From assembly GCF_001592935.1 (NCBI RefSeq), contig NZ_LRDB01000003.1:1-64000 (forward strand): a stretch of DNA of 64,000 bases, read 5' to 3'. The position numbers and the translations under genes are program-made. Numbering within the stretch: position 1 is the first letter of the stretch; each line of letters begins with the position of its first letter. The notes beneath the pieces are model-generated. The model did not search any database, had not been told where the DNA came from, and worked only from the letters and a program-made list of their open reading frames with translations. The DNA comes from Roseivirga echinicomitans (GTDB lineage: Bacteria; Bacteroidota; Bacteroidia; Cytophagales; Cyclobacteriaceae). Positions 1 through 64,000 of this stretch are shown here, piece after piece.

Positions 1-25
1 GGTAATCAGGTAATCAGGTAAGGCG
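1..25. repeat. Short direct repeat at window edge
   Basis: The first 25 bases hold about two and a half copies of GGTAATCA downstream of the queD stop codon. The array may continue outside the window. No function can be assigned. Confidence 0.5.
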
Positions 26-63
26 AACTTTAGGACGGAAATAGGGTTACCAATTTCAGAGTT

Positions 64-483
64 TTATTCTCCGAAATATTCTACAAAATTTCTTGGGGTT
101 TCATAAAGACGCAAGCTATGGAGTTTTCCTGTGCTAGTGATTTTGGCTACTTCAGGTTCTAGAATCTTCCAGATTTCCATTACCAAAATTTCGCAGCTGG
201 CCATTTTACCTTGCATGAAATCCACATCGATATTCAGGTTCTTGTGGTCTAATTTTTCGATCACTTCTGCCCTAATTACATTGGAAAGCTGTTTTAGGTC
301 TACCACAAACCCAGTTTCAGGATCTGGTTTTCCTTTCACAGTCGTAATCAATTCGAAATTATGGCCGTGCCAATTGGCATTAGCACATGGCCCAAAAACT
401 TCAACGTTTTTTTCTTCCGACCAATTAGGATTGTACAGCTTGTGTGCTGCGTTAAAATGCTCTTTCCTACTGATGTAGATCAT
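64..483 (-). CDS. queD: 6-carboxy-tetrahydropterin synthase QueD-like (PTPS family)
   Basis: A 139-residue cytosolic protein of the 6-pyruvoyl-tetrahydropterin synthase fold, about the usual QueD length. QueD converts 7,8-dihydroneopterin triphosphate to 6-carboxy-tetrahydropterin in queuosine/preQ0 synthesis. Visible signatures are HFNAAHKL (His14 as zinc ligand), FGPCANANWHGHN (Cys33 as catalytic thiol, His39 and His41 as zinc ligands), DHKNLN (Asp79-His80 pair) and a C-terminal LYETPRN (Glu128). The start is the ATG at 483, with a TAnnTTTG-type promoter just upstream. It is divergent from hldD. A second queuosine gene, queG, lies at 30372-31301. A eukaryotic-like PTPS role in biopterin synthesis is less likely but not excluded by sequence alone. 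Confidence 0.9.
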   Translation of the reverse strand: MIYISRKEHFNAAHKLYNPNWSEEKNVEVFGPCANANWHGHNFELITTVKGKPDPETGFVVDLKQLSNVIRAEVIEKLDHKNLNIDVDFMQGKMASCEILVMEIWKILEPEVAKITSTGKLHSLRLYETPRNFVEYFGE

Positions 484-504
484 ACCTTCTCTTCAATTTC
501 GGTG

Positions 505-512
505 CAAATATA
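505..512 (-). promoter_or_regulatory. Bacteroidota -7 box for queD
   Basis: Read on the minus strand this is TATATTTG, matching TAnnTTTG, 22 bp downstream of a TTG (minus strand, 535-537) that can serve as the -33 element. It lies 21 bp upstream of the queD ATG. The divergent hldD -7 box overlaps the same interval. Confidence 0.55.
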
Positions 513-525
513 ATGGGTATTTGCT

Positions 526-533
526 TAACTTTG
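526..533 (+). promoter_or_regulatory. Bacteroidota -7 box for hldD
   Basis: TAACTTTG matches TAnnTTTG and places transcription start near 538-540. It lies inside the longer TTG-initiated reading frame, which argues that hldD starts at the ATG at 557. No convincing TTG -33 element is seen at the right distance. Confidence 0.45.
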
Positions 534-556
534 GCAAGCACAAATTCAGATACTTT

Positions 557-1522
557 ATGATTGTAGTAACGGGAGCAGCGGGTTTTATTGGAAGTTGTCT
601 AGTAAGCAAATTGAATAGTGAAGGTTTCAATCACATCATCGTGGTTGATAAGTTCGACAATGAAGAAAAAAACAAAAATCTAGAGGGTAAACTTATTCTC
701 GAGTCTATCGACAGAGACGACTTTTTTACTTGGCTCGATACCGTAGGCGAAAAAGTGGAATTCATTTTCCACCTAGGCGCCAGAACAGATACCGCTGAGT
801 TTGACAAAGCCTTGTTAAGTAAAATGAATACAGAATACACCAAACAGATTTGGGAGAAATGTATTCAGTATCAAATCCCAATGGTTTATGCTTCCTCTGC
901 TGCTACTTATGGTTTGGGCGAATATGGCTATGATGATAACCAAGAAAACATCCCTAAACTGATTCCTCTTAACCCCTATGGAGAATCTAAAAACGACTTT
1001 GATAAGTGGGCGATCAAGCAAGAAAAGCAACCTTTCTTCTGGGCTGGTTTGAAGTTCTTTAACGTGTATGGCCCTAATGAATATCACAAAGGCAGAATGG
1101 CTTCAGTGATCATGCACGCCTTCAACCAAATAGAGAAAACAAGCGCAATGAAACTCTTCAGATCTCACAATCCTGACTTTAAGGACGGTGAGCAAATGAG
1201 AGATTTCGTTTATGTAAAAGATGTGGTTGACGTTTGTTATTTCTTAATGCATCACCGAAAAGACTCTGCCATCTACAACTTAGGAAGTGGCAAAGCCAGA
1301 ACTTTCTTAGATCTTGTAAAGGCCACTTTCAAGGCAATGGACAAGAAAGAAGAGATTTCATTTATAGATACACCTGCCGACATTCGCGACAAGTATCAAT
1401 ATTTTACTGAAGCCAATATGGCCAAGCTAAAGTCGATTGGCTTTACGCAAGAGTTCACTTCTTTAGAAGCTGGTGTGGAAGATTATGTGAAGAACTATCT
1501 GTCCAACCATAGTTATTACTAG
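557..1522 (+). CDS. hldD: ADP-L-glycero-D-manno-heptose 6-epimerase
   Basis: A 321-residue extended short-chain dehydrogenase (E. coli RfaD/HldD is about 310). It epimerises ADP-heptose at C6 to make the heptose donor for the lipopolysaccharide inner core, in the cytosol with bound NADP. Evidence is the N-terminal GAAGFIGS nucleotide-binding turn (residues 6-13), YASSAATYG, the catalytic PYGESK (Tyr141, Lys145), the family-specific FNVYGPNEYHKGRMASV and RDFVYVKDVVDV. A longer TTG frame begins at 521, but a promoter-like -7 box lies inside it and the Rossmann strand begins right at the ATG at 557, so the ATG is preferred. A strong hairpin terminator follows. Confidence 0.93.
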   Translation: MIVVTGAAGFIGSCLVSKLNSEGFNHIIVVDKFDNEEKNKNLEGKLILESIDRDDFFTWLDTVGEKVEFIFHLGARTDTAEFDKALLSKMNTEYTKQIWEKCIQYQIPMVYASSAATYGLGEYGYDDNQENIPKLIPLNPYGESKNDFDKWAIKQEKQPFFWAGLKFFNVYGPNEYHKGRMASVIMHAFNQIEKTSAMKLFRSHNPDFKDGEQMRDFVYVKDVVDVCYFLMHHRKDSAIYNLGSGKARTFLDLVKATFKAMDKKEEISFIDTPADIRDKYQYFTEANMAKLKSIGFTQEFTSLEAGVEDYVKNYLSNHSYY

Positions 1523-1546
1523 TATTCCCAGCAGCGTATAGACATG

Positions 1547-1578
1547 AAAAAAGGTAGAGCGCAAACTCTACCTTTTTT
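1547..1578. terminator. Bidirectional terminator between hldD and PD40 lipoprotein gene
   Basis: A 13-bp perfect stem, AAAAAAGGTAGAG with its complement, encloses a six-base loop (1560-1565) and provides a T run on either strand. It separates convergent genes. Confidence 0.85.
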
Positions 1579-1602
1579 GTTTTAAAGTTCTTCAGTTGCT
1601 GA

Positions 1603-2709
1603 TCAACCCCCAATCCATTCGGCTACGAAGAGATTGGTATCTCTTGTCCCTCCGTTATTTCTGTTGGAAGAGAACACCAAGTATTTACCATCATTCGAGA
1701 ACACAGGAAAAGCATCAAAAGTATCGTCTTGTGTAATTCGGGTTAAGCCAGTTCCATCAATATTGATCATGTATAAATTGAAAGGAAAACCACGCGTAGC
1801 CGTATGGTTTGAAGCGAAAATGATTTTCTCGCCAGAAGGATGAAAGAAAGGTGCCCAGTTGGCTTGCCCTAAATCTGTAAGTTTTTTCAGGTCAGAACCA
1901 TCTGCATTACAAATGTAAAGCTCCATGTTGGTAGGCATTACCAAACCTTCTTTGAGTAAGTCCTGATAAATCTTAATGTCTTCTTCCGTCTTAGGTCTAG
2001 AAGATCTGAAAATCAATTTCTCGCCATCAGGAGAGAAAAAAGCACCGCCATCATAACCCAACTCATTCGTAATTTGCTTTACATCAGAGCCATCAATATT
2101 CATAGTGAAAAGCTCCAAATCACCAGTTCTCATGGAAGTAAAAACGATTCTATCTCCTTTTGGAGATACGGTAGCCTCCGCATCGTAGCCAGGATTATCA
2201 GTAAGTTGAGCGATGATCTCACCATCCATATTGGCCGTGAAAATATCGTAGTCAGGATAAATAGGCCAAATATACTTACCGTCTTCGCGAGGCCCAGGAA
2301 CAGGAGGACAATTCTCATCCCCTAAATGGGTAGAGCCATAAACGAAGGTGTTGTCTGGCAGAAAATAAGCACAAGTAGTTCTTCCCATGCCGGTGCTCAC
2401 TATTTCCGGTTTATTGTTTTTTAAATCGTCATTACGCCAGTCTGTAATAAACATTTGATCACAACTAACACCCCATTCAGCATAATCTGATTGAAACACT
2501 AGGTAGTTGTCATCAAAGCTCCAGTAAGCTTCGGCATTATTTCCTCCAAAAGTCAATTGCTTAATGTTCTTAAGGAATTTCATTTCCTCTGGCTTTAACA
2601 GAAGTGAATCCAAATTTTCTTGTGACTCTACTTCTGTAGTTTTCTGCTTGGGGGAATTACAGCTAAAAACAACAAACAGCGTTAATAGCAGACAATACTT
2701 ATTCTTCAT
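1603..2709 (-). CDS. TolB-like PD40 beta-propeller lipoprotein
   Basis: A 368-residue predicted lipoprotein: a short signal peptide ends in VVFSC, giving an acylated Cys at about residue 17. The mature part is built of repeated PD40/WD40-like blades, for example SPKGDRIVFTSMRTGDLELF, SPDGEKLIFRSSRP, HPSGEKIIFASN and SNDGKYLVFSSNRN, each preceded by a phrase of the type NIDGSDVKQITNE. This is the propeller fold of TolB and the TolB-like periplasmic family. It could bind proteins or carbohydrates, and no catalytic residues are evident. It is convergent with hldD and divergent from the M28 peptidase at 2774. The specific role is unknown. Confidence 0.82.
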   Translation of the reverse strand: MKNKYCLLLTLFVVFSCNSPKQKTTEVESQENLDSLLLKPEEMKFLKNIKQLTFGGNNAEAYWSFDDNYLVFQSDYAEWGVSCDQMFITDWRNDDLKNNKPEIVSTGMGRTTCAYFLPDNTFVYGSTHLGDENCPPVPGPREDGKYIWPIYPDYDIFTANMDGEIIAQLTDNPGYDAEATVSPKGDRIVFTSMRTGDLELFTMNIDGSDVKQITNELGYDGGAFFSPDGEKLIFRSSRPKTEEDIKIYQDLLKEGLVMPTNMELYICNADGSDLKKLTDLGQANWAPFFHPSGEKIIFASNHTATRGFPFNLYMINIDGTGLTRITQDDTFDAFPVFSNDGKYLVFSSNRNNGGTRDTNLFVAEWIGG

Positions 2710-2748
2710 TATGATGTCGTAAATTGAAGCTGCGAAGATAAGGATTAT

Positions 2749-2756
2749 TATCTTTG
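2749..2756 (+). promoter_or_regulatory. Bacteroidota promoter of M28 peptidase gene
   Basis: TATCTTTG fits TAnnTTTG and a TTG at 2724-2726 lies 22 bp upstream as the -33 element. Transcription would start near 2762, leaving a leader of about 12 bases. Confidence 0.6.
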
Positions 2757-2773
2757 ACCATAAATTCTAAGAC

Positions 2774-4012
2774 ATGAGAAAAATCACTTTTTACATAAGC
2801 ATCATCAGTTTTATTGGGCTGGGCAGCTGTACTAGCTATACTACCGATAAGGAAATCCGCACGGGTGTAGAAAAAGACGTAGCCTACTTGGCCGATGACA
2901 AATTAGAAGGCAGGGCCATTGGAACTCCAGGAGAAGAATTGGCAGCCGAATACATAGCCGCAGCTTTTAAAAAGTATGGTCTTGAGCCTAAAGGCACTGA
3001 CGGTTATATGCAGCCTTTCAATGTGAAAAAATCAACCAGCCCGCATGAAGAAGCCGTCATTGGCGATGCTGAAGGTGGAATTACCGGAAGAAACGTAGTT
3101 GGATACATTGATAACGGAGCCGAAAACACGGTAGTCATTGGCGCTCATTTCGACCATTTAGGATATGGGGAAGAGGGCTCTCTTTACCGAGGAGAAAAGG
3201 CTATTCACAATGGAGCCGATGATAATGCCAGCGGTACGGCTGCCATGATTCAATTGGCAAGAATTCTTAAGAATAAAGGGAAAGATAAAAACTACCTTTT
3301 CATGGCTTTCTCTGGAGAAGAGAACGGGCTTTGGGGTTCGAATTACTTCTCTAAAAACTCAACCATTGATTTAGGTACCGTGGATTACATGATCAACATG
3401 GACATGGTAGGTAGAATGAATGACGAAAAAACAGTAGCCATTAATGGCGTTGGCACCAGTCCAGTATGGATGGATAAAATCGAAGCCGCCAACACAGATA
3501 CTTTGAAGTTAGTAACTTCTGAGTCTGGCATTGGCCCATCCGATCACACTTCGTTCTACCTACAGGATTTACCCGTGCTGCATTTCTTTACAGGCCAACA
3601 TGAAGACTATCACCGTCCTTCGGATGATGCTGATAAAATCAATTACCATGGCATAGTGAAAGTGGTTCGACTTATTGAACGTCTCGTATTGTCGCTAGAT
3701 CAAGAAGAGAAAATCGCCTTTACCAAAACAAAAGACGAATCCGGTGATAGCCCACGATTCACAGTTTCCCTTGGCGTAGTGCCCGATTACCTTTACGATG
3801 GCCAAGGCATGAGAATAGACGGTGTTTCTGAAGAAAAGCCAGCGCAAAAAGCAGGCATGCAAAAAGGAGATATTGTAATGAAGCTTGGCGACTCTACCAT
3901 TGTGGATATGATGAGTTATATGAGGGCCCTTGCGGCTTTCCAACTTGGTGACGAAACCAAAGTGGAATTTAAACGAGGCGAAGAATTAAAAACGGTGGAT
4001 ATTAAATTCTAA
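2774..4012 (+). CDS. M28 family zinc peptidase lipoprotein with C-terminal PDZ domain
   Basis: A 412-residue predicted lipoprotein (signal peptide ending GLGSC, Cys19). The M28 aminopeptidase core covers roughly residues 100-310 and its di-zinc ligands are visible: GAHFDH (His125, Asp127), GADDNASG (bridging Asp near 150), SGEENGLWGS (catalytic Glu and ligand Glu near 182-183), NMDMVGRM (Asp210) and the distal HEDYHRPSDD. A PDZ-like domain occupies about 335-412, with a GMQKGDIVMKLG turn. It probably acts on exported peptides at the envelope. The PDZ may bind substrate C-termini or regulate access. A strong terminator follows. It is a different subfamily from the second M28 protein at 61013. 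Confidence 0.88.
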   Translation: MRKITFYISIISFIGLGSCTSYTTDKEIRTGVEKDVAYLADDKLEGRAIGTPGEELAAEYIAAAFKKYGLEPKGTDGYMQPFNVKKSTSPHEEAVIGDAEGGITGRNVVGYIDNGAENTVVIGAHFDHLGYGEEGSLYRGEKAIHNGADDNASGTAAMIQLARILKNKGKDKNYLFMAFSGEENGLWGSNYFSKNSTIDLGTVDYMINMDMVGRMNDEKTVAINGVGTSPVWMDKIEAANTDTLKLVTSESGIGPSDHTSFYLQDLPVLHFFTGQHEDYHRPSDDADKINYHGIVKVVRLIERLVLSLDQEEKIAFTKTKDESGDSPRFTVSLGVVPDYLYDGQGMRIDGVSEEKPAQKAGMQKGDIVMKLGDSTIVDMMSYMRALAAFQLGDETKVEFKRGEELKTVDIKF

Positions 4013-4041
4013 GGGAATTGTCCTTAGTACCGTAGATTATC

Positions 4042-4077
4042 TAGGTGCTCACGATATGTGAGCACCTATTTTTTTTT
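4042..4077 (+). terminator. Rho-independent terminator after M28 peptidase gene
   Basis: A perfect 11-bp stem, TAGGTGCTCAC with its complement, has a 5-base loop and is followed by nine T residues. Confidence 0.92.
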
Positions 4078-4126
4078 GTACTTTAGATAAATAATAACCA
4101 GCAATGTATAGTGAGTGATAATTAGA

Positions 4127-4495
4127 ATGGAAGAGGAAAATCAAATACTAAAAATTATTCATCTATCTAGTGACTTTCGAGGTCCTGATAACAATCAATC
4201 TATTTATAACTTACTAGAATCAACAGGCTATTTTTCAAATTTCGACCAAATAAGTATAGACGCTATTCAAGCTGGACTTACAAAGCATCCAAAAGTCATT
4301 GAAGAATGGCTTGAATGGTCTGAAAGTAAACGGGGCAATTCGGGTTGGTATTTCAAAAATGATAATGAGAAGTCAGTTGTAGGTTATTATACTGGATCGG
4401 AAGACACAAGCTCTTCGATAAATTATTCAGACTTACATGAAGCATGTGCAACATTTATTAAGAATGAAATTGAAGATGTCAGAATGAATGAGTGA
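4127..4495 (+). CDS. Hypothetical acidic protein, 122 residues
   Basis: I do not recognise this protein. The frame can be extended to a GTG at 4115, but the ATG at 4127 gives the simpler start (MEEENQILKI). The product is acidic and soluble, without signal peptide or membrane segment. Features seen are a WLEWSESKRGNSGWYF aromatic-rich centre and a C-terminal helix with DLHEACATFIKNEIEDV. It follows a strong terminator and precedes a repeat-containing gap, so it is probably monocistronic. The style (short, acidic, Trp-rich) is reminiscent of immunity-type proteins that accompany polymorphic toxins, but no toxin gene is adjacent, so that remains speculation. Confidence 0.6.
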   Translation: MEEENQILKIIHLSSDFRGPDNNQSIYNLLESTGYFSNFDQISIDAIQAGLTKHPKVIEEWLEWSESKRGNSGWYFKNDNEKSVVGYYTGSEDTSSSINYSDLHEACATFIKNEIEDVRMNE

Positions 4496-4562
4496 TGCAC
4501 CACACTCAAACAAGCCGCTTACCAAAAGCTCTTCAAGCAGATTTAGTGGTCAGTTAAATCAT

Positions 4563-4592
4563 ATAGTCGCAGCGAGACGCAACGGCTAGTGG
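4563..4592. repeat. Dispersed palindromic repeat, copy 1
   Basis: TAGTCG at 4564-4569 pairs with CGGCTA at 4583-4588 (one G-T pair) around a core containing GCGAGACGC. The same unit recurs at 7546, 8108, 9168 and 9273. Confidence 0.7.
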
Positions 4593-4730
4593 GGGCGCCA
4601 TGGCTTGTGGGGCTGAATCACCAATAATCACAATGACAAGTTCAGCCAGAAAATATTCATTTTTTAAATGGCTGATTTTTACTTACTTATAACCCTTAAT
4701 AGCGTACCTAAACCTAAAAAGGTTATTTTT

Positions 4731-4738
4731 TAGCTTTG
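4731..4738 (+). promoter_or_regulatory. Possible -7 box upstream of DoxX-like gene
   Basis: TAGCTTTG matches TAnnTTTG and lies 68 bases before the ATG at 4807. No clear TTG at -33 is seen, so support is weak. Confidence 0.35.
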
Positions 4739-4806
4739 CTTCGTTTAGCCTTGGTCAAAACTTTTAAAATCAGAAATATATTTTTTACTCGTAAAAACTC
4801 AATCAC

Positions 4807-6117
4807 ATGTATCATCAACAACCTTGGTCGGGTACTCAAAAAGTAGGATTTAGATTCACATTTATATTCTTTCTGCTCTTCATTCTACCCTTTCCATTTT
4901 CCACAATTTTTGGTGTTTTCGATCTCTATATTTTAGATCAGTTATTCTCCAGTTTCTGGCAATGGTTTGCACAACTAATCGCAAGCACATTTTTAGGGAT
5001 AAGCGAATTGTCTGTTAACCCAACGGGCAGTGGAGATAAAACTGTCGACTGGATCTTCTATATCTCGTTTTTCGCTTTAGCCATTTTTGGAAGTCTTATT
5101 TGGACAGCATTAGATCGCAAACGCACCAATTACTACAGATTATGGAGGATTTTCGTGATGATAGTGGTTTACTATCTGGTTTATTATATGGCCATTTATG
5201 GTTTCATCAAGGTTTTCTGGCTACAAATGCCAGAGCTTCATATAGATAGACTCCTCAAAACTTATGGACAGTCATCTCCTATGGGGCTTCTGTGGACTTT
5301 TATGGGCGCTTCTAAAACGTACTCTGTGTATGCAGGCCTCAGTGAGGTGATTGCAGGAACACTGCTACTTTTTAAGCGAACCCGCACGCTGGGCGGCATG
5401 GTCACTTTCGGGGTAATGTTCAATGTGTTTATGATGAACATGGCCTATGACGTTCCCGTAAAATTGTTCTCTGCCCAGTTAATGATTATGGGGCTTTACA
5501 TTGCTATGATAGACTATAAAGCAATCTTTGGCCTGCTCATTTTCAGAAAAAGCGAAGACCTTATTGCTTGGCCGCCATTCTTTAAATCTTCCCGTAATAA
5601 CGCCATATTATTGACCTTGATGGTACTTTTTGTTGCATACAACTATTACCAAAGAATTGATGCTGGAATTTCAGGCAGAGCTCAATATGGAGAGTTAAGA
5701 CCAAAATCGAGTTTATATGGGCTTTATGATGTAGAACACTTCGTTCAAAATGGTGATACCATACCTCCACTGATGACAGACGATATACGCTGGCAAAGAA
5801 TGATATTTGACTCCCCTGTGAATACGCAGGTGATGTACATGGATGATCGACTTCAATATTATACTACACAGATCGATACAGTAGAAAGGCTCATTACTTT
5901 CAAGATAGGTAGAGACAGTTTACAAAAGAGCTATGATCTGAATTACGAAAAGCTCGAGGATGGCATGAAAATTAGTGGAGTATTCGAAAGTGACACCTTG
6001 AACATCAGGCTTAAAACTTACGACCTCTCCAATTTCTACCTCACCAACCGTGGTTTTCATTTGCTCAACGAAGTGCCATGGCATAGGTATGATCCAATAC
6101 CAAAACCTAATTGGTAG
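4807..6117 (+). CDS. DoxX-like integral membrane protein with C-terminal soluble domain
   Basis: A 436-residue protein. The first ~285 residues hold about seven to eight hydrophobic segments, including a stretch around GLSEVIAGTLLLFKRTRTLG and GVMFNVFMMNMAYDVPVKLF that resembles the DoxX/DoxD-like four-helix fold. Residues ~300-436 form a soluble, beta-rich tail with no recognised motif. DoxX relatives are linked to thiosulfate:quinone oxidoreductase, but many Bacteroidota members are uncharacterised, so an enzymatic role is not asserted. The tail may sit outside the membrane and carry the specific function. The gene stands alone between long non-coding spacers. Confidence 0.7.
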   Translation: MYHQQPWSGTQKVGFRFTFIFFLLFILPFPFSTIFGVFDLYILDQLFSSFWQWFAQLIASTFLGISELSVNPTGSGDKTVDWIFYISFFALAIFGSLIWTALDRKRTNYYRLWRIFVMIVVYYLVYYMAIYGFIKVFWLQMPELHIDRLLKTYGQSSPMGLLWTFMGASKTYSVYAGLSEVIAGTLLLFKRTRTLGGMVTFGVMFNVFMMNMAYDVPVKLFSAQLMIMGLYIAMIDYKAIFGLLIFRKSEDLIAWPPFFKSSRNNAILLTLMVLFVAYNYYQRIDAGISGRAQYGELRPKSSLYGLYDVEHFVQNGDTIPPLMTDDIRWQRMIFDSPVNTQVMYMDDRLQYYTTQIDTVERLITFKIGRDSLQKSYDLNYEKLEDGMKISGVFESDTLNIRLKTYDLSNFYLTNRGFHLLNEVPWHRYDPIPKPNW

Positions 6118-6323
6118 GCATTATCTAGTCTTAGGTACTGTCTTAAAAAGCAAGTATATATTTTAGATTTTCATTAGACTTCTACCATTCACATCTTGGG
6201 CTTATGTTCATGCGAGAAAGTCTTAATCTAATTGTATATTGATTTTTCTATCCTAGCATCATTGCTACCTCTTAAGTTCTGGCGCTATCTTTTCATTGTT
6301 TTTTAAACCATAAGTATCACCAT

Positions 6324-7001
6324 ATGTGTTTTTCTGCTGGAGCAAGTTTTGGAGCAAGTGCAGTGCTAGCAACTGTGGGGGTTGTCACCCTGAGGAAGGT
6401 ACAAACACCAAATCAACTACCTTTCGCAAGCATACCCATACTATTTGCTATTCAGCAATTCTCTGAAGGCATGCTTTGGGTTGCTTTATCCAATTCAGAT
6501 TATAGTGCTTGGCAAAACATTTCTATGTATGTTTTTCTCACTTTTGCACAGGTTATTTGGCCTTTATTGGTCCCTCTTTCAATATGGATGGTTGAAAAAA
6601 GAGAAAAAGAGAAAAGGATTTTACTCTTTCTGACTGGGGTCGGTGTAATTGTTGCCTCTTATTTAGCTTATTGTATTGTTGCTTACCCTCTCCATGCACA
6701 GATTGTTGGATATCATATCAGCTATACACTTGAATTCCCTTATCAACTAGTCCAAATCAGTGGTATTTTATATTTTATTTCTACAGTGTTATCACCATTC
6801 ATGTCAAGTCAAAAAAGGATGAAATTGCTCGGGGTTACCATTTTAGCTGCTCATTTTATTAGCAAAATGTTCTTTTCCGAATTTGCACTTTCGGTATGGT
6901 GCTTTTTTGCAGCTGGGCTTAGTATAATTGTTTTGTCTGTTATCACCCTCCAGAGCAAGGATTCACAGCAAACAGTAAAGTTATTCTCTTGGAGAGACTG
7001 A
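6324..7001 (+). CDS. Multi-pass membrane protein, DUF6629-like
   Basis: A 225-residue protein with about seven predicted transmembrane segments. It begins MCFSAGASFGASAVL, a hallmark N-terminus of a widespread uncharacterised membrane family that I recall as DUF6629. Another characteristic phrase is FAIQQFSEGMLWVAL near residue 45. The C-terminus is short and hydrophilic (LFSWRD). No enzymatic motif is evident and the family function is unknown to me. It sits in the accessory-looking 4-9 kb stretch with other small membrane proteins. Confidence 0.72.
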   Translation: MCFSAGASFGASAVLATVGVVTLRKVQTPNQLPFASIPILFAIQQFSEGMLWVALSNSDYSAWQNISMYVFLTFAQVIWPLLVPLSIWMVEKREKEKRILLFLTGVGVIVASYLAYCIVAYPLHAQIVGYHISYTLEFPYQLVQISGILYFISTVLSPFMSSQKRMKLLGVTILAAHFISKMFFSEFALSVWCFFAAGLSIIVLSVITLQSKDSQQTVKLFSWRD

Positions 7002-7111
7002 GCTTTCGGCTCTGAACACTTTTAGTGCGACAAACGAGGGAAGGAAATAGAGAAGAGAGGGAAGCGTAGCAATAGGCTAATTTTTTAGTAATTTTAAAGT
7101 AAAACTCCAGG

Positions 7112-7432
7112 TTGATTATCCTCAGAACGATACTATCCTTTCTACGCGACAAGCATTACAGAAATTTACTTTTTGCAACGGTATCGGTATTGGTCATAGG
7201 CACTGTTACCTATCATTATTTGGAACAATGGACTTGGTTAGATTCGCTCTACTTTTCAATCATCACTTTAACCACTGTGGGTTACGGAGATTTTTCACCT
7301 CAAACCGATTGGGGTAAAATCTTCACTATCATCTATATCATTATTGGAGTTGGCCTTATTCTTACCTTTATCAATACTGTATACAACCATTTCAAAAACA
7401 TCCCCCAAGACCACTTTAACCAGAAGAATTAA
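7112..7432 (+). CDS. Two-TM potassium channel pore protein
   Basis: A 106-residue protein with the minimal K+ channel layout: a first helix (about residues 18-35), a pore helix with the selectivity filter TTVGYGD ending at residue 60, and a second helix (about 68-88). This is the ion-channel 2 fold of KcsA-type tetrameric channels. No RCK or other regulatory domain is fused. The only in-frame start upstream of the first helix is a TTG at 7112; no ATG is available, so the exact start is uncertain. It probably conducts K+ across the inner membrane. Confidence 0.82.
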
Positions 7433-7545
7433 ATTGTTTATTGTATTTGGCATTATTGAGCCAAACTCACAATTGATCTAAGTGTAGTATTTAGACGAAT
7501 ACTGAAAACCACTTTCGTCATATTTAGTGATAAGTATTAACTTAC

Positions 7546-7572
7546 ATAGTCGCTGCGAGACGCATCGACTAG
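7546..7572. repeat. Dispersed palindromic repeat, copy 2
   Basis: TAGTCG (7547-7552) and CGACTA (7566-7571) form perfect 6-bp arms around GCTGCGAGACGCAT. It is the cleanest match to copy 1, sharing the GCGAGACGCA core. Confidence 0.75.
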
Positions 7573-7614
7573 CAGAAAATAATGACGATCATAAAATGAA
7601 TAAAACCCATAAGT

Positions 7615-7905
7615 ATGAGCCTTAAAACTCTAGCTCTGATATCAATGGTAGTGGGGTTAACAAAGCTTGGGATTCGATTTTATGATCTCATCGTTAAAAA
7701 GCCTGCTTGGGAGTCTCATGTTCCTCAGACCATTTTTTTAAGCAAGAAAATAATTATTTTATATCTAAAGTTGCTAATAAGCACATTCCCGATTTTCTCA
7801 TTCAGAATTACGAACCGCACATTGCAATGGATTCATAATATATTGGTAGTTCTAATCTATGTAACAGCTCTGCTGGTAAATCAGAAACTTCAGAATATTC
7901 ACTAA
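7615..7905 (+). CDS. Small hypothetical membrane protein, 96 residues
   Basis: Unrecognised. The ATG frame encodes a basic protein with two or three hydrophobic segments (about residues 3-18, 45-62 and 72-90). No motif or signal for a known family is visible. Repeat copy 2 lies about 40 bases upstream, and the 49-residue membrane protein at 7941 lies 35 bases downstream, so the two may be co-transcribed. Confidence that it is a real gene rests on the uninterrupted ATG frame and hydrophobic pattern only. Confidence 0.5.
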   Translation: MSLKTLALISMVVGLTKLGIRFYDLIVKKPAWESHVPQTIFLSKKIIILYLKLLISTFPIFSFRITNRTLQWIHNILVVLIYVTALLVNQKLQNIH

Positions 7906-7940
7906 TGCTCACTTGTATAATAAGTTAATGAGCCCGAAAA

Positions 7941-8090
7941 ATGAAGAGAGATAAAGAAGTAGTTGAAGATAAAAAAGAACCAGAATTTGAAGAAAAGAAT
8001 TTTGGCTTAGCTGCAAAAGCTTATTTGTTTGCCTTAATAGGCTTGGGAATAATTGCCTTGATCGTTTGGCTAGTAAAGCTATTTCGATAA
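7941..8090 (+). CDS. Tiny single-pass membrane protein, 49 residues
   Basis: A short ATG frame encoding a charged N-terminal half (MKRDKEVVEDKKEPEFEEKN), one strongly hydrophobic helix (ALIGLGIIALIVWL, about residues 31-44) and a basic end (KLFR). This layout is typical of genuine small membrane proteins: a soluble tail in the cytosol and a single C-terminal anchor. It is encoded between the 96-residue membrane protein and ypdA. No family is recognised. Confidence 0.55.
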   Translation: MKRDKEVVEDKKEPEFEEKNFGLAAKAYLFALIGLGIIALIVWLVKLFR

Positions 8091-8107
8091 GAACGGGAGG
8101 AACCTAA

Positions 8108-8136
8108 CTAGTCGAAACGAAACGCCACAACTAGTG
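8108..8136. repeat. Dispersed palindromic repeat, copy 3 (diverged)
   Basis: TAGTCG at 8109-8114 is followed by AACTAGTG at 8129-8136. The right arm has diverged from CGACTAGTG, but the spacing and ends match the other copies. Confidence 0.55.
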
Positions 8137-8192
8137 ACATCACAAACCCACAATTTCATGAACCATCTTATTCCCGTAGCAGTTTGAATACC

Positions 8193-9170
8193 ATGCAAAA
8201 CCATTTTGATTTAGTAATTATAGGAGGCGGCCCCATCGGACTTAATTGTGCTATTGAAGCCACAAAAGCCAACTTAAATTACGTGGTGTTGGAAAAAGGA
8301 ACTTTGGTGAATTCCATCTATCACTTCCCTACCAATATGACCTTCTTTTCCACCTCCAATTTGTTAGAAATTGGTGGCGTACCCTTTATCTCCCATACGG
8401 ATAAACCCACAAGAAGGGAAGCCTTAGAATATTTTAGAAGGGTTCAAGAAAGCTGGAAACTGAACATAAAACCCTACACCAGGGTAGATAAAATGACTTC
8501 TGAAAACGAAGTGTATCACATCGAGACAAAGAAAGGCACATACACCGCCAACAGCGTAATTGTCGCGACTGGCTTTTATGATACACCCCGACTCTTAGGC
8601 ATTCCAGGCGAAAACCTACCGAAGGTGAAGCATTTTTATGATGATCCTCATCCTTATGTAGATCAAAACCTGGTGGTAATTGGTTCGGCCAACTCGGCCT
8701 GCGATGTGGCTTTAGAAACCTATTACAAAGGAGCGGAAGTCACTATGGTTATTCGTGAGTCAGAAATTTACCCTAAGGTGAAGTACTGGATCAAACCCAA
8801 TATTGAAAATAGAATTAAAGAAGGGGCAATCAAGGCTTATTTTAATTCCACAGTTACTGAAATTACAGAACACCAAGTTCGGATCAATACACCTGACGGC
8901 CCATTAACCATTGAGAACGATTTCGTTTTGGCCATGACAGGCTACAAACCCAACTATGCTTTATTCGAAGCCTTGGGCATTCATATTTCAGAAGATGAGT
9001 TAAAAATCCCTGTGCATCATGCAGACACGCTGGAAACCAATTTGCCCAATGTATATGTGGCTGGAGTGATTAATTCTGGAATGCAGACAAGCACGCTGTT
9101 TATTGAGAATACAAGGGTGCATTCTGAAATGATTATTAAGGCTATTCAGGCTAAGAACCCATCTTTATAG
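8193..9170 (+). CDS. ypdA: YpdA-family bacillithiol disulfide reductase (FAD/NAD-binding)
   Basis: A 325-residue pyridine nucleotide-disulfide oxidoreductase-like flavoprotein. It carries an N-terminal FAD-binding GGGPIG, the YpdA-characteristic MTFFSTSNLLEIGGVPF near residue 50, a second dinucleotide-binding motif VVIGSANSACDVA near 165, and a C-terminal VYVAGVINSGMQTSTLF. YpdA/Bdr reduces bacillithiol disulfide with NADPH, so the gene implies bacillithiol-based redox control, which is known in Bacteroidota. The frame extends three codons to a TTG at 8184, but the ATG at 8193 is preferred. The stop codon itself begins a copy of the dispersed repeat. Confidence 0.85.
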   Translation: MQNHFDLVIIGGGPIGLNCAIEATKANLNYVVLEKGTLVNSIYHFPTNMTFFSTSNLLEIGGVPFISHTDKPTRREALEYFRRVQESWKLNIKPYTRVDKMTSENEVYHIETKKGTYTANSVIVATGFYDTPRLLGIPGENLPKVKHFYDDPHPYVDQNLVVIGSANSACDVALETYYKGAEVTMVIRESEIYPKVKYWIKPNIENRIKEGAIKAYFNSTVTEITEHQVRINTPDGPLTIENDFVLAMTGYKPNYALFEALGIHISEDELKIPVHHADTLETNLPNVYVAGVINSGMQTSTLFIENTRVHSEMIIKAIQAKNPSL

Positions 9171-9180
9171 TCGCAGTGAT
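9168..9180. repeat. Dispersed palindromic repeat, half copy 4
   Basis: TAGTCGCAG begins exactly at the ypdA stop codon. Only the left arm is recognisable before a different palindrome begins at 9188. Confidence 0.5.
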
Positions 9181-9187
9181 AGCAAAG

Positions 9188-9220
9188 AACCCTCCAAGGG
9201 TTTGAAACCCTTGGAGGGTT
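9188..9220. repeat. Perfect 16-bp inverted repeat
   Basis: AACCCTCCAAGGGTTT (9188-9203) and its exact reverse complement (9205-9220) flank a single G. It could fold into a hairpin in either transcript and lies between convergent genes, but without a T run. It resembles palindromic intergenic repeats common in Bacteroidota genomes. Confidence 0.85.
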
Positions 9221-9240
9221 GAGTGATTTGTATCCCCATC

Positions 9241-9265
9241 TGGTCTAAGCGTCTGGCTTAGACCA
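9241..9265. repeat. Perfect 10-bp inverted repeat
   Basis: TGGTCTAAGC (9241-9250) and GCTTAGACCA (9256-9265) flank GTCTG. It is the second of three palindromes stacked in the 146-bp gap between convergent genes. Confidence 0.8.
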
Positions 9266-9272
9266 ATTCTTC

Positions 9273-9302
9273 ATAGTCGCAGCATGAAGCTACGACTAGT
9301 GG
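9273..9302. repeat. Dispersed palindromic repeat, copy 5
   Basis: TAGTCG (9274-9279) pairs with CGACTA (9293-9298), with an inner GC/GC pair around ATGAA. Followed by GTGG as in copy 1. Confidence 0.75.
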
Positions 9303-9316
9303 AGCAATTTGTATCG

Positions 9317-9877
9317 CTATCCTACCTTCCATTTGATATTACAGCCCACACTTGGTCGCTGTTCAAAATCAATTTTCTCGTTATTCAACACGCAATCTAA
9401 GGCAGAGCGTAATTCTTTGCCTGTTACAGGCAGGCCATTCCCCGGCCTTGAATCATCAAATTGGCCACGATACACGCATTTTAATTCGGCATCAAACACG
9501 TAGAAATCGGGCGTGCAAGCCGCTTGATAAGCTTTGGCCACTTCTTGGGTTTCATCAAACAGGTAAGGAAAAGTATAACCTACTTTTTCGGCCTCCACTT
9601 TCATTAAGTCTGGCGAATCCTGCGGGTAGTTTTCAACATCGTTTGAGCTGATGGCTATAAAAGACACACCTTTCACTTGATAGTCTTTTGCCAAAGCTAC
9701 AATTCCTTCGTCCACGTGCTTTACAAAAGGGCAGTGATTACAGATAAACATAATCACCGTGGCTTTGTCAGATTTCAGTTCATTCAATGAAAGCATTTGA
9801 CCAGAAACGGTATCCAGTAATTTAAAATCAGGAGCCGTTGTCCCCAGTGGTAACATGTTGGAAGGAATTCTTGACAT
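9317..9877 (-). CDS. Thioredoxin-fold peroxiredoxin-like protein
   Basis: A 186-residue AhpC/TSA-thioredoxin family protein. The N-terminal phrase LGTTAPDFKLLDT is typical of the family and the redox centre is FICNHCPFVKH (Cys46 and Cys49). Unlike classical thioredoxin (CGPC) the centre is CNHC, as in the PRX-like group. It lacks a signal peptide and so is probably cytosolic. Its exact substrate is unknown. Its start codon is immediately preceded by seven copies of a heptamer, so the ribosome-binding region consists of repeat sequence. It is encoded 96 bases downstream of mgtE on the same strand. Confidence 0.82.
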   Translation of the reverse strand: MSRIPSNMLPLGTTAPDFKLLDTVSGQMLSLNELKSDKATVIMFICNHCPFVKHVDEGIVALAKDYQVKGVSFIAISSNDVENYPQDSPDLMKVEAEKVGYTFPYLFDETQEVAKAYQAACTPDFYVFDAELKCVYRGQFDDSRPGNGLPVTGKELRSALDCVLNNEKIDFEQRPSVGCNIKWKVG

Positions 9878-9925
9878 GTTTACTGTTTACTGTTTACTGT
9901 TTACTGTTTACTGTTTACTGTTTAC
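9877..9925. repeat. Heptamer tandem repeat, 7 perfect copies
   Basis: TGTTTAC is repeated seven times without a mismatch. On the minus strand this is GTAAACA, and the last copy runs directly into the ATG of the thioredoxin-fold gene. Copy number changes would alter the mgtE-to-start distance and leader, not the reading frame. Confidence 0.95.
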
Positions 9926-9973
9926 GAAGAAACGCATTAGCATTAAGTCAGCCGATGGTTATTTCCTGTGTTA

Positions 9974-11329
9974 TCAAACCAAATGCGCCAACGCCAAACC
10001 AGCGAAAGTTAGGGCTAGGAAGAAACCGAGCATATCGGTAACTGTCGTTAAAATTGGGCCGGAAGCCAAAGCTGGATCTACTTTCATTTTCTTTAAAAAC
10101 AATGGAATTGTACCTCCAATAGCAACGGCAACAACCGTGTTAATGGCCAATGCACCACCCACGACTAAGCCTAAATAGGCATTGCCCTGCCAAAAGAAAG
10201 CCGCCAAACCAATCAGTGCGCCAAGCACTACTCCGTTGATCAAGCCCACTTTGACTTCTTGCCAAAGCACACGCATTAATTCATAAGGCTTTACCACCCC
10301 CAGCGAAAGCTCTCTTAAACTTACCGCTACGGCTTGGTTACCAGAACAGCCGCTCATATCCGAAATTACTGGAAGGAAAACAGCCAAGGCAATCACTTCC
10401 TGAAGGGTGTCTTGATAAAAAGCAATGATACTCGCTGCTAAGATGTTCAAGAGTATGTTGACACTCAGCCAAGAAAGTCTTCTGCGTGAACGAAGCAAAA
10501 CGGGCATGGTACGCAGCTCTTCCCCGCCCACAATACCTTGCGTTTCTAATAATTCTGTATTAAAACGATCATTTTCCGCTTCTCTCACATGCTTCCGCAT
10601 GACGATACCGAGCAATATATTCGCCTCGTTGACTACGGGTACTCCATAAAAATCGTATTTATCGAAAAAGCTGATGAGGTCAGTAAGGTGATCTGTATCC
10701 TTTACTGTAAGCGCATTTTTTATTACAATTTTTGAAAGCGGAACGGACGCTTTTGAAAGCAGCAAGTCCCGCATTTGGAGCACACCAACAAACTCTCCCT
10801 TGTCCACTACATAAATGTACTGAACATTATAGTCCTCATATTCTTCAGAGTTATCTCGCAGTTTCGTGGTGATTTGGCCAACGGTTTCGTTGCTTTCAAA
10901 AGCCAAATACTCCGTAATCATTACCCCGCCAGCACAGTCCGAATCGTAGTGAATTAGTCTCCGAATATTCTCCGCCTCCTTAGGGTACATTTCCTCCAAA
11001 ATGGCGTGTGCGTCATCGTCATCCAGTTCAGAAATAATGTCTACCTGCTCATCGGAATAGAGTTGGTTTAGAATAGAAGCAGCTGTTTCCGTCTCCGTGT
11101 CTTCTATGAGCTGGACGGCCTGTGATTGCGGAATTCGCTCTAGTAAGCTTGCGCCATCTTCGGCACTCATCAAACCCAGCAAATCATTCTGCTCGGTTCT
11201 ATTCAAATGGCTAAAAGCATGGACAATGTCTTCCGACTTATTCTCATCCATGTAATCATGAATACCCTCTTGATCCGAAGAAGCAATCAACTCAGCCAGT
11301 TGCTCCCACGATTTCACTTCCTTCTCCAT
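9974..11329 (-). CDS. mgtE: Magnesium transporter MgtE
   Basis: A 451-residue inner-membrane Mg2+ channel/transporter of standard MgtE length. Domains in order: an acidic MgtE N-terminal helical domain (about 5-125), two CBS domains (about 135-255, with CAGGVMITEYLAF at the start) and five transmembrane helices (about 285-450). The pore region carries SDMSGCSGNQA and the conserved Asp-containing TDMLGFF near the end. In the family, cytosolic Mg2+ binding to the N-terminal and CBS domains closes the pore. It begins 15 bases after the deacylase stop, so it is probably the last gene of a three-gene leftward operon. Confidence 0.95.
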   Translation of the reverse strand: MEKEVKSWEQLAELIASSDQEGIHDYMDENKSEDIVHAFSHLNRTEQNDLLGLMSAEDGASLLERIPQSQAVQLIEDTETETAASILNQLYSDEQVDIISELDDDDAHAILEEMYPKEAENIRRLIHYDSDCAGGVMITEYLAFESNETVGQITTKLRDNSEEYEDYNVQYIYVVDKGEFVGVLQMRDLLLSKASVPLSKIVIKNALTVKDTDHLTDLISFFDKYDFYGVPVVNEANILLGIVMRKHVREAENDRFNTELLETQGIVGGEELRTMPVLLRSRRRLSWLSVNILLNILAASIIAFYQDTLQEVIALAVFLPVISDMSGCSGNQAVAVSLRELSLGVVKPYELMRVLWQEVKVGLINGVVLGALIGLAAFFWQGNAYLGLVVGGALAINTVVAVAIGGTIPLFLKKMKVDPALASGPILTTVTDMLGFFLALTFAGLALAHLV

Positions 11330-11344
11330 GCTACTTTTTCTCTT

Positions 11345-12292
11345 TTACTTTCTTACCCCAATATGCATCAGGGCATCCCCTTGGTGAACGATTGGATTGT
11401 TATTCAAACCTATCACATAACCAGAAACAGGGCTTTTAATTTTAATTTTTGAACCACCAAAAGGATCACTGATATGACCGATAAGCTGGTTTTTCTCTAC
11501 TTCTGAACCATAGGGAACCATGGTTAAGAAAACCCCTGAGGTTTTCGCTCTAATCCAAGAGGAGCTATTGATGATTTTGGTCACATGTGGCGCTTCTGGT
11601 GCGCGTTCACGCATGCCCAAATGTTTCATCACTCTCAAAGCCCCGTTGATGCCTTGCTGTATTGCAAATTCGTCAAATCGAGCCGATTCTCCCCCCTCAT
11701 ACACCAAAATTTGCTTGCCCATTTTAGCAGCCGTTTGGCGCATAGATTTAGGTCTAAAAGGGCTATTCAGGATAAATGAAGGCTGAAATATTTCAGCAAG
11801 TTGCTGGTTCTTAGGCTCCTTCATCGCGCAACGAATCTGCGGATAGTTCGTGCGGTCCGCTCCTCCGGTATGGAAGTCCAAACCCATATCGATTTTAGGA
11901 ATTATATCCGTAGTAAGAAAATGGGCTACTCTAGCGGCCAAAGAACCATTCTTGTTTCCCGGAAATGATCTGTTCACATCTTTGCCATCGGGCACATAGC
12001 GGCTAAAATGTATAAAGCCAAACATATTAATGATGGGAATACAAATGACGGTTCCCACCCGCGGTATGTGTTGATCTTTCTCTATAATTCTACGGACAAT
12101 TTCGGTACCGTTAATTTCATCACCATGCATACCTCCACTGAGGAGCAAAGTAGGCCCGTCAATTTCTGAACGGGCTACTGTGATGTGTAAATCAATTGGC
12201 GAATGCGAAGGAAGTCGCGCAATATTAATATTGATTTTAGTCTCTTGACCTGGCAATATTTGTTTGCCTCCGATTACTAATGGCGCTCTCAA
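11345..12292 (-). CDS. AstE/AspA-like zinc deacylase
   Basis: A 315-residue member of the succinylglutamate desuccinylase/aspartoacylase family. The zinc site is GGMHGDE (His56, Glu59) plus DFHTGG (His141), and YEGGE (Glu199) fits the catalytic glutamate. After about residue 240 there is a beta-rich tail with IKSPVSGYVIGL, like the lipoyl-like domain of these proteins. The family hydrolyses N-acyl amino acids or related amides. The gene begins three bases after the stop of the GNAT/nitrilase fusion, which suggests coupled translation and a shared pathway. The real substrate cannot be read from the sequence. RimB-like roles seem unlikely because no RimK-type ligase is adjacent. Confidence 0.85.
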   Translation of the reverse strand: MRAPLVIGGKQILPGQETKININIARLPSHSPIDLHITVARSEIDGPTLLLSGGMHGDEINGTEIVRRIIEKDQHIPRVGTVICIPIINMFGFIHFSRYVPDGKDVNRSFPGNKNGSLAARVAHFLTTDIIPKIDMGLDFHTGGADRTNYPQIRCAMKEPKNQQLAEIFQPSFILNSPFRPKSMRQTAAKMGKQILVYEGGESARFDEFAIQQGINGALRVMKHLGMRERAPEAPHVTKIINSSSWIRAKTSGVFLTMVPYGSEVEKNQLIGHISDPFGGSKIKIKSPVSGYVIGLNNNPIVHQGDALMHIGVRK

Positions 12293-12295
12293 TAC

Positions 12296-13822
12296 TTATT
12301 TCTTTTTCAGTTGAATATCGTAAACATCCGTTCTTCGGTCTTTCAAATTGCGCACCGCACCTTTGTTGTGCAATGTCCAAAGCAAGTCTAAGTCTACATC
12401 GGCCACCAAAATCATTTCTGTGTTGGCCGTGGCTTCAGCCTTAATTCCTGTGGTTGGGAAAGCAAAATCGCAAGGAGTAAACACAACTGACTGAGCAAAC
12501 TGGATGTCCATGTTTTCTACCTTCGGAAGGTTACCCACAGAGCCAGCAATGGCCACGTAGCATTCGTTTTCGATTGCCCTTGCTCTAGCGCAATAACGCA
12601 CACGAGAGTAACCATTTTGAGTATCGGTCAGGAAGGGAACGAACAGAATATTCATGCCATCATTCGCCAAAATCCTTGGCAGCTCGGGGAATTCCACATC
12701 GTAACAAATCAACACGCCAATTGGGCCGCAATCTGTTTCATAGACTTTAACAGTATCTCCACCCGTCAAGCCCCAATATTTAGCTTCATCTGGGGTGACG
12801 TGCATTTTGGTGTATTCTTCAAAAGTACCATCTCTTCGGCACAAAAAGCCCACATTATATAGCTTAGGGCCATCCATTTTAGGCATACTGCCTGTAATGA
12901 TGTTTACATTATAGCTAATGGCCAGTTTGGAAAAGCGCTCTCTAATTTCTTCGGTAAACTCTGCCAACTTACGAATGGCTTCGGCCTCAGAAAGGTGATT
13001 GTACTTGGCCATTAAAGGCGCGTTGAAGAATTCTGGAAACAAAGCGAAGTCACTTTTGTAACCCGAAACGGCATCCACAAAAAACTCAATCTGCTCAAAA
13101 AGCTCATCGATTCCATTGTACGGCCGCATTTGCCACTGAATCAATCCTAAGCGAACTACTTTCTTTTGATCGCTAAGCTGAGGTTCCTGTTCAACATAAT
13201 AAATGTTGTTCCATTCTAAAAGTACTGCATAATCCTCCGACTCGTCATCACCTGGCATGTAGCCCTTGATCACTTTGTTGACGTGGAAATCATTACTCAA
13301 CTGAAAGGTAAGGGTAGGATCGTAAAGCTGCTTAAGCTTCACTTGATCTATATATTGTCTTGGCGTAAGCTCATTTGAATACTTGTGATAGTTCGGAATT
13401 CGCCCACCGAAAACAACCGCCTCTAGGTTCAAGTTTTCGCAAAGCTCCTTACGGGCATCATAAAGTCTTCGACCTAAGCGCAAGCCTCTAAAGCCCGGCT
13501 TAATAAACACCTCAATACCATAAATCACATCGCCATTTGGGTCGTGGGTAGAGAAAGAATAATTACCTGTTATTTTTGCATAGGTGTGGTTGTCACCGAA
13601 TTTATCGTAGTCTACAATTAAACTCAGCGCACAACCCGCTATTTCATCGTCAGCCACAATGACCAACTGACCTTCAGGGAAAATATCTATGAGCTTCTGG
13701 ATATGGTGTTCGTCCCACCATCCGCCTGACCAATTTTCATAGGCCGCTTTCATAGATTCTGTTAAGTTTTTGAAGTCACTGATTTCAAGTTGCCTCAGTT
13801 CAATTTTCTGTATTTCCCTCAT
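12296..13822 (-). CDS. GNAT acetyltransferase fused to carbon-nitrogen hydrolase
   Basis: A 508-residue two-domain protein. Residues ~8-205 form a GNAT acyltransferase with the acetyl-CoA loop FIKPGFRGLRLGRRLYDAR (about 106-124). Residues ~222-500 form a nitrilase-superfamily hydrolase with the full catalytic triad: Glu264 (FPEFF), Lys339 (YTKMHVTPDE) and Cys373 (LICYDVEFPE). Such fusions are known in many bacteria, and their substrate is unresolved. Acyl transfer and amide hydrolysis in one chain, next to an amide-cleaving zinc deacylase, suggest N-acyl or amide salvage. It is the first gene of the leftward operon; start ATG at 13822. Confidence 0.9.
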   Translation of the reverse strand: MREIQKIELRQLEISDFKNLTESMKAAYENWSGGWWDEHHIQKLIDIFPEGQLVIVADDEIAGCALSLIVDYDKFGDNHTYAKITGNYSFSTHDPNGDVIYGIEVFIKPGFRGLRLGRRLYDARKELCENLNLEAVVFGGRIPNYHKYSNELTPRQYIDQVKLKQLYDPTLTFQLSNDFHVNKVIKGYMPGDDESEDYAVLLEWNNIYYVEQEPQLSDQKKVVRLGLIQWQMRPYNGIDELFEQIEFFVDAVSGYKSDFALFPEFFNAPLMAKYNHLSEAEAIRKLAEFTEEIRERFSKLAISYNVNIITGSMPKMDGPKLYNVGFLCRRDGTFEEYTKMHVTPDEAKYWGLTGGDTVKVYETDCGPIGVLICYDVEFPELPRILANDGMNILFVPFLTDTQNGYSRVRYCARARAIENECYVAIAGSVGNLPKVENMDIQFAQSVVFTPCDFAFPTTGIKAEATANTEMILVADVDLDLLWTLHNKGAVRNLKDRRTDVYDIQLKKK

Positions 13823-14066
13823 ATCCTATTAAGATAGTAAATGCCTGCAATGTTCAAATAAAAAATGATTGATTGTAAGAATATTTTCTCTTAGAAAACA
13901 CCCCAAACCTTGTTATGGATCATTTTATCTAAGACAGTCATTCTAAGGAAAAGTCACTTCTACACCCCTTGTTTTTTAACAATCCTTAACACCTTCATAC
14001 CGCAAGTAAATTGTCAAAGCCTACATCTAAGCTTTCAAACGAATGAGAATTTAAAAGTCAAAAATT

Positions 14067-14561
14067 ATGAAAAAGTCAAAAATGAAATGGTTAGGAACAC
14101 TAGGGCTTGCAGTATTATTAGCGTCTAATTTAAATGTAAATGCACAAGGATTCAGAGGGGATCAAAAGCCTCCTTCAGATCATCCAATGGAGATGAATAA
14201 TGGGCAAAAACCAGAACAGAGAGGACCAGAACGTAGGGGGTTAGAAATTCCAAACCTGACTACCGCGCAAGAGAGTCAGCTGAAAGAATTTCACTTACAA
14301 GAAGTGAAGAAAGCGCAGCCCATGGAAAATCTGGTCGCAGAAAAAGAAGCTCGACTCAATACACTTACCTCAGCTGAAAAATATGATGAGAAAGCGGTGA
14401 ACAAGGTGATTGAAGAAATTGGTGATTTGAAAACTGACTTGGCCAAGTTGAAAGTAGCTGGTCAACAGAAAATCAAAAGTATTCTAACCGATGAGCAGTT
14501 GGTGATCTTTAACCAACATCAGAAAAAAGGACCTAAAGAAAATGGGCCTAGAAGAAATTAA
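14067..14561 (+). CDS. Spy/CpxP-like secreted protein
   Basis: A 164-residue exported protein. The signal peptide (about residues 1-26, LGLAVLLASNLNVNAQ) is followed by a Pro/Gln/Arg-rich linker and a helical core with the Spy-type arrangement: LTTAQESQLKEFHLQEVKK, then a coiled stretch, then KIKSILTDEQLVIFNQH near the end. LTDEQ phrases of this kind are typical of periplasmic LTxxQ chaperone/metal-sensing proteins. It lies upstream of an ECF sigma factor and in the same direction as a second Spy-like protein at 15592, so it is probably part of the same envelope-stress response, either as effector or sensor. Confidence 0.72.
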   Translation: MKKSKMKWLGTLGLAVLLASNLNVNAQGFRGDQKPPSDHPMEMNNGQKPEQRGPERRGLEIPNLTTAQESQLKEFHLQEVKKAQPMENLVAEKEARLNTLTSAEKYDEKAVNKVIEEIGDLKTDLAKLKVAGQQKIKSILTDEQLVIFNQHQKKGPKENGPRRN

Positions 14562-14581
14562 AAATCAGTAGCTTAGTTTTC

Positions 14582-14621
14582 ATAAGGGTTTAGGTAGCAT
14601 AATCAGCTACCTAAACCTTAT
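14582..14621 (+). promoter_or_regulatory. Long hairpin between Spy-like gene and sigma factor gene
   Basis: A 16-bp stem with one bulged G: the left arm starts ATAAGGGTTTAGGTAGC (14582-14598), the loop is ATAATCA, and the right arm is 14606-14621. No T run follows and it ends 15 bases before the TTG start of the sigma gene. It could be a weak terminator, a stabilising 3' end for the upstream mRNA, or occlude the sigma ribosome-binding site. Confidence 0.6.
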
Positions 14622-14636
14622 CATATCAACCATTAC

Positions 14637-15218
14637 TTGTCAGAAAACCAACTCATATCGGCATTGAAAGAAGGCTCAGAAAGTGCCTTCCGTGACTTGG
14701 TAGAAACTTACCAAAATCGCGTATACAATACCTGTCTTGGTATGCTGCAAAACGAGTCGGATGCTGAAGAAACTGCGCAAGATGTATTTATTGAGGTGCA
14801 CCGTTCTATTGGTGCTTTTCGTGGAGAGTCTAAATTATCGACTTGGCTTTATAGAATTGCCACTACAAAGTCATTAGAGCTGATCAGGAAAAACAAACGC
14901 CAAAAGCGTTTTGCCTTTCTTCAGTCTTTGGCAGGAAATGATGAAAAAAGTGACAGCCTAAAGCAAGCGCATTTTGTTCACCCTGGTATTGAAATGGAAC
15001 AAAAGGAAAATGCGGAAGCACTTTTTCAGGCCATTGGCCAATTACCAGAAACTCAAAAAGTGGCTTTTACCTTACATAAAATTGAAGGCCTAGCCTACCA
15101 GCAAATTTCCGAAATTATGGAAACGAGTGTTTCTTCGGTAGAATCACTCATGTTTAGGAGCAAAAAGAATTTGCAAAAGACTTTAAAGAGTTACTATGAA
15201 AAAAACTTTAGGGATTAG
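14637..15218 (+). CDS. ECF RNA polymerase sigma factor
   Basis: A 193-residue sigma-70 family ECF factor. Region 2 spans about residues 18-84 (DAEETAQDVFIEVHRSIGAF, then STWLYRIATTKSLELIR) and region 4 about 125-185 (GQLPETQKVAFTLHKIEGLA, then SVSSVESLMFRSKKNLQK). It directs core polymerase to stress promoters when its anti-sigma is inactivated. No ATG precedes region 2, so translation starts at the TTG at 14637. The next gene (15252) encodes a small membrane protein placed like an anti-sigma, followed by a membrane-anchored Spy/CnrX-like protein, resembling a sensor cassette. Confidence 0.9.
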   Translation: MSENQLISALKEGSESAFRDLVETYQNRVYNTCLGMLQNESDAEETAQDVFIEVHRSIGAFRGESKLSTWLYRIATTKSLELIRKNKRQKRFAFLQSLAGNDEKSDSLKQAHFVHPGIEMEQKENAEALFQAIGQLPETQKVAFTLHKIEGLAYQQISEIMETSVSSVESLMFRSKKNLQKTLKSYYEKNFRD

Positions 15219-15251
15219 CGCAAGTATTTTTGAAGAACAGCATCGAATAGA

Positions 15252-15590
15252 ATGAGCATGAAAAACGAGAACAACATAGAGAACAAAATCAGTCAAGCCC
15301 TCAATAGCATTGAAGGCATTGAGTCGGCTGAAGTGAAGCCATTTTTCTATACCCGCTTACAGGCGAAAATGGAAAATGAGATTGCTCCTTCTTACGGACG
15401 TTTCTCTATTCTAGCCAACTTAAAGTTGAGTTTGGCCATGCTGGCTGTAATAATGGTTTTCAACCTTACCAGTTTAGTGTTTCTTACGAGTAGTCAAGAC
15501 ACCAGTTCAACAGCAACCTCTGCCCTTGATGAGTTTTCTGAGGAGTATTTCTCAAGCCCGAATAATTACGATTACCTAAACGAATACTGA
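15252..15590 (+). CDS. Single-pass membrane protein, putative anti-sigma factor
   Basis: A 112-residue protein with a cytosolic N-terminal part (about 1-52, including NNIENKISQALNSIEGIESA), one transmembrane helix (about 55-78, LSLAMLAVIMVFNLTSLVFL) and a short acidic Ser/Asp-rich tail outside. It has no zinc-binding HxxxCxxC motif. The position directly after an ECF sigma gene and one base before the Spy/CnrX-like gene suggests an anti-sigma factor, comparable in size and topology to CnrY-type proteins. The assignment is by context rather than sequence similarity. Confidence 0.62.
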   Translation: MSMKNENNIENKISQALNSIEGIESAEVKPFFYTRLQAKMENEIAPSYGRFSILANLKLSLAMLAVIMVFNLTSLVFLTSSQDTSSTATSALDEFSEEYFSSPNNYDYLNEY

Positions 15591-15591
15591 G

Positions 15592-16125
15592 ATGGATTTT
15601 ATCAAACGCAATAAACTTTTAGGTGGTGCAGTTATAGTGCTAGTAATTTTTAATGCTGCCCTCTTGGTTTTCTTGTGGCTTGGCCGACTCGAGAACAACC
15701 GGATGAATAATGGCCCTGAGGCCAAGGGTAGATTTTTAGAAGAGAGCTTAAGCCTTTCACCAGAACAAATCGATCAGTTAGAAATTCTTAAAGCAGCGCA
15801 TTTCAAACGGATTAACCAATACCAACGAGATTTCAATGAAGCAAGAAGACAACTTCATGGTCTTTTGATGACAGAAAATTCAGACCAAAAAGCCAAAGCG
15901 CTATCTGTAAAGATGGGTAATATTCAATCTAAAATTGAAATCTCAACCTTTGATCATTTTGCTTCAATTAGGGCAATATGTACACCAGAGCAGCAACAAA
16001 CTTTTGATAGAATTATATCAGAAGTACTCCGCAAAGAACCAAGCGGAAACGGACCTCAAGGCGTGAGACCACCCCCACAAGGCGGCCCAGAGGGTAAGAA
16101 ACCACCTCCCAGAGGAGGCCGGTAA
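15592..16125 (+). CDS. Membrane-anchored Spy/CnrX-like periplasmic sensor
   Basis: A 177-residue protein with an N-terminal anchor (about 9-31), a periplasmic helical core (SLSLSPEQIDQLEILKAAHF, then a coiled segment, then ICTPEQQQTFDRIISEV) and a Pro/Gly-rich tail. The twin LxxxQ phrases are the signature of the Spy/CpxP/CnrX group, whose members sense metals or misfolded protein and act through the anti-sigma. Its start lies one base past the previous stop, so the pair is translationally coupled. Which metal or stress is sensed cannot be told; His and Met ligands are few. Confidence 0.72.
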   Translation: MDFIKRNKLLGGAVIVLVIFNAALLVFLWLGRLENNRMNNGPEAKGRFLEESLSLSPEQIDQLEILKAAHFKRINQYQRDFNEARRQLHGLLMTENSDQKAKALSVKMGNIQSKIEISTFDHFASIRAICTPEQQQTFDRIISEVLRKEPSGNGPQGVRPPPQGGPEGKKPPPRGGR

Positions 16126-16134
16126 ATACAAACC

Positions 16135-16160
16135 GATTGTCAATTACCCACACGACAATC
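16135..16160. promoter_or_regulatory. Inverted repeat upstream of cytochrome c peroxidase
   Basis: GATTGTC (16135-16141) and GACAATC (16154-16160) form perfect 7-bp arms with a 12-base spacer, ending 35 bases before the ATG. The geometry suits a dimeric regulator binding site; there is no T run. Confidence 0.45.
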
Positions 16161-16195
16161 TGTTACTGATAGCCAATACCTAAAGGAACAAACAC

Positions 16196-17356
16196 ATGAA
16201 AAAATTACTTCTATTTAGTGCCCTTATGGGGCTAATGTATCAATCATGTACAAACTCTACTATTGAGGGGGAAGAAGAGTTTGAAAACATTATGAAATCT
16301 GATTTTTCGAGCATTCTCGATTTGCCTAATGTTTCATATAATTATGCCAACCCCGATTTACCTTCCCATTTTAGAAGTAATGCCTTAGAAAGCATTGACA
16401 ATACGCCAAGCAATAACCTTATCACCGATGCAGGAGCTACTTTGGGGAGGGTGCTTTTCTACGACAAAAATCTTTCGGCCAATAACACAATCGCCTGTGC
16501 ATCATGCCACATTCAAGCCAAGGGTTTTGCAGATGCAAACAAATTAAGCGAAGGCTTTTTAGGGGGTAATACGGGAAGAAATTCAATGGCTTTGGCCAAT
16601 GCGCGGTATTATGATAACGGGAGGTTCTTTTGGGACGAACGAGCGAGAAGCCTTGAAGAACAAGTGTTATTGCCCATTCAGGATGAGGTAGAAATGGGGC
16701 TGTCATTATCAGAACTCGTTGACAAACTACAGGCCTTAGATTATTACACTCCGTTATTCCAAGCCGCATTTGGTTCAGCCGAGGTAACGGAAGATCGTGT
16801 ATCAAAATCATTAAGTCAGTTTGTGAGAAGTATGGTTTCATACCAAGCAAAATTCGATGCAGGTGCAACTCAAGTGAATAATATTGGCAATGATGATTTT
16901 CCTAATTTTTCACAAATCGAAAATCAAGGCAAAAGGCTTTTCTTTAGCGGCAGAACTCAATGTAGTAATTGCCATGAAACGGTTGCTTTTTCAGGAGATC
17001 AGGCAAGAAATAATGGACTAGATGCCCTTACCAAAGATGCTGGCACGGGAGGAATCACTGGTAGAAACCAAGATTTAGGAAAATTCAAAGTAAGCTCTTT
17101 GCGTAATATAGGTCTTACAGCACCTTATATGCACGATGGAAGGTTCAATTCTTTAAGAGAAGTAGTACAGTTTTATAATAACGGAATTCAGGATCACCCC
17201 AACTTAGACAATAGACTTGCGCAAAGAAACGGGCGGCCTATTCGCATGAACTTAAATAATCAAGAAATTGATGCAATTGTTGCCTTTTTAAATACGCTAA
17301 CCGATCAAGAGTTCGTTACAGATGTGAAGTTCTCAAGCCCCTTTGTGGCAAGATGA
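16196..17356 (+). CDS. Di-heme cytochrome c peroxidase lipoprotein
   Basis: A 386-residue predicted lipoprotein (signal ending YQSC, Cys18) of the bacterial di-heme peroxidase/MauG superfamily. The two heme c sites are CASCH (101-105) and CSNCH (256-260), with the family phrases LGRVLFYDKNLS, FWDERARSLEEQVLLPI and LRNIGLTAPYMHDGRF. In the family, electrons from cytochromes reduce H2O2 to water in the periplasm. It lies 70 bases after the Spy/CnrX-like gene and may belong to the sigma factor regulon, but a separate operator-like palindrome precedes it. MauG-like oxidase activity on another substrate is possible. Confidence 0.9.
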   Translation: MKKLLLFSALMGLMYQSCTNSTIEGEEEFENIMKSDFSSILDLPNVSYNYANPDLPSHFRSNALESIDNTPSNNLITDAGATLGRVLFYDKNLSANNTIACASCHIQAKGFADANKLSEGFLGGNTGRNSMALANARYYDNGRFFWDERARSLEEQVLLPIQDEVEMGLSLSELVDKLQALDYYTPLFQAAFGSAEVTEDRVSKSLSQFVRSMVSYQAKFDAGATQVNNIGNDDFPNFSQIENQGKRLFFSGRTQCSNCHETVAFSGDQARNNGLDALTKDAGTGGITGRNQDLGKFKVSSLRNIGLTAPYMHDGRFNSLREVVQFYNNGIQDHPNLDNRLAQRNGRPIRMNLNNQEIDAIVAFLNTLTDQEFVTDVKFSSPFVAR

Positions 17357-17430
17357 TTTTAACAAATATGTTTTGGTTGATAAGGAGTTCATACGGGACT
17401 CCTTTCTATTTTTAGCCCAGCGTATAAAAG

Positions 17431-17458
17431 AAAACCCCAGCCAAAGGCCAGGGTTTTT
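17431..17458. terminator. Bidirectional terminator between peroxidase gene and clpC
   Basis: AAAACCC pairs with GGGTTTT, with an inner GCC/GGC pairing around AAA, and T-rich tails exist on both strands. Confidence 0.75.
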
Positions 17459-17481
17459 ATATGTGTAGAGTAGGGTGCCTA

Positions 17482-20040
17482 TTATTCTTTAGGCCCTTCT
17501 TCTTTCTTTTTACTTGCTCTTTTCTTCTTCGCTTTTAACGTCAAAGCTTCACCTTCTCCACTGTAATCAGCAATAAGGGTATCGCCTTCATTCACACTCC
17601 CTTTCAGGATTTCTTCGGCAATTTGATCTTCCAAATATTTCTGAATTGCTCTGTTCAAAGGTCTGGCACCAAACTGAGGATCAAAACCTTTATCGGCCAA
17701 GAAATCTTTGGCTTTTTCAGTCAACTCAATTTTATATCCCATCTCTTCAACACGAGCGAACAACTTCGCGAGCGTAATGTCGATGATTTTGTGAATGTCT
17801 TCTCTTCCCAAAGAATTGAAAATAATCACATCATCCAAACGGTTTAAAAACTCAGGGCTGAAAGTCTTTTTCAATGCACGTTGGATCGTGTCCTTCATCA
17901 CTGAATCTTCATTCTCCTTTCTTGTCTGTGTACTGAAACCTATTCCAGAACCGAAATCCTTCAAATCACGCACTCCAATATTTGAAGTCATAATAATGAT
18001 GGTGTTTCTAAAATCCACTTTTCGGCCCAAGCCATCAGTAAGAATACCATCATCCAATACCTGCAATAGAATATTGAAAACGTCTGGGTGTGCTTTTTCT
18101 ATTTCATCTAGCAACACTACAGAGTAAGGTTTTCTTCTCACTTTTTCAGTAAGCTGCCCACCTTCTTCATAACCCACATAGCCCGGAGGCGCTCCTACCA
18201 AACGAGACACAGAGAATTTCTCCATGTACTCACTCATGTCTATTCTTACCAAAGAATCCTCTTTGTCGAATAAATAGGTGGAAAGCTTTTTCGCCAATTC
18301 TGTTTTACCTACACCCGTTGGGCCTAAGAAAACAAATGATCCGATTGGTTTCCCTGGATCTTTCAATCCAACTCTGGTACGCTGAATCGCTTTGGTCAAT
18401 TTGGCAATTGCCTCGTCCTGACCAATCACACGCTTCTTCAATTGTTCGCCCATTCCCACCAGTTTCGACTGCTCTTTTTGAGCAATACGTTTTGTAGGAA
18501 TTCCTGTCATCATTGCGATAACTTCGGCTACATTTTCTTCATCAACAGTATAGCGTTTGGCTTTACTTTCGTCTTCCCATTTGGCCTTAGCTCTGTCAAG
18601 CTGGTCAATGAGTTTCTTTTCTTTATCTCTTAACTGAGCAGCCTCTTCGTACTTCTGACTTTTAACTACTCGGTTTTTCTCCTTCTTAATATCCTCAATG
18701 GCAGCCTCCAAAGTAACAATATCATCTGGCACATGGATATTGTTGATATGTACTCTCGCACCTGCTTCATCTAAAACGTCTATGGCCTTATCAGGCAGAA
18801 AACGATCAGAAATGTAGCGATCAGAAAGCGCAACACAGGCCTTAATGGCTTCCGGAGTATAATTCACATGGTGATGCTCTTCATACTTTTCTTTGATGTT
18901 ATCAAGGATCATAACAGTTTCTTCTACCGTAGTAGGGTCTACCATAACCTGCTGAAAACGTCTGGCCAAAGCACCATCTTTCTCAATGTACTGACGGTAC
19001 TCATCTAGAGTTGTCGCCCCAATGCATTGAATTTCGCCACGGGCTAAAGCCGGTTTGAACATGTTGGAAGCATCTAGCGACCCCGAGGCCCCACCTGCAC
19101 CAACAATCGTATGTAGTTCATCAATAAACAGAATCACTTCAGGAGACTTTTCAAGCTCGTTCATCACGGCTTTCATTCGTTCTTCAAACTGACCTCTGTA
19201 TTTGGTTCCAGCCACAAGAGATGCCAAATCAAGCGTCACCACTCTTTTATTAAATAGTATTCTCGACACCTTCTTCTGAATAATTCTTAAAGCCAAACCT
19301 TCGGCAATGGCAGATTTACCAACACCTGGTTCTCCAATAAGAATTGGATTGTTCTTTTTTCTTCTACTCAAAATCTGAGCGACTCGCTCAATTTCTTTCT
19401 CTCTACCAACAATAGGGTCGAGTTTATCTTCTTCCGCATATTTAGTCAAATCACGACCGAAGTTATCGAGCACGGGTGTGCGAGACTTCTCGGTTCCTTT
19501 TTGCCCTGGTTTGTCAGAAGAAGCTCCTGCCCCACCTCCAAACATTTTTGAAGAATCATCATCTGAGTCGTCTGTGTCAGACGAAGCTAATGGTGTATCA
19601 CTGTCTGTCTGGTATTCTAGCATTTCCTTGACCACCTCGTAGTTCACATCAAATTTCTCTAAGATCTGAGTAGCAATATTGTCTTCATCTCTTAAAATAG
19701 ACAACAACAAATGCTCAGTACCAATCAATTGGCTCTTAAATATTTTTGCTTCTAGGTAAGTGATTTTGAGCACTTTCTCTGACTGACGGGTAAGCGGAAT
19801 ATTTGCCAAATTTTTGACATTATGATTGGCCGTACCTTTGGTAGCACGTTCCACCGATTCTCGCAACTCTTCCAGCGAAGTACCAAGCTTTTTCAAGATA
19901 CTCACTGCAATGCCTTCTCCTTCTCTGATCATTCCCAACAAAAGGTGCTCTGTGCCTATGTAATCATGGCCTAAACGGAGCGCCTCTTCACGGCTCAACG
20001 AAATGACTTCTTTTACTCTATTCGAAAATTTAGCTTCCAT
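17482..20040 (-). CDS. clpC: ATP-dependent Clp protease ATPase subunit ClpC
   Basis: An 852-residue AAA+ unfoldase. Two Clp N-terminal repeats (about 1-75 and 80-150) are followed by a low-complexity Asp/Ser linker, a first AAA module (Walker A GEPGVGKS at 236-243; [13 protein letters not shown]), a central coiled coil with a UVR-like segment ([15 protein letters not shown]), and a second AAA module ([27 protein letters not shown]). A lysine-rich tail ends it. It feeds unfolded proteins to ClpP (not in the window). The UVR-like motif separates ClpC from ClpA or ClpB. No CIRCE-like operator is visible upstream. Monocistronic. Confidence 0.95.
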
Positions 20041-20133
20041 TTATTCCTTTCTGAATGGCTTGTTCTAATAATTATAGGATAGATCAATATAGTATTTTCT
20101 AGTAATGATCTACCACAAAACGTAATCAAATCA

Positions 20134-20775
20134 CTATTTGTTCTCTAATGTAACAATTGACCTTTTTAAAACCTCTATGGCTTCTGGCCCTGTACAAAAC
20201 AAAAGGTCTAAGATATTAAGGTTAGAAACAAAGTTACTGCCAAATATTTGTTGGTAGGGTTTAGGAGCGAACCAAGACAGTTCGGAAATAGGCTTTCTTG
20301 GATGAATATCACCCCTCATATCCGTTAAATCGGGTTTATCCTTTTCATCAAGGTTTTCTTCCCAAAACACAGGTGTGTCAATTTGCAGAAACTTAAGACA
20401 CATTGTCAGTAGTGACTTGTTGAGGTTGAATAAATGGCTTGACTCAGCATACAGAATAGCCTTAAATTCTTCTGAATAGAAATCAAAGAAGGGGGATTTA
20501 CCATAAGCAGACTGAATGGCACGCCAATGATTATTCATCCATTTTTCATGATAATCTATTTTCACTTCTTGAATTGGGATCCTTTTATTAGCGCCAAACA
20601 CAGGCACTGACAAGTCAAGCGGTCCGTTGGCAGTTAAAATGGTGCTTCTATTTAAATATGTTCTTTTTTCAAACCTCCCTTGACTCGCAATAGAGATTTC
20701 ATCTGCTTTATAGATAGCAGCAAAATACGCAACGCTTGGCAAGTAGTGTAAATCGAGTAAAATGCTCTGCATCAA
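20134..20775 (-). CDS. WbqC-like protein
   Basis: A 213-residue protein of the WbqC family, with typical phrases [12 protein letters not shown] near the N-terminus, [10 protein letters not shown], and a central [17 protein letters not shown]. WbqC relatives are found in surface polysaccharide clusters and elsewhere in Bacteroidota; their reaction is not established. The ATG overlaps the stop of the upstream threonylcarbamoyl-AMP synthase gene by four bases, so the two are translationally coupled, though no metabolic link is obvious. Confidence 0.8.
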
Positions 20776-21395
20776 AACAACCCTTCTACTTCTCCCAAAC
20801 CTTCTCTAATAATTTCGAACTGGTCGTTAGAGCAATCAATAACGGTAGAAGGCACGTTGCCCCCATACCCCCCATCAATTACGATATCCACTAAGTTTTC
20901 ATACTTCTCGAAAATTAAGCTTGGGTCGGTTGAATATTCAATCACATCATCTTCTCCTTGAATTGAAGAAGTAATGATTGGCCTTCCTAATTCTTTCACT
21001 AAAAGGCGCGGAATACTATTGTTAGGCACCCTAATACCTACCGTTTTCTTTTTAGCGTTCAAAATTTTTGGTACGCTGCTATTAGAGTTCAAAATAAACG
21101 TGTAAGGACCAGGAAGCACCTTTTTCATGACTTTGAACACAGGAGTACTAAGCTGCTTTACGTATTCAGAAATTTCACTCAAGTCGTAACAAATGAACGA
21201 TAGGTTCTGTGGTTTTACGTTTTTTATTTTACAAACTCGCTCTACAGCTTTGGTATTCGAGAAATCACAGCCAATACCATATACCGTATCAGTTGGATAA
21301 ATAATCACCCCACCATCTCTCAAAACCGACACTATGTAATCGATTTTTTCCTGTTCAGGGTTTTCAGGATAAATTCTTATTAACTCGGCTTGCAT
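20772..21395 (-). CDS. tsaC: Threonylcarbamoyl-AMP synthase (Sua5/YrdC/YwlC family)
   Basis: A 207-residue YrdC-domain enzyme that makes threonylcarbamoyl-AMP from threonine, bicarbonate and ATP for the t6A modification of ANN-decoding tRNAs. Visible hallmarks are [18 protein letters not shown] (about 28-45), a PGPYTFIL near 94, VGIRVPNN near 118 and [12 protein letters not shown] near 138. It is the short form without the extra Sua5 domain. It is first in a two-gene leftward unit with the WbqC-like gene and divergent from mltG, with the two starts 54 bases apart. Confidence 0.93.
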
Positions 21396-21434
21396 TAGTA
21401 TTCATTTAACGAATCGAAGTTATGACAAAAACCC

Positions 21435-21442
21435 TATTTTTG
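21435..21442 (+). promoter_or_regulatory. Possible -7 box for mltG
   Basis: TATTTTTG fits TAnnTTTG eight bases before the mltG ATG, which would give an almost leaderless mRNA. No matching -33 TTG is evident. Confidence 0.3.
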
Positions 21443-21449
21443 TAACCCA

Positions 21450-22484
21450 ATGAAGAAAAGAAAGATTTTCCTATTAGCCATGGTGGTGTTTTCAGTAATG
21501 CTCACCTCCTTTAGTTTTTACTTCTACCAAGTGTTTTATGGCGCCAATATTCTAATTGAGCGAGAAAACACAACCGTTACCATTCACTATGGTGAAAGTT
21601 TTGATGAGGTGCGCAACAAGTTTTATGATGCTCAAGTAATCAACGATGTAATCTCCTTCAGCTTTGTTTCGAAAACTTTAGGTTATCAGGATGCAGTAAA
21701 ACCTGGCGTATATTATCTAAAGACAGGCATGTCGAATATTGAAACGGTAAGAATGCTCAGGGCTGGAGACCAAATCCCTGTTAGAATCACTTTCAATAAT
21801 GTAAGGTTGAAATCCGAACTGGCTGATAAAATCACCGACAATACGGGTATTGAACCAGAGGTATTTGAAGCACTTTTAAATGATGATGCTTTTTTAGCTG
21901 ACTATGGAGTGAATTCAGAAAATGTAATGACATTGTTTTTGCCCAACACTTATGAAGTGTATTGGACGATTAAAGCCGAGGAGCTTTTTTCCAAAATGGC
22001 AGAAGAACACAAGAAATTCTGGACAGCCGACCGTGTTGCAAAAGCAAAAGCACTAGACTTAACTCCTGTTCAAGTGTCAGTTTTAGCCTCTATTGTTCAA
22101 GCCGAAAGTATCAAAAATGACGAGCGACCAACAATTGCGGGGCTTTACCTCAACCGCCTTGAAAGAAATATCGCACTTCAGGCCGACCCAACATTGGTAT
22201 TTGCTTTGGGCGATTTCACTATTCAAAGGGTGCTGAATGAACATAAGAGAGTTCAAAGCCCATATAACACCTATTTAAATAGAGGTTTACCTCCAGGGCC
22301 AATCAACTTACCAACGATATCTTCCATAGATGCAGTACTGAATTACGAAAAGCATGATTATATTTATATGTGCGCCAAAGAAGATTTTTCCGGGTATCAC
22401 AGGTTTGCAAAAACATTGGTACAGCACAATAAGAATGCAGCCTTATTCCAAAGAGCACTCAACGAAAGAAGAATATTCAGATAA
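21450..22484 (+). CDS. mltG: Endolytic transglycosylase MltG (YceG-like)
   Basis: A 344-residue membrane-anchored lytic transglycosylase that cuts nascent glycan strands to release them from the membrane. It has one N-terminal transmembrane helix (about 6-25), a LysM-like region with ITIHYGESFDEV-type sequence, and the YceG catalytic domain with SVLASIVQAESIKNDE (catalytic Glu), GLYLNRLERNIALQADPTL and NTYLNRGLPPGPI. Length matches the family. It begins a tight rightward run: its TAA overlaps the ATG of the thioesterase gene. Confidence 0.93.
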   Translation: MKKRKIFLLAMVVFSVMLTSFSFYFYQVFYGANILIERENTTVTIHYGESFDEVRNKFYDAQVINDVISFSFVSKTLGYQDAVKPGVYYLKTGMSNIETVRMLRAGDQIPVRITFNNVRLKSELADKITDNTGIEPEVFEALLNDDAFLADYGVNSENVMTLFLPNTYEVYWTIKAEELFSKMAEEHKKFWTADRVAKAKALDLTPVQVSVLASIVQAESIKNDERPTIAGLYLNRLERNIALQADPTLVFALGDFTIQRVLNEHKRVQSPYNTYLNRGLPPGPINLPTISSIDAVLNYEKHDYIYMCAKEDFSGYHRFAKTLVQHNKNAALFQRALNERRIFR

Positions 22485-22897
22485 TGTACACTGCTTCCAC
22501 CCAAATCAGGGTAAGATATGCCGAAACCGACCAAATGTCTTATGTCTATTATGGCAACTATGCTATGTATTACGAAGTAGCAAGAGTTGAGGCATTGAAA
22601 AAAATCGGGTTCAGTTATGGAAAATTAGAAAAAGCAGGGATTATGATGCCTGTTCATGAAAACTATAGCAAATATCATAATCCAGCCAAGTATGATCAGC
22701 TGCTCACCATTCAAGTAACCGTACCAGAAATACCTAAGGTAAGAATGCGCTTCAATTACGAAATACGAAATGAACAGAATGAACTTATTAATGAGGGTAT
22801 GACTTCGTTGGTTTTCGTAAATATGGAATCCAATAAGCTGACCAAGGCACCAAAAGAATTAGTTCAGGTATTAGAACCCTATTTCGATGAAAAGTAG
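22484..22897 (+). CDS. 4HBT-type acyl-CoA thioesterase (YbgC/FadM-like)
   Basis: A 137-residue hot-dog fold protein. The N-terminal IRVRYAETDQMSYVYYGNY contains the catalytic Asp of the 4-hydroxybenzoyl-CoA thioesterase group (consensus YxETDxMGxVYxxNY). It should hydrolyse acyl-CoA thioesters in the cytosol; chain-length preference cannot be inferred. The ATG overlaps the mltG stop by one base and its 3' end overlaps yihY by 11 bases, so all three genes are translationally coupled. Confidence 0.88.
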   Translation: MYTASTQIRVRYAETDQMSYVYYGNYAMYYEVARVEALKKIGFSYGKLEKAGIMMPVHENYSKYHNPAKYDQLLTIQVTVPEIPKVRMRFNYEIRNEQNELINEGMTSLVFVNMESNKLTKAPKELVQVLEPYFDEK

Positions 22898-23834
22898 GAT
22901 TCTTAAGTTTGTGTTTGAAAACAAGTACTACCTGAAACTGGTCGCCTTTCTCCAGAAGATCAAGCTGGGGAAAGATAAAATTGGTCTTTATGACGCTATC
23001 CTTATCTTTATTAGGAAGATGTCTAATGACGAAATTCTAGATCGCGCTAATGGCGTTGCCTTTAGTTTCACCATGGCCATTTTCCCAGCGATCATTTTCC
23101 TTTTTACTTTAACACCATATATACAAACCTTCTTTCCCGAACTCACCAACAATGAGATTATTGGATTTTTGAAAGACATTCTGCCTTCAAATTTATACAA
23201 CGCAGCAGAAACGACAATCCATGACATTATTGGTAAACAGCGTGGCGGACTCCTCTCCATTGGTTTTATTCTTACGCTGATTTTATCTACAAATGGCATG
23301 GCCTCATTGATGAGTGCCTTCAATGCATGCTATAAAACCAATGAAACTAGGGGCTTTTTCTCCGTAAGGTTCATCGCTACCATATTAATTTTCATTCTTG
23401 CGCTATCTTTTATCATATCCATTGCACTCCTAATTGTAGGGCAACAAATGATCCAAGACTCGGAAATAAGATCCATTATAAATGATAACATTTCAGTAGA
23501 TTTGGTCTTTATTTTGAGGTTCGTTTTCCTTTACCTTATCTTTCAAATTGCCATATCATCCATTTACTATTTAGCACCTGCTATTCACGAAAAGTGGCAT
23601 TTCCTGAGTATAGGATCAGTATTTTCAACATTAGCCATTATCGTTTCTTCATTTGGATTCTCTTATTACGTCAACAATTTTGGGAACTATAATAAGCTTT
23701 ATGGTTCCATTGGAGCGCTACTCGTTTTAATGCTATGGTTGTTCATAATTTCCCTAATTCTACTGGTAGGTTTCGAGATGAATGCCGCTATTGATAAGGC
23801 CAAAATGGAAATTCGGGAAGCAAATGATAAATAA
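22887..23834 (+). CDS. YihY/BrkB-family inner membrane protein
   Basis: A 315-residue protein with about six transmembrane helices from residue ~45 to 300, preceded by a cytosolic basic segment. Family phrases include the N-terminal GVAFSFTMAIFPAIIFLF, SIGFILTLILSTNGMASLMSAF-like sequence, and the C-terminal YGSIGALLVLMLWLFIISLI. This is the YihY/virulence factor BrkB (formerly RNase BN) group, whose function is not established. It starts inside the 3' end of the thioesterase gene. Confidence 0.88.
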   Translation: MKSRILKFVFENKYYLKLVAFLQKIKLGKDKIGLYDAILIFIRKMSNDEILDRANGVAFSFTMAIFPAIIFLFTLTPYIQTFFPELTNNEIIGFLKDILPSNLYNAAETTIHDIIGKQRGGLLSIGFILTLILSTNGMASLMSAFNACYKTNETRGFFSVRFIATILIFILALSFIISIALLIVGQQMIQDSEIRSIINDNISVDLVFILRFVFLYLIFQIAISSIYYLAPAIHEKWHFLSIGSVFSTLAIIVSSFGFSYYVNNFGNYNKLYGSIGALLVLMLWLFIISLILLVGFEMNAAIDKAKMEIREANDK

Positions 23835-23870
23835 TTTTGCCTAGGCTATTTGCAAAAATAAAATTACCAC

Positions 23871-23878
23871 TATCTTTG
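23871..23878 (+). promoter_or_regulatory. Promoter of the tRNA-Ser/tRNA-Glu unit
   Basis: TATCTTTG, with a TTG (23850-23852) 18 bp upstream as the -33 element, lies 26 bases before tRNA-Ser. One of the best TAnnTTTG promoters in the window. Confidence 0.7.
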
Positions 23879-23903
23879 CAGTCCCAAACGGGAGATCACA
23901 CAC

Positions 23904-23988
23904 AGAGGAGTGGCAGAGTGGTCGAATGCGGCGGTCTTGAAAACCGTTGTACCGCGAGGTACCGGGGGTTCGAATCCCTCCTCCTCTG
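23904..23988 (+). tRNA. tRNA-Ser(UGA)
   Basis: An 85-base cloverleaf with a 7-bp acceptor stem (AGAGGAG with CTCCTCT), a long variable arm as expected for serine tRNA, and a GGTTCGAATCC T-loop. The anticodon loop CTTGAAA holds UGA at 23938-23940. The discriminator is G, as in Ser tRNAs; CCA is not encoded. It is followed 10 bases later by tRNA-Glu. Confidence 0.95.
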
Positions 23989-23998
23989 CACTATTAAG

Positions 23999-24070
23999 GG
24001 TCCGTTCGTCTAGGGGTTAGGACACTGGGTTTTCATCTCAGCAACAGGGGTTCGATTCCCCTACGGACTA
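23999..24070 (+). tRNA. tRNA-Glu(UUC)
   Basis: A 72-base cloverleaf. The acceptor stem pairs GGTCCGT with ACGGACT (one G-U), the anticodon stem CTGGG pairs with CTCAG around TTTTCAT, so the anticodon is UUC at 24032-24034. The T-arm is AGGGG-TTCGATT-CCCCT. CCA is not encoded. Its last 11 bases and the following terminator are repeated at 24202-24245. Confidence 0.95.
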
Positions 24071-24103
24071 CTTCAAAAAGCTCAGCAAATGCTGGGCTTT
24101 TTT
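24060..24103. repeat. tRNA-Glu tail plus terminator, repeat unit A
   Basis: 44 bases beginning CCTACGGACTAC, covering the last 11 bases of tRNA-Glu and its terminator. They recur exactly at 24202-24245, offset 142 bases. Confidence 0.9.
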
Positions 24104-24104
24104 T
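24079..24104 (+). terminator. tRNA operon terminator
   Basis: AGCTCAGC pairs with GCTGGGCT (one G-U) across an AAAT loop, followed by seven T residues. Confidence 0.9.
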
Positions 24105-24164
24105 GTTTTAATTGCCTTATGTTGAATATCCCGGGGAGCCTCCCTACAAGCTGGCTCAATTCTA

Positions 24165-24185
24165 AATTCTTCCAGCGGAAGAATT
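24165..24185. repeat. Perfect 9-bp inverted repeat between duplicated units
   Basis: AATTCTTCC (24165-24173) and GGAAGAATT (24177-24185) flank AGC, just before the second duplicated unit. Confidence 0.7.
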
Positions 24186-24201
24186 CTTAACGAATTGCCC
24201 T

Positions 24202-24245
24202 CCTACGGACTACTTCAAAAAGCTCAGCAAATGCTGGGCTTTTTT
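24202..24245. repeat. tRNA-Glu tail plus terminator, repeat unit B (orphan)
   Basis: Exact copy of 24060-24103 without the rest of a tRNA: the end of the T arm and the acceptor strand (CCTACGGACT), then the AGCTCAGC hairpin and a six-T run (24221-24245). The bases before it (CGAATTGCCCT) look like a decayed T-arm. Confidence 0.88.
24221..24245 (+). terminator. Second copy of the tRNA terminator
   Basis: Same AGCTCAGC/GCTGGGCT hairpin with an AAAT loop and six T residues. It may act as a backup terminator before the convergent pfkA gene. Confidence 0.75.
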
Positions 24246-24357
24246 GTTTTTAACCCCTTCATATTGAATACTTCGGGAAACCCACATTAAAACCTGGAGC
24301 AACTTAGATTGAGATCTTTTTGTGCCTTTTCGACAAAGAGTAATTGTTTATTTTTAA

Positions 24358-25350
24358 CTAGATCGAAAGAATTTTAGCGATTCTAAACTCGTCAGCATCA
24401 ATTTTCTTAATGGTTTTAACGGCTTCGTTAATGGGCGTATAGACTACGTTACTATTTACCACGCCAACCATAACATTTGATTCACCATTTAACAAGCCCT
24501 CAACAGCAGCCACGCCTAAACGGCTGGCCAATACCCTATCAGAAGTAGTAGGGGAACCACCTCGCTGTAAATGCCCTAAAACGGAAACGCGAATATCAAA
24601 ATAATCTAGCTGAGCTTTTACTTTGGCTGCTATTTCATAAGCAGAACCAAGCTTACAGCCTTCTGCCACAATTACAATGTTAGAAGCCTTTTGATTGGAG
24701 GCTCCTCTTTGAAGTCTTCTGATCAAATCATCAATTCCCCAATTATGCTCTGGCAATAACATCGCCACGGCACCACCACTTATTCCAGAATTTACGGCAA
24801 TAAAACCAGCATCACGCCCCATGACTTCTACGAAGAACAGCCTTTCGTGAGAAGAAGCTGTATCTCTTATTTTATCAATAGCTTCAGTAGCAGTATTGCA
24901 TGCCGTATCATACCCAATTGTAAAGTCTGTTCCTGCCAAGTCATTATCAATAGTGCCTGGAATTCCTAAAACAGGCACATCATATTCCTGACTAAACACA
25001 TCGGCACCAGTGAACGAACCGTCACCACCAATCACCACTAAGGCATCTAGATCATTTACTTTGAAATTTTCATAGGCCTTGGCCCTCCCTTCTTTTGTTC
25101 TGAACTCATCACTTCTAGCGGAAAGTAGGAACGTGCCTCCACGACTTAGAATATTAGATACTGAGCGCACTTGAAGCTGCTCTATGTCTCCATTAATAAG
25201 GCCATCATAACCCTTATAGAATCCATAGACATCGAGGTTATAATAGACACTAGACCTTACAACTGCCCTAACAGCCGCGTTCATTCCTGGTGCATCGCCC
25301 CCTGAGGTTAAAACAGCAATTTTCTTGATGTTGGCTTTCATACTATTCAT
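24358..25350 (-). CDS. pfkA: ATP-dependent 6-phosphofructokinase
   Basis: A 330-residue PfkA, committing fructose 6-phosphate to glycolysis. Seen are VLTSGGDAPGMNAAVRAVV at the N-terminus, GGDGSFTGA (Gly after GGD as in ATP-using rather than pyrophosphate-using enzymes), the catalytic PGTIDNDLAGTDFTIGYDTA and VEVMGRDAGFIA, and GHLQRGGSPTTSDR. The start may be either the ATG at 25350 or the one three codons inside (25341); the difference is minor. A leftward terminator separates it from the upstream nfu gene, so it has its own transcript. A class II aldolase for the next step is at 59758. Confidence 0.96.
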   Translation of the reverse strand: MNSMKANIKKIAVLTSGGDAPGMNAAVRAVVRSSVYYNLDVYGFYKGYDGLINGDIEQLQVRSVSNILSRGGTFLLSARSDEFRTKEGRAKAYENFKVNDLDALVVIGGDGSFTGADVFSQEYDVPVLGIPGTIDNDLAGTDFTIGYDTACNTATEAIDKIRDTASSHERLFFVEVMGRDAGFIAVNSGISGGAVAMLLPEHNWGIDDLIRRLQRGASNQKASNIVIVAEGCKLGSAYEIAAKVKAQLDYFDIRVSVLGHLQRGGSPTTSDRVLASRLGVAAVEGLLNGESNVMVGVVNSNVVYTPINEAVKTIKKIDADEFRIAKILSI

Positions 25351-25381
25351 TCAATAGAGTTTCTAAATCTAAGTGATGCTC

Positions 25382-25412
25382 AAATAAAAAGGTGACCCTT
25401 TCGAATCACCTT
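25382..25412 (-). terminator. Terminator of nfu transcript
   Basis: On the minus strand AAGGTGA (25406-25412) pairs with TCACCTT (25389-25395) across a 10-base loop and leads into a TTTTTATTT tail. Confidence 0.75.
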
Positions 25413-25440
25413 AAATATAAGTTCAATATGTTTAATTCTT

Positions 25441-26010
25441 TTAAACTCCTTCAGCTACTACTTCTCTTACATCATTAGGAAGCATTCTTTTTAGTAAGTT
25501 CTCAATACCTGACTTTAAGGTAACCGCTGAGGCTGGGCAGCCACTGCAAGAACCTTGAAGATTCACCTTCACCACTCCATCATTGAAAGAAGCGAAGCCA
25601 ATGGCTCCACCGTCTTGTTCTACTGCTGGGCGGATATATTCGTCCAAAATACCTTTGATTTGTTTTACTACTTCAGAATCGTTTTCATCAAACAATGGAT
25701 CTTTATCCAACTCCTGAAGAATCAAAGGCTTCTCGTTCTCCAAATATGGCTTAATTACATTTTTAACCTCGTTCTGAATTTCCGGCCATTCAACCGATTC
25801 AGACTTAGTCACTGTAATGAAGTTACTCATGTAGAATACTCTTTCAACCGAAGGAATATTGAGTAATTCTTGGGCCAAAGGAGAATCCTTTGCCGACTCC
25901 ATATCTGGATAATCAAAACTAACGCCCTCTTGTAGAAGCATAAAATTCACCACAAATTTCATTGAATTTGGGTTAGGGTTAGCCTCCATGTATATGTTTA
26001 CCGCTTTCAT
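25441..26010 (-). CDS. NifU/Nfu-type iron-sulfur scaffold protein
   Basis: A 189-residue two-domain Nfu protein. An N-terminal Nfu_N domain (about 5-90, NPNPNSMKFVVN) is followed by a NifU C-terminal domain (about 110-186) with IRPAVEQDGGAIGF and the cluster-binding GSCSGCPASAVTL (Cys155 and Cys158). It carries a [4Fe-4S] cluster for delivery to target enzymes. Length and domain order match Bacteroidota Nfu proteins. It lies 49 bases after the transporter gene on the same strand. Confidence 0.93.
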   Translation of the reverse strand: MKAVNIYMEANPNPNSMKFVVNFMLLQEGVSFDYPDMESAKDSPLAQELLNIPSVERVFYMSNFITVTKSESVEWPEIQNEVKNVIKPYLENEKPLILQELDKDPLFDENDSEVVKQIKGILDEYIRPAVEQDGGAIGFASFNDGVVKVNLQGSCSGCPASAVTLKSGIENLLKRMLPNDVREVVAEGV

Positions 26011-26058
26011 ATCTAACTGTCTAGTCCTTTTGAACTACAAAGGTAATCGAAAAGTTTC

Positions 26059-27456
26059 TCAGTCTTCCTTTAATTCGTTTTCAGATTTAGCAACTAAGGT
26101 GGCTACCGTGGCATCACCCGTTACATTCACCACCGTTCTTAACATATCTAAAGGTCTATCTACAGGGAAAATAATAGCGATCCATGCTGGATTCAAGCCA
26201 ACAGATTGAAGTACGACTACCATCATTACGATACCAGCGCTTGGCACTGCTGCCGAACCGATTGAAGCTAAAGTAGCAGTAAGGACAATTGTAAGCTGTT
26301 GTGTTATAGATAAATCTACCATGTGCATTTGCGCCATAAACACAACCGCTACTGCTTGATACAAACTCGTACCATCCATATTAACTGTTGCTCCGATAGG
26401 CAAAACAAAGCTCGAAACGTTTTTAGATACCCCTAGATTATCTTCAACACACTCCATAGTCACCGGCAAAGTTGCTGCACTAGAACTGGTTGAGAAGGCT
26501 AAGAATTGAGCCGGACTGATCTTTTGAAAGAATTTTCTATAAGTAAGACTCTTAACGAAAGTCTTAACAATAAGCGGGTAGAATATAAAAATCAAGAAAA
26601 GCAGACCTAATACTAGCGTTACGGAATAAGACGCGAGGCCTTTAAATATTTCCAAAACCTCTCCTGGTGTATCCGCCATTTTGGAGATTACCCCCGCAAG
26701 CAAGGCAAAAACAAAGAATGGCGCAGACTTCATAATGATGTCTACCATTTTAAGGAACACCTCGTTGGTTGCATCAACGAAACTCTTTAAACCAACTGCT
26801 TTTTCGTCTGGCACCAGGGCCAAACAGACCCCGAAGAATATCGCAAAGAATATTACTTGTAGCATTAACTTATCATTGGAAAGGGATAAGATGATGTTCT
26901 GAGGCACCATATCAACTAAAAATGACAACGGCCCTTCATCTTTCTTCTCTAAGGCGGTTGCTTTCTTTTCCTCAACTAGTTTCTTTTCGGCTTCAGTCAT
27001 TTCCTGTCGGAAATCAAGCCCATTATACTTAGGGTCATCTAAGTAATGCTTTCCATCCAAAATTTCAACTCCATCTGTAGCTGAAACCCATTCTTCATAC
27101 TGTAGACGGTTCTTAATTCTTTGCTCTTCATCTATAAAATCCCCAGGCCTAATTACGTTCACTAACACTAGACCAATACCTACGGCAAAAACAGTGGTTA
27201 CTAGGTAGAACGAAAGCGTTTTACCACCCATTCGGCCTAATTTAGACATGTCTTTTAAACCAGAAATACCACCAATGATTGAAAACAACACCAATGGTAC
27301 AGCGATGTATTTCAACATTCTAATAAAAATCTGCCCGAAAGGATCGATCCAATTCGTGGTAAATTCATTCCAGCCTAAAGCACTTGATATAAATGCCCAT
27401 ATAACACCAGCCAAAAGGCCAATCATTATTTTGACATGAAGAGGAAGCTTTTTCAT
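26059..27456 (-). CDS. Dicarboxylate/amino acid:cation symporter (DAACS, GltP/DctA-like)
   Basis: A 465-residue secondary transporter with about eight membrane helices. The re-entrant loop motif FSTSSSAATLPVTMECVE and the substrate-binding helix GATVNMDGTSLYQAVAVVF are diagnostic of the glutamate/dicarboxylate family. A longer hydrophilic insertion lies between about 115 and 185 (EEWVSATDGVEILDGKHYLD). It should take up glutamate, aspartate or C4-dicarboxylates with Na+ or H+. Situated between aroC and nfu, all leftward. Confidence 0.93.
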   Translation of the reverse strand: MKKLPLHVKIMIGLLAGVIWAFISSALGWNEFTTNWIDPFGQIFIRMLKYIAVPLVLFSIIGGISGLKDMSKLGRMGGKTLSFYLVTTVFAVGIGLVLVNVIRPGDFIDEEQRIKNRLQYEEWVSATDGVEILDGKHYLDDPKYNGLDFRQEMTEAEKKLVEEKKATALEKKDEGPLSFLVDMVPQNIILSLSNDKLMLQVIFFAIFFGVCLALVPDEKAVGLKSFVDATNEVFLKMVDIIMKSAPFFVFALLAGVISKMADTPGEVLEIFKGLASYSVTLVLGLLFLIFIFYPLIVKTFVKSLTYRKFFQKISPAQFLAFSTSSSAATLPVTMECVEDNLGVSKNVSSFVLPIGATVNMDGTSLYQAVAVVFMAQMHMVDLSITQQLTIVLTATLASIGSAAVPSAGIVMMVVVLQSVGLNPAWIAIIFPVDRPLDMLRTVVNVTGDATVATLVAKSENELKED

Positions 27457-27472
27457 ATAAAACGGGGATAGT

Positions 27473-28549
27473 CTAAATTCGATTAGTCACGCTAATTAGC
27501 AAATAATCAGCAATTACCAAAGCGGCCATTGCTTCAACAATAGGCACCGCACGTGGTACCACACAAGGATCATGGCGACCTTTACCCTCAACGGTAACAG
27601 TACCTCCATCTTCATTGATGCTCTCTTGATCAGTCATGATTGTGGCAACGGGCTTAAAGGCTACATTGAAGTAGATATCTTGTCCATTAGATATGCCACC
27701 CTGTATGCCGCCAGAGTAGTTAGTTCTGGTTTTCACCACGTTATTGTCCATATAAAAGGCATCGTTATGTTCCGATCCATTCAATTTTATACCTTCAAAA
27801 CCACTCCCATACTCAAAGCCTTTTACCGCATTAATAGATAGCATGGCTTTGCCAATTTCGGCATGAAGTTTATCGAAAACCGGCTCTCCCAAACCAGCTG
27901 GAACACCCTGAATTACCCCAGTAACAATTCCACCAATGGTATCACGGTTTTTACGAGTTTGGTCAATTAACTCAATCATTTTCTCGGCCATTTCTGCATC
28001 GGGGCAACGAAGAATGTTGTCTTCGGTTTTTGTAAGGTCGAGCTGAGTATAGTCTTTATCCAGTTTCAAGCTCCCTACTTGAGATACATAAGCATAAAAT
28101 GAAATCTTATGATGTCTGAGGAAGATCTTGGCAACGGCTCCAGCCGCAACCCTGGCAACTGTTTCTCTTGCAGAGCTTCTTCCTCCACCTCTATAATCAC
28201 GAATGCCATACTTTGTCTGAAAAGTATAATCGGCATGCGATGGACGGAATTTATCTGCTATATGAGAGTAGTCTTTGCTCTTCTGATCTTGATTTCGGAT
28301 GATAATACTAATCGGTGTTCCAGTAGACTTCCCTTCAAAAACACCGGATACAATTTCAAACTCGTCTGCTTCTTTACGTTGTGTCGTAATTTTTGACTGT
28401 CCAGGTTTTCTCCTGTCAAGTTCTGACTGAATAAATGCTTCATCAATAAGCAAACCCGCTGGGCAGCCATCAATGATTACACCCAAGGCCTTTCCGTGAG
28501 ATTCACCGTAGGTATGGATTCTGAAAAGATTACCGAAAGTATTGCCCAT
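27473..28549 (-). CDS. aroC: Chorismate synthase
   Basis: A 358-residue FMN-dependent chorismate synthase, the last step of the shikimate pathway. Signatures are [20 protein letters not shown] at the N-terminus, [40 protein letters not shown] and [17 protein letters not shown]. Length is typical of the family. Its ATG directly abuts the stop codon of batD on the same strand, so both are translated from one mRNA. No other aromatic biosynthesis gene is in the window. Confidence 0.97.
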
Positions 28550-29998
28550 TTATTTTTTAAAGTAGATGAAACCCGCGCCTGCGAACATAGCCAATATTAA
28601 AATATTGGCAAGGACTTGCATGGTCTTATCTTCGGTCAAACTTTCTAAATTATTTGATTTATCCTCAATGGAGTCATAAAATGAACCCAAATCAACCGAA
28701 GAAATTGAGATGTTCTTTTTGCTTTCTCCTGTTACCTCAAATTTCACTTCAGATTTAAGGGTATCATATTTCGCTGTTTTCGGATTGAAGTACACCCAAC
28801 TGAAATAGTCCTCCATATTATACTCACCGGGTTCGTTTGGCAAACCATAGTAGGTGAATTTTTTCGACCCCGTTACTTTGCTATTATTACGGTTTATATC
28901 TTGACTCACATCTGGAGGGTAAAATTCAATGGATTTATTGTCAGGAATTTTCGGTCCACTAATTCCAGAAATATTCCCTTCTCCATAAATTCCAAAGGAA
29001 TACTCAAAGCTACCGCCAGTTTCGAGCTTTTTCTTGCTCATTTTTTCATCTAAAAAGAACTCACCAACGGCAACAGCATCTTTAAGAGGGTGAGGGGGCA
29101 AAGCTTTCACCTTCACTGTCTTCTCCTTAGAGTAGAAGGTTTTAAAGTCCTCTTTTCTATCTCTCCCAAAAAACGAAGGAGATTTGGCCACTTGGTACTT
29201 AATCATTTCAAATGGCACAGAAGGGAAAACTATCGGATCAAGGTTGAGCGGAAAATAAGTGGCTCTATAAATTTTATACCTAATATATCCCTTTCCACCA
29301 ACATTTACCTTTTCCCCAGTAATGCTCTCAATATTAAAATTCTCTTCCCAGCTATTGGTAGGGCGCAGGGTTTTAAGTACTTCCGACAATTGAGTACCAG
29401 GGTCATTAAATTGCAAAGGTGCTCTATTATCTTCAGCTACATAAAAGGCAAAAGTCGCTGTAAAGCCTTCTCCCACATAAACTTCGTCCTTATCTGTAGT
29501 TAGAGCTAAAAACGCATCTTCTTTCACCTCCACAAATTCAGGGTCCTTTTCTTCTCCAAACAGGTTATCAAAGGTATTATGGCCGTATGTTGTTCTATTA
29601 CTATTTCTTCTGGTTTCAACCGGAGGAGTAATCTTAATTTTCTTTCCTTTTGAGGAGATCGCTACTCCATTCACATCAATAGTAAAATCCTCTAATTGAT
29701 ACGTACCCTCTTCTAAAGGAAGGTAGCGCTGAATAATACTCTGAGAGGAACTCACCTGCCCGTTTATTATATTGGTACTGCTACTAGAAGAGGTTCCTCT
29801 TTTGGCAAACCCATCAATATTTGGAAAATCTGTATACGATTTCAGTTTACCATCCAACACGGTTACCTTAATCGTAAAAAGCTGATTGAGGCCTACTTCG
29901 TCTGGCCCTAATTCAATAGAAGTTGATTGTGCTTTTGCCACCCAACCAAAGCATATGAGACAGGCGACAAGAATGAATTTTGAACTGGTAATTCTCAT
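28550..29998 (-). CDS. batD: BatD-family membrane protein
   Basis: A 482-residue protein with a signal peptide (about 1-23, ending WVAKAQ), a long extracytoplasmic beta-rich region and one C-terminal transmembrane helix (about 460-478, VLANILILAMFAGAGFIYF) followed by KK. This is the architecture of BatD, usually encoded with BatA, BatB, BatC and BatE (von Willebrand A and TPR proteins) and linked to aerotolerance or envelope function. Here none of the partners is adjacent; aroC follows directly. It may be an orphan paralogue. Confidence 0.8.
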   Translation of the reverse strand: MRITSSKFILVACLICFGWVAKAQSTSIELGPDEVGLNQLFTIKVTVLDGKLKSYTDFPNIDGFAKRGTSSSSSTNIINGQVSSSQSIIQRYLPLEEGTYQLEDFTIDVNGVAISSKGKKIKITPPVETRRNSNRTTYGHNTFDNLFGEEKDPEFVEVKEDAFLALTTDKDEVYVGEGFTATFAFYVAEDNRAPLQFNDPGTQLSEVLKTLRPTNSWEENFNIESITGEKVNVGGKGYIRYKIYRATYFPLNLDPIVFPSVPFEMIKYQVAKSPSFFGRDRKEDFKTFYSKEKTVKVKALPPHPLKDAVAVGEFFLDEKMSKKKLETGGSFEYSFGIYGEGNISGISGPKIPDNKSIEFYPPDVSQDINRNNSKVTGSKKFTYYGLPNEPGEYNMEDYFSWVYFNPKTAKYDTLKSEVKFEVTGESKKNISISSVDLGSFYDSIEDKSNNLESLTEDKTMQVLANILILAMFAGAGFIYFKK

Positions 29999-30141
29999 GT
30001 CAATTTATTATATTCGCTTCTCCTCAAACGAAGAGGTTTTAAATATAATTTAAATTTTTGGGGTAACTAAATCCTAATCGCTTCGTTCGTGATTATGTGC
30101 GAAAGGCACAATAGATTTATAACCAATTAAACGATCTTGAC

Positions 30142-30330
30142 ATGTTGGAATATTTCAAAACGATCCTCGCGAAGGTGAGCTTCGATAAGAAGCTATTTGA
30201 AAAAGAGTTGAGAAAGGCTATTCACTCCGTCATCGGAGAAGAATTAGAAGAATTAAAACGTTGGTGCTATGCAAAATTTGGGCACTTATACGGAAATGTT
30301 CTCGAAGAACAGTTTTTACTCGCAGGATAA
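30142..30330 (+). CDS. Small conserved hypothetical protein, 62 residues
   Basis: A soluble, helical protein beginning MLEYFKTILAKVSFDKKLFE and ending in a WCYAKFGHLYGNVLEEQF pattern. I recall very similar small proteins across Bacteroidota without function. Charge alternation suggests two amphipathic helices. It stands alone between batD (divergent) and a strong terminator shared with the 3' end of queG, so it is probably a genuine short gene with its own promoter. Confidence 0.75.
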   Translation: MLEYFKTILAKVSFDKKLFEKELRKAIHSVIGEELEELKRWCYAKFGHLYGNVLEEQFLLAG

Positions 30331-30347
30331 AATCATTTAATCACACC

Positions 30348-30381
30348 GCCCGTTGCCGCCTTAGCAATGGGCTATTTTTTT
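30348..30381 (+). terminator. Terminator after the 62-residue protein gene
   Basis: GCCCGTTGC pairs with GCAATGGGC (one G-U) across a 7-base loop, followed by TA and seven T residues. It overlaps the queG stop codon on the other strand. Confidence 0.8.
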
Positions 30382-31301
30382 GCCATTTTTATATTCCTTT
30401 TTAACCCTTCAATCTTTGTTCTTTTTACTGCTGAACCCTTAAAAACAACCCTAAAAACCTCCTCCGTTAAATCTTGCCAATTATTGTTAAATAATTCTAA
30501 TAGCTCATTTTTAGGACGAAAGGCAGCCTCTGAATGGGGTTTTGAGAAGCGATTCCAAGGACAAACCTCTTGGCAGATATCGCAACCGAAAATCCAGTTG
30601 CCCATTTTGCCTTGAAAACTATCTGGAATCTGATCCTTAAGTTCAATGGTCAGGTAAGAAATGCACTTGTTCGCGTTTACTTCATAAGGTGTAATGGCAT
30701 CTGTCGGACAAGCGTCTATACAACGGGTGCAGGTGCCACAATAGTCCTTAATTGGGCCATCGGGCTCAAGTTCTAAATCAATAATTAGTTCGGCTAAAAA
30801 GAAGTAGCTGCCTTGCCCTTTATTAATCAGCAGCGTGTTTTTCCCCAACCAACCCAAACCACTTTTAGCCGCCCATTGGCGTTCCATTACGGGAGCCGAA
30901 TCCACAAACACGCGCCCCTCCACTTCGCCAATTTCTTCCTTTAAAACTGACATGAAGGTTTTCAGCCGATCTTTAATCACAAAGTGGTAATCCTCTCCAT
31001 AAGCGTACTTAGCCAGTTTCAAATGCGCTGGATGTTCTTCGGACAAATCCTTTTCTGGATAGTAATTGTAGAGTAATGAAACAACAGATTTAGCACCAGG
31101 CACCAGTTTACTTGGGTCAAGCCGTTTATCGAAATGGTTTTCCATATAACTCATTTCTCCATGATTGCCCCTCTTTAACCATGCCTCCAAGCGCGGGGCT
31201 TCATCAGCCAAAAACTCTGCTTTGGAAATACCACAGAAATCAAAGCCTAGTTTATGGGCCGTTTGCTTGATTATGGCAGTATTTTTTGAAATGTTTTGCA
31301 A
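30372..31301 (-). CDS. queG: Epoxyqueuosine reductase QueG
   Basis: A 309-residue cobalamin-dependent iron-sulfur enzyme that reduces epoxyqueuosine in tRNA to queuosine. Seen are [20 protein letters not shown] (catalytic Asp134), a first [4Fe-4S] site [17 protein letters not shown] (Cys188, 191, 194, 198) and a second set at Cys213, 240, 243 and 247 ([13 protein letters not shown]). It is shorter than E. coli QueG, lacking the C-terminal HEAT-like region, as is usual in Bacteroidota. It fits with the QueD-like gene at 64-483. The rightward terminator of the 62-residue gene overlaps its 3' end. Confidence 0.93.
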
Positions 31302-31479
31302 ATGTTTTATGTGTTGAATTTTTATGCGGTTACCTCTAGCGTATTGTCACCTCCCTACCCTCCTCTGCTCCTTAGGCTTCGGGCGCAAGAGAAAGGAGGG
31401 AATACTTTGTTAGTTTAAGTCAGGCTTTTCCACAAAACAATCAATCGCCTTTTGCTCCAAAACCTTAATATCACCTCGA

Positions 31480-31517
31480 AACCATTCCCCTCTCGAGAGG
31501 GGCTAGGGGTGTGTTGT
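31480..31517. repeat. Palindromic intergenic element with CCCCTCTCGAGAGGGG
   Basis: A perfect 16-base palindrome (31487-31502) followed by CTAGGGGTGTG. The phrase resembles short dispersed repeats seen in Bacteroidota genomes. It lies in the 236-base gap between queG and ruvB, which otherwise shows only a loose CCTCCT/AGGAGG pairing. Confidence 0.6.
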
Positions 31518-31537
31518 TAAGACACCATAAATCCTAA

Positions 31538-32572
31538 CTAAGCATCAAACAAACTACCTGTTTGCCCACCAGGAGGTTTAATACTTAAATGTTTATAGGC
31601 CAATTCTGTTGCTTCGCGGCCGCGGGAGGTACGCTTAAGATAGCCTTCTTGAATCAAAAATGGCTCGTAAACTTCTTCTATGGTTTCGGCCTCCTCACCC
31701 ACTGCTGTGGCAATGGTAGAAAGACCCACTGGTCCACCTTTGAATTTCTCAATAATAGTGAGCAAAATACGATTGTCCATTTCATCCAACCCATGCGAAT
31801 CAACATCCAAAGCGTTCAATGCCATTTCGCTTATGGCTTTGGTGATGGTTCCAGTCCCTTTTATTTGAGCAAAATCCCTTGTTCTGCGTAGAAGGTTGTT
31901 CGCAATACGTGGAGTTCCTCTGCTTCTTCGGGCAATTTCATAGGCCGCATCATCATCAATAGGCGTATTCAATATTTCGGCCGATCGTTGGACAATGGTG
32001 GTCAGTAGTTTCGCATCGTAATATTCCAGTCTGGCATTGATCCCGAAACGCGCACGTAATGGTGATGTCAATAAACCCGACCTTGTGGTGGCTCCAATTA
32101 AAGTAAATGGTTCCAATGAAATTTGAACTGAACGCGCATTTGGCCCCGAATCAAGCATGATGTCGATGCGGTAATCTTCCATAGCGGAATACAGGTATTC
32201 TTCCACAATTGGATTCAGCCTGTGGATTTCATCGATAAAAAGCACATCACCATGCTCCAAATTGGTCAGTAAACCGGCCAAATCGCCAGGTTTATCAAGC
32301 ACAGGGCCAGAAGTAATCTTTAAGTCAGACTTAAGCTCATTGGCGATAATGTGAGACAGGGTGGTTTTACCCAAGCCTGGGGGTCCATGTAACAACACAT
32401 GATCCAAAGGCTCTGACCGTCCCTTGGCTGCCAAAACGAATATTTTTAAGTTCTCAACAATTTTGTGCTGTCCCGTAAAATCTTCAAAACTCAGCGGCCT
32501 CAGTGCTCGCTCAATATCCTTTTCTTCAGGGTTGAGATTTTCATCTTCAGCATTTAAATAGTCTTCGCGCAT
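31538..32572 (-). CDS. ruvB: Holliday junction branch migration ATPase RuvB
   Basis: A 344-residue AAA+ motor that drives branch migration with RuvA (not in the window). It has [18 protein letters not shown] at the N-terminus, Walker [25 protein letters not shown], sensor 1 [19 protein letters not shown] and a C-terminal winged helix ending [10 protein letters not shown]. Length is typical. Monocistronic and leftward, divergent from apbE. Confidence 0.97.
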
Positions 32573-32661
32573 TCACCAATCTTTTTGCTAAGATAGCAGT
32601 TAGTTTTTTTCACTTAATCAATCTTTTACTCTTTAACCTTACATCAAGGAAAAGCACTCAT

Positions 32662-32669
32662 TATCTTTG
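32662..32669 (+). promoter_or_regulatory. -7 box for apbE
   Basis: TATCTTTG fits TAnnTTTG 16 bases before the apbE ATG. The -33 region lacks an obvious TTG. Confidence 0.5.
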
Positions 32670-32685
32670 CTCAAATTTTGAGACA

Positions 32686-33711
32686 ATGGACAAGAATCAA
32701 AGGTCTAGAATATACCTACTCGTGTTAGTAATTGCAATTTTTGTGGTTTGGAAATACCGCGAGAGTCAAAAACCAAAAATGGTATTGGTTCAAGGTACCA
32801 CAATGGGCGTTATTGCTTACAACATAAAGTATATTGACGAAGACCTCAGAAACTTCAAAAAGGAAATTGATTCACTTTTAATAGACTTCAATCAATCCCT
32901 TTCTACTTACATCCCTGATTCTGAAATTTCAACCTTTAATAAAGATGGAAAGGTGACTTTCAGCTTCCCCTACTTTTCAGAAGTACTCATCGCCAGCCAG
33001 GAAGTGTATAAAGCATCCGGAGGCTATTTCGACCCAACCGTTGGCCCATTGGTAGATGCTTGGGGTTTTGGTGATGGCAAAAGTGTTACTTTGGACAGCG
33101 GCCAAGTAGATTCAGTATTGAAATATGTAGGCTTTGAAAAAGTGAGTTTCACTAGCGAAGAAGTATTCAAAACCATTCCAGAACTGAAGCTTAACTTTTC
33201 AGCCATAGCCAAGGGGCAAGCGATTGATGTTGTTGCAGAATATTTAATGAAGCAAGGAATCCAAAACTTCATGGTTGAAATTGGTGGCGAAGTGCGAGCG
33301 AAAGGAAAAAACGACATTGGTGAAACTTGGACGATTGGAATTGAGGTACCCGATGAAAATCGAGTTGGTGGTGTTTTCGATGCCATTCAATTGGAAGACC
33401 ATGGAATGGCCACTTCAGGAAACTATCGTAATTATAAAATTGTAGACGGGAAAAAAGTAGCCCATACCATTGACCCAAAAACGGGTTACCCTAAAATGAT
33501 CACGCTTTTGAGCGCAACCATAGTCGCCCCTACCTGCATGTATGCCGATGCTTATGCTACCGCATCAATGGCCATGGGATTAGACAAAGCGAAAGCAATG
33601 GTAGAAAGTAACTCAAGCTTGGAAGCCTACTTTATTTATTCTGACCAAGATGGAAATACGCAAACCTATATCTCCCCTGGCCTAAAGGGAAAAACCATAA
33701 ACGAACAATAA
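32686..33711 (+). CDS. apbE: FAD:protein FMN transferase ApbE
   Basis: A 341-residue membrane-anchored flavin transferase (N-terminal helix about 8-22, no lipobox). ApbE cleaves FAD and attaches FMN to threonine of periplasmic flavoproteins such as the Nqr/Rnf subunits. Seen are QGTTMGVIAYNIKY, SEISTFNKDG, GGYFDPTVGPLVDAWGFG, HTIDPKTGYP and ADAYATASMAMG with the metal-binding Asp. No Nqr or Rnf gene is adjacent. Confidence 0.93.
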   Translation: MDKNQRSRIYLLVLVIAIFVVWKYRESQKPKMVLVQGTTMGVIAYNIKYIDEDLRNFKKEIDSLLIDFNQSLSTYIPDSEISTFNKDGKVTFSFPYFSEVLIASQEVYKASGGYFDPTVGPLVDAWGFGDGKSVTLDSGQVDSVLKYVGFEKVSFTSEEVFKTIPELKLNFSAIAKGQAIDVVAEYLMKQGIQNFMVEIGGEVRAKGKNDIGETWTIGIEVPDENRVGGVFDAIQLEDHGMATSGNYRNYKIVDGKKVAHTIDPKTGYPKMITLLSATIVAPTCMYADAYATASMAMGLDKAKAMVESNSSLEAYFIYSDQDGNTQTYISPGLKGKTINEQ

Positions 33712-33796
33712 GTAGCCGGCCTCGCGGAACTATTTCAATGAAAATTCGATTTTCTTTATCATATTTGCAATGTTGTTGCATTAACGATTTTTAGGT

Positions 33797-34543
33797 TTGC
33801 TGATAAACGTCACCATTTTACTGCTCTGCGCACTTGTTCCAGGCCTGTTCATTTTAGGGAATGCAACTTTTAGCGACACTAAAATTCGCTATTTTCTTGT
33901 TTTTGCTGGTGCTTACTTGTTTTCTGTAACTGTAATTCACCTTATCCCAGATTTATTTATGAGTGGAGAAGATCCATTCAATCTTGGTCTATATATCCTT
34001 ATTGGGTTCTTTATTCAGAAAATATTAGAAAATTTTTCCAGCGGAGTGGAGCATGGACATATCCATGTTCATACCAAAGTACCTGTCACTTATTTATTGA
34101 TTGCCCTTGTCCTTCATTCCTTTTTAGAAGGTTCTATTCTAACGGATTCGTTGCACTCTAACCACACCCCGGATTCAGTGTATAGCCATGGCAGTTCTCC
34201 TAAAATATTACTTGGTATTGTAATGCACAAAATACCGGCCTCATTGGCGTTAATGGCATTATTGGTAGCTCAACTTAAAAACAAGTACAAGGCTTTTGGT
34301 TTGCTGTTCATCTTTGCCATCAGTTCTCCTTTGGGTTTAATTACCTCTGAGTATTTTAGCCATTCCAACTTATTGCCCGAGAAATACTTGATCATTTTCT
34401 TTGCGGTAGTCGCTGGTAGTTTCCTTCAAATTTCGACCACTATTTTTATAGAAAGTGACCCACATCACAAACTTGACTGGAAAAGATTTTCGGTTTCTTT
34501 GGTGGGTGCGGGAGCAGCAGTTTTGGCGCAGTTGATGATTTAA
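33797..34543 (+). CDS. ZIP-family divalent metal transporter
   Basis: A 248-residue protein with about seven to eight membrane helices. Metal-binding signatures of ZIP transporters are visible: HLIPDLF in an early helix, a His-rich loop VEHGHIHVHTK, VLHSFLEG, and VMHKIPASLALMAL. It should move Zn2+ or Fe2+ inward. No ATG precedes the first helix, so a TTG at 33797 is taken as the start; a TAGGTTTG box overlapping it (33792-33799) is probably fortuitous. Immediately convergent with the OmdA-like gene (one base between stops). Confidence 0.82.
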   Translation: MLINVTILLLCALVPGLFILGNATFSDTKIRYFLVFAGAYLFSVTVIHLIPDLFMSGEDPFNLGLYILIGFFIQKILENFSSGVEHGHIHVHTKVPVTYLLIALVLHSFLEGSILTDSLHSNHTPDSVYSHGSSPKILLGIVMHKIPASLALMALLVAQLKNKYKAFGLLFIFAISSPLGLITSEYFSHSNLLPEKYLIIFFAVVAGSFLQISTTIFIESDPHHKLDWKRFSVSLVGAGAAVLAQLMI

Positions 34544-34544
34544 T

Positions 34545-35021
34545 TTACGGATGCTTCACCCCAGTCAAGAGCATTTCAATTGTCTTTTGTAAACGCTTGG
34601 CTTTCGTTTCTTCACGTTTTGCTGTATCAATCCATCGGGCGTATTCTTTACGGTTGGTATAGGAGAGCGAATTATAAAAAGCTTCGGCTTTGGGGTAAAC
34701 TTTGAATTCGGCTTTCAATGCCTCAGGTACTTCAACCACTCTTTTTTCGGTATCCTTTTGAACGGTTACAGTGACTGTATCTCCATGACCTTTACCAATA
34801 GCAGCCCTAACATCATTCCTTAAAATCAAAATATGGCCAGTACCCATATTGGCGATAGATCCGCGATATGGCTCTCCATCAAAAGTGGCCTTCACCTTCA
34901 CTTGACCTTTCGTGCCAAACTCTTCTTCCACACTAAATGGAAGTGAAATACAGGCCGCTTCTGGCCATTTCTCTCCTCCATTTTGGATGACAGCTTCGAA
35001 CTCATAAATTTTTTCGCTCAT
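34545..35021 (-). CDS. DUF1905/YdeI-OmdA-like protein
   Basis: A 158-residue cytosolic protein with two parts: a beta-barrel-like DUF1905 domain (about 4-95, GGEKWPEAACISLPF and GSIANMGTGHILILRNDVR) and a C-terminal helical OmdA/YdeI-type segment (about 105-155, SYTNRKEYARWIDTAKREET). Proteins of this type are annotated as bacteriocin-protection or OmpD-associated, though the mechanism is unclear. It is convergent with the ZIP gene and divergent from acs. Confidence 0.82.
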   Translation of the reverse strand: MSEKIYEFEAVIQNGGEKWPEAACISLPFSVEEEFGTKGQVKVKATFDGEPYRGSIANMGTGHILILRNDVRAAIGKGHGDTVTVTVQKDTEKRVVEVPEALKAEFKVYPKAEAFYNSLSYTNRKEYARWIDTAKREETKAKRLQKTIEMLLTGVKHP

Positions 35022-35122
35022 GATTTACGGCTTTCACCAAATCTACAATTCCGCAACTAGAATAGAAAACCTCTTTCAGTTAAGCGCATAAATGATTAAA
35101 ATGGGCTGTAAATTCAGCAATC

Positions 35123-37021
35123 ATGAGCGACAGAATCCACAGCCTTAGCGGTTATATGCACGAATACCAAAAGAGTGTTCAAGATCCAGAGTCTTTTTGG
35201 GCAAGAATTGCCGATTCTTTCCATTGGAGGAAAAAATGGGATAAGGTTGTGGAATGGAATTTTGAAACGCCAGACGTAAAATGGTTCGTAAATGGAAAGC
35301 TGAATATTACCGAGAATATTTTAGACCGTCACCTTTATACCCGAGGCGACCAAGCGGCCATTATTTGGGAACCGAATGACCCCAACGAAGAGCACATCAC
35401 CCTCACCTATAAAGAACTTCACGCCAAGGTATGCCAGTTTGCCAACGCCATAAAGGCCAAAGGAGTTGGTAAAGGCGACCGTGTAATTATTTATATGCCC
35501 ATGGTACCAGAAGCCGCCATTGCTATGTTGGCTTGTGCGCGGGTGGGTGCTGTTCATTCCATTGTATTTGCTGGCTTCTCGGCCAATGCGTTAAGCGACC
35601 GTATTAATGACTGCCAAGCCAAAATGGTCATTACATCGGATGGTAACTTCAGAGGCAACAAACAGATTCCTGTGAAAGATGTGGTGGACGAAGCTTTGGA
35701 AAAGTGCGATTCTGTTGAAACCGTAATTAGTTTAAAAAGAACTGGGCAGCAGGTTGAGATGACTGAAGGCCGAGACATTTGGTGGCACGATGCCATTGAA
35801 GGCGTTTCTTCCGAAAACAAGGCAGAGGAAATGGATTCGGAAGACATGCTCTTCATCCTCTATACTTCTGGCTCGACAGGACAGCCCAAAGGTGTGGTGC
35901 ACACCTGCGGTGGCTATATGATCTACACCGCCTATTCTTTTCAAAATGTGTTTCAATACAACCAAGGCGATGTCTATTGGTGCACAGCCGATGTCGGCTG
36001 GATCACAGGCCACTCTTACATTGTATATGGGCCGTTATTGGCAGGTGCTACTTCCATCATGTTCGAAGGTGTGCCTACTTTTCCTGATGCCGGCCGATTC
36101 TGGGCCATTTGCGACAAACATCAAGTCAATCAGTTTTATACTGCGCCAACAGCCATCAGGGCTTTGCAAGCCTATGGCACCGAACCGATTGAACCATATA
36201 AACTAGATTCATTAAAAGTGTTGGGTTCTGTAGGTGAACCTATCAACGAAGAGGCTTGGCATTGGTATCATGACCACATAGGAAAAGGGAAATGCCCAAT
36301 CGTAGATACCTGGTGGCAAACCGAAACGGGTGGAATTATGATTTCGCCTTTGGCAGGAGTTACACCAACCAAGCCCGCTTATGCCACTTTACCACTACCG
36401 GGAGTTCAACTCGTGATTTTAGACAATGAAGGAAACGAACTAAAAGGCAATTCAGTAGAAGGAAATCTTTGCATCAAGTTCCCTTGGCCCTCTATGCTTC
36501 GCACCACTTATGGCGACCACGACCGCTGCAAGCAAACTTACTTCTCTACTTTCCCTAACCATTACTTTACTGGCGATGGTGTTAAAAGAGATGAAGATGG
36601 CTACTACAGAATTCTAGGTCGAGTGGACGATGTGATTAATGTTTCTGGACATAGAATGGGCACGGCCGAAGTTGAAAATGCCATTAACGAGCATCCAAAA
36701 GTCATTGAGTCTGCCGTGGTAGGTTATCCGCACGATATTAAAGGACAAGGGATTTACGCCTTTGTGATTTGCGATATGGAAGGCCGATCTGAGGAAGGAT
36801 TGATCAAGGAAATCAAAGAGACGGTTACCAAAATTATTGGACCAATTGCTAGGCCTGACAAGGTACAGATTGTACCAGGCTTACCTAAAACTCGATCGGG
36901 CAAAATTATGCGTAGAATCCTGAGAAAGATAGCCTCGGGTGACGGTGCTAACTTAGGAGATATCTCAACGCTGTTCAACCCAGAAGTGGTAGAAGTAATT
37001 AAGGAAGGGGCGAATAAGTAA
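35123..37021 (+). CDS. acs: Acetyl-CoA synthetase (AMP-forming)
   Basis: A 632-residue ANL-superfamily enzyme activating acetate to acetyl-CoA via acetyl-AMP. The nucleotide-binding P-loop is ILYTSGSTGQPKGVVHT, followed by the Acs-specific WCTADVGWITGHSYIVYGPL, VDTWWQTETGG, and the C-terminal hinge with GHRMGTAEVE. The catalytic lysine is in PKTRSGKIMRR, where acetylation commonly controls activity in bacteria. Length is in the usual 630-660 range. Monocistronic with its ATG at 35123. Confidence 0.96.
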   Translation: MSDRIHSLSGYMHEYQKSVQDPESFWARIADSFHWRKKWDKVVEWNFETPDVKWFVNGKLNITENILDRHLYTRGDQAAIIWEPNDPNEEHITLTYKELHAKVCQFANAIKAKGVGKGDRVIIYMPMVPEAAIAMLACARVGAVHSIVFAGFSANALSDRINDCQAKMVITSDGNFRGNKQIPVKDVVDEALEKCDSVETVISLKRTGQQVEMTEGRDIWWHDAIEGVSSENKAEEMDSEDMLFILYTSGSTGQPKGVVHTCGGYMIYTAYSFQNVFQYNQGDVYWCTADVGWITGHSYIVYGPLLAGATSIMFEGVPTFPDAGRFWAICDKHQVNQFYTAPTAIRALQAYGTEPIEPYKLDSLKVLGSVGEPINEEAWHWYHDHIGKGKCPIVDTWWQTETGGIMISPLAGVTPTKPAYATLPLPGVQLVILDNEGNELKGNSVEGNLCIKFPWPSMLRTTYGDHDRCKQTYFSTFPNHYFTGDGVKRDEDGYYRILGRVDDVINVSGHRMGTAEVENAINEHPKVIESAVVGYPHDIKGQGIYAFVICDMEGRSEEGLIKEIKETVTKIIGPIARPDKVQIVPGLPKTRSGKIMRRILRKIASGDGANLGDISTLFNPEVVEVIKEGANK

Positions 37022-37133
37022 ACAGAAATCAGGGATCAGTGTATTAGTTAAGAATGAAATCCTTGGTTAAGAATTTCACAGAATGATTGTGTCTAGATTT
37101 ATTTTAAATAAATTAATAGTTCAAACAAACCCA

Positions 37134-38342
37134 ATGTATAAATCAAGTCATACGATACTACTTTTATCAGCCTGTTTTCTTACCCTGTTTTCATGCCAGC
37201 AGGAAAAGAAGGGCACCAATGAAAGCCGCACAACTCAAACCCTAACCATTACTGACGGTGGAATTAAGACTTTGGATCTTGAAGACGGGGTCAATTTTGA
37301 AGGTTTAACAGCTCTCAAATTAGCCTCCATTGATAACAAGGAATACATCACATTCTATGACTATAAAACTCACTCCATTTACTTGTATGACCATGTGACT
37401 AATGACCTTTTCAAAAAAATTAGCATGGAAAAAGATGGTCCTAACGCAGTAAAAAGCGCTAGCAAATTCTTCATACATACCATAGATTCAATTTTTATAG
37501 ATAGCTCAATTGGTATCTACCTAATCAACAGTAATGCAGAAGTACTTACAAAGAAAAGCAAGGGCGCTAGGCATAAAAATGGAGTTGTTATGGTAAGCCC
37601 TGATTCAAAAAGCTACCGCTTCAACCAAGATTCATATTTTAAAAATGGCCAAATAGAAATGGTGATTTCTCAAATACGTAGAAATAGCAAAAGTTATGAA
37701 TACGCAATTTATGATTTTGAGAAGGACTCCATCATCAAGGAGTTTGTTCAAACAGAAGAGATAATCAACAATTTTGATGCGGTATTAAAAGTACAGGAAG
37801 AAGCAAAAAAAAGGCGCGAGTGGAACTCCAATATTTTTCGATTCTTTAACCGCAATAAAAATCATCTCTATAGTAGCACTTCAATTTCTGATAGTCTTTA
37901 TATTTTTAATAAAGGAGAATTGGTTAAAGCAATCTATGCGGGTGTTCCTAAAATAGAGATTGCTGATTATACTGATTACGCAACTATCAGTATAGCAGAG
38001 TACTTTGAAGGAGGAATGAGTATTCATGAAAACCCAAAGCAGCCAGCTTATTACAAACAAATGCTAATGTCTCCTAATGGTCGGTATGTATACAGGGTAC
38101 TTTATCATGGTGCTAAACCAAAATTTGTTGACAGCAATGAAAAACCTATCCCTAGCTCAATTGGAACAACCCTTATTGTAATTGACACTGAAACAGAAGA
38201 ATTGAGCTACCATGAACTGCCAATTGAGGAAATCGACATAGACCGTAATCTCTTTGTCAGCAATGAAGGCATTTTCTTTCGGGTGAAAGACCAACAAAAC
38301 GAAGATCAGGTTCAGTTTAGGTTTTTTAAAGTGACTAAATAA
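37134..38342 (+). CDS. DUF4221-like lipoprotein
   Basis: A 402-residue predicted lipoprotein. The frame opens at 37083, but the ATG at 37134 gives a clean signal peptide (MYKSSHTILLLSACFLTLFS followed by Cys). The mature protein is beta-rich and propeller-like, with repeated aromatic-Asp patterns such as YDYKTHSIYLYD and LYIFNKGELVKAIY. This matches my memory of the DUF4221 family, which is Bacteroidota-specific and of unknown function. No enzyme motif. It lies downstream of acs, but the 112-base spacing does not prove an operon. Confidence 0.68.
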   Translation: MYKSSHTILLLSACFLTLFSCQQEKKGTNESRTTQTLTITDGGIKTLDLEDGVNFEGLTALKLASIDNKEYITFYDYKTHSIYLYDHVTNDLFKKISMEKDGPNAVKSASKFFIHTIDSIFIDSSIGIYLINSNAEVLTKKSKGARHKNGVVMVSPDSKSYRFNQDSYFKNGQIEMVISQIRRNSKSYEYAIYDFEKDSIIKEFVQTEEIINNFDAVLKVQEEAKKRREWNSNIFRFFNRNKNHLYSSTSISDSLYIFNKGELVKAIYAGVPKIEIADYTDYATISIAEYFEGGMSIHENPKQPAYYKQMLMSPNGRYVYRVLYHGAKPKFVDSNEKPIPSSIGTTLIVIDTETEELSYHELPIEEIDIDRNLFVSNEGIFFRVKDQQNEDQVQFRFFKVTK

Positions 38343-38407
38343 ATTCGGCCCACAAACCAAAGTCTTCTTGAAGCCCTGTTGCATGGTTTTGTCTTGTACA
38401 TTTGGGC

Positions 38408-39304
38408 ATGGGGCACGATCATCATCACGGACATCACCACCATCATCATGGAACGGGTAACTTACGCGTTGCCTTCTTCCTAAATCTATTTTTCACGATT
38501 GTCGAAATTGTTGGCGGAATCTATACCGGCAGTTTGGCCATTCTTTCCGATGCCCTTCACGATTTAGGCGATAGCCTCAGCATTGGACTGTCATGGTACT
38601 TCCAAAAACTTTCTCAAAAAGGCCGTGACAAGAAATTCTCTTACGGTTACAAGCGCTTTTCCCTACTAGGTGCTATCATCAATTCTGTAGTGCTGTTGGT
38701 GGGCTCTGGTATTATACTTAGCAAAGCCATTCCAGCATTATTCGCCCCCGAAACAGTAGACGCAAAAGGCATGATGTACCTGGCCATTTTTGGAGTAATC
38801 GTCAATGGAGCGGCCGTGCTGAAACTCAAAAAAGGTTCTTCCATCAATGAAGAAGTCATTTCTCTCCATTTAATGGAAGATGTGTTAGGCTGGGTGGCTG
38901 TGCTCATCGGTAGCTTGGTGATGATGTTTTGGGACTTGCCCATTATCGACCCAATTCTATCGCTACTCATTGCGATGTATATCATTTACAATGCCTTCCG
39001 AAATCTTAAAAAGAGCACATTCATTATTCTTCAGGCCAAACCCAATGAGGTGGACATTGAGCAAATTCACAAAACCTTACTTTCTATTCCTGAAATTACG
39101 GGTGTTCACGATTGCCATGTATGGTCGATGGACGGAGAATACAATGTACTTTCTGCACACCTTGTCATTGAAAAGGAAATTTCTATGGACGAAATGGCCA
39201 GCATAAAATCAAAAGCCAAATCCTTGCTTAAAGAAGAACACATCGACCACGCCACCTTTGAATTTGAAGGGAAAGATGAGCATTGTGGGGGGATGTTAGG
39301 TTAG
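38408..39304 (+). CDS. Cation diffusion facilitator (CDF) metal exporter
   Basis: A 298-residue CzcD/ZitB-like transporter. It begins with a cytosolic His-rich tract (MGHDHHHGHHHHHHGTG), followed by six membrane helices with the zinc-site motif SLAILSDALHDLGDSLSI and a second ligand pair in LHLMEDVLGWVAV. A C-terminal cytosolic domain (about 205-298) contains VHDCHVWSMDGE. It exports Zn2+ or related metals by proton antiport. A TTG two codons upstream also fits, but the ATG at 38408 is preferred. The AlkD-like gene follows after 12 bases. Confidence 0.93.
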   Translation: MGHDHHHGHHHHHHGTGNLRVAFFLNLFFTIVEIVGGIYTGSLAILSDALHDLGDSLSIGLSWYFQKLSQKGRDKKFSYGYKRFSLLGAIINSVVLLVGSGIILSKAIPALFAPETVDAKGMMYLAIFGVIVNGAAVLKLKKGSSINEEVISLHLMEDVLGWVAVLIGSLVMMFWDLPIIDPILSLLIAMYIIYNAFRNLKKSTFIILQAKPNEVDIEQIHKTLLSIPEITGVHDCHVWSMDGEYNVLSAHLVIEKEISMDEMASIKSKAKSLLKEEHIDHATFEFEGKDEHCGGMLG

Positions 39305-39316
39305 AATGAATCCAAC

Positions 39317-39985
39317 ATGACACAGTACATCAACACATTAGAAGCTGAGTTCAAAGCCAAGGAAAATCTGAAAATCGCTTCGGAACAAAAGGCTTATTTG
39401 CGAAACCAGTTTGAGTTCTATGGAATCAAAACTCAGGACAGAAGAGAGATTCAAAAACCATTTTTAGCCAAAGAATACCTTCCCGCTAAAAGAGACTTAC
39501 ACCTAATTGTAAAGAGCCTTTGGGAAAAACCTCAAAGGGATTATCAACTCTTTGGACAAGAGCTTGTCTTCAAATATGTGAAGCAATTTGAGAGAGAAGA
39601 CATCCAGTTGCTTGAATATATGGCAACCCACAAATCATGGTGGGACACTGTAGATTTTATTGCTTATAAACTTATGGGAGCCTATTTCAAGCTTTATCCA
39701 GAAGAAAGACAACCCCAAGTAGACAAATGGCTCAAGTCCAGAAACATTTGGCTGCAACGCTGTGCGCTATTATTCCAATTAAAGTACAAGGCCGATATTG
39801 ACACCGAAATACTAAGTACTACCATAAACGCATTGTTGGGCTCAAAAGAATTCTTTATCAATAAAGCCATTGGCTGGGTATTACGAGAATACAGCAGAAC
39901 CAACCCTGAATGGGTAATTGCATTTGTGTCAAACACACAACTTAGCCCATTGAGCAAAAAGGAAGCGCTGAGATTGATAAAATGA
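39317..39985 (+). CDS. AlkD-like DNA alkylation repair protein
   Basis: A 222-residue all-helical HEAT-like repeat protein. AlkD glycosylases remove N3- and N7-alkylpurines without base flipping. Seen are KTQDRREIQKPFL, the active-site THKSWWDTVDFIAYKL and NKAIGWVLREYSRTNPEWV near the end, all typical of the family. It starts 12 bases after the CDF gene and may be co-transcribed. The alternative is a catalytically inactive paralogue, but the WWDTVD aspartate is present. Confidence 0.9.
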   Translation: MTQYINTLEAEFKAKENLKIASEQKAYLRNQFEFYGIKTQDRREIQKPFLAKEYLPAKRDLHLIVKSLWEKPQRDYQLFGQELVFKYVKQFEREDIQLLEYMATHKSWWDTVDFIAYKLMGAYFKLYPEERQPQVDKWLKSRNIWLQRCALLFQLKYKADIDTEILSTTINALLGSKEFFINKAIGWVLREYSRTNPEWVIAFVSNTQLSPLSKKEALRLIK

Positions 39986-40073
39986 AAACCAAAAATTCTT
40001 ATGTGACGGTTATGTGACTAAGCTTAACAATAATAGCTATATTGATCTAGAAACCACACTTCTTATATGATTT

Positions 40074-41522
40074 ATGACTGATCGAGAGTTGAATATTCTA
40101 TTGAGTGAGTTGCGTTCATTTCCCAGTGAAACGGAATGGCTTGAATTCAAGATTAACAATGATGCTGAACTTGGAGAATATATTTCAGCATTATCAAATT
40201 CAGCATGTATTCATGACAAACCGTATGGGTATATTATTTTCGGTATTGACGATAAAACTCACAGAGTTGTTGGCACAAATTTTAATCCTAATAAGAAGGC
40301 AAAGGGCAACGAAGACTTAGTTCCATGGATTAATAGAGTTTTGAGCCCTAGAGTTCACTTTGAAGTATTCAAGATTAATCATGCCGATGGGGGTGTTGTC
40401 ATATTCCGAATAAAAGCAACAACCAATACACCCGTTTCATTTCAAGGAACTGCTTTTGTAAGGGTTGGTTCTTACAAACAAAAACTCTCTGATAATCCTG
40501 AGAAAGAAAGATTGATTTGGACTAAGAGGCCTGTTGTTCAATTTGAGAATGAAATAGCAGAAGATAATTTAGACATAGATCAAGTATTAAAGCTTTTGGA
40601 TTATCCATCATACTTCGACTTAATGAATCTTCCCCTTCCTTCGAATAAAAGTGGGATTGTTGAAAAGCTAATAAATGAAAAACTTATTCAGAAGGAGGGC
40701 TCTAAATATGCTATCACAAATCTCGGAGCCATATTATTTGCAAAGGAAGTAGAACACTTTGAAACTCTTGAGAGAAAGGCTGTCAGAGTTATTATATACG
40801 ATGGGAAGAATAAAAGAAAAACCATAAAAGAACAAACTGGAAAAAAAGGTTATGCTGTGGGTTTTGAAGGTTTAGTAAACTATATAGATGATCAACTACC
40901 ATCCAATGAAATAATAGATAACGCCTTAAGAAAAGAAGTAAAAATGTACCCCAAGTTGGCTATTAGGGAACTCGTAGCGAATGTAATCATTCATCAAGAT
41001 TTTAGAGAAAGAGGTACTGGCCCAATGGTAGAATTATTTTCGGACAGGATTGAGATCTCTAACCCTGGCAAACCATTAATTAATACACTCAGATTCGTAG
41101 ATCATAACCCTCAATCAAGAAATGAAAGATTAGCCCAATTTATGAGGAGGTTGAATATATGTGAAGAAAGAGGAAGCGGAATAGATAAGGTGTTATTTGA
41201 ATGTGAATTTTTCCAACTCCCTGCTCCAAAAATCATCGAAGGAGAGAACTATACAAGAATCATTCTGTACTCCTATAAGACATTACGTCAAATGGATAAA
41301 GAGGATAAAATTAGAGCATGTTATATGCACAGCTGCTTAAAAATTGTATCCGGAGAATACATGACAAATCAAACACTCCGTGAACGGTTTGGGATTGATG
41401 AAAAGAATTATTCCATAGCATCTAGAATAATATCGGAGACGATTAAATCTGGCTTGGTGAAAGATTATGATCCAGATAGTAGCTCAAAAAAACACGCTAA
41501 ATACGTTCCATTCTGGGCTTGA
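40074..41522 (+). CDS. AlbA_2 (Schlafen-type) and HATPase_c_4 ATP-binding protein
   Basis: A 482-residue regulator-like protein. Residues ~15-125 form an AlbA_2/divergent AAA-4 domain (TEWLEFKINN, YIIFGIDDKTHRVVG, GTAFVRVGSYKQKL). Residues ~290-400 carry a histidine-kinase-like ATPase segment (AIRELVANVIIHQDFRERG, FSDRIEISNPGKP) and the C-terminus is winged-helix-like (MTNQTLRERFG). Proteins of this layout are common in accessory DNA and some serve in phage defence or as transcriptional regulators. It stands alone, looks AT-rich against its neighbours, and is flanked by similar TATGTGACT stretches (40011-40027 and 41536-41552). Confidence 0.82.
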   Translation: MTDRELNILLSELRSFPSETEWLEFKINNDAELGEYISALSNSACIHDKPYGYIIFGIDDKTHRVVGTNFNPNKKAKGNEDLVPWINRVLSPRVHFEVFKINHADGGVVIFRIKATTNTPVSFQGTAFVRVGSYKQKLSDNPEKERLIWTKRPVVQFENEIAEDNLDIDQVLKLLDYPSYFDLMNLPLPSNKSGIVEKLINEKLIQKEGSKYAITNLGAILFAKEVEHFETLERKAVRVIIYDGKNKRKTIKEQTGKKGYAVGFEGLVNYIDDQLPSNEIIDNALRKEVKMYPKLAIRELVANVIIHQDFRERGTGPMVELFSDRIEISNPGKPLINTLRFVDHNPQSRNERLAQFMRRLNICEERGSGIDKVLFECEFFQLPAPKIIEGENYTRIILYSYKTLRQMDKEDKIRACYMHSCLKIVSGEYMTNQTLRERFGIDEKNYSIASRIISETIKSGLVKDYDPDSSSKKHAKYVPFWA

Positions 41523-41655
41523 CTTAAGTAACGCCTATGTGACTGAGTGTAATGAAACCACTTTCAAACAGCCCTAAAAGTGTCCTTTTTATGTGATCGA
41601 GTTCTAAAACTTGTTTCTGTCAAGACTATTGGTTACTTCCTTAGACTACACTCTC

Positions 41656-42336
41656 CTAACTCAACACCGCAATATTCGGAATAACAATTTGACTGCGAGA
41701 GTAGGACAATGCTCCTTCTTCTTTGAGTTCGTTGATAATGGTGGTTACGGTTTGGCGAGAAGAGCTGATCAAACTGGCGATTTCATTATGGGTTAAGTAG
41801 TTTTTAATCAACACACCTTCGGGAGTGTCTTTGCCTTCATTGATCGCCCACATTTTAAGGAAGTCTTTGAGCCTTTCTTTTACATCTTTAAACACCAAAT
41901 TGGCATGTCGATGCTCGAGTTTGCGCAGCTTATCCCCGATCTTTTTGGTGAAGTTTAAGCACAGCATTGGGTGTTTGTGCATCAACTCTTCAAACTCGTC
42001 CATGGTAAAAGTGCAGAGAATTACTTCGCTAGAGAGTATTTCGGCATACTCATGACTGAGCGTAAGCATATTGAAAGAGATTTCGCCAAACAGGTCGCCA
42101 GTAAGCAAAATGTCCTTGATCATTTCATTGCCCGACTGGTCCATTTCGCTGATTTTTATTTTCCCGTTAATGAGAAAGTAAACGCGTTTCACCTCATCGC
42201 TAGCAAAGTAAATGGTGTGGCCTTTCTTCATTCTTACGAATTTAGAAATACCACAAAGGTCATTGATTTGTTCTTTTGTGAGGTTTGAGAAAAGGTCGTA
42301 GTTCCTCAAATACCAGTACTTAATTTCTCTTTGCAT
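41656..42336 (-). CDS. Crp/Fnr-family transcriptional regulator
   Basis: A 226-residue regulator: a cyclic-nucleotide-binding-like beta-roll (about 20-125, KKGHTIYFASDEVKRVYFLI and LLTGDLFGEISF), a dimer helix, and a Crp-type helix-turn-helix (about 175-215, LTHNEIASLISSSRQTVTTI). There are no Fnr-like N-terminal cysteines for an iron-sulfur cluster. It begins five bases after the LysE-like stop and so is the third gene of the ATP-grasp/LysE/Crp cassette, a likely local regulator. Confidence 0.92.
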   Translation of the reverse strand: MQREIKYWYLRNYDLFSNLTKEQINDLCGISKFVRMKKGHTIYFASDEVKRVYFLINGKIKISEMDQSGNEMIKDILLTGDLFGEISFNMLTLSHEYAEILSSEVILCTFTMDEFEELMHKHPMLCLNFTKKIGDKLRKLEHRHANLVFKDVKERLKDFLKMWAINEGKDTPEGVLIKNYLTHNEIASLISSSRQTVTTIINELKEEGALSYSRSQIVIPNIAVLS

Positions 42337-42341
42337 TGCTC

Positions 42342-42965
42342 TTACAGGTTTATTACCAGTTGAAAAACTGCCACTGCGAGGATTACTGCCCCGAGTATTT
42401 TGTTGTAGTTCTTCGTTAATTTCATGTATACAAACTCCCTCTTTTTCGAGGTAAATACCGCCACCAAATATTGTAGCAGAAAAGCCCCTGCAGCAGTGCC
42501 AATTACGAATGCGGCTTGCACAGGCCAGCGCTCATCCGTAAGCAGATTGTTGCTTCTGAGGTTTGTAATAATGAAGAGCCAAAAAGGATATAATTGAGGG
42601 TTTAGAATTCCGAAACCCATACCGCGCCATACGTGGTTGCCTTTATCTGGACTGTCCTTTTCACTTGCCTCAGTGGGCTTTTGAAATATCAGATATATTC
42701 CAAAAATGAATAAAACACCGATTGTCAGGTATTTGAGGTAGTCATCGAGGTATTCGTAACGACTGAGTAAATTCGAACTACCCAAGGCCAAAGCGCTATA
42801 GAATAATTCGGGTAAACTTCCCCCAAAACCGAAAAGTATGGCTGATTTTTTATTGTACCGAAGGGCAGTTCTGATGGTGCCGAAATTTACCGGCCCCAAT
42901 TGAATCGACCCTGCGAAACTAATTGCTGTTGCTAAAATTAAAGCTTGAAATATGTGCCAAATCAT
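42342..42965 (-). CDS. LysE-family amino acid/metabolite exporter
   Basis: A 207-residue protein with about six membrane helices. The N-terminal FAGSIQLGPVNFGTIRTAL is close to the LysE/RhtB signature (GPxxxxxxxxA), and FGFGGSLPELFYSALAL follows. LysE exporters remove basic or other amino acids and some small peptides. The ATG overlaps the stop of the ATP-grasp gene by four bases, pointing to coupled translation and a shared substrate. Confidence 0.82.
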   Translation of the reverse strand: MIWHIFQALILATAISFAGSIQLGPVNFGTIRTALRYNKKSAILFGFGGSLPELFYSALALGSSNLLSRYEYLDDYLKYLTIGVLFIFGIYLIFQKPTEASEKDSPDKGNHVWRGMGFGILNPQLYPFWLFIITNLRSNNLLTDERWPVQAAFVIGTAAGAFLLQYLVAVFTSKKREFVYMKLTKNYNKILGAVILAVAVFQLVINL

Positions 42966-44026
42966 GTAGTCATGCTTTGGTTTACAGTTTCATTTTTCTC
43001 ACGCCCAAAGTGTGATTTAATCAAGCGCGCCATTTCAAAAACTGGAGTCACTTTTACCCCTTGTTTTATATTGGCCTTACTCACCCTGTACATCATGGTC
43101 ATGTTCTGGGCAATTTCTTTATAAGCCCTGAACAATGAATAAGATGGGTCGTAAATGTGCGCTGGTTCCGAAGTTACTCCGTTTAGTTCTAAAATTTTGA
43201 TGTTTTCTCCTTTGTAAAGGTCTTCCACCGATTTCACTTTTAAGTCAAACCGACCGAAATAGAAACCATCAATTTCAGAAGCTACATCATCAAACACTTC
43301 CACCAATTGGTCATTCAGCAAATGCATTGCACTTAAAAACTTGGTGCCTCGGCAGTGATTTCCAATGGGTTCCAGATTTCTCTTTTCACCTTCAGGAAGC
43401 ACTTCATTCATCGCAGCGCCTAGTCTTTTCGTCATGCTTTCCAACTGAAGTCTAGCGCGGTCATCGTATTCCATCAGTTCGCGAATAGTGGATTTACCAT
43501 CACCTGTTACCGTCAAAAACTCTTTGACTACGATAGAGGTAATTCCCGTTTCATCGCTGTCTGGGAAACGATAGTACAAAACGCCCAACTCGATATCAAA
43601 ACTCACATATTCCTGAATAATGAAATCCTCCTTCGACCTTTTGATGTACCGATCCAATGCCGCTACATTTTCAACTTTCTCCACCTCATTCCCACGCTCG
43701 CCTACATTGGGTTTCACAATAATCGGAAACTCCAATTGGATGCTTTTCAACTCCTGCATTACGTTTTCACAAGGCGTTAGCTTTTTGAAGAAAAGGGTTT
43801 TGGGTAAATACTTCGCATCGATTTTCTTAAGAATATCAATTTTCGATTCGCCAAAAACACCTCCGTGCTCTATACCTGGGTTGGCTGCCGTAAAGTAAGT
43901 GAACGACCGTGCTCTGATAGCAAGGTAAATCCACCATGGCACCAAAGGTGTAAAAAACAACCAAAAGGGCCAGTACTCATAACTCAACCACTTGACGATA
44001 AACAGGGGTAACTTCTTTTTCTTCAT
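42962..44026 (-). CDS. Membrane-associated ATP-grasp ligase
   Basis: A 354-residue protein when started at the ATG at 44026; a longer frame upstream is rich in unlikely sequence. Residues ~5-40 hold hydrophobic aromatic-rich segments (WPFWLFFTPLVPWWIYLAI), then a conserved TAANPGIEHGGVFGESK motif. Residues ~100-310 form an ATP-grasp core (FPIIVKPNVGERGNEVEKV, FIIQEYVSFDIELGVLYY, FGRFDLKVKS, KILELNGVTSEPAHIYD). ATP-grasp ligases join a carboxylate to an amine, often making peptides. Substrates are unknown here. Overlap with a LysE exporter suggests that the product is exported. Confidence 0.78.
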   Translation of the reverse strand: MKKKKLPLFIVKWLSYEYWPFWLFFTPLVPWWIYLAIRARSFTYFTAANPGIEHGGVFGESKIDILKKIDAKYLPKTLFFKKLTPCENVMQELKSIQLEFPIIVKPNVGERGNEVEKVENVAALDRYIKRSKEDFIIQEYVSFDIELGVLYYRFPDSDETGITSIVVKEFLTVTGDGKSTIRELMEYDDRARLQLESMTKRLGAAMNEVLPEGEKRNLEPIGNHCRGTKFLSAMHLLNDQLVEVFDDVASEIDGFYFGRFDLKVKSVEDLYKGENIKILELNGVTSEPAHIYDPSYSLFRAYKEIAQNMTMMYRVSKANIKQGVKVTPVFEMARLIKSHFGREKNETVNQSMTT

Positions 44027-44035
44027 TTGCGGGTC

Positions 44036-44043
44036 GAAAGATA
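44036..44043 (-). promoter_or_regulatory. Near-consensus -7 box for the ATP-grasp operon
   Basis: On the minus strand TATCTTTC differs from TAnnTTTG by its last base and lies just upstream of the ATG at 44026, supporting that start over the longer frame. Confidence 0.35.
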
Positions 44044-44104
44044 AACAACCGATTAAAACCTTAGACACTTTTAGCTCTACTTTAATTAGCAAGCCATACT
44101 TGTC

Positions 44105-44141
44105 ATTCTGCCGTCTGCAGAATTGTCTTCCTTGAGACAAT
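44105..44141. repeat. Two adjacent stem-loops
   Basis: ATTCTGC/GCAGAAT (44105-44111 and 44117-44123) and ATTGTCT/AGACAAT (44122-44128 and 44135-44141), both perfect 7-bp arms sharing two bases. TTGTCA and TGACAA outside may form a larger cruciform. It resembles a decayed intergenic repeat element. Confidence 0.6.
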
Positions 44142-44413
44142 GAATGTGCCAAGTGACAATACAAAAACGCAACTATCTATTATACAGATTATTATGGAGA
44201 AAGATAAGACAAATCAAGTCTGAACCCGCAGCATTTTCTCACGATATAAAGTGAATATCATGAAATAAACGGAATTGTATTTCAAGAAGGTAATTTGAGC
44301 GACAAATACGACAAGCATCAATTAGTCAGATGGTTATGAGGCAAACACCCTGACCTAATTAACAGCCAGAAGAAATAATTACGATATTTCGGGAAAAACA
44401 AACCTTAGCCGAA

Positions 44414-46279
44414 TCATCTTTTAATCCCTAATTTCTTCATTCTAGACTCTAGCGTGGTAGGTTTCATTCCTAAGATCTTTGCTGCACCTTTCTCTCCGCT
44501 CACTCGCCACATGACTTCATTCAAAACTTTGAGGATGTATTTCCTTTCGAAGTCTTCCAAGCTTAGCAATTCAGTTTCTGATTGCTCAGTAGTTTTGTTG
44601 GGCATCCAGCCTGCCAACTCGAGCTTTTGAGTACCGCTAATAATTACGGCCCTTTCTATTACATTTTCCAATTCCCGAATATTACCCGGCCAGTGATAGG
44701 TTTGTAGGGCCCTAATTACAGACTTTGGAATATTGACGATTCTTTTACCCAACAATGGGCCATACTTATCTACAAAATGTCTGACCAATAATGGAATATC
44801 CTCTTTGCGTTCGCGCAACGGAATACTGTAAATCGGGAATACATTCAATCGATAATAGAGGTCTGCTCTGAACCTTCCTTCTGTCACTTCCTTTTCCAGC
44901 TCACGGTTGGTAGCGGCTATAATTCGAACATTCACTTTTATGGTTTTAGTACCGCCAAGCCTTTCGAACTCGCCTTCTTGAAGCACGCGCAACAACTTCG
45001 CTTGAAGCTCAATCGGCACCTCTCCTATTTCATCTAGGAAAATGGTGCCTCCATCAGCCAGTTCGAACCTGCCGGATTTCCGCATAACGGCTCCTGTGAA
45101 AGCTCCTTTCTCATGACCAAAAAGCTCACTTTCAATTAGGTTAGCAGGAAGTGAAGCACAATTGATCTTCACCAACGGACGATTTTTTCGATTACTGATA
45201 TTATGCACTGCACGTGAAAGCAACTCCTTACCAGTGCCAGACTCACCCAAAACCAAAACTGTAGCATCCGTTTTAGCCACCTGTTCTACCTGAGTTAACA
45301 CCTGTTTAAACTTTAGACTATGGCTTATAATTTCTTCAAAGTTGTGCTCTATTTTTATCTCCTGCTGTAAGTATGTGTTTTCTGCTTCGAGTCGATCCTT
45401 CAAATCTTCGACTTCATTTAAAGCTTTCACCAGCTTTATATTTGCAGCATTACGTTCAATTTCTAGGCTTGCTCTTTCTGCCAAGGTGTTGAGTATTTGT
45501 ATTTCCTCTTCTGAAATACTCAATTCCTGATTACTGAACAGGGCCAAATTACCAATACACTCACCCGTTCTAGAAACAATAGGAAAACCGATATAGCCTA
45601 CAACCCCCTCATCTTTATAAAAATCATTCCCTACCTGACGCTTCTGGTGATAGGGCTTCTTTGTTTCGAGAATAATCTCACAAGGAGTTCCTTCCACATC
45701 GTATTCAATATTCTCTTGCAACTGACCATTTTCATAATAAGCCAAAGTCCTCAATCTAGTTTTCTCAGCACTGGTGCATTCCGTCACAATGGCCATGGTT
45801 ACGCCAAGGGCATTGGTAATATTTTCTACCAAAAGTTTGAAATAGTCCTCGCCAATGGCAGCAGTAGTGTTTTGAGTAATTGACTTTAAGAGCTTCTCCT
45901 TTCTTTTTCGTTCACTGATGTCCAGTACGAAACTGATATTGTAGGCCTGTCCCTCAAACTCAACATAATTCAAAAATATCTCAACGGGAATTTCATCACC
46001 GCTTTTCGTGAAATGGGTAGACTCTAGTGTAAACCGAGTCTCGGCAGGAAACCGTTTCCACATTTCTTGATAACTACTCTGAGTGTAATTTCTGTTGATA
46101 TCATAAATCAACATGCTTAGAAATTCGTCCTTTGTATAGCCATAATTTTGGCAGGCCGTTTCATTGGCGTATACAATTCTACCCTCACTATCCATCCAGA
46201 AAATAGAAGCCAAAGCCCGTTCGAGCGTAAAGTAGGATAGGCGAGTAAGGTCCTCTAAGCTATATTTTCGTGGTGACAT
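44414..46279 (-). CDS. Sigma54-dependent regulator with PAS and GAF domains
   Basis: A 621-residue enhancer-binding activator. Domains in order: PAS (about 15-125, [18 protein letters not shown]), GAF (about 150-290, [20 protein letters not shown]), a short coiled coil ([18 protein letters not shown]), sigma54-interaction AAA+ (about 325-555; [54 protein letters not shown]) and a Fis-type HTH ([20 protein letters not shown]). The GAFTGA loop is intact, so it can activate sigma54 polymerase. It has no receiver domain and must sense a ligand or redox signal through PAS/GAF. It is divergent from the tandem plug-domain lipoproteins. Confidence 0.95.
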
Positions 46280-46411
46280 CGACGCTATTTTTCCCGAAAT
46301 ATCGTTAAAAATTCTTCACTTTACTACTCTGTTCATTAGATCAATAGAGAATCAGTCTTCACCAAACAGTATACACTCTAAAAATAATGTCTATTCATCT
46401 AAGTAGATAAG

Positions 46412-46420
46412 TAAGGGATT
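46412..46420 (+). promoter_or_regulatory. Shared upstream motif TAAGGGATT, copy 1
   Basis: Lies 47 bases before the first plug-domain lipoprotein gene. The same nine bases occur 50 bases before its paralogue. A TAAGTAGATA stretch (46400-46409) precedes it. Confidence 0.45.
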
Positions 46421-46466
46421 TCCTTTCCATTCTTGTATATTTAATTGAACAAAATTAGCCTTAACA

Positions 46467-46883
46467 ATGAAGTCCTTAATTAAAACATCCCTTGTCATGT
46501 TTCTATTCCTCTCTCTAGGAGCCTGCGCAAGCACTGCTGGGTCGAGCGGCAAAAAAGGAAAAGACTATTCCATTTACCAAACGCTTGGAGATGCCTTGCA
46601 AAGTGTTGGAAGCCTTAAAGTAACCGGTCAAGGAGGGTCGTTTACCGTCAATCTTATTGCTGGAAAGTATGCCAATTCCAATTTGGGTGCCGATCAAGGA
46701 AGCGTATTGTATGTCATTAATGGGATTGATCAAGGTAAAGATTACGGAGCCGCTTCTTCATTGGTAGTCCCAAAAGACATTATATCCATCCGCGTTTTAA
46801 ATGGCTCAGAAGCGGTCATGAAATGGGGAGACAGAGGAACAGGTGGGGTTGTTGAAATTAGGACCTCTACAGGTAATGAATAA
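46467..46883 (+). CDS. Standalone TonB-plug-domain lipoprotein, copy 1
   Basis: A 138-residue predicted lipoprotein (signal ending LGACAS, Cys at about 19). Its only domain resembles the plug of TonB-dependent receptors: DYSIYQTLGDALQSVGSLKV, VLYVINGIDQG, PKDIISIRVLNGSEAVMKWG and RGTGGVVEIRT, matching the usual YVIDG, INPNDIESIEVLKG and YGSRGANGVV phrases. There is no beta-barrel, so it cannot itself be a channel. It is paralogous to the next gene with about 70 percent similarity by eye, and is adjacent to a divergent sigma54-type regulator. The role is unknown. Confidence 0.82.
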   Translation: MKSLIKTSLVMFLFLSLGACASTAGSSGKKGKDYSIYQTLGDALQSVGSLKVTGQGGSFTVNLIAGKYANSNLGADQGSVLYVINGIDQGKDYGAASSLVVPKDIISIRVLNGSEAVMKWGDRGTGGVVEIRTSTGNE

Positions 46884-46971
46884 CTATTGTAACCTTTGTT
46901 TCAAACATTGATTTTCTTCCAAAAAAACACGCTATTACTGATCCGAAAAACCGAATCAAGTATTTGTTATA

Positions 46972-46980
46972 TAAGGGATT
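46972..46980 (+). promoter_or_regulatory. Shared upstream motif TAAGGGATT, copy 2
   Basis: Nine-base match to 46412-46420, 50 bases before the second plug-domain gene. Both upstream regions also end in CCTTAAC near the ATG, as expected from duplication including the promoter. Confidence 0.45.
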
Positions 46981-47029
46981 ACCATAAGTACATTGTTCCT
47001 TTATTAAGCAATCAACCTTAACTTTTATT

Positions 47030-47461
47030 ATGAAGTACCTTACCAAAACAATTGTCATTTTTTCAATTCTGCTTTTTGGCTCCTCTTGTGCAAAGAATAT
47101 GCAGAACTCGAGAACCAGAGCTCCTGAAAAAGACTACTCCATCTATCAAACATTAGGAGACGCTTTACAGAGTATCGGGACACTGAAAGTAACTGGGCAA
47201 GGCGGAATGTATACCGTAAACCTAATAGCAGGTAGGTATGCCAACTCAAACCTTATGTCGAACCCAGGAAGTGTGCTGTATGTCATTAATGGTATTGACC
47301 GAAGTAAAGACTATGGAGCAGCTTCCTCTTTGGTTACCCCTAAAGACATTATCTCCATAAGAGTGCTCAATGGGCCTGAAGCAGTAATGAGATGGGGTGA
47401 ACGTGGAACAGGTGGCGTAGTACTTATAACAACCAAAGAAAAAGAACCGGACAATACTTAG
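47030..47461 (+). CDS. Standalone TonB-plug-domain lipoprotein, copy 2
   Basis: A 143-residue paralogue of the previous gene (signal ending GSSCA, Cys at about 21). It shares DYSIYQTLGDALQS, KVTGQGG, VNLIAG, YANSNL, GSVLYVINGID, KDYGAASSLV, PKDIISIRVLNG, EAVM and WGERGTGGVV, with differences mainly near the ends (C-terminus VLITTKEKEPDNT). The conservation of the plug core in both copies suggests selection. No TonB box is seen at the N-terminus, unlike true receptors. Confidence 0.82.
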   Translation: MKYLTKTIVIFSILLFGSSCAKNMQNSRTRAPEKDYSIYQTLGDALQSIGTLKVTGQGGMYTVNLIAGRYANSNLMSNPGSVLYVINGIDRSKDYGAASSLVTPKDIISIRVLNGPEAVMRWGERGTGGVVLITTKEKEPDNT

Positions 47462-47481
47462 CAAACCTATTGTTTCACAAA

Positions 47482-47501
47482 TTGAATTGTCTTCAATTCA
47501 A
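47482..47501. repeat. 8-bp perfect inverted repeat downstream of plug-domain genes
   Basis: TTGAATTG (47482-47489) and CAATTCAA (47494-47501) flank TCTT. No T run follows, so it is at best a weak terminator. A 12-mer CTAAATGCGTAA at 47510-47521 is repeated at 48064-48075, flanking the YHS gene. Confidence 0.6.
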
Positions 47502-47579
47502 CACTTTGACTAAATGCGTAAGTAGATATAACAACTACTGAGTTGTTACTCGCGTAATCTTGACAATCGAAAAAGTGTC

Positions 47580-48047
47580 ATGAAAAACTCTAAATATATA
47601 ATATTGCTGGTCATCTGCATTTATGCTACCCATGCTCTAAATGCGCAAGACGTTAAAACCAAAGATTATAATCTAGAAAATGGTTTGGCCATACAAGGTT
47701 ATGACCCCGTAGCCTACTTTACAGAAAATAAAGCTGTTGAAGGCACTAAAAACATTTCATCAAGGCATAACGGTGTCACCTATTATTTTGCCAACATGAA
47801 ACACAAAACAATGTTTGATGTCGATCCATCAAAGTACGAGCCCGCTTATGGAGGGTATTGCGCCTATGCGATGGCCTTTGGCGATAAAGTGAAAATTGAT
47901 CCTGAAACCTTCAAAATTAAGAATGATCGCCTTTTCCTTTTCTATAATTTCAGGTTCAACAATACATTAAAAGACTGGAACCAAGACGAGGGTAATTTAT
48001 TTAATAAGGCCGAGAGTGAATGGCGAAAAATAATTTCCATAAAATAA
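47580..48047 (+). CDS. Secreted YHS-domain protein
   Basis: A 155-residue protein with a signal peptide (about 1-22, ending ALNAQ) and one YHS-type domain: LAIQGYDPVAYFTENKAVEG followed by GVTYYFANMKHKTMFDVDPSKYEPAYGGYC. YHS domains occur in metal-transport and heavy-metal ATPase proteins, and GYDPVAYF plus YGGYCA is the common secreted form. The role may be metal binding. A 12-mer CTAAATGCGTAA flanks it on both sides (47510 and 48064). Confidence 0.85.
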   Translation: MKNSKYIILLVICIYATHALNAQDVKTKDYNLENGLAIQGYDPVAYFTENKAVEGTKNISSRHNGVTYYFANMKHKTMFDVDPSKYEPAYGGYCAYAMAFGDKVKIDPETFKIKNDRLFLFYNFRFNNTLKDWNQDEGNLFNKAESEWRKIISIK

Positions 48048-48117
48048 TATCCTTACTTCTCAGCTAAATGCGTAACTTATTTGGGTTTTAGCAGGCCTAC
48101 ATAATTGAATATTTTGG

Positions 48118-48125
48118 TAACTTTG
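48118..48125 (+). promoter_or_regulatory. -7 box for DinB-family gene
   Basis: TAACTTTG fits TAnnTTTG, 33 bases before the ATG at 48159. No TTG is found at the correct -33 spacing. Confidence 0.4.
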
Positions 48126-48158
48126 TCCATTAGTGACCTAAATTATAATACACTTTAA

Positions 48159-48674
48159 ATGCAGTTACAGCAAATTTCGGTTGAAATACTCAACCAGCTC
48201 ATTACGATCTCAAATCAATTAAAAGATAATGAGTTTAGGTCTCCTTTGAATATTCTATCTAAGAATTCTATCGGGAAACACATTAGGCACATTATCGAAT
48301 TTTATGATCTAATGATGGTAGGTCACACCACGGGAAAGGTAGATTACGATAAGCGTTCACACGATAAAGTACTTGAAGAGAATAGGGTTTTGGCCATTGA
48401 GAAAATGAATACATTAGGTCAAGAAATCATGGCCATTTCAATAGACCAGCCCATCACCATGTCTGCCAATTACTCTCTAGATGGAAACGACCCTGTAACC
48501 ATTAATACTACTCTATTTAGAGAACTGCAATACAATATCGAGCATGCGGTTCATCATATGGCCATTATTAAAATAGCTTTGCTAAATGCCTTTGCTGAAG
48601 TGAGAATTCCAGAAAGCTTTGGCGTAGCTTATTCTACCATAAAATATCAGAGAGACTCTGAATGTGCACAGTAA
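48159..48674 (+). CDS. DinB-like four-helix metalloprotein
   Basis: A 171-residue DinB-superfamily protein. The metal-binding histidines are in SIGKHIRHIIEFYD (near 50) and in the C-terminal NIEHAVHHMAIIKIAL (near 132). Members include bacillithiol- or mycothiol-dependent transferases; since this organism carries YpdA, a bacillithiol S-transferase-like role is conceivable but unproven. Its 3' end overlaps the NRDE gene by 13 bases, so the two are co-translated. Confidence 0.82.
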   Translation: MQLQQISVEILNQLITISNQLKDNEFRSPLNILSKNSIGKHIRHIIEFYDLMMVGHTTGKVDYDKRSHDKVLEENRVLAIEKMNTLGQEIMAISIDQPITMSANYSLDGNDPVTINTTLFRELQYNIEHAVHHMAIIKIALLNAFAEVRIPESFGVAYSTIKYQRDSECAQ

Positions 48675-49348
48675 CCTTCCTTCCTAAGGGAAAATCCTCC
48701 TACATTTTAACTTCTAACCGGGACGAAACGCCTAAGCGAGCTGCTTTGGCTCCAGAAGCTTATACAGCTCACGGTAAAGAAGTATTCTTTCCTAAAGATC
48801 CGCTTGCTGGAGGAACTTGGGTAGCCACGGACAAGCAACAATTCACGCTGTGTTTGCTGAATGGCGCTTTCGAAAAACACCATCACAAACCACCCTACAA
48901 GCTGAGTCGTGGCATTATGCTACTTGATTTTTTCAAGTATAACAATATTCAAAGTTTTGTAGAGCAGTACGACTTCAGCGGAATTGAGCCCTTCACCCTA
49001 ATTCTCATTGAAAGCAACAATAGCCTGAGCGCTACTGAGCTAGTGTGGGACGAAATGAAGCTATATGTCAGGTCTTTGGATGTAACTCAGCCTCAGATAT
49101 GGAGTTCCAGTACGCTTTACCCTGAAGCGGTGAGAGCGGAAAGAAAACACTGGTTTAAACTGTGGCTCGAAGCGCACGATAAGTTTCAACAAAATGAAAT
49201 TATCGACTTCCATAAAACAGGTGGCAAAGGGGATGAATGGAATGACTTTGTAATGAACCGAGAGGGCAAAGTGCAGACGGTGAGCGTTACCTCTATTGAG
49301 AAAAACACAGACTACTACACCATGGTGTATGAAGACTTAATCAGCTAA
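48662..49348 (+). CDS. NRDE/TANGO2-like protein
   Basis: A 228-residue protein starting MCTVTFLP with SNRDE at about 18-22 and GGTWVATDKQ near 52, the signatures of the NRDE family related to human TANGO2. The exposed Cys2 after removal of Met resembles an N-terminal nucleophile, suggesting Ntn-hydrolase ancestry. Function in bacteria is not settled. It overlaps the DinB-like gene by 13 bases and, at its 3' end, the convergent membrane-protein gene by four bases. Confidence 0.85.
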   Translation: MCTVTFLPKGKSSYILTSNRDETPKRAALAPEAYTAHGKEVFFPKDPLAGGTWVATDKQQFTLCLLNGAFEKHHHKPPYKLSRGIMLLDFFKYNNIQSFVEQYDFSGIEPFTLILIESNNSLSATELVWDEMKLYVRSLDVTQPQIWSSSTLYPEAVRAERKHWFKLWLEAHDKFQQNEIIDFHKTGGKGDEWNDFVMNREGKVQTVSVTSIEKNTDYYTMVYEDLIS

Positions 49349-49554
49349 ACCTCCAGCTTTTTAGCTTTCCTTCTCAGTATTCGAATCCCAAAGAAAAGCA
49401 GACCAACATAAAGAATTATGGTAAATACCTTAATGGGTAAATTCCACAACCTTTCGAACAGTTCTATTTCTATTGTTCCAATAACAAAAAAGACAAGCCC
49501 CCCTGTAAGAATACCCAGCACCATCAAAAAGCAACCTAAGGCTTTCATTTGCAT
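49345..49554 (-). CDS. Small hypothetical two-helix membrane protein
   Basis: The frame runs from 49578, but that start lies inside the nrdA terminator stem. The ATG at 49554 gives 69 residues (MQMKALGCFLMVLGILTGG...). It has two hydrophobic segments (about 5-25 and 38-57) and a basic C-terminus (RRKAKKLEV). It is convergent with the NRDE gene, overlapping its stop by four bases. No family recognised. Real-gene status rests on the hydrophobic pattern and position. Confidence 0.5.
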   Translation of the reverse strand: MQMKALGCFLMVLGILTGGLVFFVIGTIEIELFERLWNLPIKVFTIILYVGLLFFGIRILRRKAKKLEV

Positions 49555-49576
49555 TTTGTTAGCCAATGAAAGACAC

Positions 49577-49610
49577 AAAAAAAGCCTTCACATTGCTGTG
49601 AAGGCTTTTT
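49577..49610 (-). terminator. Terminator of nrdA
   Basis: Minus-strand hairpin GCCTTCACA with its complement TGTGAAGGC around a 4-base loop (49593-49596), followed by seven T residues on the minus strand. Confidence 0.92.
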
Positions 49611-49630
49611 GTTAGTAGTAAAAATTCTTA

Positions 49631-52000
49631 TCAACTACCACAAGCTTCGCAATCATCTGGATTATCGATGGAGCAAGCCATATCGGCTGCTTTTTGTTCG
49701 ATTTGCGCTGCCGTTGGTGTAGCGGCTGATGCCTTGTCTACCGTAAACTGAATAGCATCGGCTGCTGCTCTTGATCTCAAGTAGTACATTCCCGTTTTCA
49801 AGCCTTTCTTCCAAGCATAGAAATGCATAGAAGTCATTTTTCCGAAATTCGGATCTTGAATGTGAATGTTCAAACTCTGAGACTGACAGATAAATGCTCC
49901 TCTATCGGCAGACATTTCGATAATACTCTTTTGAGAAATTTCCCAAACTGTTTTATAAAGCTCTTTGATGTGCTGAGGAATTTCAGGTATGGCCTGAATA
50001 GATCCTTTTGCACCAATCAGCTTATTCTTCATGTTATCATTCCACAAGCCTAGCTCGATCAAGTCTTTCATTAAGTGTTTGTTCACAATAATGAATTCAC
50101 CAGATAAGGTTCTTCTTGTATAAATGTTTGAAGTATAAGGCTCAAAGCATTCGTTATTTCCTAGAATCTGAGAAGTTGAAGCCGTAGGCATTGGCGCTAC
50201 CAACAAAGAGTTTCTCACTCCGTGTTTCTTCACTTCTTTTTTCAAGTTATCCCAATCCCAAAGACCAGAATCTGGAGTAACACCCCACATATCATACTGG
50301 AAAATTCCTTTTGATACTGGTGAACCTTTGAACGTTTCATAAGGACCTTCCACTTTCGCCAAATCCTTAGAAGCCGTCATGGCTGCAAAGTAGATGGTTT
50401 CAAAAATATCCTTGTTCAATTGGCGTGCTTCAGGAGAATCGAATGGCATTCTCATTAAGATAAATGCATCGGCCAAACCTTGTACCCCCAAACCAATTGG
50501 TCTGTGGCGCATGTTCGAATTCTTGGCTTCTACAACAGGGTAATAATTTACATCGATTACCTTGTTCAAGTTCATCGTTGCTACATAAGTAACATTATAC
50601 AAAGTCTCGAAGTCGTACTTACCAGTTTCTTCGTTTACGAATTTCGGCAAAGCCAAAGAAGCAAGGTTACAAACAGCCACCTCGTCTGGAGCAGTATATT
50701 CTATAATTTCAGTACATAAGTTGGATGACTTGATTGTACCTAAATTTTTCTGATTTGATTTTTTGTTGGCCGCATCCTTATACAACATATAAGGTGTGCC
50801 CGTTTCAATCTGAGATTCCAATACTTCGAACCAAAGGTCTTGTGCTTTTACCGTTTTACGGCCTTTACCTTCGCGCTCATATTTCTCATACAGTCTTTCA
50901 AACTCTTCTCCATAACAATCAGCCAAACCTGGCGCTTCGTTAGGACAGAAAAGTGTCCAGTCTTCATTGTTCTCAACTCTTCTCATGAAGAGATCAGAAA
51001 TCCAAAGTGCGTAAAATAAATCTCTAGCCCGTAGTTCTTCTTTTCCGTGGTTCTTTTTCAAGTCAAGGAAATCGAAGATATCAGCATGCCAAGGTTCCAT
51101 ATAAATAGCAAAAGACCCCTTTCTTTTCCCACCACCTTGATCTACATAACGAGCCGTCATGTCAAAGTTTCTCAACATTGGCACTATACCATTGGAAACC
51201 CCTCCAGTTCCTTTGATATATGACCCTTTTGCTCTCACATTATGAATGCTAAGCCCAATACCACCCGCTGACTGTGATATTTTTGCAGTTTGCTTAAGCG
51301 TATCGTAAATACCATCAATACTATCATCTTTCATTGTTAGTAGAAAGCAAGATGATAGTTGTGGTTTTGGCGTACCTGCATTAAATAATGTAGGCGTGGC
51401 ATGTGTAAACCATTTCTCTGAAAGTAGATTGTAGGTTTCGATTGCCTTTTCAATGTCTTCTCCGTGAATACCCACCGCTACTCTCATGAGCATGTGCTGT
51501 GGACGTTCAACGATTTTACCATCGATTTTCATTAAGTACGAACGCTCCAAGGTTTTGTAACCGAAGTAATCGTAGCTAAAATCTCTATCGTAGATAATAG
51601 TGGAATCTAGTGTTGCAGCATGTGCTTTCACTATTCCGTAAGTTTCTTTCGATACCAGTGGTGCATTTTCACCTGTTTTAGGGTCTACATAAGTATAGAG
51701 CCTCTTCATCGTGTTTGAAAATGACTTACTGGTGGTTTTGTGCAAATTGCTAATGGCAATTCTTGCCGCAAGCTTCGCATAATCGGGGTGTTTCACGGTC
51801 ATAGTGGCCGCAATTTCAGCTGCTAGATTATCCAGGTCTAGTGTGCTTACTCCGTCATACAATCCTTCAATTACTTTCTTGGCCACTTCCACAGGCTCAA
51901 CAAAAGCGGGATCTAATCCGTAGGATAGTTTGTCTATCCTGGCAGTGATCTTGTCGAACTTTACCGACTCGTGTCTGCCATCTCTTTTTACTACTAACAT
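49631..52000 (-). CDS. nrdA: Ribonucleotide reductase class I, alpha subunit
   Basis: A 789-residue large subunit. An N-terminal ATP-cone (about 1-90, [20 protein letters not shown]) provides allosteric control. The catalytic barrel includes [23 protein letters not shown] and [13 protein letters not shown], with [20 protein letters not shown] near residue 595. The redox-active C-terminal tail is DDCEACGS, a CxxC as expected for thioredoxin or glutaredoxin reduction. It follows nrdB after 34 bases in the same leftward operon and ends at a strong terminator. Confidence 0.96.
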
Positions 52001-52034
52001 ATTTGGGGTTTTTGGGGGTGTTTATAAATATAAA

Positions 52035-53033
52035 CTAAAAATCTTCATCCATACTAAATTTGTGCGCATCCGGATCGTCACCTTCCTTCATCACGCCAGC
52101 TTTTTGGTATTCACCTACTCTTCTTTCGAAGAAGTTGGTTTTACCTTGAAGTGAAATCATTTCCATGAAATCAAAAGGATTGGTGGAATTGTATTCTTTT
52201 TCGCATTCCAATTCCATCAATAGTCGATCAGCAACAAACTCTAAGTATTGAGTCATTAAATCGGAGTTCATACCGATCAGACGCGCAGGAAGAGATTCCG
52301 TAATAAATTCTCTTTCTATATCCAATGCCTCAATTATAATCTCTCTAATTCTTTCTTTCGGCACCTTATTAATCAAATGCTGATTATGGAGGTGACAGGC
52401 AAAATCACAATGCAAACCCTCATCACGAGAGATGAGTTCATTGGAAAACGTAAGCCCTGGCATTAACCCTCTTTTTCTTAACCAGAAAAGCGAACAGAAG
52501 CTACCAGAGAAGAAAATCCCTTCTACAGCAGCAAAAGCAATAAGCCTTTCTCCAAAAGATGGGGACTCAATCCATTTCAAAGCCCATTCTGCCTTCATCT
52601 TAATGGCATCAAAGGTTTCAATGGCATGAAAAAGTTCATCGGCCTCTTTTGGATTCTTTATATAGGTGTCAATTAAAAGCGAATAGGTTTCTGAATGGAT
52701 ATTCTCCATCATAATTTGAAAACCGTAGAAAAACTTCGCCTCGGTATACTGAACCTCATTGATAAAGTTCTCCGCCAAGTTCTCATTCACGATACCATCA
52801 GAAGCAGCGAAAAATGCAAGCACGTGTTTAATGAAATAACGTTCGTCATCATTTAACTTATTCTCCCAATCGGTTAAGTCTTGATGCAAATCTATTTCTT
52901 CAGCAGTCCACATACTGGCTTCTGCTTTTTTATAGTAACCCCAGATGTCATCATGCTTGATTGGAAAAAGCACAAATCTGTCCTTGTTCTCTTTCAATAA
53001 TGGTTCTTCTGTTATCGCCTTTCGCTCACTCAT
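52035..53033 (-). CDS. nrdB: Ribonucleotide reductase class I, beta subunit
   Basis: A 332-residue di-iron small subunit. The sequence [19 protein letters not shown] includes iron ligands and the radical tyrosine in the arrangement seen in eukaryotic-type R2 proteins, closer to those than to the E. coli NrdB pattern. Other ligands lie in [10 protein letters not shown] and [14 protein letters not shown]. The C-terminus [16 protein letters not shown] ends with the acidic-aromatic tail that docks to NrdA. It precedes nrdA in the same operon. Its leader has an unusual hairpin (53075-53098). Confidence 0.95.
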
Positions 53034-53074
53034 CTTTCGATATCGGTTTTATTCTTTAAATAAAAAGATTACGC

Positions 53075-53105
53075 TGCGTCATTTTTTTGTCTGACGCATT
53101 TTTTT
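53075..53105. promoter_or_regulatory. Inverted repeat TGCGTCA/TGACGCA in the nrdB leader
   Basis: TGCGTCA (53075-53081) and TGACGCA (53092-53098) flank a T-rich 10-base loop, and a further T run follows. On the plus strand it looks like a terminator; on the minus strand it lies about 50 bases before the nrdB ATG and could be an operator or leader hairpin. Confidence 0.5.
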
Positions 53106-53472
53106 ATCCTCGGGCATCACCTTGGGATAGTATTCCTATACAGTATAAGGTACTTCTGCTATAAGTGTCTGACATTCTTGGGAATGAGACTTTAACAGAA
53201 AGATAGGTTGTTGTTTTGGGGTCGTAACCTGAAACAAATATTACACAAAACTGCGTAAAAATCAACGTGATTTTTATGATTATTTTTCATATGTAGCACC
53301 TTCAATATGATCACATAAATAACTGTATAATAACAAATTATATATTTTAATATAATCCATAACTTATACTTGTATTCCCCGCAATTGAAGATGAAAAAAA
53401 AAGAAAATTTAATATTGCAAAAACTCTTGCATTTATGATTTGGTTTTGGTTTGGATTTAGAAATCAAACTGT

Positions 53473-53480
53473 TATCTTTG
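53473..53480 (+). promoter_or_regulatory. Bacteroidota promoter of rplU-rpmA
   Basis: TATCTTTG with TTG at 53451-53453 (19-bp spacer) is a near-ideal promoter. It lies 28 bases before the rplU ATG. Confidence 0.75.
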
Positions 53481-53508
53481 CATTCCGTTTTTGAAAAGAT
53501 TCAAATTA

Positions 53509-53820
53509 ATGTACGCAATTGTAGACATATCAGGGAAGCAGTTCAAAGTAACACAAGACCAGTTCGTTTATGCCCCATTAATGGCAGGCGAAGAAGGCGC
53601 TTCCGTAGAGTTCGACAAAGTCTTATTGATAGACAATAATGGCACAGTCGAGGTAGGCGCACCTACCGTTAGTGGTGCAAAAGTTTCCGGTAAAATTATC
53701 GGACACGTAAAAGGTGATAAAGTAATCGTCTTCAAGAAGAAAAGAAGAAAAGGTTACAAGAAGAAAAATGGCCATCGCCAGAACTTCACCAAGGTCCTAA
53801 TCGAAACAATATCTAAATAA
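53509..53820 (+). CDS. rplU: 50S ribosomal protein L21
   Basis: A 103-residue ribosomal protein, exactly the usual bacterial length when started at the ATG at 53509 (MYAIVDISGKQFKV). The frame extends six codons upstream but the canonical L21 start is at 53509. The C-terminal KVIVFKKKRRKGYKKKNGHR is the conserved rRNA-binding tail. It is followed by rpmA after nine bases, the standard L21-L27 order. Confidence 0.97.
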   Translation: MYAIVDISGKQFKVTQDQFVYAPLMAGEEGASVEFDKVLLIDNNGTVEVGAPTVSGAKVSGKIIGHVKGDKVIVFKKKRRKGYKKKNGHRQNFTKVLIETISK

Positions 53821-53829
53821 CAACTTACC

Positions 53830-54105
53830 ATGGCACATAAGAAAGGAGCAGGTAGTTCGAAAAACGGTCGTGAATCGGAAAGTAAACGACTAGGTGTTAA
53901 AATATATGGTGGTCAAGCTGCTATTGCTGGTAACATCATTGTAAGACAAAGAGGAACTAAACATCACCCAGGCACAAACGTAGGCATTGGTAAAGACCAT
54001 ACGCTATTCGCTTTGTCTGATGGTGTAGTTGAATTCAGAAAAGGTAGAAAAGACAGATCTTTTGTTTCTGTTGTTCCTTTTTCAGGAGAAGCTGCTGAAG
54101 CTTAA
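53830..54105 (+). CDS. rpmA: 50S ribosomal protein L27
   Basis: A 91-residue L27. Its N-terminus [20 protein letters not shown] lacks the cleavable leader known from Firmicutes and Fusobacteria. The N-terminal arm reaches the peptidyl-transferase centre. Other signatures are [20 protein letters not shown] and [17 protein letters not shown]. It forms a two-gene operon with rplU and a terminator follows. Confidence 0.97.
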
Positions 54106-54130
54106 TCAATAAAGTTCTTAAAATATAAGA

Positions 54131-54160
54131 AAGCTCAATCTCAAAAGGATTGGGCTTTTT
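54131..54160 (+). terminator. Terminator of rplU-rpmA
   Basis: AAGCTCAATC pairs with GATTGGGCTT (one G-U) around a 7-base loop, followed by a T run. It also abuts the 3' end of the convergent secreted-protein gene. Confidence 0.85.
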
Positions 54161-55027
54161 CTATTTCACTTCTGACAAGGCAACCGTTAAAGGAATATCA
54201 AAAGACCTATAGGTATCTACTCCCAATTCCTTTTCCATTCTTCTTCTGGCCTGAATTAGCTTTATATCAAAAGGGTTGAACAATATTAGTTCTGAAACCG
54301 CACCATAAGCCTTTTTGGTCTTTCCCTTTGCTACGTACTTTTCATACTGCTTCATTTTTAAATTGTAGCTTTTTAGTTGATACCCTTCCAATGGCATTTT
54401 CGGTTCATTATAAGTAGTTCGGTTTGCAGATGCTTCTGCAGCACTTATCATGGCTTGTGCTTGTGCACTACTCACTTGCCCTGAAGTTCTTACCGACACC
54501 CCTGACACCGTTCCGGAAACAGAGCGAACCCTCATCATTACCTCAGCCCTACTGGGCTCTAGCCACATTCCATCATAATCAGTTTTAAACCCTTCTACCG
54601 AGCTTTTGAAAGCATCTTGATAGCTATGATGTAGACTAAAGAAAATTGTCTGGTAAATGGAATACTCTTCAGGTTGAACCAGAAACTGATCACCTAAACT
54701 TCCGATCAGAGCCGTCACGGCTTCGTTAATCTCCGTTCCTAAATCAGTAAGGAGTGTCGCTTTCATACTACCTTCAGGAGTTATTGTGATCTTAAAGATC
54801 ATAGTCCCTTGCTTTTCAGCCATAGTCGCCTCTCTTGGGTATTGCAGACTCCAGATCTTCTTCAAATAGGCTTGCTTCCCGTACTTGAAAATTAAAGAGT
54901 CCGAATTAGAGTGCTCATTTAGGTTACCATTACCAAAGCCCCCCTCTAATGATGAGGAATGAATATTTACTTTAGCGTTTAAAGTGAGGGATAGAAGACA
55001 GAAGGAACACAGCCAAATAAATTTCAT
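54161..55027 (-). CDS. Secreted protein with TonB-C-like domain
   Basis: A 288-residue exported protein when begun at the ATG at 55027 (MKFIWLCSFCLLSLTLNA as signal peptide). Residues ~50-125 resemble the TonB C-terminal or TonB-like fold common in Bacteroidota: SLQYPREATMAEKQGTMIFK, ITPEGSMKATLLTDLGTEIN and EAVTALIG. The region from about 150 to 200 is Ser/Val/Thr-rich (VRSVSGTVSGVSVRTSGQV) and the C-terminal third is helical, with a YVAKGKTKKAYGAVSE stretch and FNPFDIKLIQARRRMEKEL. Function is unknown. It has no transmembrane anchor, so is periplasmic or secreted. Confidence 0.65.
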   Translation of the reverse strand: MKFIWLCSFCLLSLTLNAKVNIHSSSLEGGFGNGNLNEHSNSDSLIFKYGKQAYLKKIWSLQYPREATMAEKQGTMIFKITITPEGSMKATLLTDLGTEINEAVTALIGSLGDQFLVQPEEYSIYQTIFFSLHHSYQDAFKSSVEGFKTDYDGMWLEPSRAEVMMRVRSVSGTVSGVSVRTSGQVSSAQAQAMISAAEASANRTTYNEPKMPLEGYQLKSYNLKMKQYEKYVAKGKTKKAYGAVSELILFNPFDIKLIQARRRMEKELGVDTYRSFDIPLTVALSEVK

Positions 55028-55120
55028 GGAAATATAATTAAAAATCATGCTTAGCTATAAAGGTATATTTTTTCATGTTTAAAACACAAAAAAATAACCC
55101 AATTTCTACTCAAATGATTT

Positions 55121-55726
55121 CTAAAAAATTGCCTCAATAAAATAAGACAAGGTAGAAGGGCGAAGGAGTAATGTGAAGATAACACCATAGATGGCACCAA
55201 AAAGATGGGCATCGTGGTTAATGTTGTCAGAATTACGCTTACTCATGATAATGGAGTAAATAATAAAGAGTCCACCTAGAATGTAGCCCGGCAAACAGAT
55301 AATCGCATAGAGACACAGGTCTCTAATAGGATCGAAAAGAATAAAGGCCATCACTAAGGCCGAAACCCCACCGGATGCCCCTAATGAATTGTAGTTATAG
55401 TTATTTTTATGCTTAATTGTTGTAGGGATATTCGCCACAATAACGGCTGTAATAAAAAGAAGGATATAAAGAACAAGGCCAAACTCACCAAAATAGCTGT
55501 AGAAAATTTGTTCTATCGCCAGACCGAAAAAGTAAAGCGTAAAGAGGTTTAAAAGTAAATGGATACCATTATTATGCACAAAACCCGAAGTAATGAGCTG
55601 GTAATACTTCTTCTCGTGAACCACAGTGTACGGATTAAGCATTAAACGCTTCTGCCATTCTGGGCGCTCCCAAGCAAAATACGTGATCAAACCAATCACG
55701 GCCATTAATATGTAGGTAACCTGCAT
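55121..55726 (-). CDS. Rhomboid-family intramembrane serine protease
   Basis: A 201-residue membrane protein with about six transmembrane helices. The nucleophile is in SLGASGGVSALVM (Ser118) and the general base in HDAHLFGAIYG (His174), with HLLLNLFTLYFFG giving the family His-Asn pattern. Rhomboids cleave membrane-embedded substrates; targets are unknown. It follows directly after the polyprenyl synthase stop with no gap and is the last gene of a leftward operon beginning at rnr. Confidence 0.9.
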   Translation of the reverse strand: MQVTYILMAVIGLITYFAWERPEWQKRLMLNPYTVVHEKKYYQLITSGFVHNNGIHLLLNLFTLYFFGLAIEQIFYSYFGEFGLVLYILLFITAVIVANIPTTIKHKNNYNYNSLGASGGVSALVMAFILFDPIRDLCLYAIICLPGYILGGLFIIYSIIMSKRNSDNINHDAHLFGAIYGVIFTLLLRPSTLSYFIEAIF

Positions 55727-56701
55727 CTAGTGTTCTCTATCAATTAAGTATTCTGCAAACCTCTTTAACGAGGTTCGTTTCTCTTCTTCAATACCAAGCT
55801 GTTCCAAATCTGAAAAACCATGGTCGAAGTATTCATTCATTTTGGCTTTGGTCAATGCTTCAATGCCAATGGCATCATAAATAGCACGCACCACCTCCAC
55901 TTTAGCCACAGCATCAAAAGTTTCTAGCCCCAACCAATAATCGAGTTGCTTTCTCTGATCTTCATTGGCCAGTTCTAGGGCTTTGAGCAAAAGGAAAGTT
56001 TTTTTATTAGAAATAATATCCCCTCCCACCTGCTTTCCAAACTTGGTCTGATCGCCATATACATCCAGCAAGTCATCCTTTAACTGAAACCCAATCCCAA
56101 TACTCACCCCGAAGTCGTAGAGCAGCTCAGCATCCTCCTTTGAGCTTTGAGCAAGCATGGCGCCCAGCTTCAAGCTAAAACCTAGAAGCACGGCAGTTTT
56201 CAGCCTAATCATATTGATATAAGCCGACTCATCTACAGTTGCTAAAGTTTCGAAATTCATGTCCAGCTGCTGGCCTTCGCAAACCCCAGCAGCACAGGCA
56301 TTAAAATCCCGTACAATTTGTTTTAGGTTTGATGGAGCGTCCAAAAGCATATCATAGGCTTTCACCATCATCACATCTCCAGAAAGAATCGCTGTATTCG
56401 CATCCCACTTTTCGTGCACAGTGGCCTTGCCCCTTCGCAAAGGGGCATTGTCCATAATATCGTCATGCACTAGGGTGAAATTATGAAACACCTCCACGGC
56501 CAAGGCCTGGTCTACAACGGTTTCGGGGTCGTCTTTAAAGAGTTTGTAGGCCAGAAGTACGAGCAAAGGGCGCATTCGTTTTCCACCCAAAGACATGATG
56601 TATCTTATAGGATCATAAAGCTCCTTTGGCTCGCTACCGTAATTCCGTTCCTCTAATCTTTTATTTATGAGCTGAACCAGCTCTAGGTGATTTTCGGTCA
56701 T
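55727..56701 (-). CDS. Polyprenyl diphosphate synthase
   Basis: A 324-residue trans-isoprenyl diphosphate synthase. The first Asp-rich motif is LVHDDIMDNAPLRRGKATVH and the second is GFQLKDDLLDVYGD, with GGKRMRPLLVLLAYKLF before. It elongates an allylic diphosphate with IPP, probably to geranylgeranyl or longer products such as the quinone side chain; chain length cannot be told from the sequence. The frame opens at a TTG at 56710, but the ATG at 56701 is preferred; either way it overlaps the rnr 3' end by 41-50 bases. Confidence 0.92.
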   Translation of the reverse strand: MTENHLELVQLINKRLEERNYGSEPKELYDPIRYIMSLGGKRMRPLLVLLAYKLFKDDPETVVDQALAVEVFHNFTLVHDDIMDNAPLRRGKATVHEKWDANTAILSGDVMMVKAYDMLLDAPSNLKQIVRDFNACAAGVCEGQQLDMNFETLATVDESAYINMIRLKTAVLLGFSLKLGAMLAQSSKEDAELLYDFGVSIGIGFQLKDDLLDVYGDQTKFGKQVGGDIISNKKTFLLLKALELANEDQRKQLDYWLGLETFDAVAKVEVVRAIYDAIGIEALTKAKMNEYFDHGFSDLEQLGIEEEKRTSLKRFAEYLIDREH

Positions 56702-58859
56702 CCTCTGCAAATGTTAAATCGATGGTTCTTCTGTCAATGTCGGTGGCTTTCACTCTCACATCTACATTGTCGCCAAGGGTAATAATTCTCTTGTTTCGTT
56801 TACCAATCACACGATAGTTTTGTTCATCAAACTCATAAAAATCATCTGTGAGATCCGACATTCTTACCATGCCCTCACATTTGGTTTCGGTGATTTCCAC
56901 AAAAATACCCCATTCTGTAACACCACTAACAATCCCCGCAAAAACTTTGTCTTCGGCCATGGCCATGAACTCAACTTGCTTGAATTTGATCGAAGCACGT
57001 TCAGCATCGGCAGCACGTTTTTCTCGTTCCGAAGTGTGAATACATATTTCTTCAGTTTCTTCTTTGTCCGCTGATTTATCGCCATCCAAATAATGCTGAA
57101 GCAGACGATGCACCATCATATCGGGGTAACGCCTAATGGGCGAAGTAAAATGTGTATAATGATCGAAAGCTAAACCAAAGTGACCATTCTCGGCCGTGGT
57201 ATATTTGGCTTTCGCCATGGTACGGATGGCCAGTTGTTGCAAAACATTCTGCTCAGGCTTTCCTTCAATTTCACTAATTAATGTATTCAGTGATTTAGAA
57301 ATCCCTTTACGTTCTATATCCATTTTATGTCCAAATCGTACGGCAAAGTTTGAAAAGGTATTCAACTTTTCCGGATCAGGATCATCATGCGTTCTGTAAA
57401 CAAAGGTTTTAGGTTTGTCTCTCGTGCCTTTTTTAAACACAAATTCAGCTACACGTTTATTGGCCATGAGCATAAACTCTTCAATCAGCTTATGTGCATC
57501 TTTCCTTTCTTTCGGAGTAATCCCTAATGGCTTACCATTTTCATCCAGTACAAACTTTACTTCCACGGTTTCAAAATTGACCGCGCCATTTTTAAAGCGT
57601 CTGTCTTTTAAATGAAGGGCCAGTTTATTGAGGTGGAGAATATCTTCTGCAAAGTCACCTTCACCGGACTCAATTCTTTCTTGAGCTTCTTCATAAGTAA
57701 ACCTTCGGTCGGAATGAATAATGGTTCTGCCAAACCATTCGTTTTTGACATTGGCATTTTCATCCAATTCAAATACGGCTGAAAACGTAAGTTTGTCTTC
57801 ATTAGGGCGAAGAGAGCACAGGCCATTCGAAAGTCTTTCTGGCAACATCGGAATGGTACGATCGACCAAATAAACGGAAGTGGCCCTATTCAATGCTTCT
57901 TTTTCGAGTTCAGAATTTGGCGTTACATAATGCGTTACATCGGCAATGTGAATTCCTACTTCTGTATTTCCATTCGGTAGTATTTGAACCGATAAAGCAT
58001 CGTCAAAATCTTTTGCATCGAAAGGGTCTATCGTGACGGTAGTCACATCTCTGAAATCTCTACGCTTGGCTATTTCTGCTTTTGTAATTTTATCTGAAAT
58101 GGTTTCGGCTGCCGCTTCTATTCCTTCTGGGAATTCTAAAGGCAAACCAAATTCGGCTATAATGGAGTGAATTTCAGCATTATGTTCACCAGCTTGCCCA
58201 AGCACTCGAGTGATTTTCCCTTCTGGTTTTTTATTCCTTTCAGGCCACTGTGTAATTTTTACAATGACTTTATCATTGTGTTTTGCACCGTTTAAGTCTT
58301 TTAAACTGATGAAGATGTCGTAAAACATTTTTCTGAAATCGGAAATCACGAAAGCGTATCGGCTCGACATTTCTAGTCGACCCACAAACTCATCGCGGTT
58401 TCTTTCCAGTACCTCAACAATTTTACCTTCAGCATGCTTTCCATGCTTTTTGTTCTTCAACACCACTTTGACCTTATCGTCATCCATGGCGCCATTGGTA
58501 TCGTCTATCGACACCCAAATATCAGCGGTATCCGTGTCACCACCATCGGGGGTTACATAGGCAAACCTTGCATTCACAAAATCAACAGTTCCTGTAATGG
58601 TTTCTCTTTCGCCCTTGTCGAGCGCAAAAGAGCCATTACGCAACTTTTTAACCGCGCCTACATCTTCCAAACGGAAAATGGCATCGGTTACTACTTTCTT
58701 CGAGTTTTTATCTCTGACCCCAAGGGCCGTTAATATCTGCTTGATCTGATATCCTCTACCCGGATGTTCACCGAGGAAATCGAGGATGAGAGGCTGTACT
58801 TGTTTAGCTCCACGATCGGAGCCATTTGTATTTGTTTGTTTGTTTTTTCTATTACCCAT
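56661..58859 (-). CDS. rnr: Ribonuclease R
   Basis: A 732-residue RNB-family 3'-5' exoribonuclease. It has an N-terminal helix-turn-helix-like region (about 22-75), two cold-shock domains, the RNB catalytic core (RDFRDVTTVTIDPFDAKDFD with catalytic aspartates, YLVDRTIPMLPERLSNGLCS, HYTHFTSPIRRYPDMMVHRL) and a C-terminal S1 domain (about 640-715, VFAGIVSGVTEWGIFVEI). It degrades structured RNAs. Its last 41-50 bases overlap the start of the polyprenyl synthase gene. Confidence 0.95.
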   Translation of the reverse strand: MGNRKNKQTNTNGSDRGAKQVQPLILDFLGEHPGRGYQIKQILTALGVRDKNSKKVVTDAIFRLEDVGAVKKLRNGSFALDKGERETITGTVDFVNARFAYVTPDGGDTDTADIWVSIDDTNGAMDDDKVKVVLKNKKHGKHAEGKIVEVLERNRDEFVGRLEMSSRYAFVISDFRKMFYDIFISLKDLNGAKHNDKVIVKITQWPERNKKPEGKITRVLGQAGEHNAEIHSIIAEFGLPLEFPEGIEAAAETISDKITKAEIAKRRDFRDVTTVTIDPFDAKDFDDALSVQILPNGNTEVGIHIADVTHYVTPNSELEKEALNRATSVYLVDRTIPMLPERLSNGLCSLRPNEDKLTFSAVFELDENANVKNEWFGRTIIHSDRRFTYEEAQERIESGEGDFAEDILHLNKLALHLKDRRFKNGAVNFETVEVKFVLDENGKPLGITPKERKDAHKLIEEFMLMANKRVAEFVFKKGTRDKPKTFVYRTHDDPDPEKLNTFSNFAVRFGHKMDIERKGISKSLNTLISEIEGKPEQNVLQQLAIRTMAKAKYTTAENGHFGLAFDHYTHFTSPIRRYPDMMVHRLLQHYLDGDKSADKEETEEICIHTSEREKRAADAERASIKFKQVEFMAMAEDKVFAGIVSGVTEWGIFVEITETKCEGMVRMSDLTDDFYEFDEQNYRVIGKRNKRIITLGDNVDVRVKATDIDRRTIDLTFAEDDRKSPRAGSAHK

Positions 58860-58929
58860 AAAGGGGTTATTTAATGTTGTTTAAAAATATGCTAGAAATT
58901 AAGCAAAGGTGGGGAGAACACGAATCTTT

Positions 58930-59640
58930 CTAGATGATGAAAATGTCATCATTTTCTATTGCAGGGAATTGATTGAGTTTTAAAAATACCTGCGCGAGCA
59001 CAATAACGTCCTTTTTACAGTATTTAGCAATTCTCTCCAAATCGTTTTCTTCGTAATACACTCTATTTACTTGACTTCCATCAATGTCGTCTTTACTGGT
59101 GGGGATGTTCAAAATAGCGGCCAACAAATCCAGTGAAGTAAAGTGTTTATAGTCACCAAACTTCCACATTTCCATGGTATCCAAATGTGGAATTTCCCAC
59201 GGTTTCTTACCAGACATTTGAAGTGTTTTAGGCACCTCAATGCCATTTATGATCATTCTTCTTGCGATATAAGGAAAATCGAACTCTTTGCCATTGTGTG
59301 CACAAAGCCTTAGCTTTTTTGATTTGAATTTTTCTTCTACCAAGGTTTTAAACTCAGTTAGAATTTCAATTTCATCGTGGCTCGATATGTCCTTCACCCT
59401 AAGCGAAAAGCCTTTTTCTTCCTCTTTAAAATAGCCCACCGCAATGGAAATAATCTTTCCAAATTCAGAATAAATTCCTGCTTGGCCATACAACTCTGCT
59501 GGCGACAGCTCATTTGGATTTCGTAAGAACGCAGCTTTTTTAGTCCAAAGCTTCTGCATTCTTTCAGATAATTGATCAAAGCTTCTGTGGGCTGCGGCTG
59601 TTTCTATATCCAGAAACAAAAGGTCGGAATACTGTTTCAT
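58930..59640 (-). CDS. PolB-like 3'-5' exonuclease
   Basis: A 236-residue RNase H-fold DEDD exonuclease. The first motif FLDIETAA carries Asp and Glu (about 10-12), the second appears as AHNGKEFDFPYIARRM, and the third as AKYCKKDVIVLAQV. This is the group of predicted PolB-type proofreading-like exonucleases that are encoded without a polymerase in Bacteroidota. Likely a DNA 3' end processing enzyme. It lies between the aldolase and rnr on the same strand with about 70-base gaps. Confidence 0.85.
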   Translation of the reverse strand: MKQYSDLLFLDIETAAAHRSFDQLSERMQKLWTKKAAFLRNPNELSPAELYGQAGIYSEFGKIISIAVGYFKEEEKGFSLRVKDISSHDEIEILTEFKTLVEEKFKSKKLRLCAHNGKEFDFPYIARRMIINGIEVPKTLQMSGKKPWEIPHLDTMEMWKFGDYKHFTSLDLLAAILNIPTSKDDIDGSQVNRVYYEENDLERIAKYCKKDVIVLAQVFLKLNQFPAIENDDIFII

Positions 59641-59700
59641 CCTTTTAAGATAATAAGTATTCTAACAATTATAATACCGCATACCAGATTAAAAGGGCAC

Positions 59701-59729
59701 AAAAAAAGCAACTACCACCTGTAGTTGCT
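59701..59729 (-). terminator. Terminator of fbaA
   Basis: On the minus strand AGCAACTAC pairs with GTAGTTGCT around a 5-base loop, followed by a T-rich run. Located just after the aldolase stop. Confidence 0.88.
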
Positions 59730-59757
59730 CTCTTAACCTTAGTTTTTGAAATAAAGT

Positions 59758-60822
59758 TTAGTTTCTGTTCATACAGTTTAAATCGCTGAACGCTTCTTCT
59801 AATCTTTTCACAATACTTTCTTCTCCTTTTCTTAACCAAACACGTGGGTCATAGAACTTCTTGTTTGGAGAATCATCGCCAGTTGGATTACCAATTTGGC
59901 CTTGAAGATAATCCTTTTTGTCGTTGTAATAGTTATGAACGCCATCCCAGAATGCCCACTGAATATCGGTATCAATGTTCATTTTGATTGAACCGTAAGA
60001 AGTAGCTTCCTTGATTTGAGCAGGCTCTGAACCTGATCCTCCGTGGAATACGAAAAACACTGGCTTGTCTTCAGTATTGAATTTGGCTTTGATATAATCC
60101 TGAGAATTTTTCAAGATCTCTGGTTTCAAAGAAACATTCCCTGGCTTATAAACACCGTGTACGTTTCCGAAAGAAGCCGCAATTGTGAAGATATCCCCTA
60201 CTTGTCTTAAAGCATCCCATGCTTGGGCAACTTCTTCTGGCTGAGTATATAATCTTGAAGCGTCTACATCTGTATTATCTACACCGTCTTCTTCTCCACC
60301 CGTAATTCCCAACTCGATTTCGATACCCATTTCAAGGGCATGCATTTTCTTGTAATAATCAACACTGATAGAAATGTTATCCTCAAGTGTTTCCTCGGAA
60401 AGGTCGAGCATGTGCGTGCTGTACAACGGCTGACCATGTTGCTTGTAATACTTTTCTCCGGCTACTAAAAGTCCGTCAATCCAAGGCAACAATTTTTTAG
60501 CCGCATGGTCCGTGTGAAGAATTACCGGAACTCCATAATGCTCTGCCATTTGATGCACATGCATAGCGCCAGAAATAGCGCCTTGAATAGATGCGTTGTA
60601 GTCGTCATTTGCAAGTGATTTGCCAGCATAAAATGCTGCACCGCTCACTGAAAACTGGATCATTACTGGTGAATTCACTTTGGCCGCAATCTCTAAAACT
60701 GCATTGATTGTGTTTGTACCAGTAACGTTTACTGCTGGTAACGCAAACTCATTCGCTTTGGCATAAGCTAAACAATCCTTAAGCTCTTGGCCATAAAGTA
60801 CACCACTTCTGAATCTTGACAT
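59758..60822 (-). CDS. fbaA: Class II fructose-bisphosphate aldolase
   Basis: A 354-residue zinc-dependent aldolase of glycolysis and gluconeogenesis. Seen are VPVILHTDHAAKKLLPWIDG (catalytic Asp and zinc-ligand His), IEIELGITGGEEDGVDN, IAASFGNVHGVYKPGNVSLK (zinc-binding His) and FVFHGGSGSE, with KMNIDTDIQWAFWDGV near 280. Length matches the class IIA subgroup. With pfkA it supplies consecutive glycolytic steps, though encoded 35 kb apart. Monocistronic with a terminator. Confidence 0.97.
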   Translation of the reverse strand: MSRFRSGVLYGQELKDCLAYAKANEFALPAVNVTGTNTINAVLEIAAKVNSPVMIQFSVSGAAFYAGKSLANDDYNASIQGAISGAMHVHQMAEHYGVPVILHTDHAAKKLLPWIDGLLVAGEKYYKQHGQPLYSTHMLDLSEETLEDNISISVDYYKKMHALEMGIEIELGITGGEEDGVDNTDVDASRLYTQPEEVAQAWDALRQVGDIFTIAASFGNVHGVYKPGNVSLKPEILKNSQDYIKAKFNTEDKPVFFVFHGGSGSEPAQIKEATSYGSIKMNIDTDIQWAFWDGVHNYYNDKKDYLQGQIGNPTGDDSPNKKFYDPRVWLRKGEESIVKRLEEAFSDLNCMNRN

Positions 60823-61012
60823 TTCTTTAAATTTATGCTGGTTAATTTTGGGGCAAAGAAACGAAATTTATCTATCTAAAGGAACTCAAAGGGGAAGGAA
60901 TAAAGGATTTGAGCACTAGCCAGTTATGGATTACATTATTTAATTATGAACGATCATGTAAAAGTGGCTACACTGCTCCGATTTCTTTTTTAACTTCCGC
61001 CTCCAAATTTTT

Positions 61013-62482
61013 ATGACTATGAAAAAAACACTCTGCATACTCTTTAGCACCGCGCTGGTCTTTACGGCCTGCTCACCAAAAGCCGATGATCAAGCCACGG
61101 TTTTCAAAAAAATCAACGATGAAGTTTTGGCCAACTCTAAAGCCTACGAAACCTTAGGCGAAGCCACTTCTACCATTGGGCATAGACTTACTGGCTCTGA
61201 AAATGGCGCACAAGCCGAGCAATATGCTTATGACCTGATGAAAGGCTACGGCATGACGGACGTTCAGTTCCAACCTTTCGAAGTAGAATCATGGTCGAGA
61301 GGAGATATTGATGTACAGATTGGCGCGAAAGGCAAGTTAGAAACTGTGCCTGCGGTTACTTTAGCGCACTCTCCTGTTTCGGCAGATGTTACTGCTGAAA
61401 TCGTTGACATGGGCAATGGCGTTGATGCTGATTACGAAGCCAGACCTGATGCTGTAATGGGAAAAATCGCCTTGGTATATATTGGCACTTTGCCTGATAG
61501 CCCAAAAGGAACACCTGGTTTACACCGCTCTGAAAAAACTGCTTTGGCCACTAAATATGGCGCCATAGGCATCATCATCATTAACCAAGTAGACGGAGGC
61601 GTTTTACTTACAGGAACTGCTTCGGTAACGGGTAGCCTTATTCCAATCCCTGCGGTTTGTATTGGGAAAGAAGACGGTATGGCCTTGAAAGAAACTTTGG
61701 CTGCAAAAAGCCAATTTGCTGCGATTAAAATGACCAACCAATCGGGTTTAATCAAATCCAGAAACGTAATTGCTACGATTAAAGGCTCTGAATTCCCTGA
61801 TGAGAAAGTAATCGTAGGAGGCCACTTAGATTCTTGGGATTTATCTACTGGCGCGATTGACAATGGCATTGGTTCATTCGCAGTATTGGACATGGCCAGA
61901 ACTTTCCAAGCCTTGAATTTAAAGCCAAAAAGAACAGTTCAGTTTGTCATGTTTATGGGCGAAGAAGAAGGTTTATTAGGCTCTAGATATATGGTAGACG
62001 AAGCCATTAAAAACGGAACCATCGATCAAATTAAATACGTAATGAACCAAGACATGTCGGGTAACCCTGCTGGTTTTGGCACAGGCGGAAGACCAGAAGC
62101 CGAAGCTTTCTTCAAAGCAATAGGTAAAGAAATCATGGCAATTGATTCTTCCACGTACACGAATGATGTAAGCACTGGCGCTGGTCTGCATAGCGATCAT
62201 CAGTCTTTTATGTTGCAAGGAATTCCTTACACTGCACCAAGCTCAAGGTTAGACCGCGCCATTTATGGTTGTTATCATGCTGATTGTGATTCCTTCGACT
62301 TGGTAAACAAAGAGCATATGGTGAACAATGTGCGTTTTAGTTCAATGATGCTTTACGCTTTGGCCAATGCCGAAACGCTTCCTGCCAAAAAACTAAACGA
62401 TGCCGAAACCAAAGCTTTCTTAGAAGGTCATGACCTTAAGCTAAAGCTACAAATTGGTGGCGACTGGCGTTGGGATAACTAA
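61013..62482 (+). CDS. M28 family zinc peptidase, carboxypeptidase Q-like
   Basis: A 489-residue lipoprotein (signal ending VFTACS, Cys near 20). A PA-like insertion (about 130-235) precedes the M28 core, as in plasma glutamate carboxypeptidase-type enzymes. Zinc ligands are visible in GGHLDSWDLSTGAIDNGIGS, FMGEEEGLLGSRY, MNQDMSGNPAGF, and HSDHQSFMLQGIPYTAPSS plus YGCYHADCDSFD. It should trim peptides outside the cytosol. It is distinct from the PDZ-containing M28 protein at 2774. The TauE-like gene starts two bases after its stop. Confidence 0.9.
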   Translation: MTMKKTLCILFSTALVFTACSPKADDQATVFKKINDEVLANSKAYETLGEATSTIGHRLTGSENGAQAEQYAYDLMKGYGMTDVQFQPFEVESWSRGDIDVQIGAKGKLETVPAVTLAHSPVSADVTAEIVDMGNGVDADYEARPDAVMGKIALVYIGTLPDSPKGTPGLHRSEKTALATKYGAIGIIIINQVDGGVLLTGTASVTGSLIPIPAVCIGKEDGMALKETLAAKSQFAAIKMTNQSGLIKSRNVIATIKGSEFPDEKVIVGGHLDSWDLSTGAIDNGIGSFAVLDMARTFQALNLKPKRTVQFVMFMGEEEGLLGSRYMVDEAIKNGTIDQIKYVMNQDMSGNPAGFGTGGRPEAEAFFKAIGKEIMAIDSSTYTNDVSTGAGLHSDHQSFMLQGIPYTAPSSRLDRAIYGCYHADCDSFDLVNKEHMVNNVRFSSMMLYALANAETLPAKKLNDAETKAFLEGHDLKLKLQIGGDWRWDN

Positions 62483-62484
62483 AA

Positions 62485-63231
62485 TTGGACTATCAAATTA
62501 TCTTGGTATTACTGGCAGTCGGCCTAATAGCCGGCTGCTTGAATACCCTAGCAGGCGGAGGTTCTTTGCTTGCCTTGCCAGTGATGATATTTTTAGGTTT
62601 ACCTCCCAATGTGGCCAATGCCACTAATAGAGTAGCCATAGTTTTACAGAATATATTTGCCGTACTCGGCTTTAAGAGCAAAGGTATTTCGGCTTACCCA
62701 TTCAATATTTGGCTGGGTATTTCTGCTTTTTTCGGGGCCATTCTTGGTGCTTTCCTAGCTGTTGACATCAACGAGGACGTATTCAATAAAATCCTCGCAT
62801 TTGTCATTGTAGGGGTTGTCATTTACATGGCACTCAACCCTCTCAAGAATCTCAAAAAGGAAGAGAACACAAGTAAAAAAGCAACCCTCACTTCCATTAT
62901 CATCTTTTTCTTTATAGGAATTTACGGAGGCTTTATTCAAGCTGGAGTAGGCTATCTTATGATTATGGCACTCACCCTAGTGAATGGTTTTAGCTTAGTA
63001 AAAACGAACAGCATAAAAGTCTTTGTAGCACTAACCTATACATCGGTTGCCTTGGCCATCTTCATTTATTATGGCATCATCAACTGGGAGTTTGGAATTC
63101 CGCTGGCCATCGGGCAAGCATGTGGCGGCTGGCTAGCGAGTCGTTGGAGTGTGAAATTGGGCGACAATTGGATTCGCTATTTCGTGATGATTACTGCTTC
63201 AGTCTTTGCAATTAAGCTATTCTTCTTTTAG
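62485..63231 (+). CDS. TauE/SafE-family permease
   Basis: A 248-residue protein with about eight membrane helices. The N-terminal GLIAGCLNTLAGGGSLLALP and the repeated-half GIYGGFIQAGVGYLMIMAL are diagnostic for the TauE/SafE (sulfite exporter or DUF81) family, which moves organosulfur or other anions. The frame starts with a TTG at 62485, two bases after the M28 stop, so translation is probably coupled. Substrate is not known. Its 3' end overlaps the convergent 63-residue gene by 15 bases. Confidence 0.85.
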   Translation: MDYQIILVLLAVGLIAGCLNTLAGGGSLLALPVMIFLGLPPNVANATNRVAIVLQNIFAVLGFKSKGISAYPFNIWLGISAFFGAILGAFLAVDINEDVFNKILAFVIVGVVIYMALNPLKNLKKEENTSKKATLTSIIIFFFIGIYGGFIQAGVGYLMIMALTLVNGFSLVKTNSIKVFVALTYTSVALAIFIYYGIINWEFGIPLAIGQACGGWLASRWSVKLGDNWIRYFVMITASVFAIKLFFF

Positions 63232-63408
63232 TTTTTTCTTCAATTGAAAACCTCGGGGTTCCTTCTTATTAGACTGAAATTTATTCATGATCTTGATTTG
63301 GTTCAACAGCCAAAGAATACGCTCTTCTGGAGTGCGTTTCAAGGATTGCTCCAACATATAGCGTTCTGATTCCTCATGAGACTTAAAAATACGGATTGAC
63401 TTACCCAT
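63217..63408 (-). CDS. Small conserved hypothetical protein, 63 residues
   Basis: A basic, soluble helical protein starting MGKSIRIFKSHEESERYMLE at the ATG at 63408. The frame extends upstream to 63423 but MIALN is a poor start. The pattern SHEESERYMLEQSLKRTPEERI resembles short proteins I recall from Bacteroidota, often beside nucleotidyltransferase-like genes, which are absent here. It is convergent with the TauE-like gene and overlaps its end by 15 bases. Confidence 0.6.
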   Translation of the reverse strand: MGKSIRIFKSHEESERYMLEQSLKRTPEERILWLLNQIKIMNKFQSNKKEPRGFQLKKKLKEE

Positions 63409-63523
63409 GTTTAAAGCTATCAAAAATGACTCCCATTTTAAACCGCTAATTTAAAATTTGGCCAATCTGGGTTATAATAGACCTCGAAACACAGTTCCCT
63501 TTCAATTCCTTAACTTGCTTTAA

Positions 63524-63982
63524 ATGACAAATATGAAATATACCTTCCTATTCGCCCTAATTTCCATTTTCAGTGCATGTTCCAGCCCTGTGGAAAACAT
63601 AGAACAAGAAACAAAAGCCATTCTCGAAGCTTCAAAGGCCTTTTCTCAAGCTTATATGGATAAAGATTTAGAGAAGCAAATGACCTATTATACGGACGAT
63701 ATTGTAAACATCCCTGGGAACAGACCGATGTTGATAGGCAAAGAAGCCGTTGCAAATTACTGGCGTCAGTCTGGTAATGCCAAAGTTATAGCGCATAAAT
63801 CTACCCCTTCAGAGCTCGAGATTATTGGCAATATGGCCAAAGACTATGGCTATTATGAAGGTAGATCGGTTAGAGACGGAGACACCACCTCATTCCGAGG
63901 ACATTACTTGATCACTTGGAAAAAAGGAGATGATGGTCAATGGAGAATGTCTGCTGATATGTGGGCAGGGCTAAATGATTAG
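63524..63982 (+). CDS. DUF4440/SnoaL-like lipoprotein
   Basis: A 152-residue predicted lipoprotein (signal ending FSACSS, Cys near 19). The mature part has the NTF2/SnoaL-like cone fold of DUF4440: EASKAFSQAYMDKDLEKQMT, YYTDDIVNIPGNRPMLIGKE and GHYLITWKKGDDGQWRMSAD. Such proteins may bind small molecules or act as enzymes of undefined reactions. Either the ATG at 63524 or the one three codons inside is possible. It ends 18 bases before the window end. Confidence 0.8.
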   Translation: MTNMKYTFLFALISIFSACSSPVENIEQETKAILEASKAFSQAYMDKDLEKQMTYYTDDIVNIPGNRPMLIGKEAVANYWRQSGNAKVIAHKSTPSELEIIGNMAKDYGYYEGRSVRDGDTTSFRGHYLITWKKGDDGQWRMSADMWAGLND

Positions 63983-64000
63983 CGCTCCGGTAAAAGCAGA

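What the first reader, a model, noticed from the sequence alone, without database searches (positions are those of the whole stretch)
41656..44026. Compact ATP-grasp ligase, LysE exporter and Crp/Fnr regulator cassette
Seen: the ATP-grasp gene overlaps LysE by four bases, and LysE is followed five bases later by a Crp/Fnr gene, all leftward. The ligase has an N-terminal aromatic-rich hydrophobic segment and a conserved-looking TAANPGIEHGGVFGESK motif. Known: ATP-grasp enzymes join acids to amines, and LysE exports amino acids. Inference: a self-contained unit that makes and exports a small amide or peptide under local control. I do not know a described system with this layout.
Basis: partly seen in the sequence, partly recalled or inferred. 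Interest (0 to 1): 0.6.

Follow-up and report, generated by a model that had tools for sequence, protein, structure and literature searches.

The report
Membrane amide-ligase module with TANGO2-like amidase
The three genes are the left half of a larger, widely shared and apparently undescribed bacterial gene module that pairs a probably membrane-bound amide-making enzyme with a transporter, a DinB-like protein and often a relative of the human disease protein TANGO2, and it may build or remodel amino-acid-bearing membrane lipids.

Summary
Observation confirmed: ATP-grasp (42962-44026), LysE (42342-42965) and Crp/Fnr (41656-42336) run leftward with a 4-base overlap and a 5-base gap. It is not a self-contained trio. 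The ligase reaches no Pfam or NCBIfam cut-off, keeps the catalytic residues, has a very hydrophobic N-terminal helix and a fold closest to cyanophycin synthetase. In 148 genomes of its order it and a DinB-like protein are both present in 62 and only one of them in 7; a TANGO2-family protein is often there too. Both are encoded at 48.2-49.3 kb in the window. The membrane partner is usually LysE in Bacteroidota, and a VTT-domain protein, adjacent or fused, in another class and some Proteobacteria. Aminolipid genes (OlsB, OlsA, OlsF) adjoin it in three lineages. Best reading: a membrane amide ligase that extends or remodels an acyl-amino acid or similar amphiphile, with a translocator and often a TANGO2-like amidase. 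Against: the window's genome has no recognisable GlsB/OlsF, and TANGO2 and OlsB neighbours share a locus only in Vibrio. No held paper combines TANGO2 with ATP-grasp.

The parts
42962..44026 (-). ATP-grasp ligase, 354 aa, start ATG at 44026; K105, P106, Q138, E146, R259, D261, E280, N282, G283 invariant among relatives
43916..43972 (-). codons 19-37 of the ligase: very hydrophobic aromatic helix, probable membrane anchor or lipid-binding helix (inference)
   Evidence: helix 21-39; 39 of 39 rows
42342..42965 (-). LysE-family transporter, 207 aa
   Evidence: (22 of 22 aligned members match PF01810)
41656..42336 (-). Crp/Fnr-type regulator, 226 aa; weakly conserved member
44137..44151 (-). sigma-54-type promoter TGGCAC-N5-TTGT before the ligase
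   Evidence: in 6 of 6 same-genus loci aligned; one mismatch to the consensus used (consensus recalled)
44105..44123 (-). 7-bp hairpin with invariant AGACG loop just downstream of the promoter; all 7 pairs kept in 6 of 6 sequences, 4 pairs with changes on both sides
44414..46279 (-). PAS-GAF-AAA(sigma-54)-Fis regulator, possible activator of the leftward operon
   Evidence: an rpoN gene is in the genome
46467..46883 (+). small protein, TonB-plug match just under the cut-off (23.8 of 23.9 bits); start of the rightward arm
47030..47461 (+). second small protein with a TonB-plug match (25.8 of 23.9 bits)
47580..48047 (+). YHS-like protein (17.6 of 30.3 bits, below the Pfam cut-off); its family is near 40 of 106 ligase loci
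48159..48674 (+). DinB-like protein with invariant H41, H44, H129, H132, H133; tightest genomic partner of the ligase
48662..49348 (+). NRDE/TANGO2-family protein (predicted Cys Ntn hydrolase fold, Cys2); overlaps the DinB-like gene by 13 bases

Best explanation
The window carries a two-armed module. Leftward: ATP-grasp ligase, LysE, Crp, from a sigma-54-type promoter next to its probable activator gene. Rightward: two TonB-plug-like proteins, a YHS-like protein, a DinB-like protein and a TANGO2-family protein. Inferred mechanism: the ligase sits on the inner face of the cytoplasmic membrane by its N-terminal hydrophobic helix, activates with ATP the carboxylate of a membrane amphiphile (most likely an N-acyl amino acid or similar aminolipid) and joins it to an amine such as an amino acid. 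The product is moved across or out of the membrane by LysE, or by the VTT protein in other lineages. The TANGO2-like protein, predicted to have the fold of Cys-type N-terminal-nucleophile amidases, trims or recycles amides of the same kind; the DinB-like protein does an unknown, perhaps metal-dependent step. Shown here: gene order, co-occurrence, domain fusions, predicted folds and conserved residues. Inferred: membrane position, lipid substrate, direction of transport, roles of DinB and TANGO2.
For: Ligase: ATP-grasp residues invariant; closest fold the ATP-grasp part of cyanophycin synthetase (7wae_A, Z 17.7, rmsd 4.6, 275 aligned; Foldseek E 6.5e-11). Hydrophobic helix in 39 of 39. Transporter: same-strand LysE within 1.2 kb in 49 and VTT in 12 of 106 loci, LysE and VTT never both within 8 kb. 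VTT fused to the ligase in Azospirillum and hydrolase-like-VTT-ligase triple fusions in another class. Co-occurrence: ligase and DinB both in 62, one only in 4 and 3, neither in 79 of 148 genomes; 48, 8, 3, 237 of 296. TANGO2 protein: 43 of the 46 order genomes that have it also have the ligase; one NRDE-ligase fusion (G390); model matches human TANGO2 at Z 21.4, both alignments starting at residue 2, then CV2077 (19.1), N-acylethanolamine amidase (18.9) and acid ceramidase (17.6). Lipid: OlsB near the ligase in 9 of 9 triple-fusion loci read and directly after it in Variovorax; Vibrio order VTT-ligase-DinB-NRDE-YHS-DoxX-OlsF; PF13444 within 8 kb in 25 of the 43 phylum-sample genomes with both genes.
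Against: The window's own genome has no GlsB/OlsF match at E 1e-10, only a generic GNAT. Across the order sample, ligase and GlsB/OlsF are not clearly associated: 21 both, 45 ligase only, 16 GlsB/OlsF only, 66 neither, p 0.064. Of 23 named host genomes searched, 9 have any PF13444 match and 6 one below E 1e-9. TANGO2 and OlsB/OlsF neighbours occur in the same locus only in Vibrio: the other 10 of 11 OlsB/OlsF loci have no NRDE within 8 kb, and 4 of the 9 triple-fusion loci have no DinB there. Of five Proteobacterial loci counted, only two (L032, L145) have DinB and NRDE near. LysE proteins are known (recalled) as amino-acid exporters, not lipid flippases. 45 of 106 loci show neither LysE nor VTT beside the ligase (some loci are cut by contig ends). 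No substrate, activity or membrane localisation was tested. The Asn of NRDE is Ser in some members (L062, L072, L078, L081, L085), one clustered protein (L089) lacks the Met-Cys start and the E of NRDE, and the equivalents of human Asn157 and Lys166 were not determined. Co-occurrence p-values are not corrected for relatedness.
Confidence: 0.45

Rival explanations
1. Soluble-product model: the ligase makes a small peptide or amide from water-soluble acids and LysE exports it; the hydrophobic helix only docks the enzyme to the transporter.
For: LysE is the usual partner in Bacteroidota and is known (recalled) as an amino-acid exporter; the closest folds, cyanophycin synthetase, RimK and D-Ala ligase, use soluble substrates (recalled); most order-sample hosts lack known aminolipid acyltransferases.
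Against: Use of a VTT-domain protein instead of LysE and VTT fusion; OlsB/OlsA/OlsF neighbours in three lineages; TANGO2-like partner with the fold of fatty-amide hydrolases.
Confidence: 0.25
2. Redox/heme envelope module: the TANGO2-like protein traffics heme as reported for Shewanella HtpA, with YHS, DoxX, DM13, YceI and a peroxiredoxin-like protein; the ligase makes a protective or metal-binding amide.
For: YHS near 40, DoxX near 24, YceI near 23 of 106 loci; DM13 family near 9 of 79; AhpC/TSA protein in locus L160; bacterial TANGO2 reported as heme-trafficking (PMC10470608, passages read).
Against: The human TANGO2 crystal paper found heme interactions non-specific (PMC13044924, abstract and passages). 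I recognised no heme or cytochrome gene among the recurrent neighbours, but most of those families were not identified by a library. Does not explain VTT and OlsB links.
Confidence: 0.12
3. Low-molecular-weight thiol or conjugate pathway, with logic like ergothioneine synthesis (ligase, DinB-type enzyme, Ntn amidase), exported by LysE.
For: DinB-superfamily enzymes include thiol transferases, and the ergothioneine pathway pairs a ligase, a DinB-domain enzyme and an Ntn amidase (both recalled); DinB is the tightest partner.
Against: No thiol-biosynthesis gene was recognised near, though this was not searched for; does not explain VTT fusions, OlsB/OlsA or the hydrophobic helix.
Confidence: 0.08

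Closest known systems
Cyanophycin synthetase ATP-grasp region (CphA1, CphA2; PDB 7wae, 7txv, 7ta5)
   Same: Best fold and profile matches; lysine/glycine-rich loop and E-x-N metal motif align
   Different: 354 aa single unit without the other CphA domains; hydrophobic N-terminal helix; 13-20% identity; no sign of a cyanophycin context
D-alanine--D-alanine ligase (name given in public records of Salinivibrio and Komagataeibacter relatives)
   Same: ATP-grasp fold
   Different: No Ddl family reaches its cut-off; the labels look like over-annotation
Aminolipid pathways OlsB/OlsA, OlsF, GlsB/GlsA
   Same: OlsB-, OlsA- or OlsF-type genes adjoin the ligase in three lineages; flavolipin (Gly-Ser lipid) needs an amide ligation and its exact biosynthesis is stated unknown (PMC10056535, legend seen)
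   Different: The known steps use acyltransferases, not ATP-grasp; the window's genome lacks them
TANGO2/NRDE proteins and Cys Ntn hydrolases (human TANGO2, NAAA, acid ceramidase)
   Same: Fold Z 21.4 to TANGO2 (8sv7_B), 18.9 to NAAA, 17.6 to acid ceramidase; alignments start at the N-terminal Cys
   Different: Bacterial, set in a ligase-transporter module, fused to the ligase in one genome; the Asn of NRDE is not invariant

Membership tests
ATP-grasp superfamily | Lys and Gly-rich loop plus Mg-binding E-x-N in an ATP-grasp fold | tested here: met
ATP-grasp superfamily | A curated Pfam or NCBIfam family reaches its cut-off | tested here: not met
   window protein: (best Pfam RimK 20.1 of 21 bits); 10 of 39 rows match RimK at E 0.001, and the fused relative L142 passes the RimK cut-off (22.2 of 21). 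A library cut-off, not a biochemical criterion.
Cyanophycin synthetase | Additional N-terminal and MurE-like domains of CphA (recalled) | tested here: not met
   354 aa; only chain residues 159-484 of 7wae_A align
LysE translocators | PF01810 over its cut-off | tested here: met
   58.4 of 25.6 bits; 22 of 22 aligned members match at E 0.001
TANGO2/NRDE | PF05742 over its cut-off and TANGO2 fold | tested here: met
   50.8 of 22.6 bits; Z 21.4; 24 of 27 aligned members match at E 0.001
Cys Ntn hydrolase | N-terminal Cys after Met, with catalytic Asn/Asp and oxyanion Asn | tested here: inconclusive
   M1-C2 and R20-D21-E22 invariant in 27 of 27 chosen rows, 42 of 45 clustered proteins show a Met-Cys near the start; Asn of NRDE varies; oxyanion residue not determined; activity untested
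DinB superfamily | Pfam DinB/DinB_2 match and His site | tested here: inconclusive
   12 of 25 rows match PF05163 at E 0.01, the window member none; H41, H44, H129, H132, H133 invariant
Aminolipid biosynthesis cluster | OlsB/GlsB/OlsF-type N-acyltransferase in the genome | tested here: not met
   none in the window's genome at E 1e-10; met in other lineages
Aminolipid biosynthesis cluster | Ligase acts on an acylated amino acid | not testable with these tools
   needs biochemistry

The most novel reading that the evidence does not exclude
A membrane ATP-grasp ligase and a TANGO2-family Ntn amidase form a conserved make-and-break pair for lipid-linked amides, with LysE or VTT as alternative translocators and a DinB-like protein as the third core member. 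This would be a new route to dipeptide or tripeptide lipids (flavolipin-like, Gly-Ser-Orn lipids) and would suggest for bacterial, and by descent human, TANGO2 a natural substrate class: fatty-acyl amides.
Probability: 0.22. Interest if true: 0.85.

Novelty: new variant of a known kind. Interest (0 to 1): 0.62.

Why it matters
The human TANGO2 structure paper says its function and substrates remain unknown (PMC13044924, passage), and the exact biosynthesis of flavolipin, thought to need serine added to a glycine lipid, is stated unknown (PMC10056535, legend). A conserved genomic partnership between a TANGO2-family protein, an amide ligase and a membrane translocator gives both questions a concrete bacterial test: delete one gene and compare lipid amides. 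The near-perfect pairing of the ligase with an uncharacterised DinB-like protein also gives that protein a specific partner.

Tried and rejected
Rejected: D-Ala-D-Ala ligase label (fold only; no family cut-off reached). Anti-phage defence: no PADLOC match for five of six module proteins; the Crp protein gives weak matches to TIR-effector models and a SoFic model. Self-contained trio: rejected. Obligate OlsB/GlsB partner: rejected for the order sample. Sigma-54 site as a general feature: found in the 4 Roseivirga of 13 named loci with the regulator nearby, not in the other 9, and in 1 of 66 without it; sites of this kind are not in excess in the window (40 with up to 2 mismatches, 49 expected), so only the conservation counts. 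Sigma-70 and terminator scans gave no excess. Rfam: one match far below its gathering score. Phage collections were not searched for the ligase. Papers: seen as listings unless a reading call is named; one search found 0 papers holding 3 of its 5 module terms, one search found 0 with TANGO2 and ATP-grasp, one search found 1 with ATP-grasp and ornithine lipid, where the phrase occurs once, in the reference list. A first folding alignment used badly chosen ends and was replaced. A Chitinophaga argument was dropped: the one searched host labelled Chitinophaga (L107) groups with Chryseolinea relatives on the ligase tree.

Counting choices: of 69 order genomes with a ligase match at E 1e-3, three weak ones (G002, G026, G094) were dropped, leaving 66; G129 is a fragment and was kept. 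Of 80 named loci, L090 is missing from the 79 because my gene caller found no intact ligase frame; it is in the 106. The 106 are 80 named loci, 5 plasmid-collection loci, 20 stretches that I chose from the 56 ligase genomes, and the window. Strong PF13444 means E below 1e-15; eleven weaker matches (E 1e-15 to 1e-9) all lie in genomes without the ligase, and with them the phylum p-value is 3e-10 instead of 4e-12. The OlsB/OlsA profiles were built from five of the nine triple-fusion loci, which match by construction; Pfam was run on three of these loci, and one search finds PF13444 independently in 25 such genomes. The alpha/beta-hydrolase label of the fusions was given by eye and by my own profile; Pfam found no such domain in L142. 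Neighbour labels such as YHS, DoxX and YceI are Pfam results for one representative each, spread by clustering.
Full report
What is there. Three leftward genes are as described: ATP-grasp ligase 42962-44026, LysE 42342-42965 (PF01810), Crp/Fnr 41656-42336. The ligase reaches no Pfam or NCBIfam cut-off, but a profile of 19 sequences finds cyanophycin synthetases and RimK-type enzymes in the PDB, with the KP-x(2)-G and E-x-N motifs aligned. AlphaFold2 gives mean pLDDT 91.7; the closest solved folds are cyanophycin synthetases (7wae_A, Z 17.7, rmsd 4.6, 275 aligned). The N-terminus has a helix (21-39) whose best 19-mer scores -19.5 on the octanol scale; 39 of 39 rows are negative there, and the best 19-mer starting beyond residue 70 of the window protein is +2.8.

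How far the pair goes. The window's genome has two LysE-family matches in all. The consecutive ligase-LysE-Crp order is seen in 4 of 79 named loci, all Roseivirga, in L002 of the same genus and in L008 of another family. Crp is near 17 of 106 loci.

The larger module. The same survey showed other neighbours within seven genes: DinB-like 55, NRDE/TANGO2 41, YHS 28, YceI 20, DoxX 16, sigma-54 regulator 13, Crp 13, DM13 9 of 79. In the window they lie just right of the trio: YHS-like 47580-48047, DinB-like 48159-48674 and NRDE 48662-49348 on the plus strand, with the sigma-54 regulator 44414-46279 on the minus strand between. In a wider set of 106 loci, DinB is within 8 kb in 73, LysE in 57, NRDE in 55, YHS in 40, DoxX in 24, YceI in 23, VTT in 12, OlsB/OlsF in 11. 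A Vibrio replicon carries VTT, ligase, DinB, NRDE, YHS, DoxX and OlsF in a row, and a Salinivibrio one VTT, ligase, DinB, NRDE. The other Proteobacterial loci are poorer: Azospirillum L031 shows only VTT, Komagataeibacter L033 none of these, Variovorax L144 only OlsB.

Co-occurrence. In 148 genomes of the window's order, ligase and DinB are both present in 62, ligase alone in 4, DinB alone in 3, neither in 79 (Fisher p 8e-33). In 41 of the 62 they lie within 10 kb of each other; of the other 21, five have them far apart on one contig and 16 on different contigs, which fragmented assemblies could partly cause. In 296 genomes of the phylum the table is 48, 8, 3, 237. NRDE is in 46 of the 148, and 43 of those have the ligase. 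These p-values ignore kinship. As a rough guard, ten families of the order sample (f1, f2, f4, f5, f9, f11, f16, f19, f20, f22) each hold both a genome with the two genes and a genome with neither, as I read the lists.

Membrane partners and fusions. The ligase is fused behind a VTT domain in Azospirillum, behind a hydrolase-like part and a VTT domain in another class of the phylum (L136, L140-L142, L147-L155), and behind an NRDE domain in one genome (L128 and L156, both G390). On a tree of 106 ligase sequences the VTT label needs 2 changes and the LysE label 21, in each case fewer than in any of 500 shuffles; near-copies help such clustering. LysE and VTT are never both within 8 kb.

The TANGO2 protein. 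All 27 rows chosen for alignment keep Met1-Cys2 and R20-D21-E22; of the 45 proteins in the cluster, L089, L090 and L111 show no Met-Cys near the start. 24 of 27 match PF05742. Its model (pLDDT 92.2) matches human TANGO2 at Z 21.4 (rmsd 3.0, 218 aligned, starting at residue 2 of both), then CV2077 (3gvz, 19.1), N-acylethanolamine amidase (18.9) and acid ceramidase (17.6) (Foldseek). The human TANGO2 structure paper (PMC13044924; outline and passages) proposes a Cys Ntn hydrolase acting on fatty-acid derivatives and calls the substrate unknown; another reports acyl-CoA binding (PMC11867700; passages); a third reports heme traffic in Shewanella (PMC10470608; passages).

The lipid link, for and against. 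For: OlsB (PF13444) is near the triple fusion in 9 of 9 loci read and OlsA (PF01553) was recognised in 8 of 9; OlsB directly follows the ligase in Variovorax and OlsF closes the Vibrio row. In the phylum sample 43 of 56 ligase genomes have a strong PF13444 match against 63 of 240 others (p 4e-12), and in 25 of the 43 it is within 8 kb. Against: in the order sample the association is weak (21, 45, 16, 66; p 0.064), and the window's genome has none, although other Roseivirga genomes do: L169 (Roseivirga sp. E12) has adjacent PF13444 and PF19576 genes that look like GlsB and GlsA, as has Labilibaculum L171. NRDE is not near OlsB/OlsF except in Vibrio (10 of 11 loci without it), and 4 of the 9 triple-fusion loci have no DinB near. 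A Labilibaculum lipid study reports ornithine lipids, glycine lipids and flavolipins (PMC12927429; passages), and Labilibaculum carries the ligase (L059, L067, L070). Chitinophaga makes Gly-Ser and Gly-Ser-Orn lipids (PMC8433624; passages and discussion), so tripeptide lipids that need further ligations exist in the phylum. That the exact flavolipin synthesis is unknown is a statement of PMC10056535 (legend seen).

Regulation. In Roseivirga a TGGCAC-N5-TTGT element stands about 120-145 bases before the ligase start in 6 of 6 loci, with a 7-pair hairpin and constant AGACG loop right after it; all pairs are kept and four show changes on both sides. RpoN is encoded and the neighbouring gene is a PAS-GAF sigma-54-type regulator. 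The element was not found before the operons of the other 9 named loci with that regulator nearby.

Verdict. A real and widespread module whose core is ligase plus DinB-like protein, often with a TANGO2-family protein and a membrane transporter. That it makes amides is likely and that it does so at a membrane is plausible; that the substrate is an aminolipid is the best-supported guess, not shown. On rechecking I lowered the probability of the most novel case from 0.25 to 0.22, because TANGO2 and OlsB neighbours hardly ever share a locus.

Noticed in passing
window 44105-44151, minus strand: Conserved sigma-54-type promoter followed by a covarying 7-bp hairpin with constant AGACG loop in Roseivirga; possible 5' leader element.
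   Followed up: partly
L159 (G428, about the middle of the locus): Two ligase copies flank an NRDE gene, followed by LysE; G004 and G096 also hold two or more matches, which might add successive residues.
   Followed up: no
window 46467-46883 and 47030-47461: Two similar small proteins with a TonB-plug-like domain, without a barrel, at the head of the rightward arm.
   Followed up: no
L042:10282-10986 and its cluster (20 members): Recurrent neighbour family of about 235 aa with no Pfam match; looks secreted by eye.
   Followed up: no
plasmid records, e.g. L032, L033: Relatives of the ligase are annotated as D-alanine--D-alanine ligase or VTT domain protein; the first looks wrong.
   Followed up: partly
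L146:7368-9025: In Azospirillum thermophilum the VTT and ligase parts are annotated as two overlapping genes and the ligase match falls in two pieces, unlike the fused gene of its relatives.
   Followed up: no
window 40074-41522: Schlafen AlbA_2 plus RecG-type ATPase-domain protein directly left of the trio; not among the recurrent neighbours.
   Followed up: no
L107 and L078: Records labelled Chitinophaga (a MAG) and Flavobacterium carry ligases that group with Chryseolinea and Spirosoma/Larkinella relatives on the tree; the labels may be wrong or the gene transferred.
   Followed up: no
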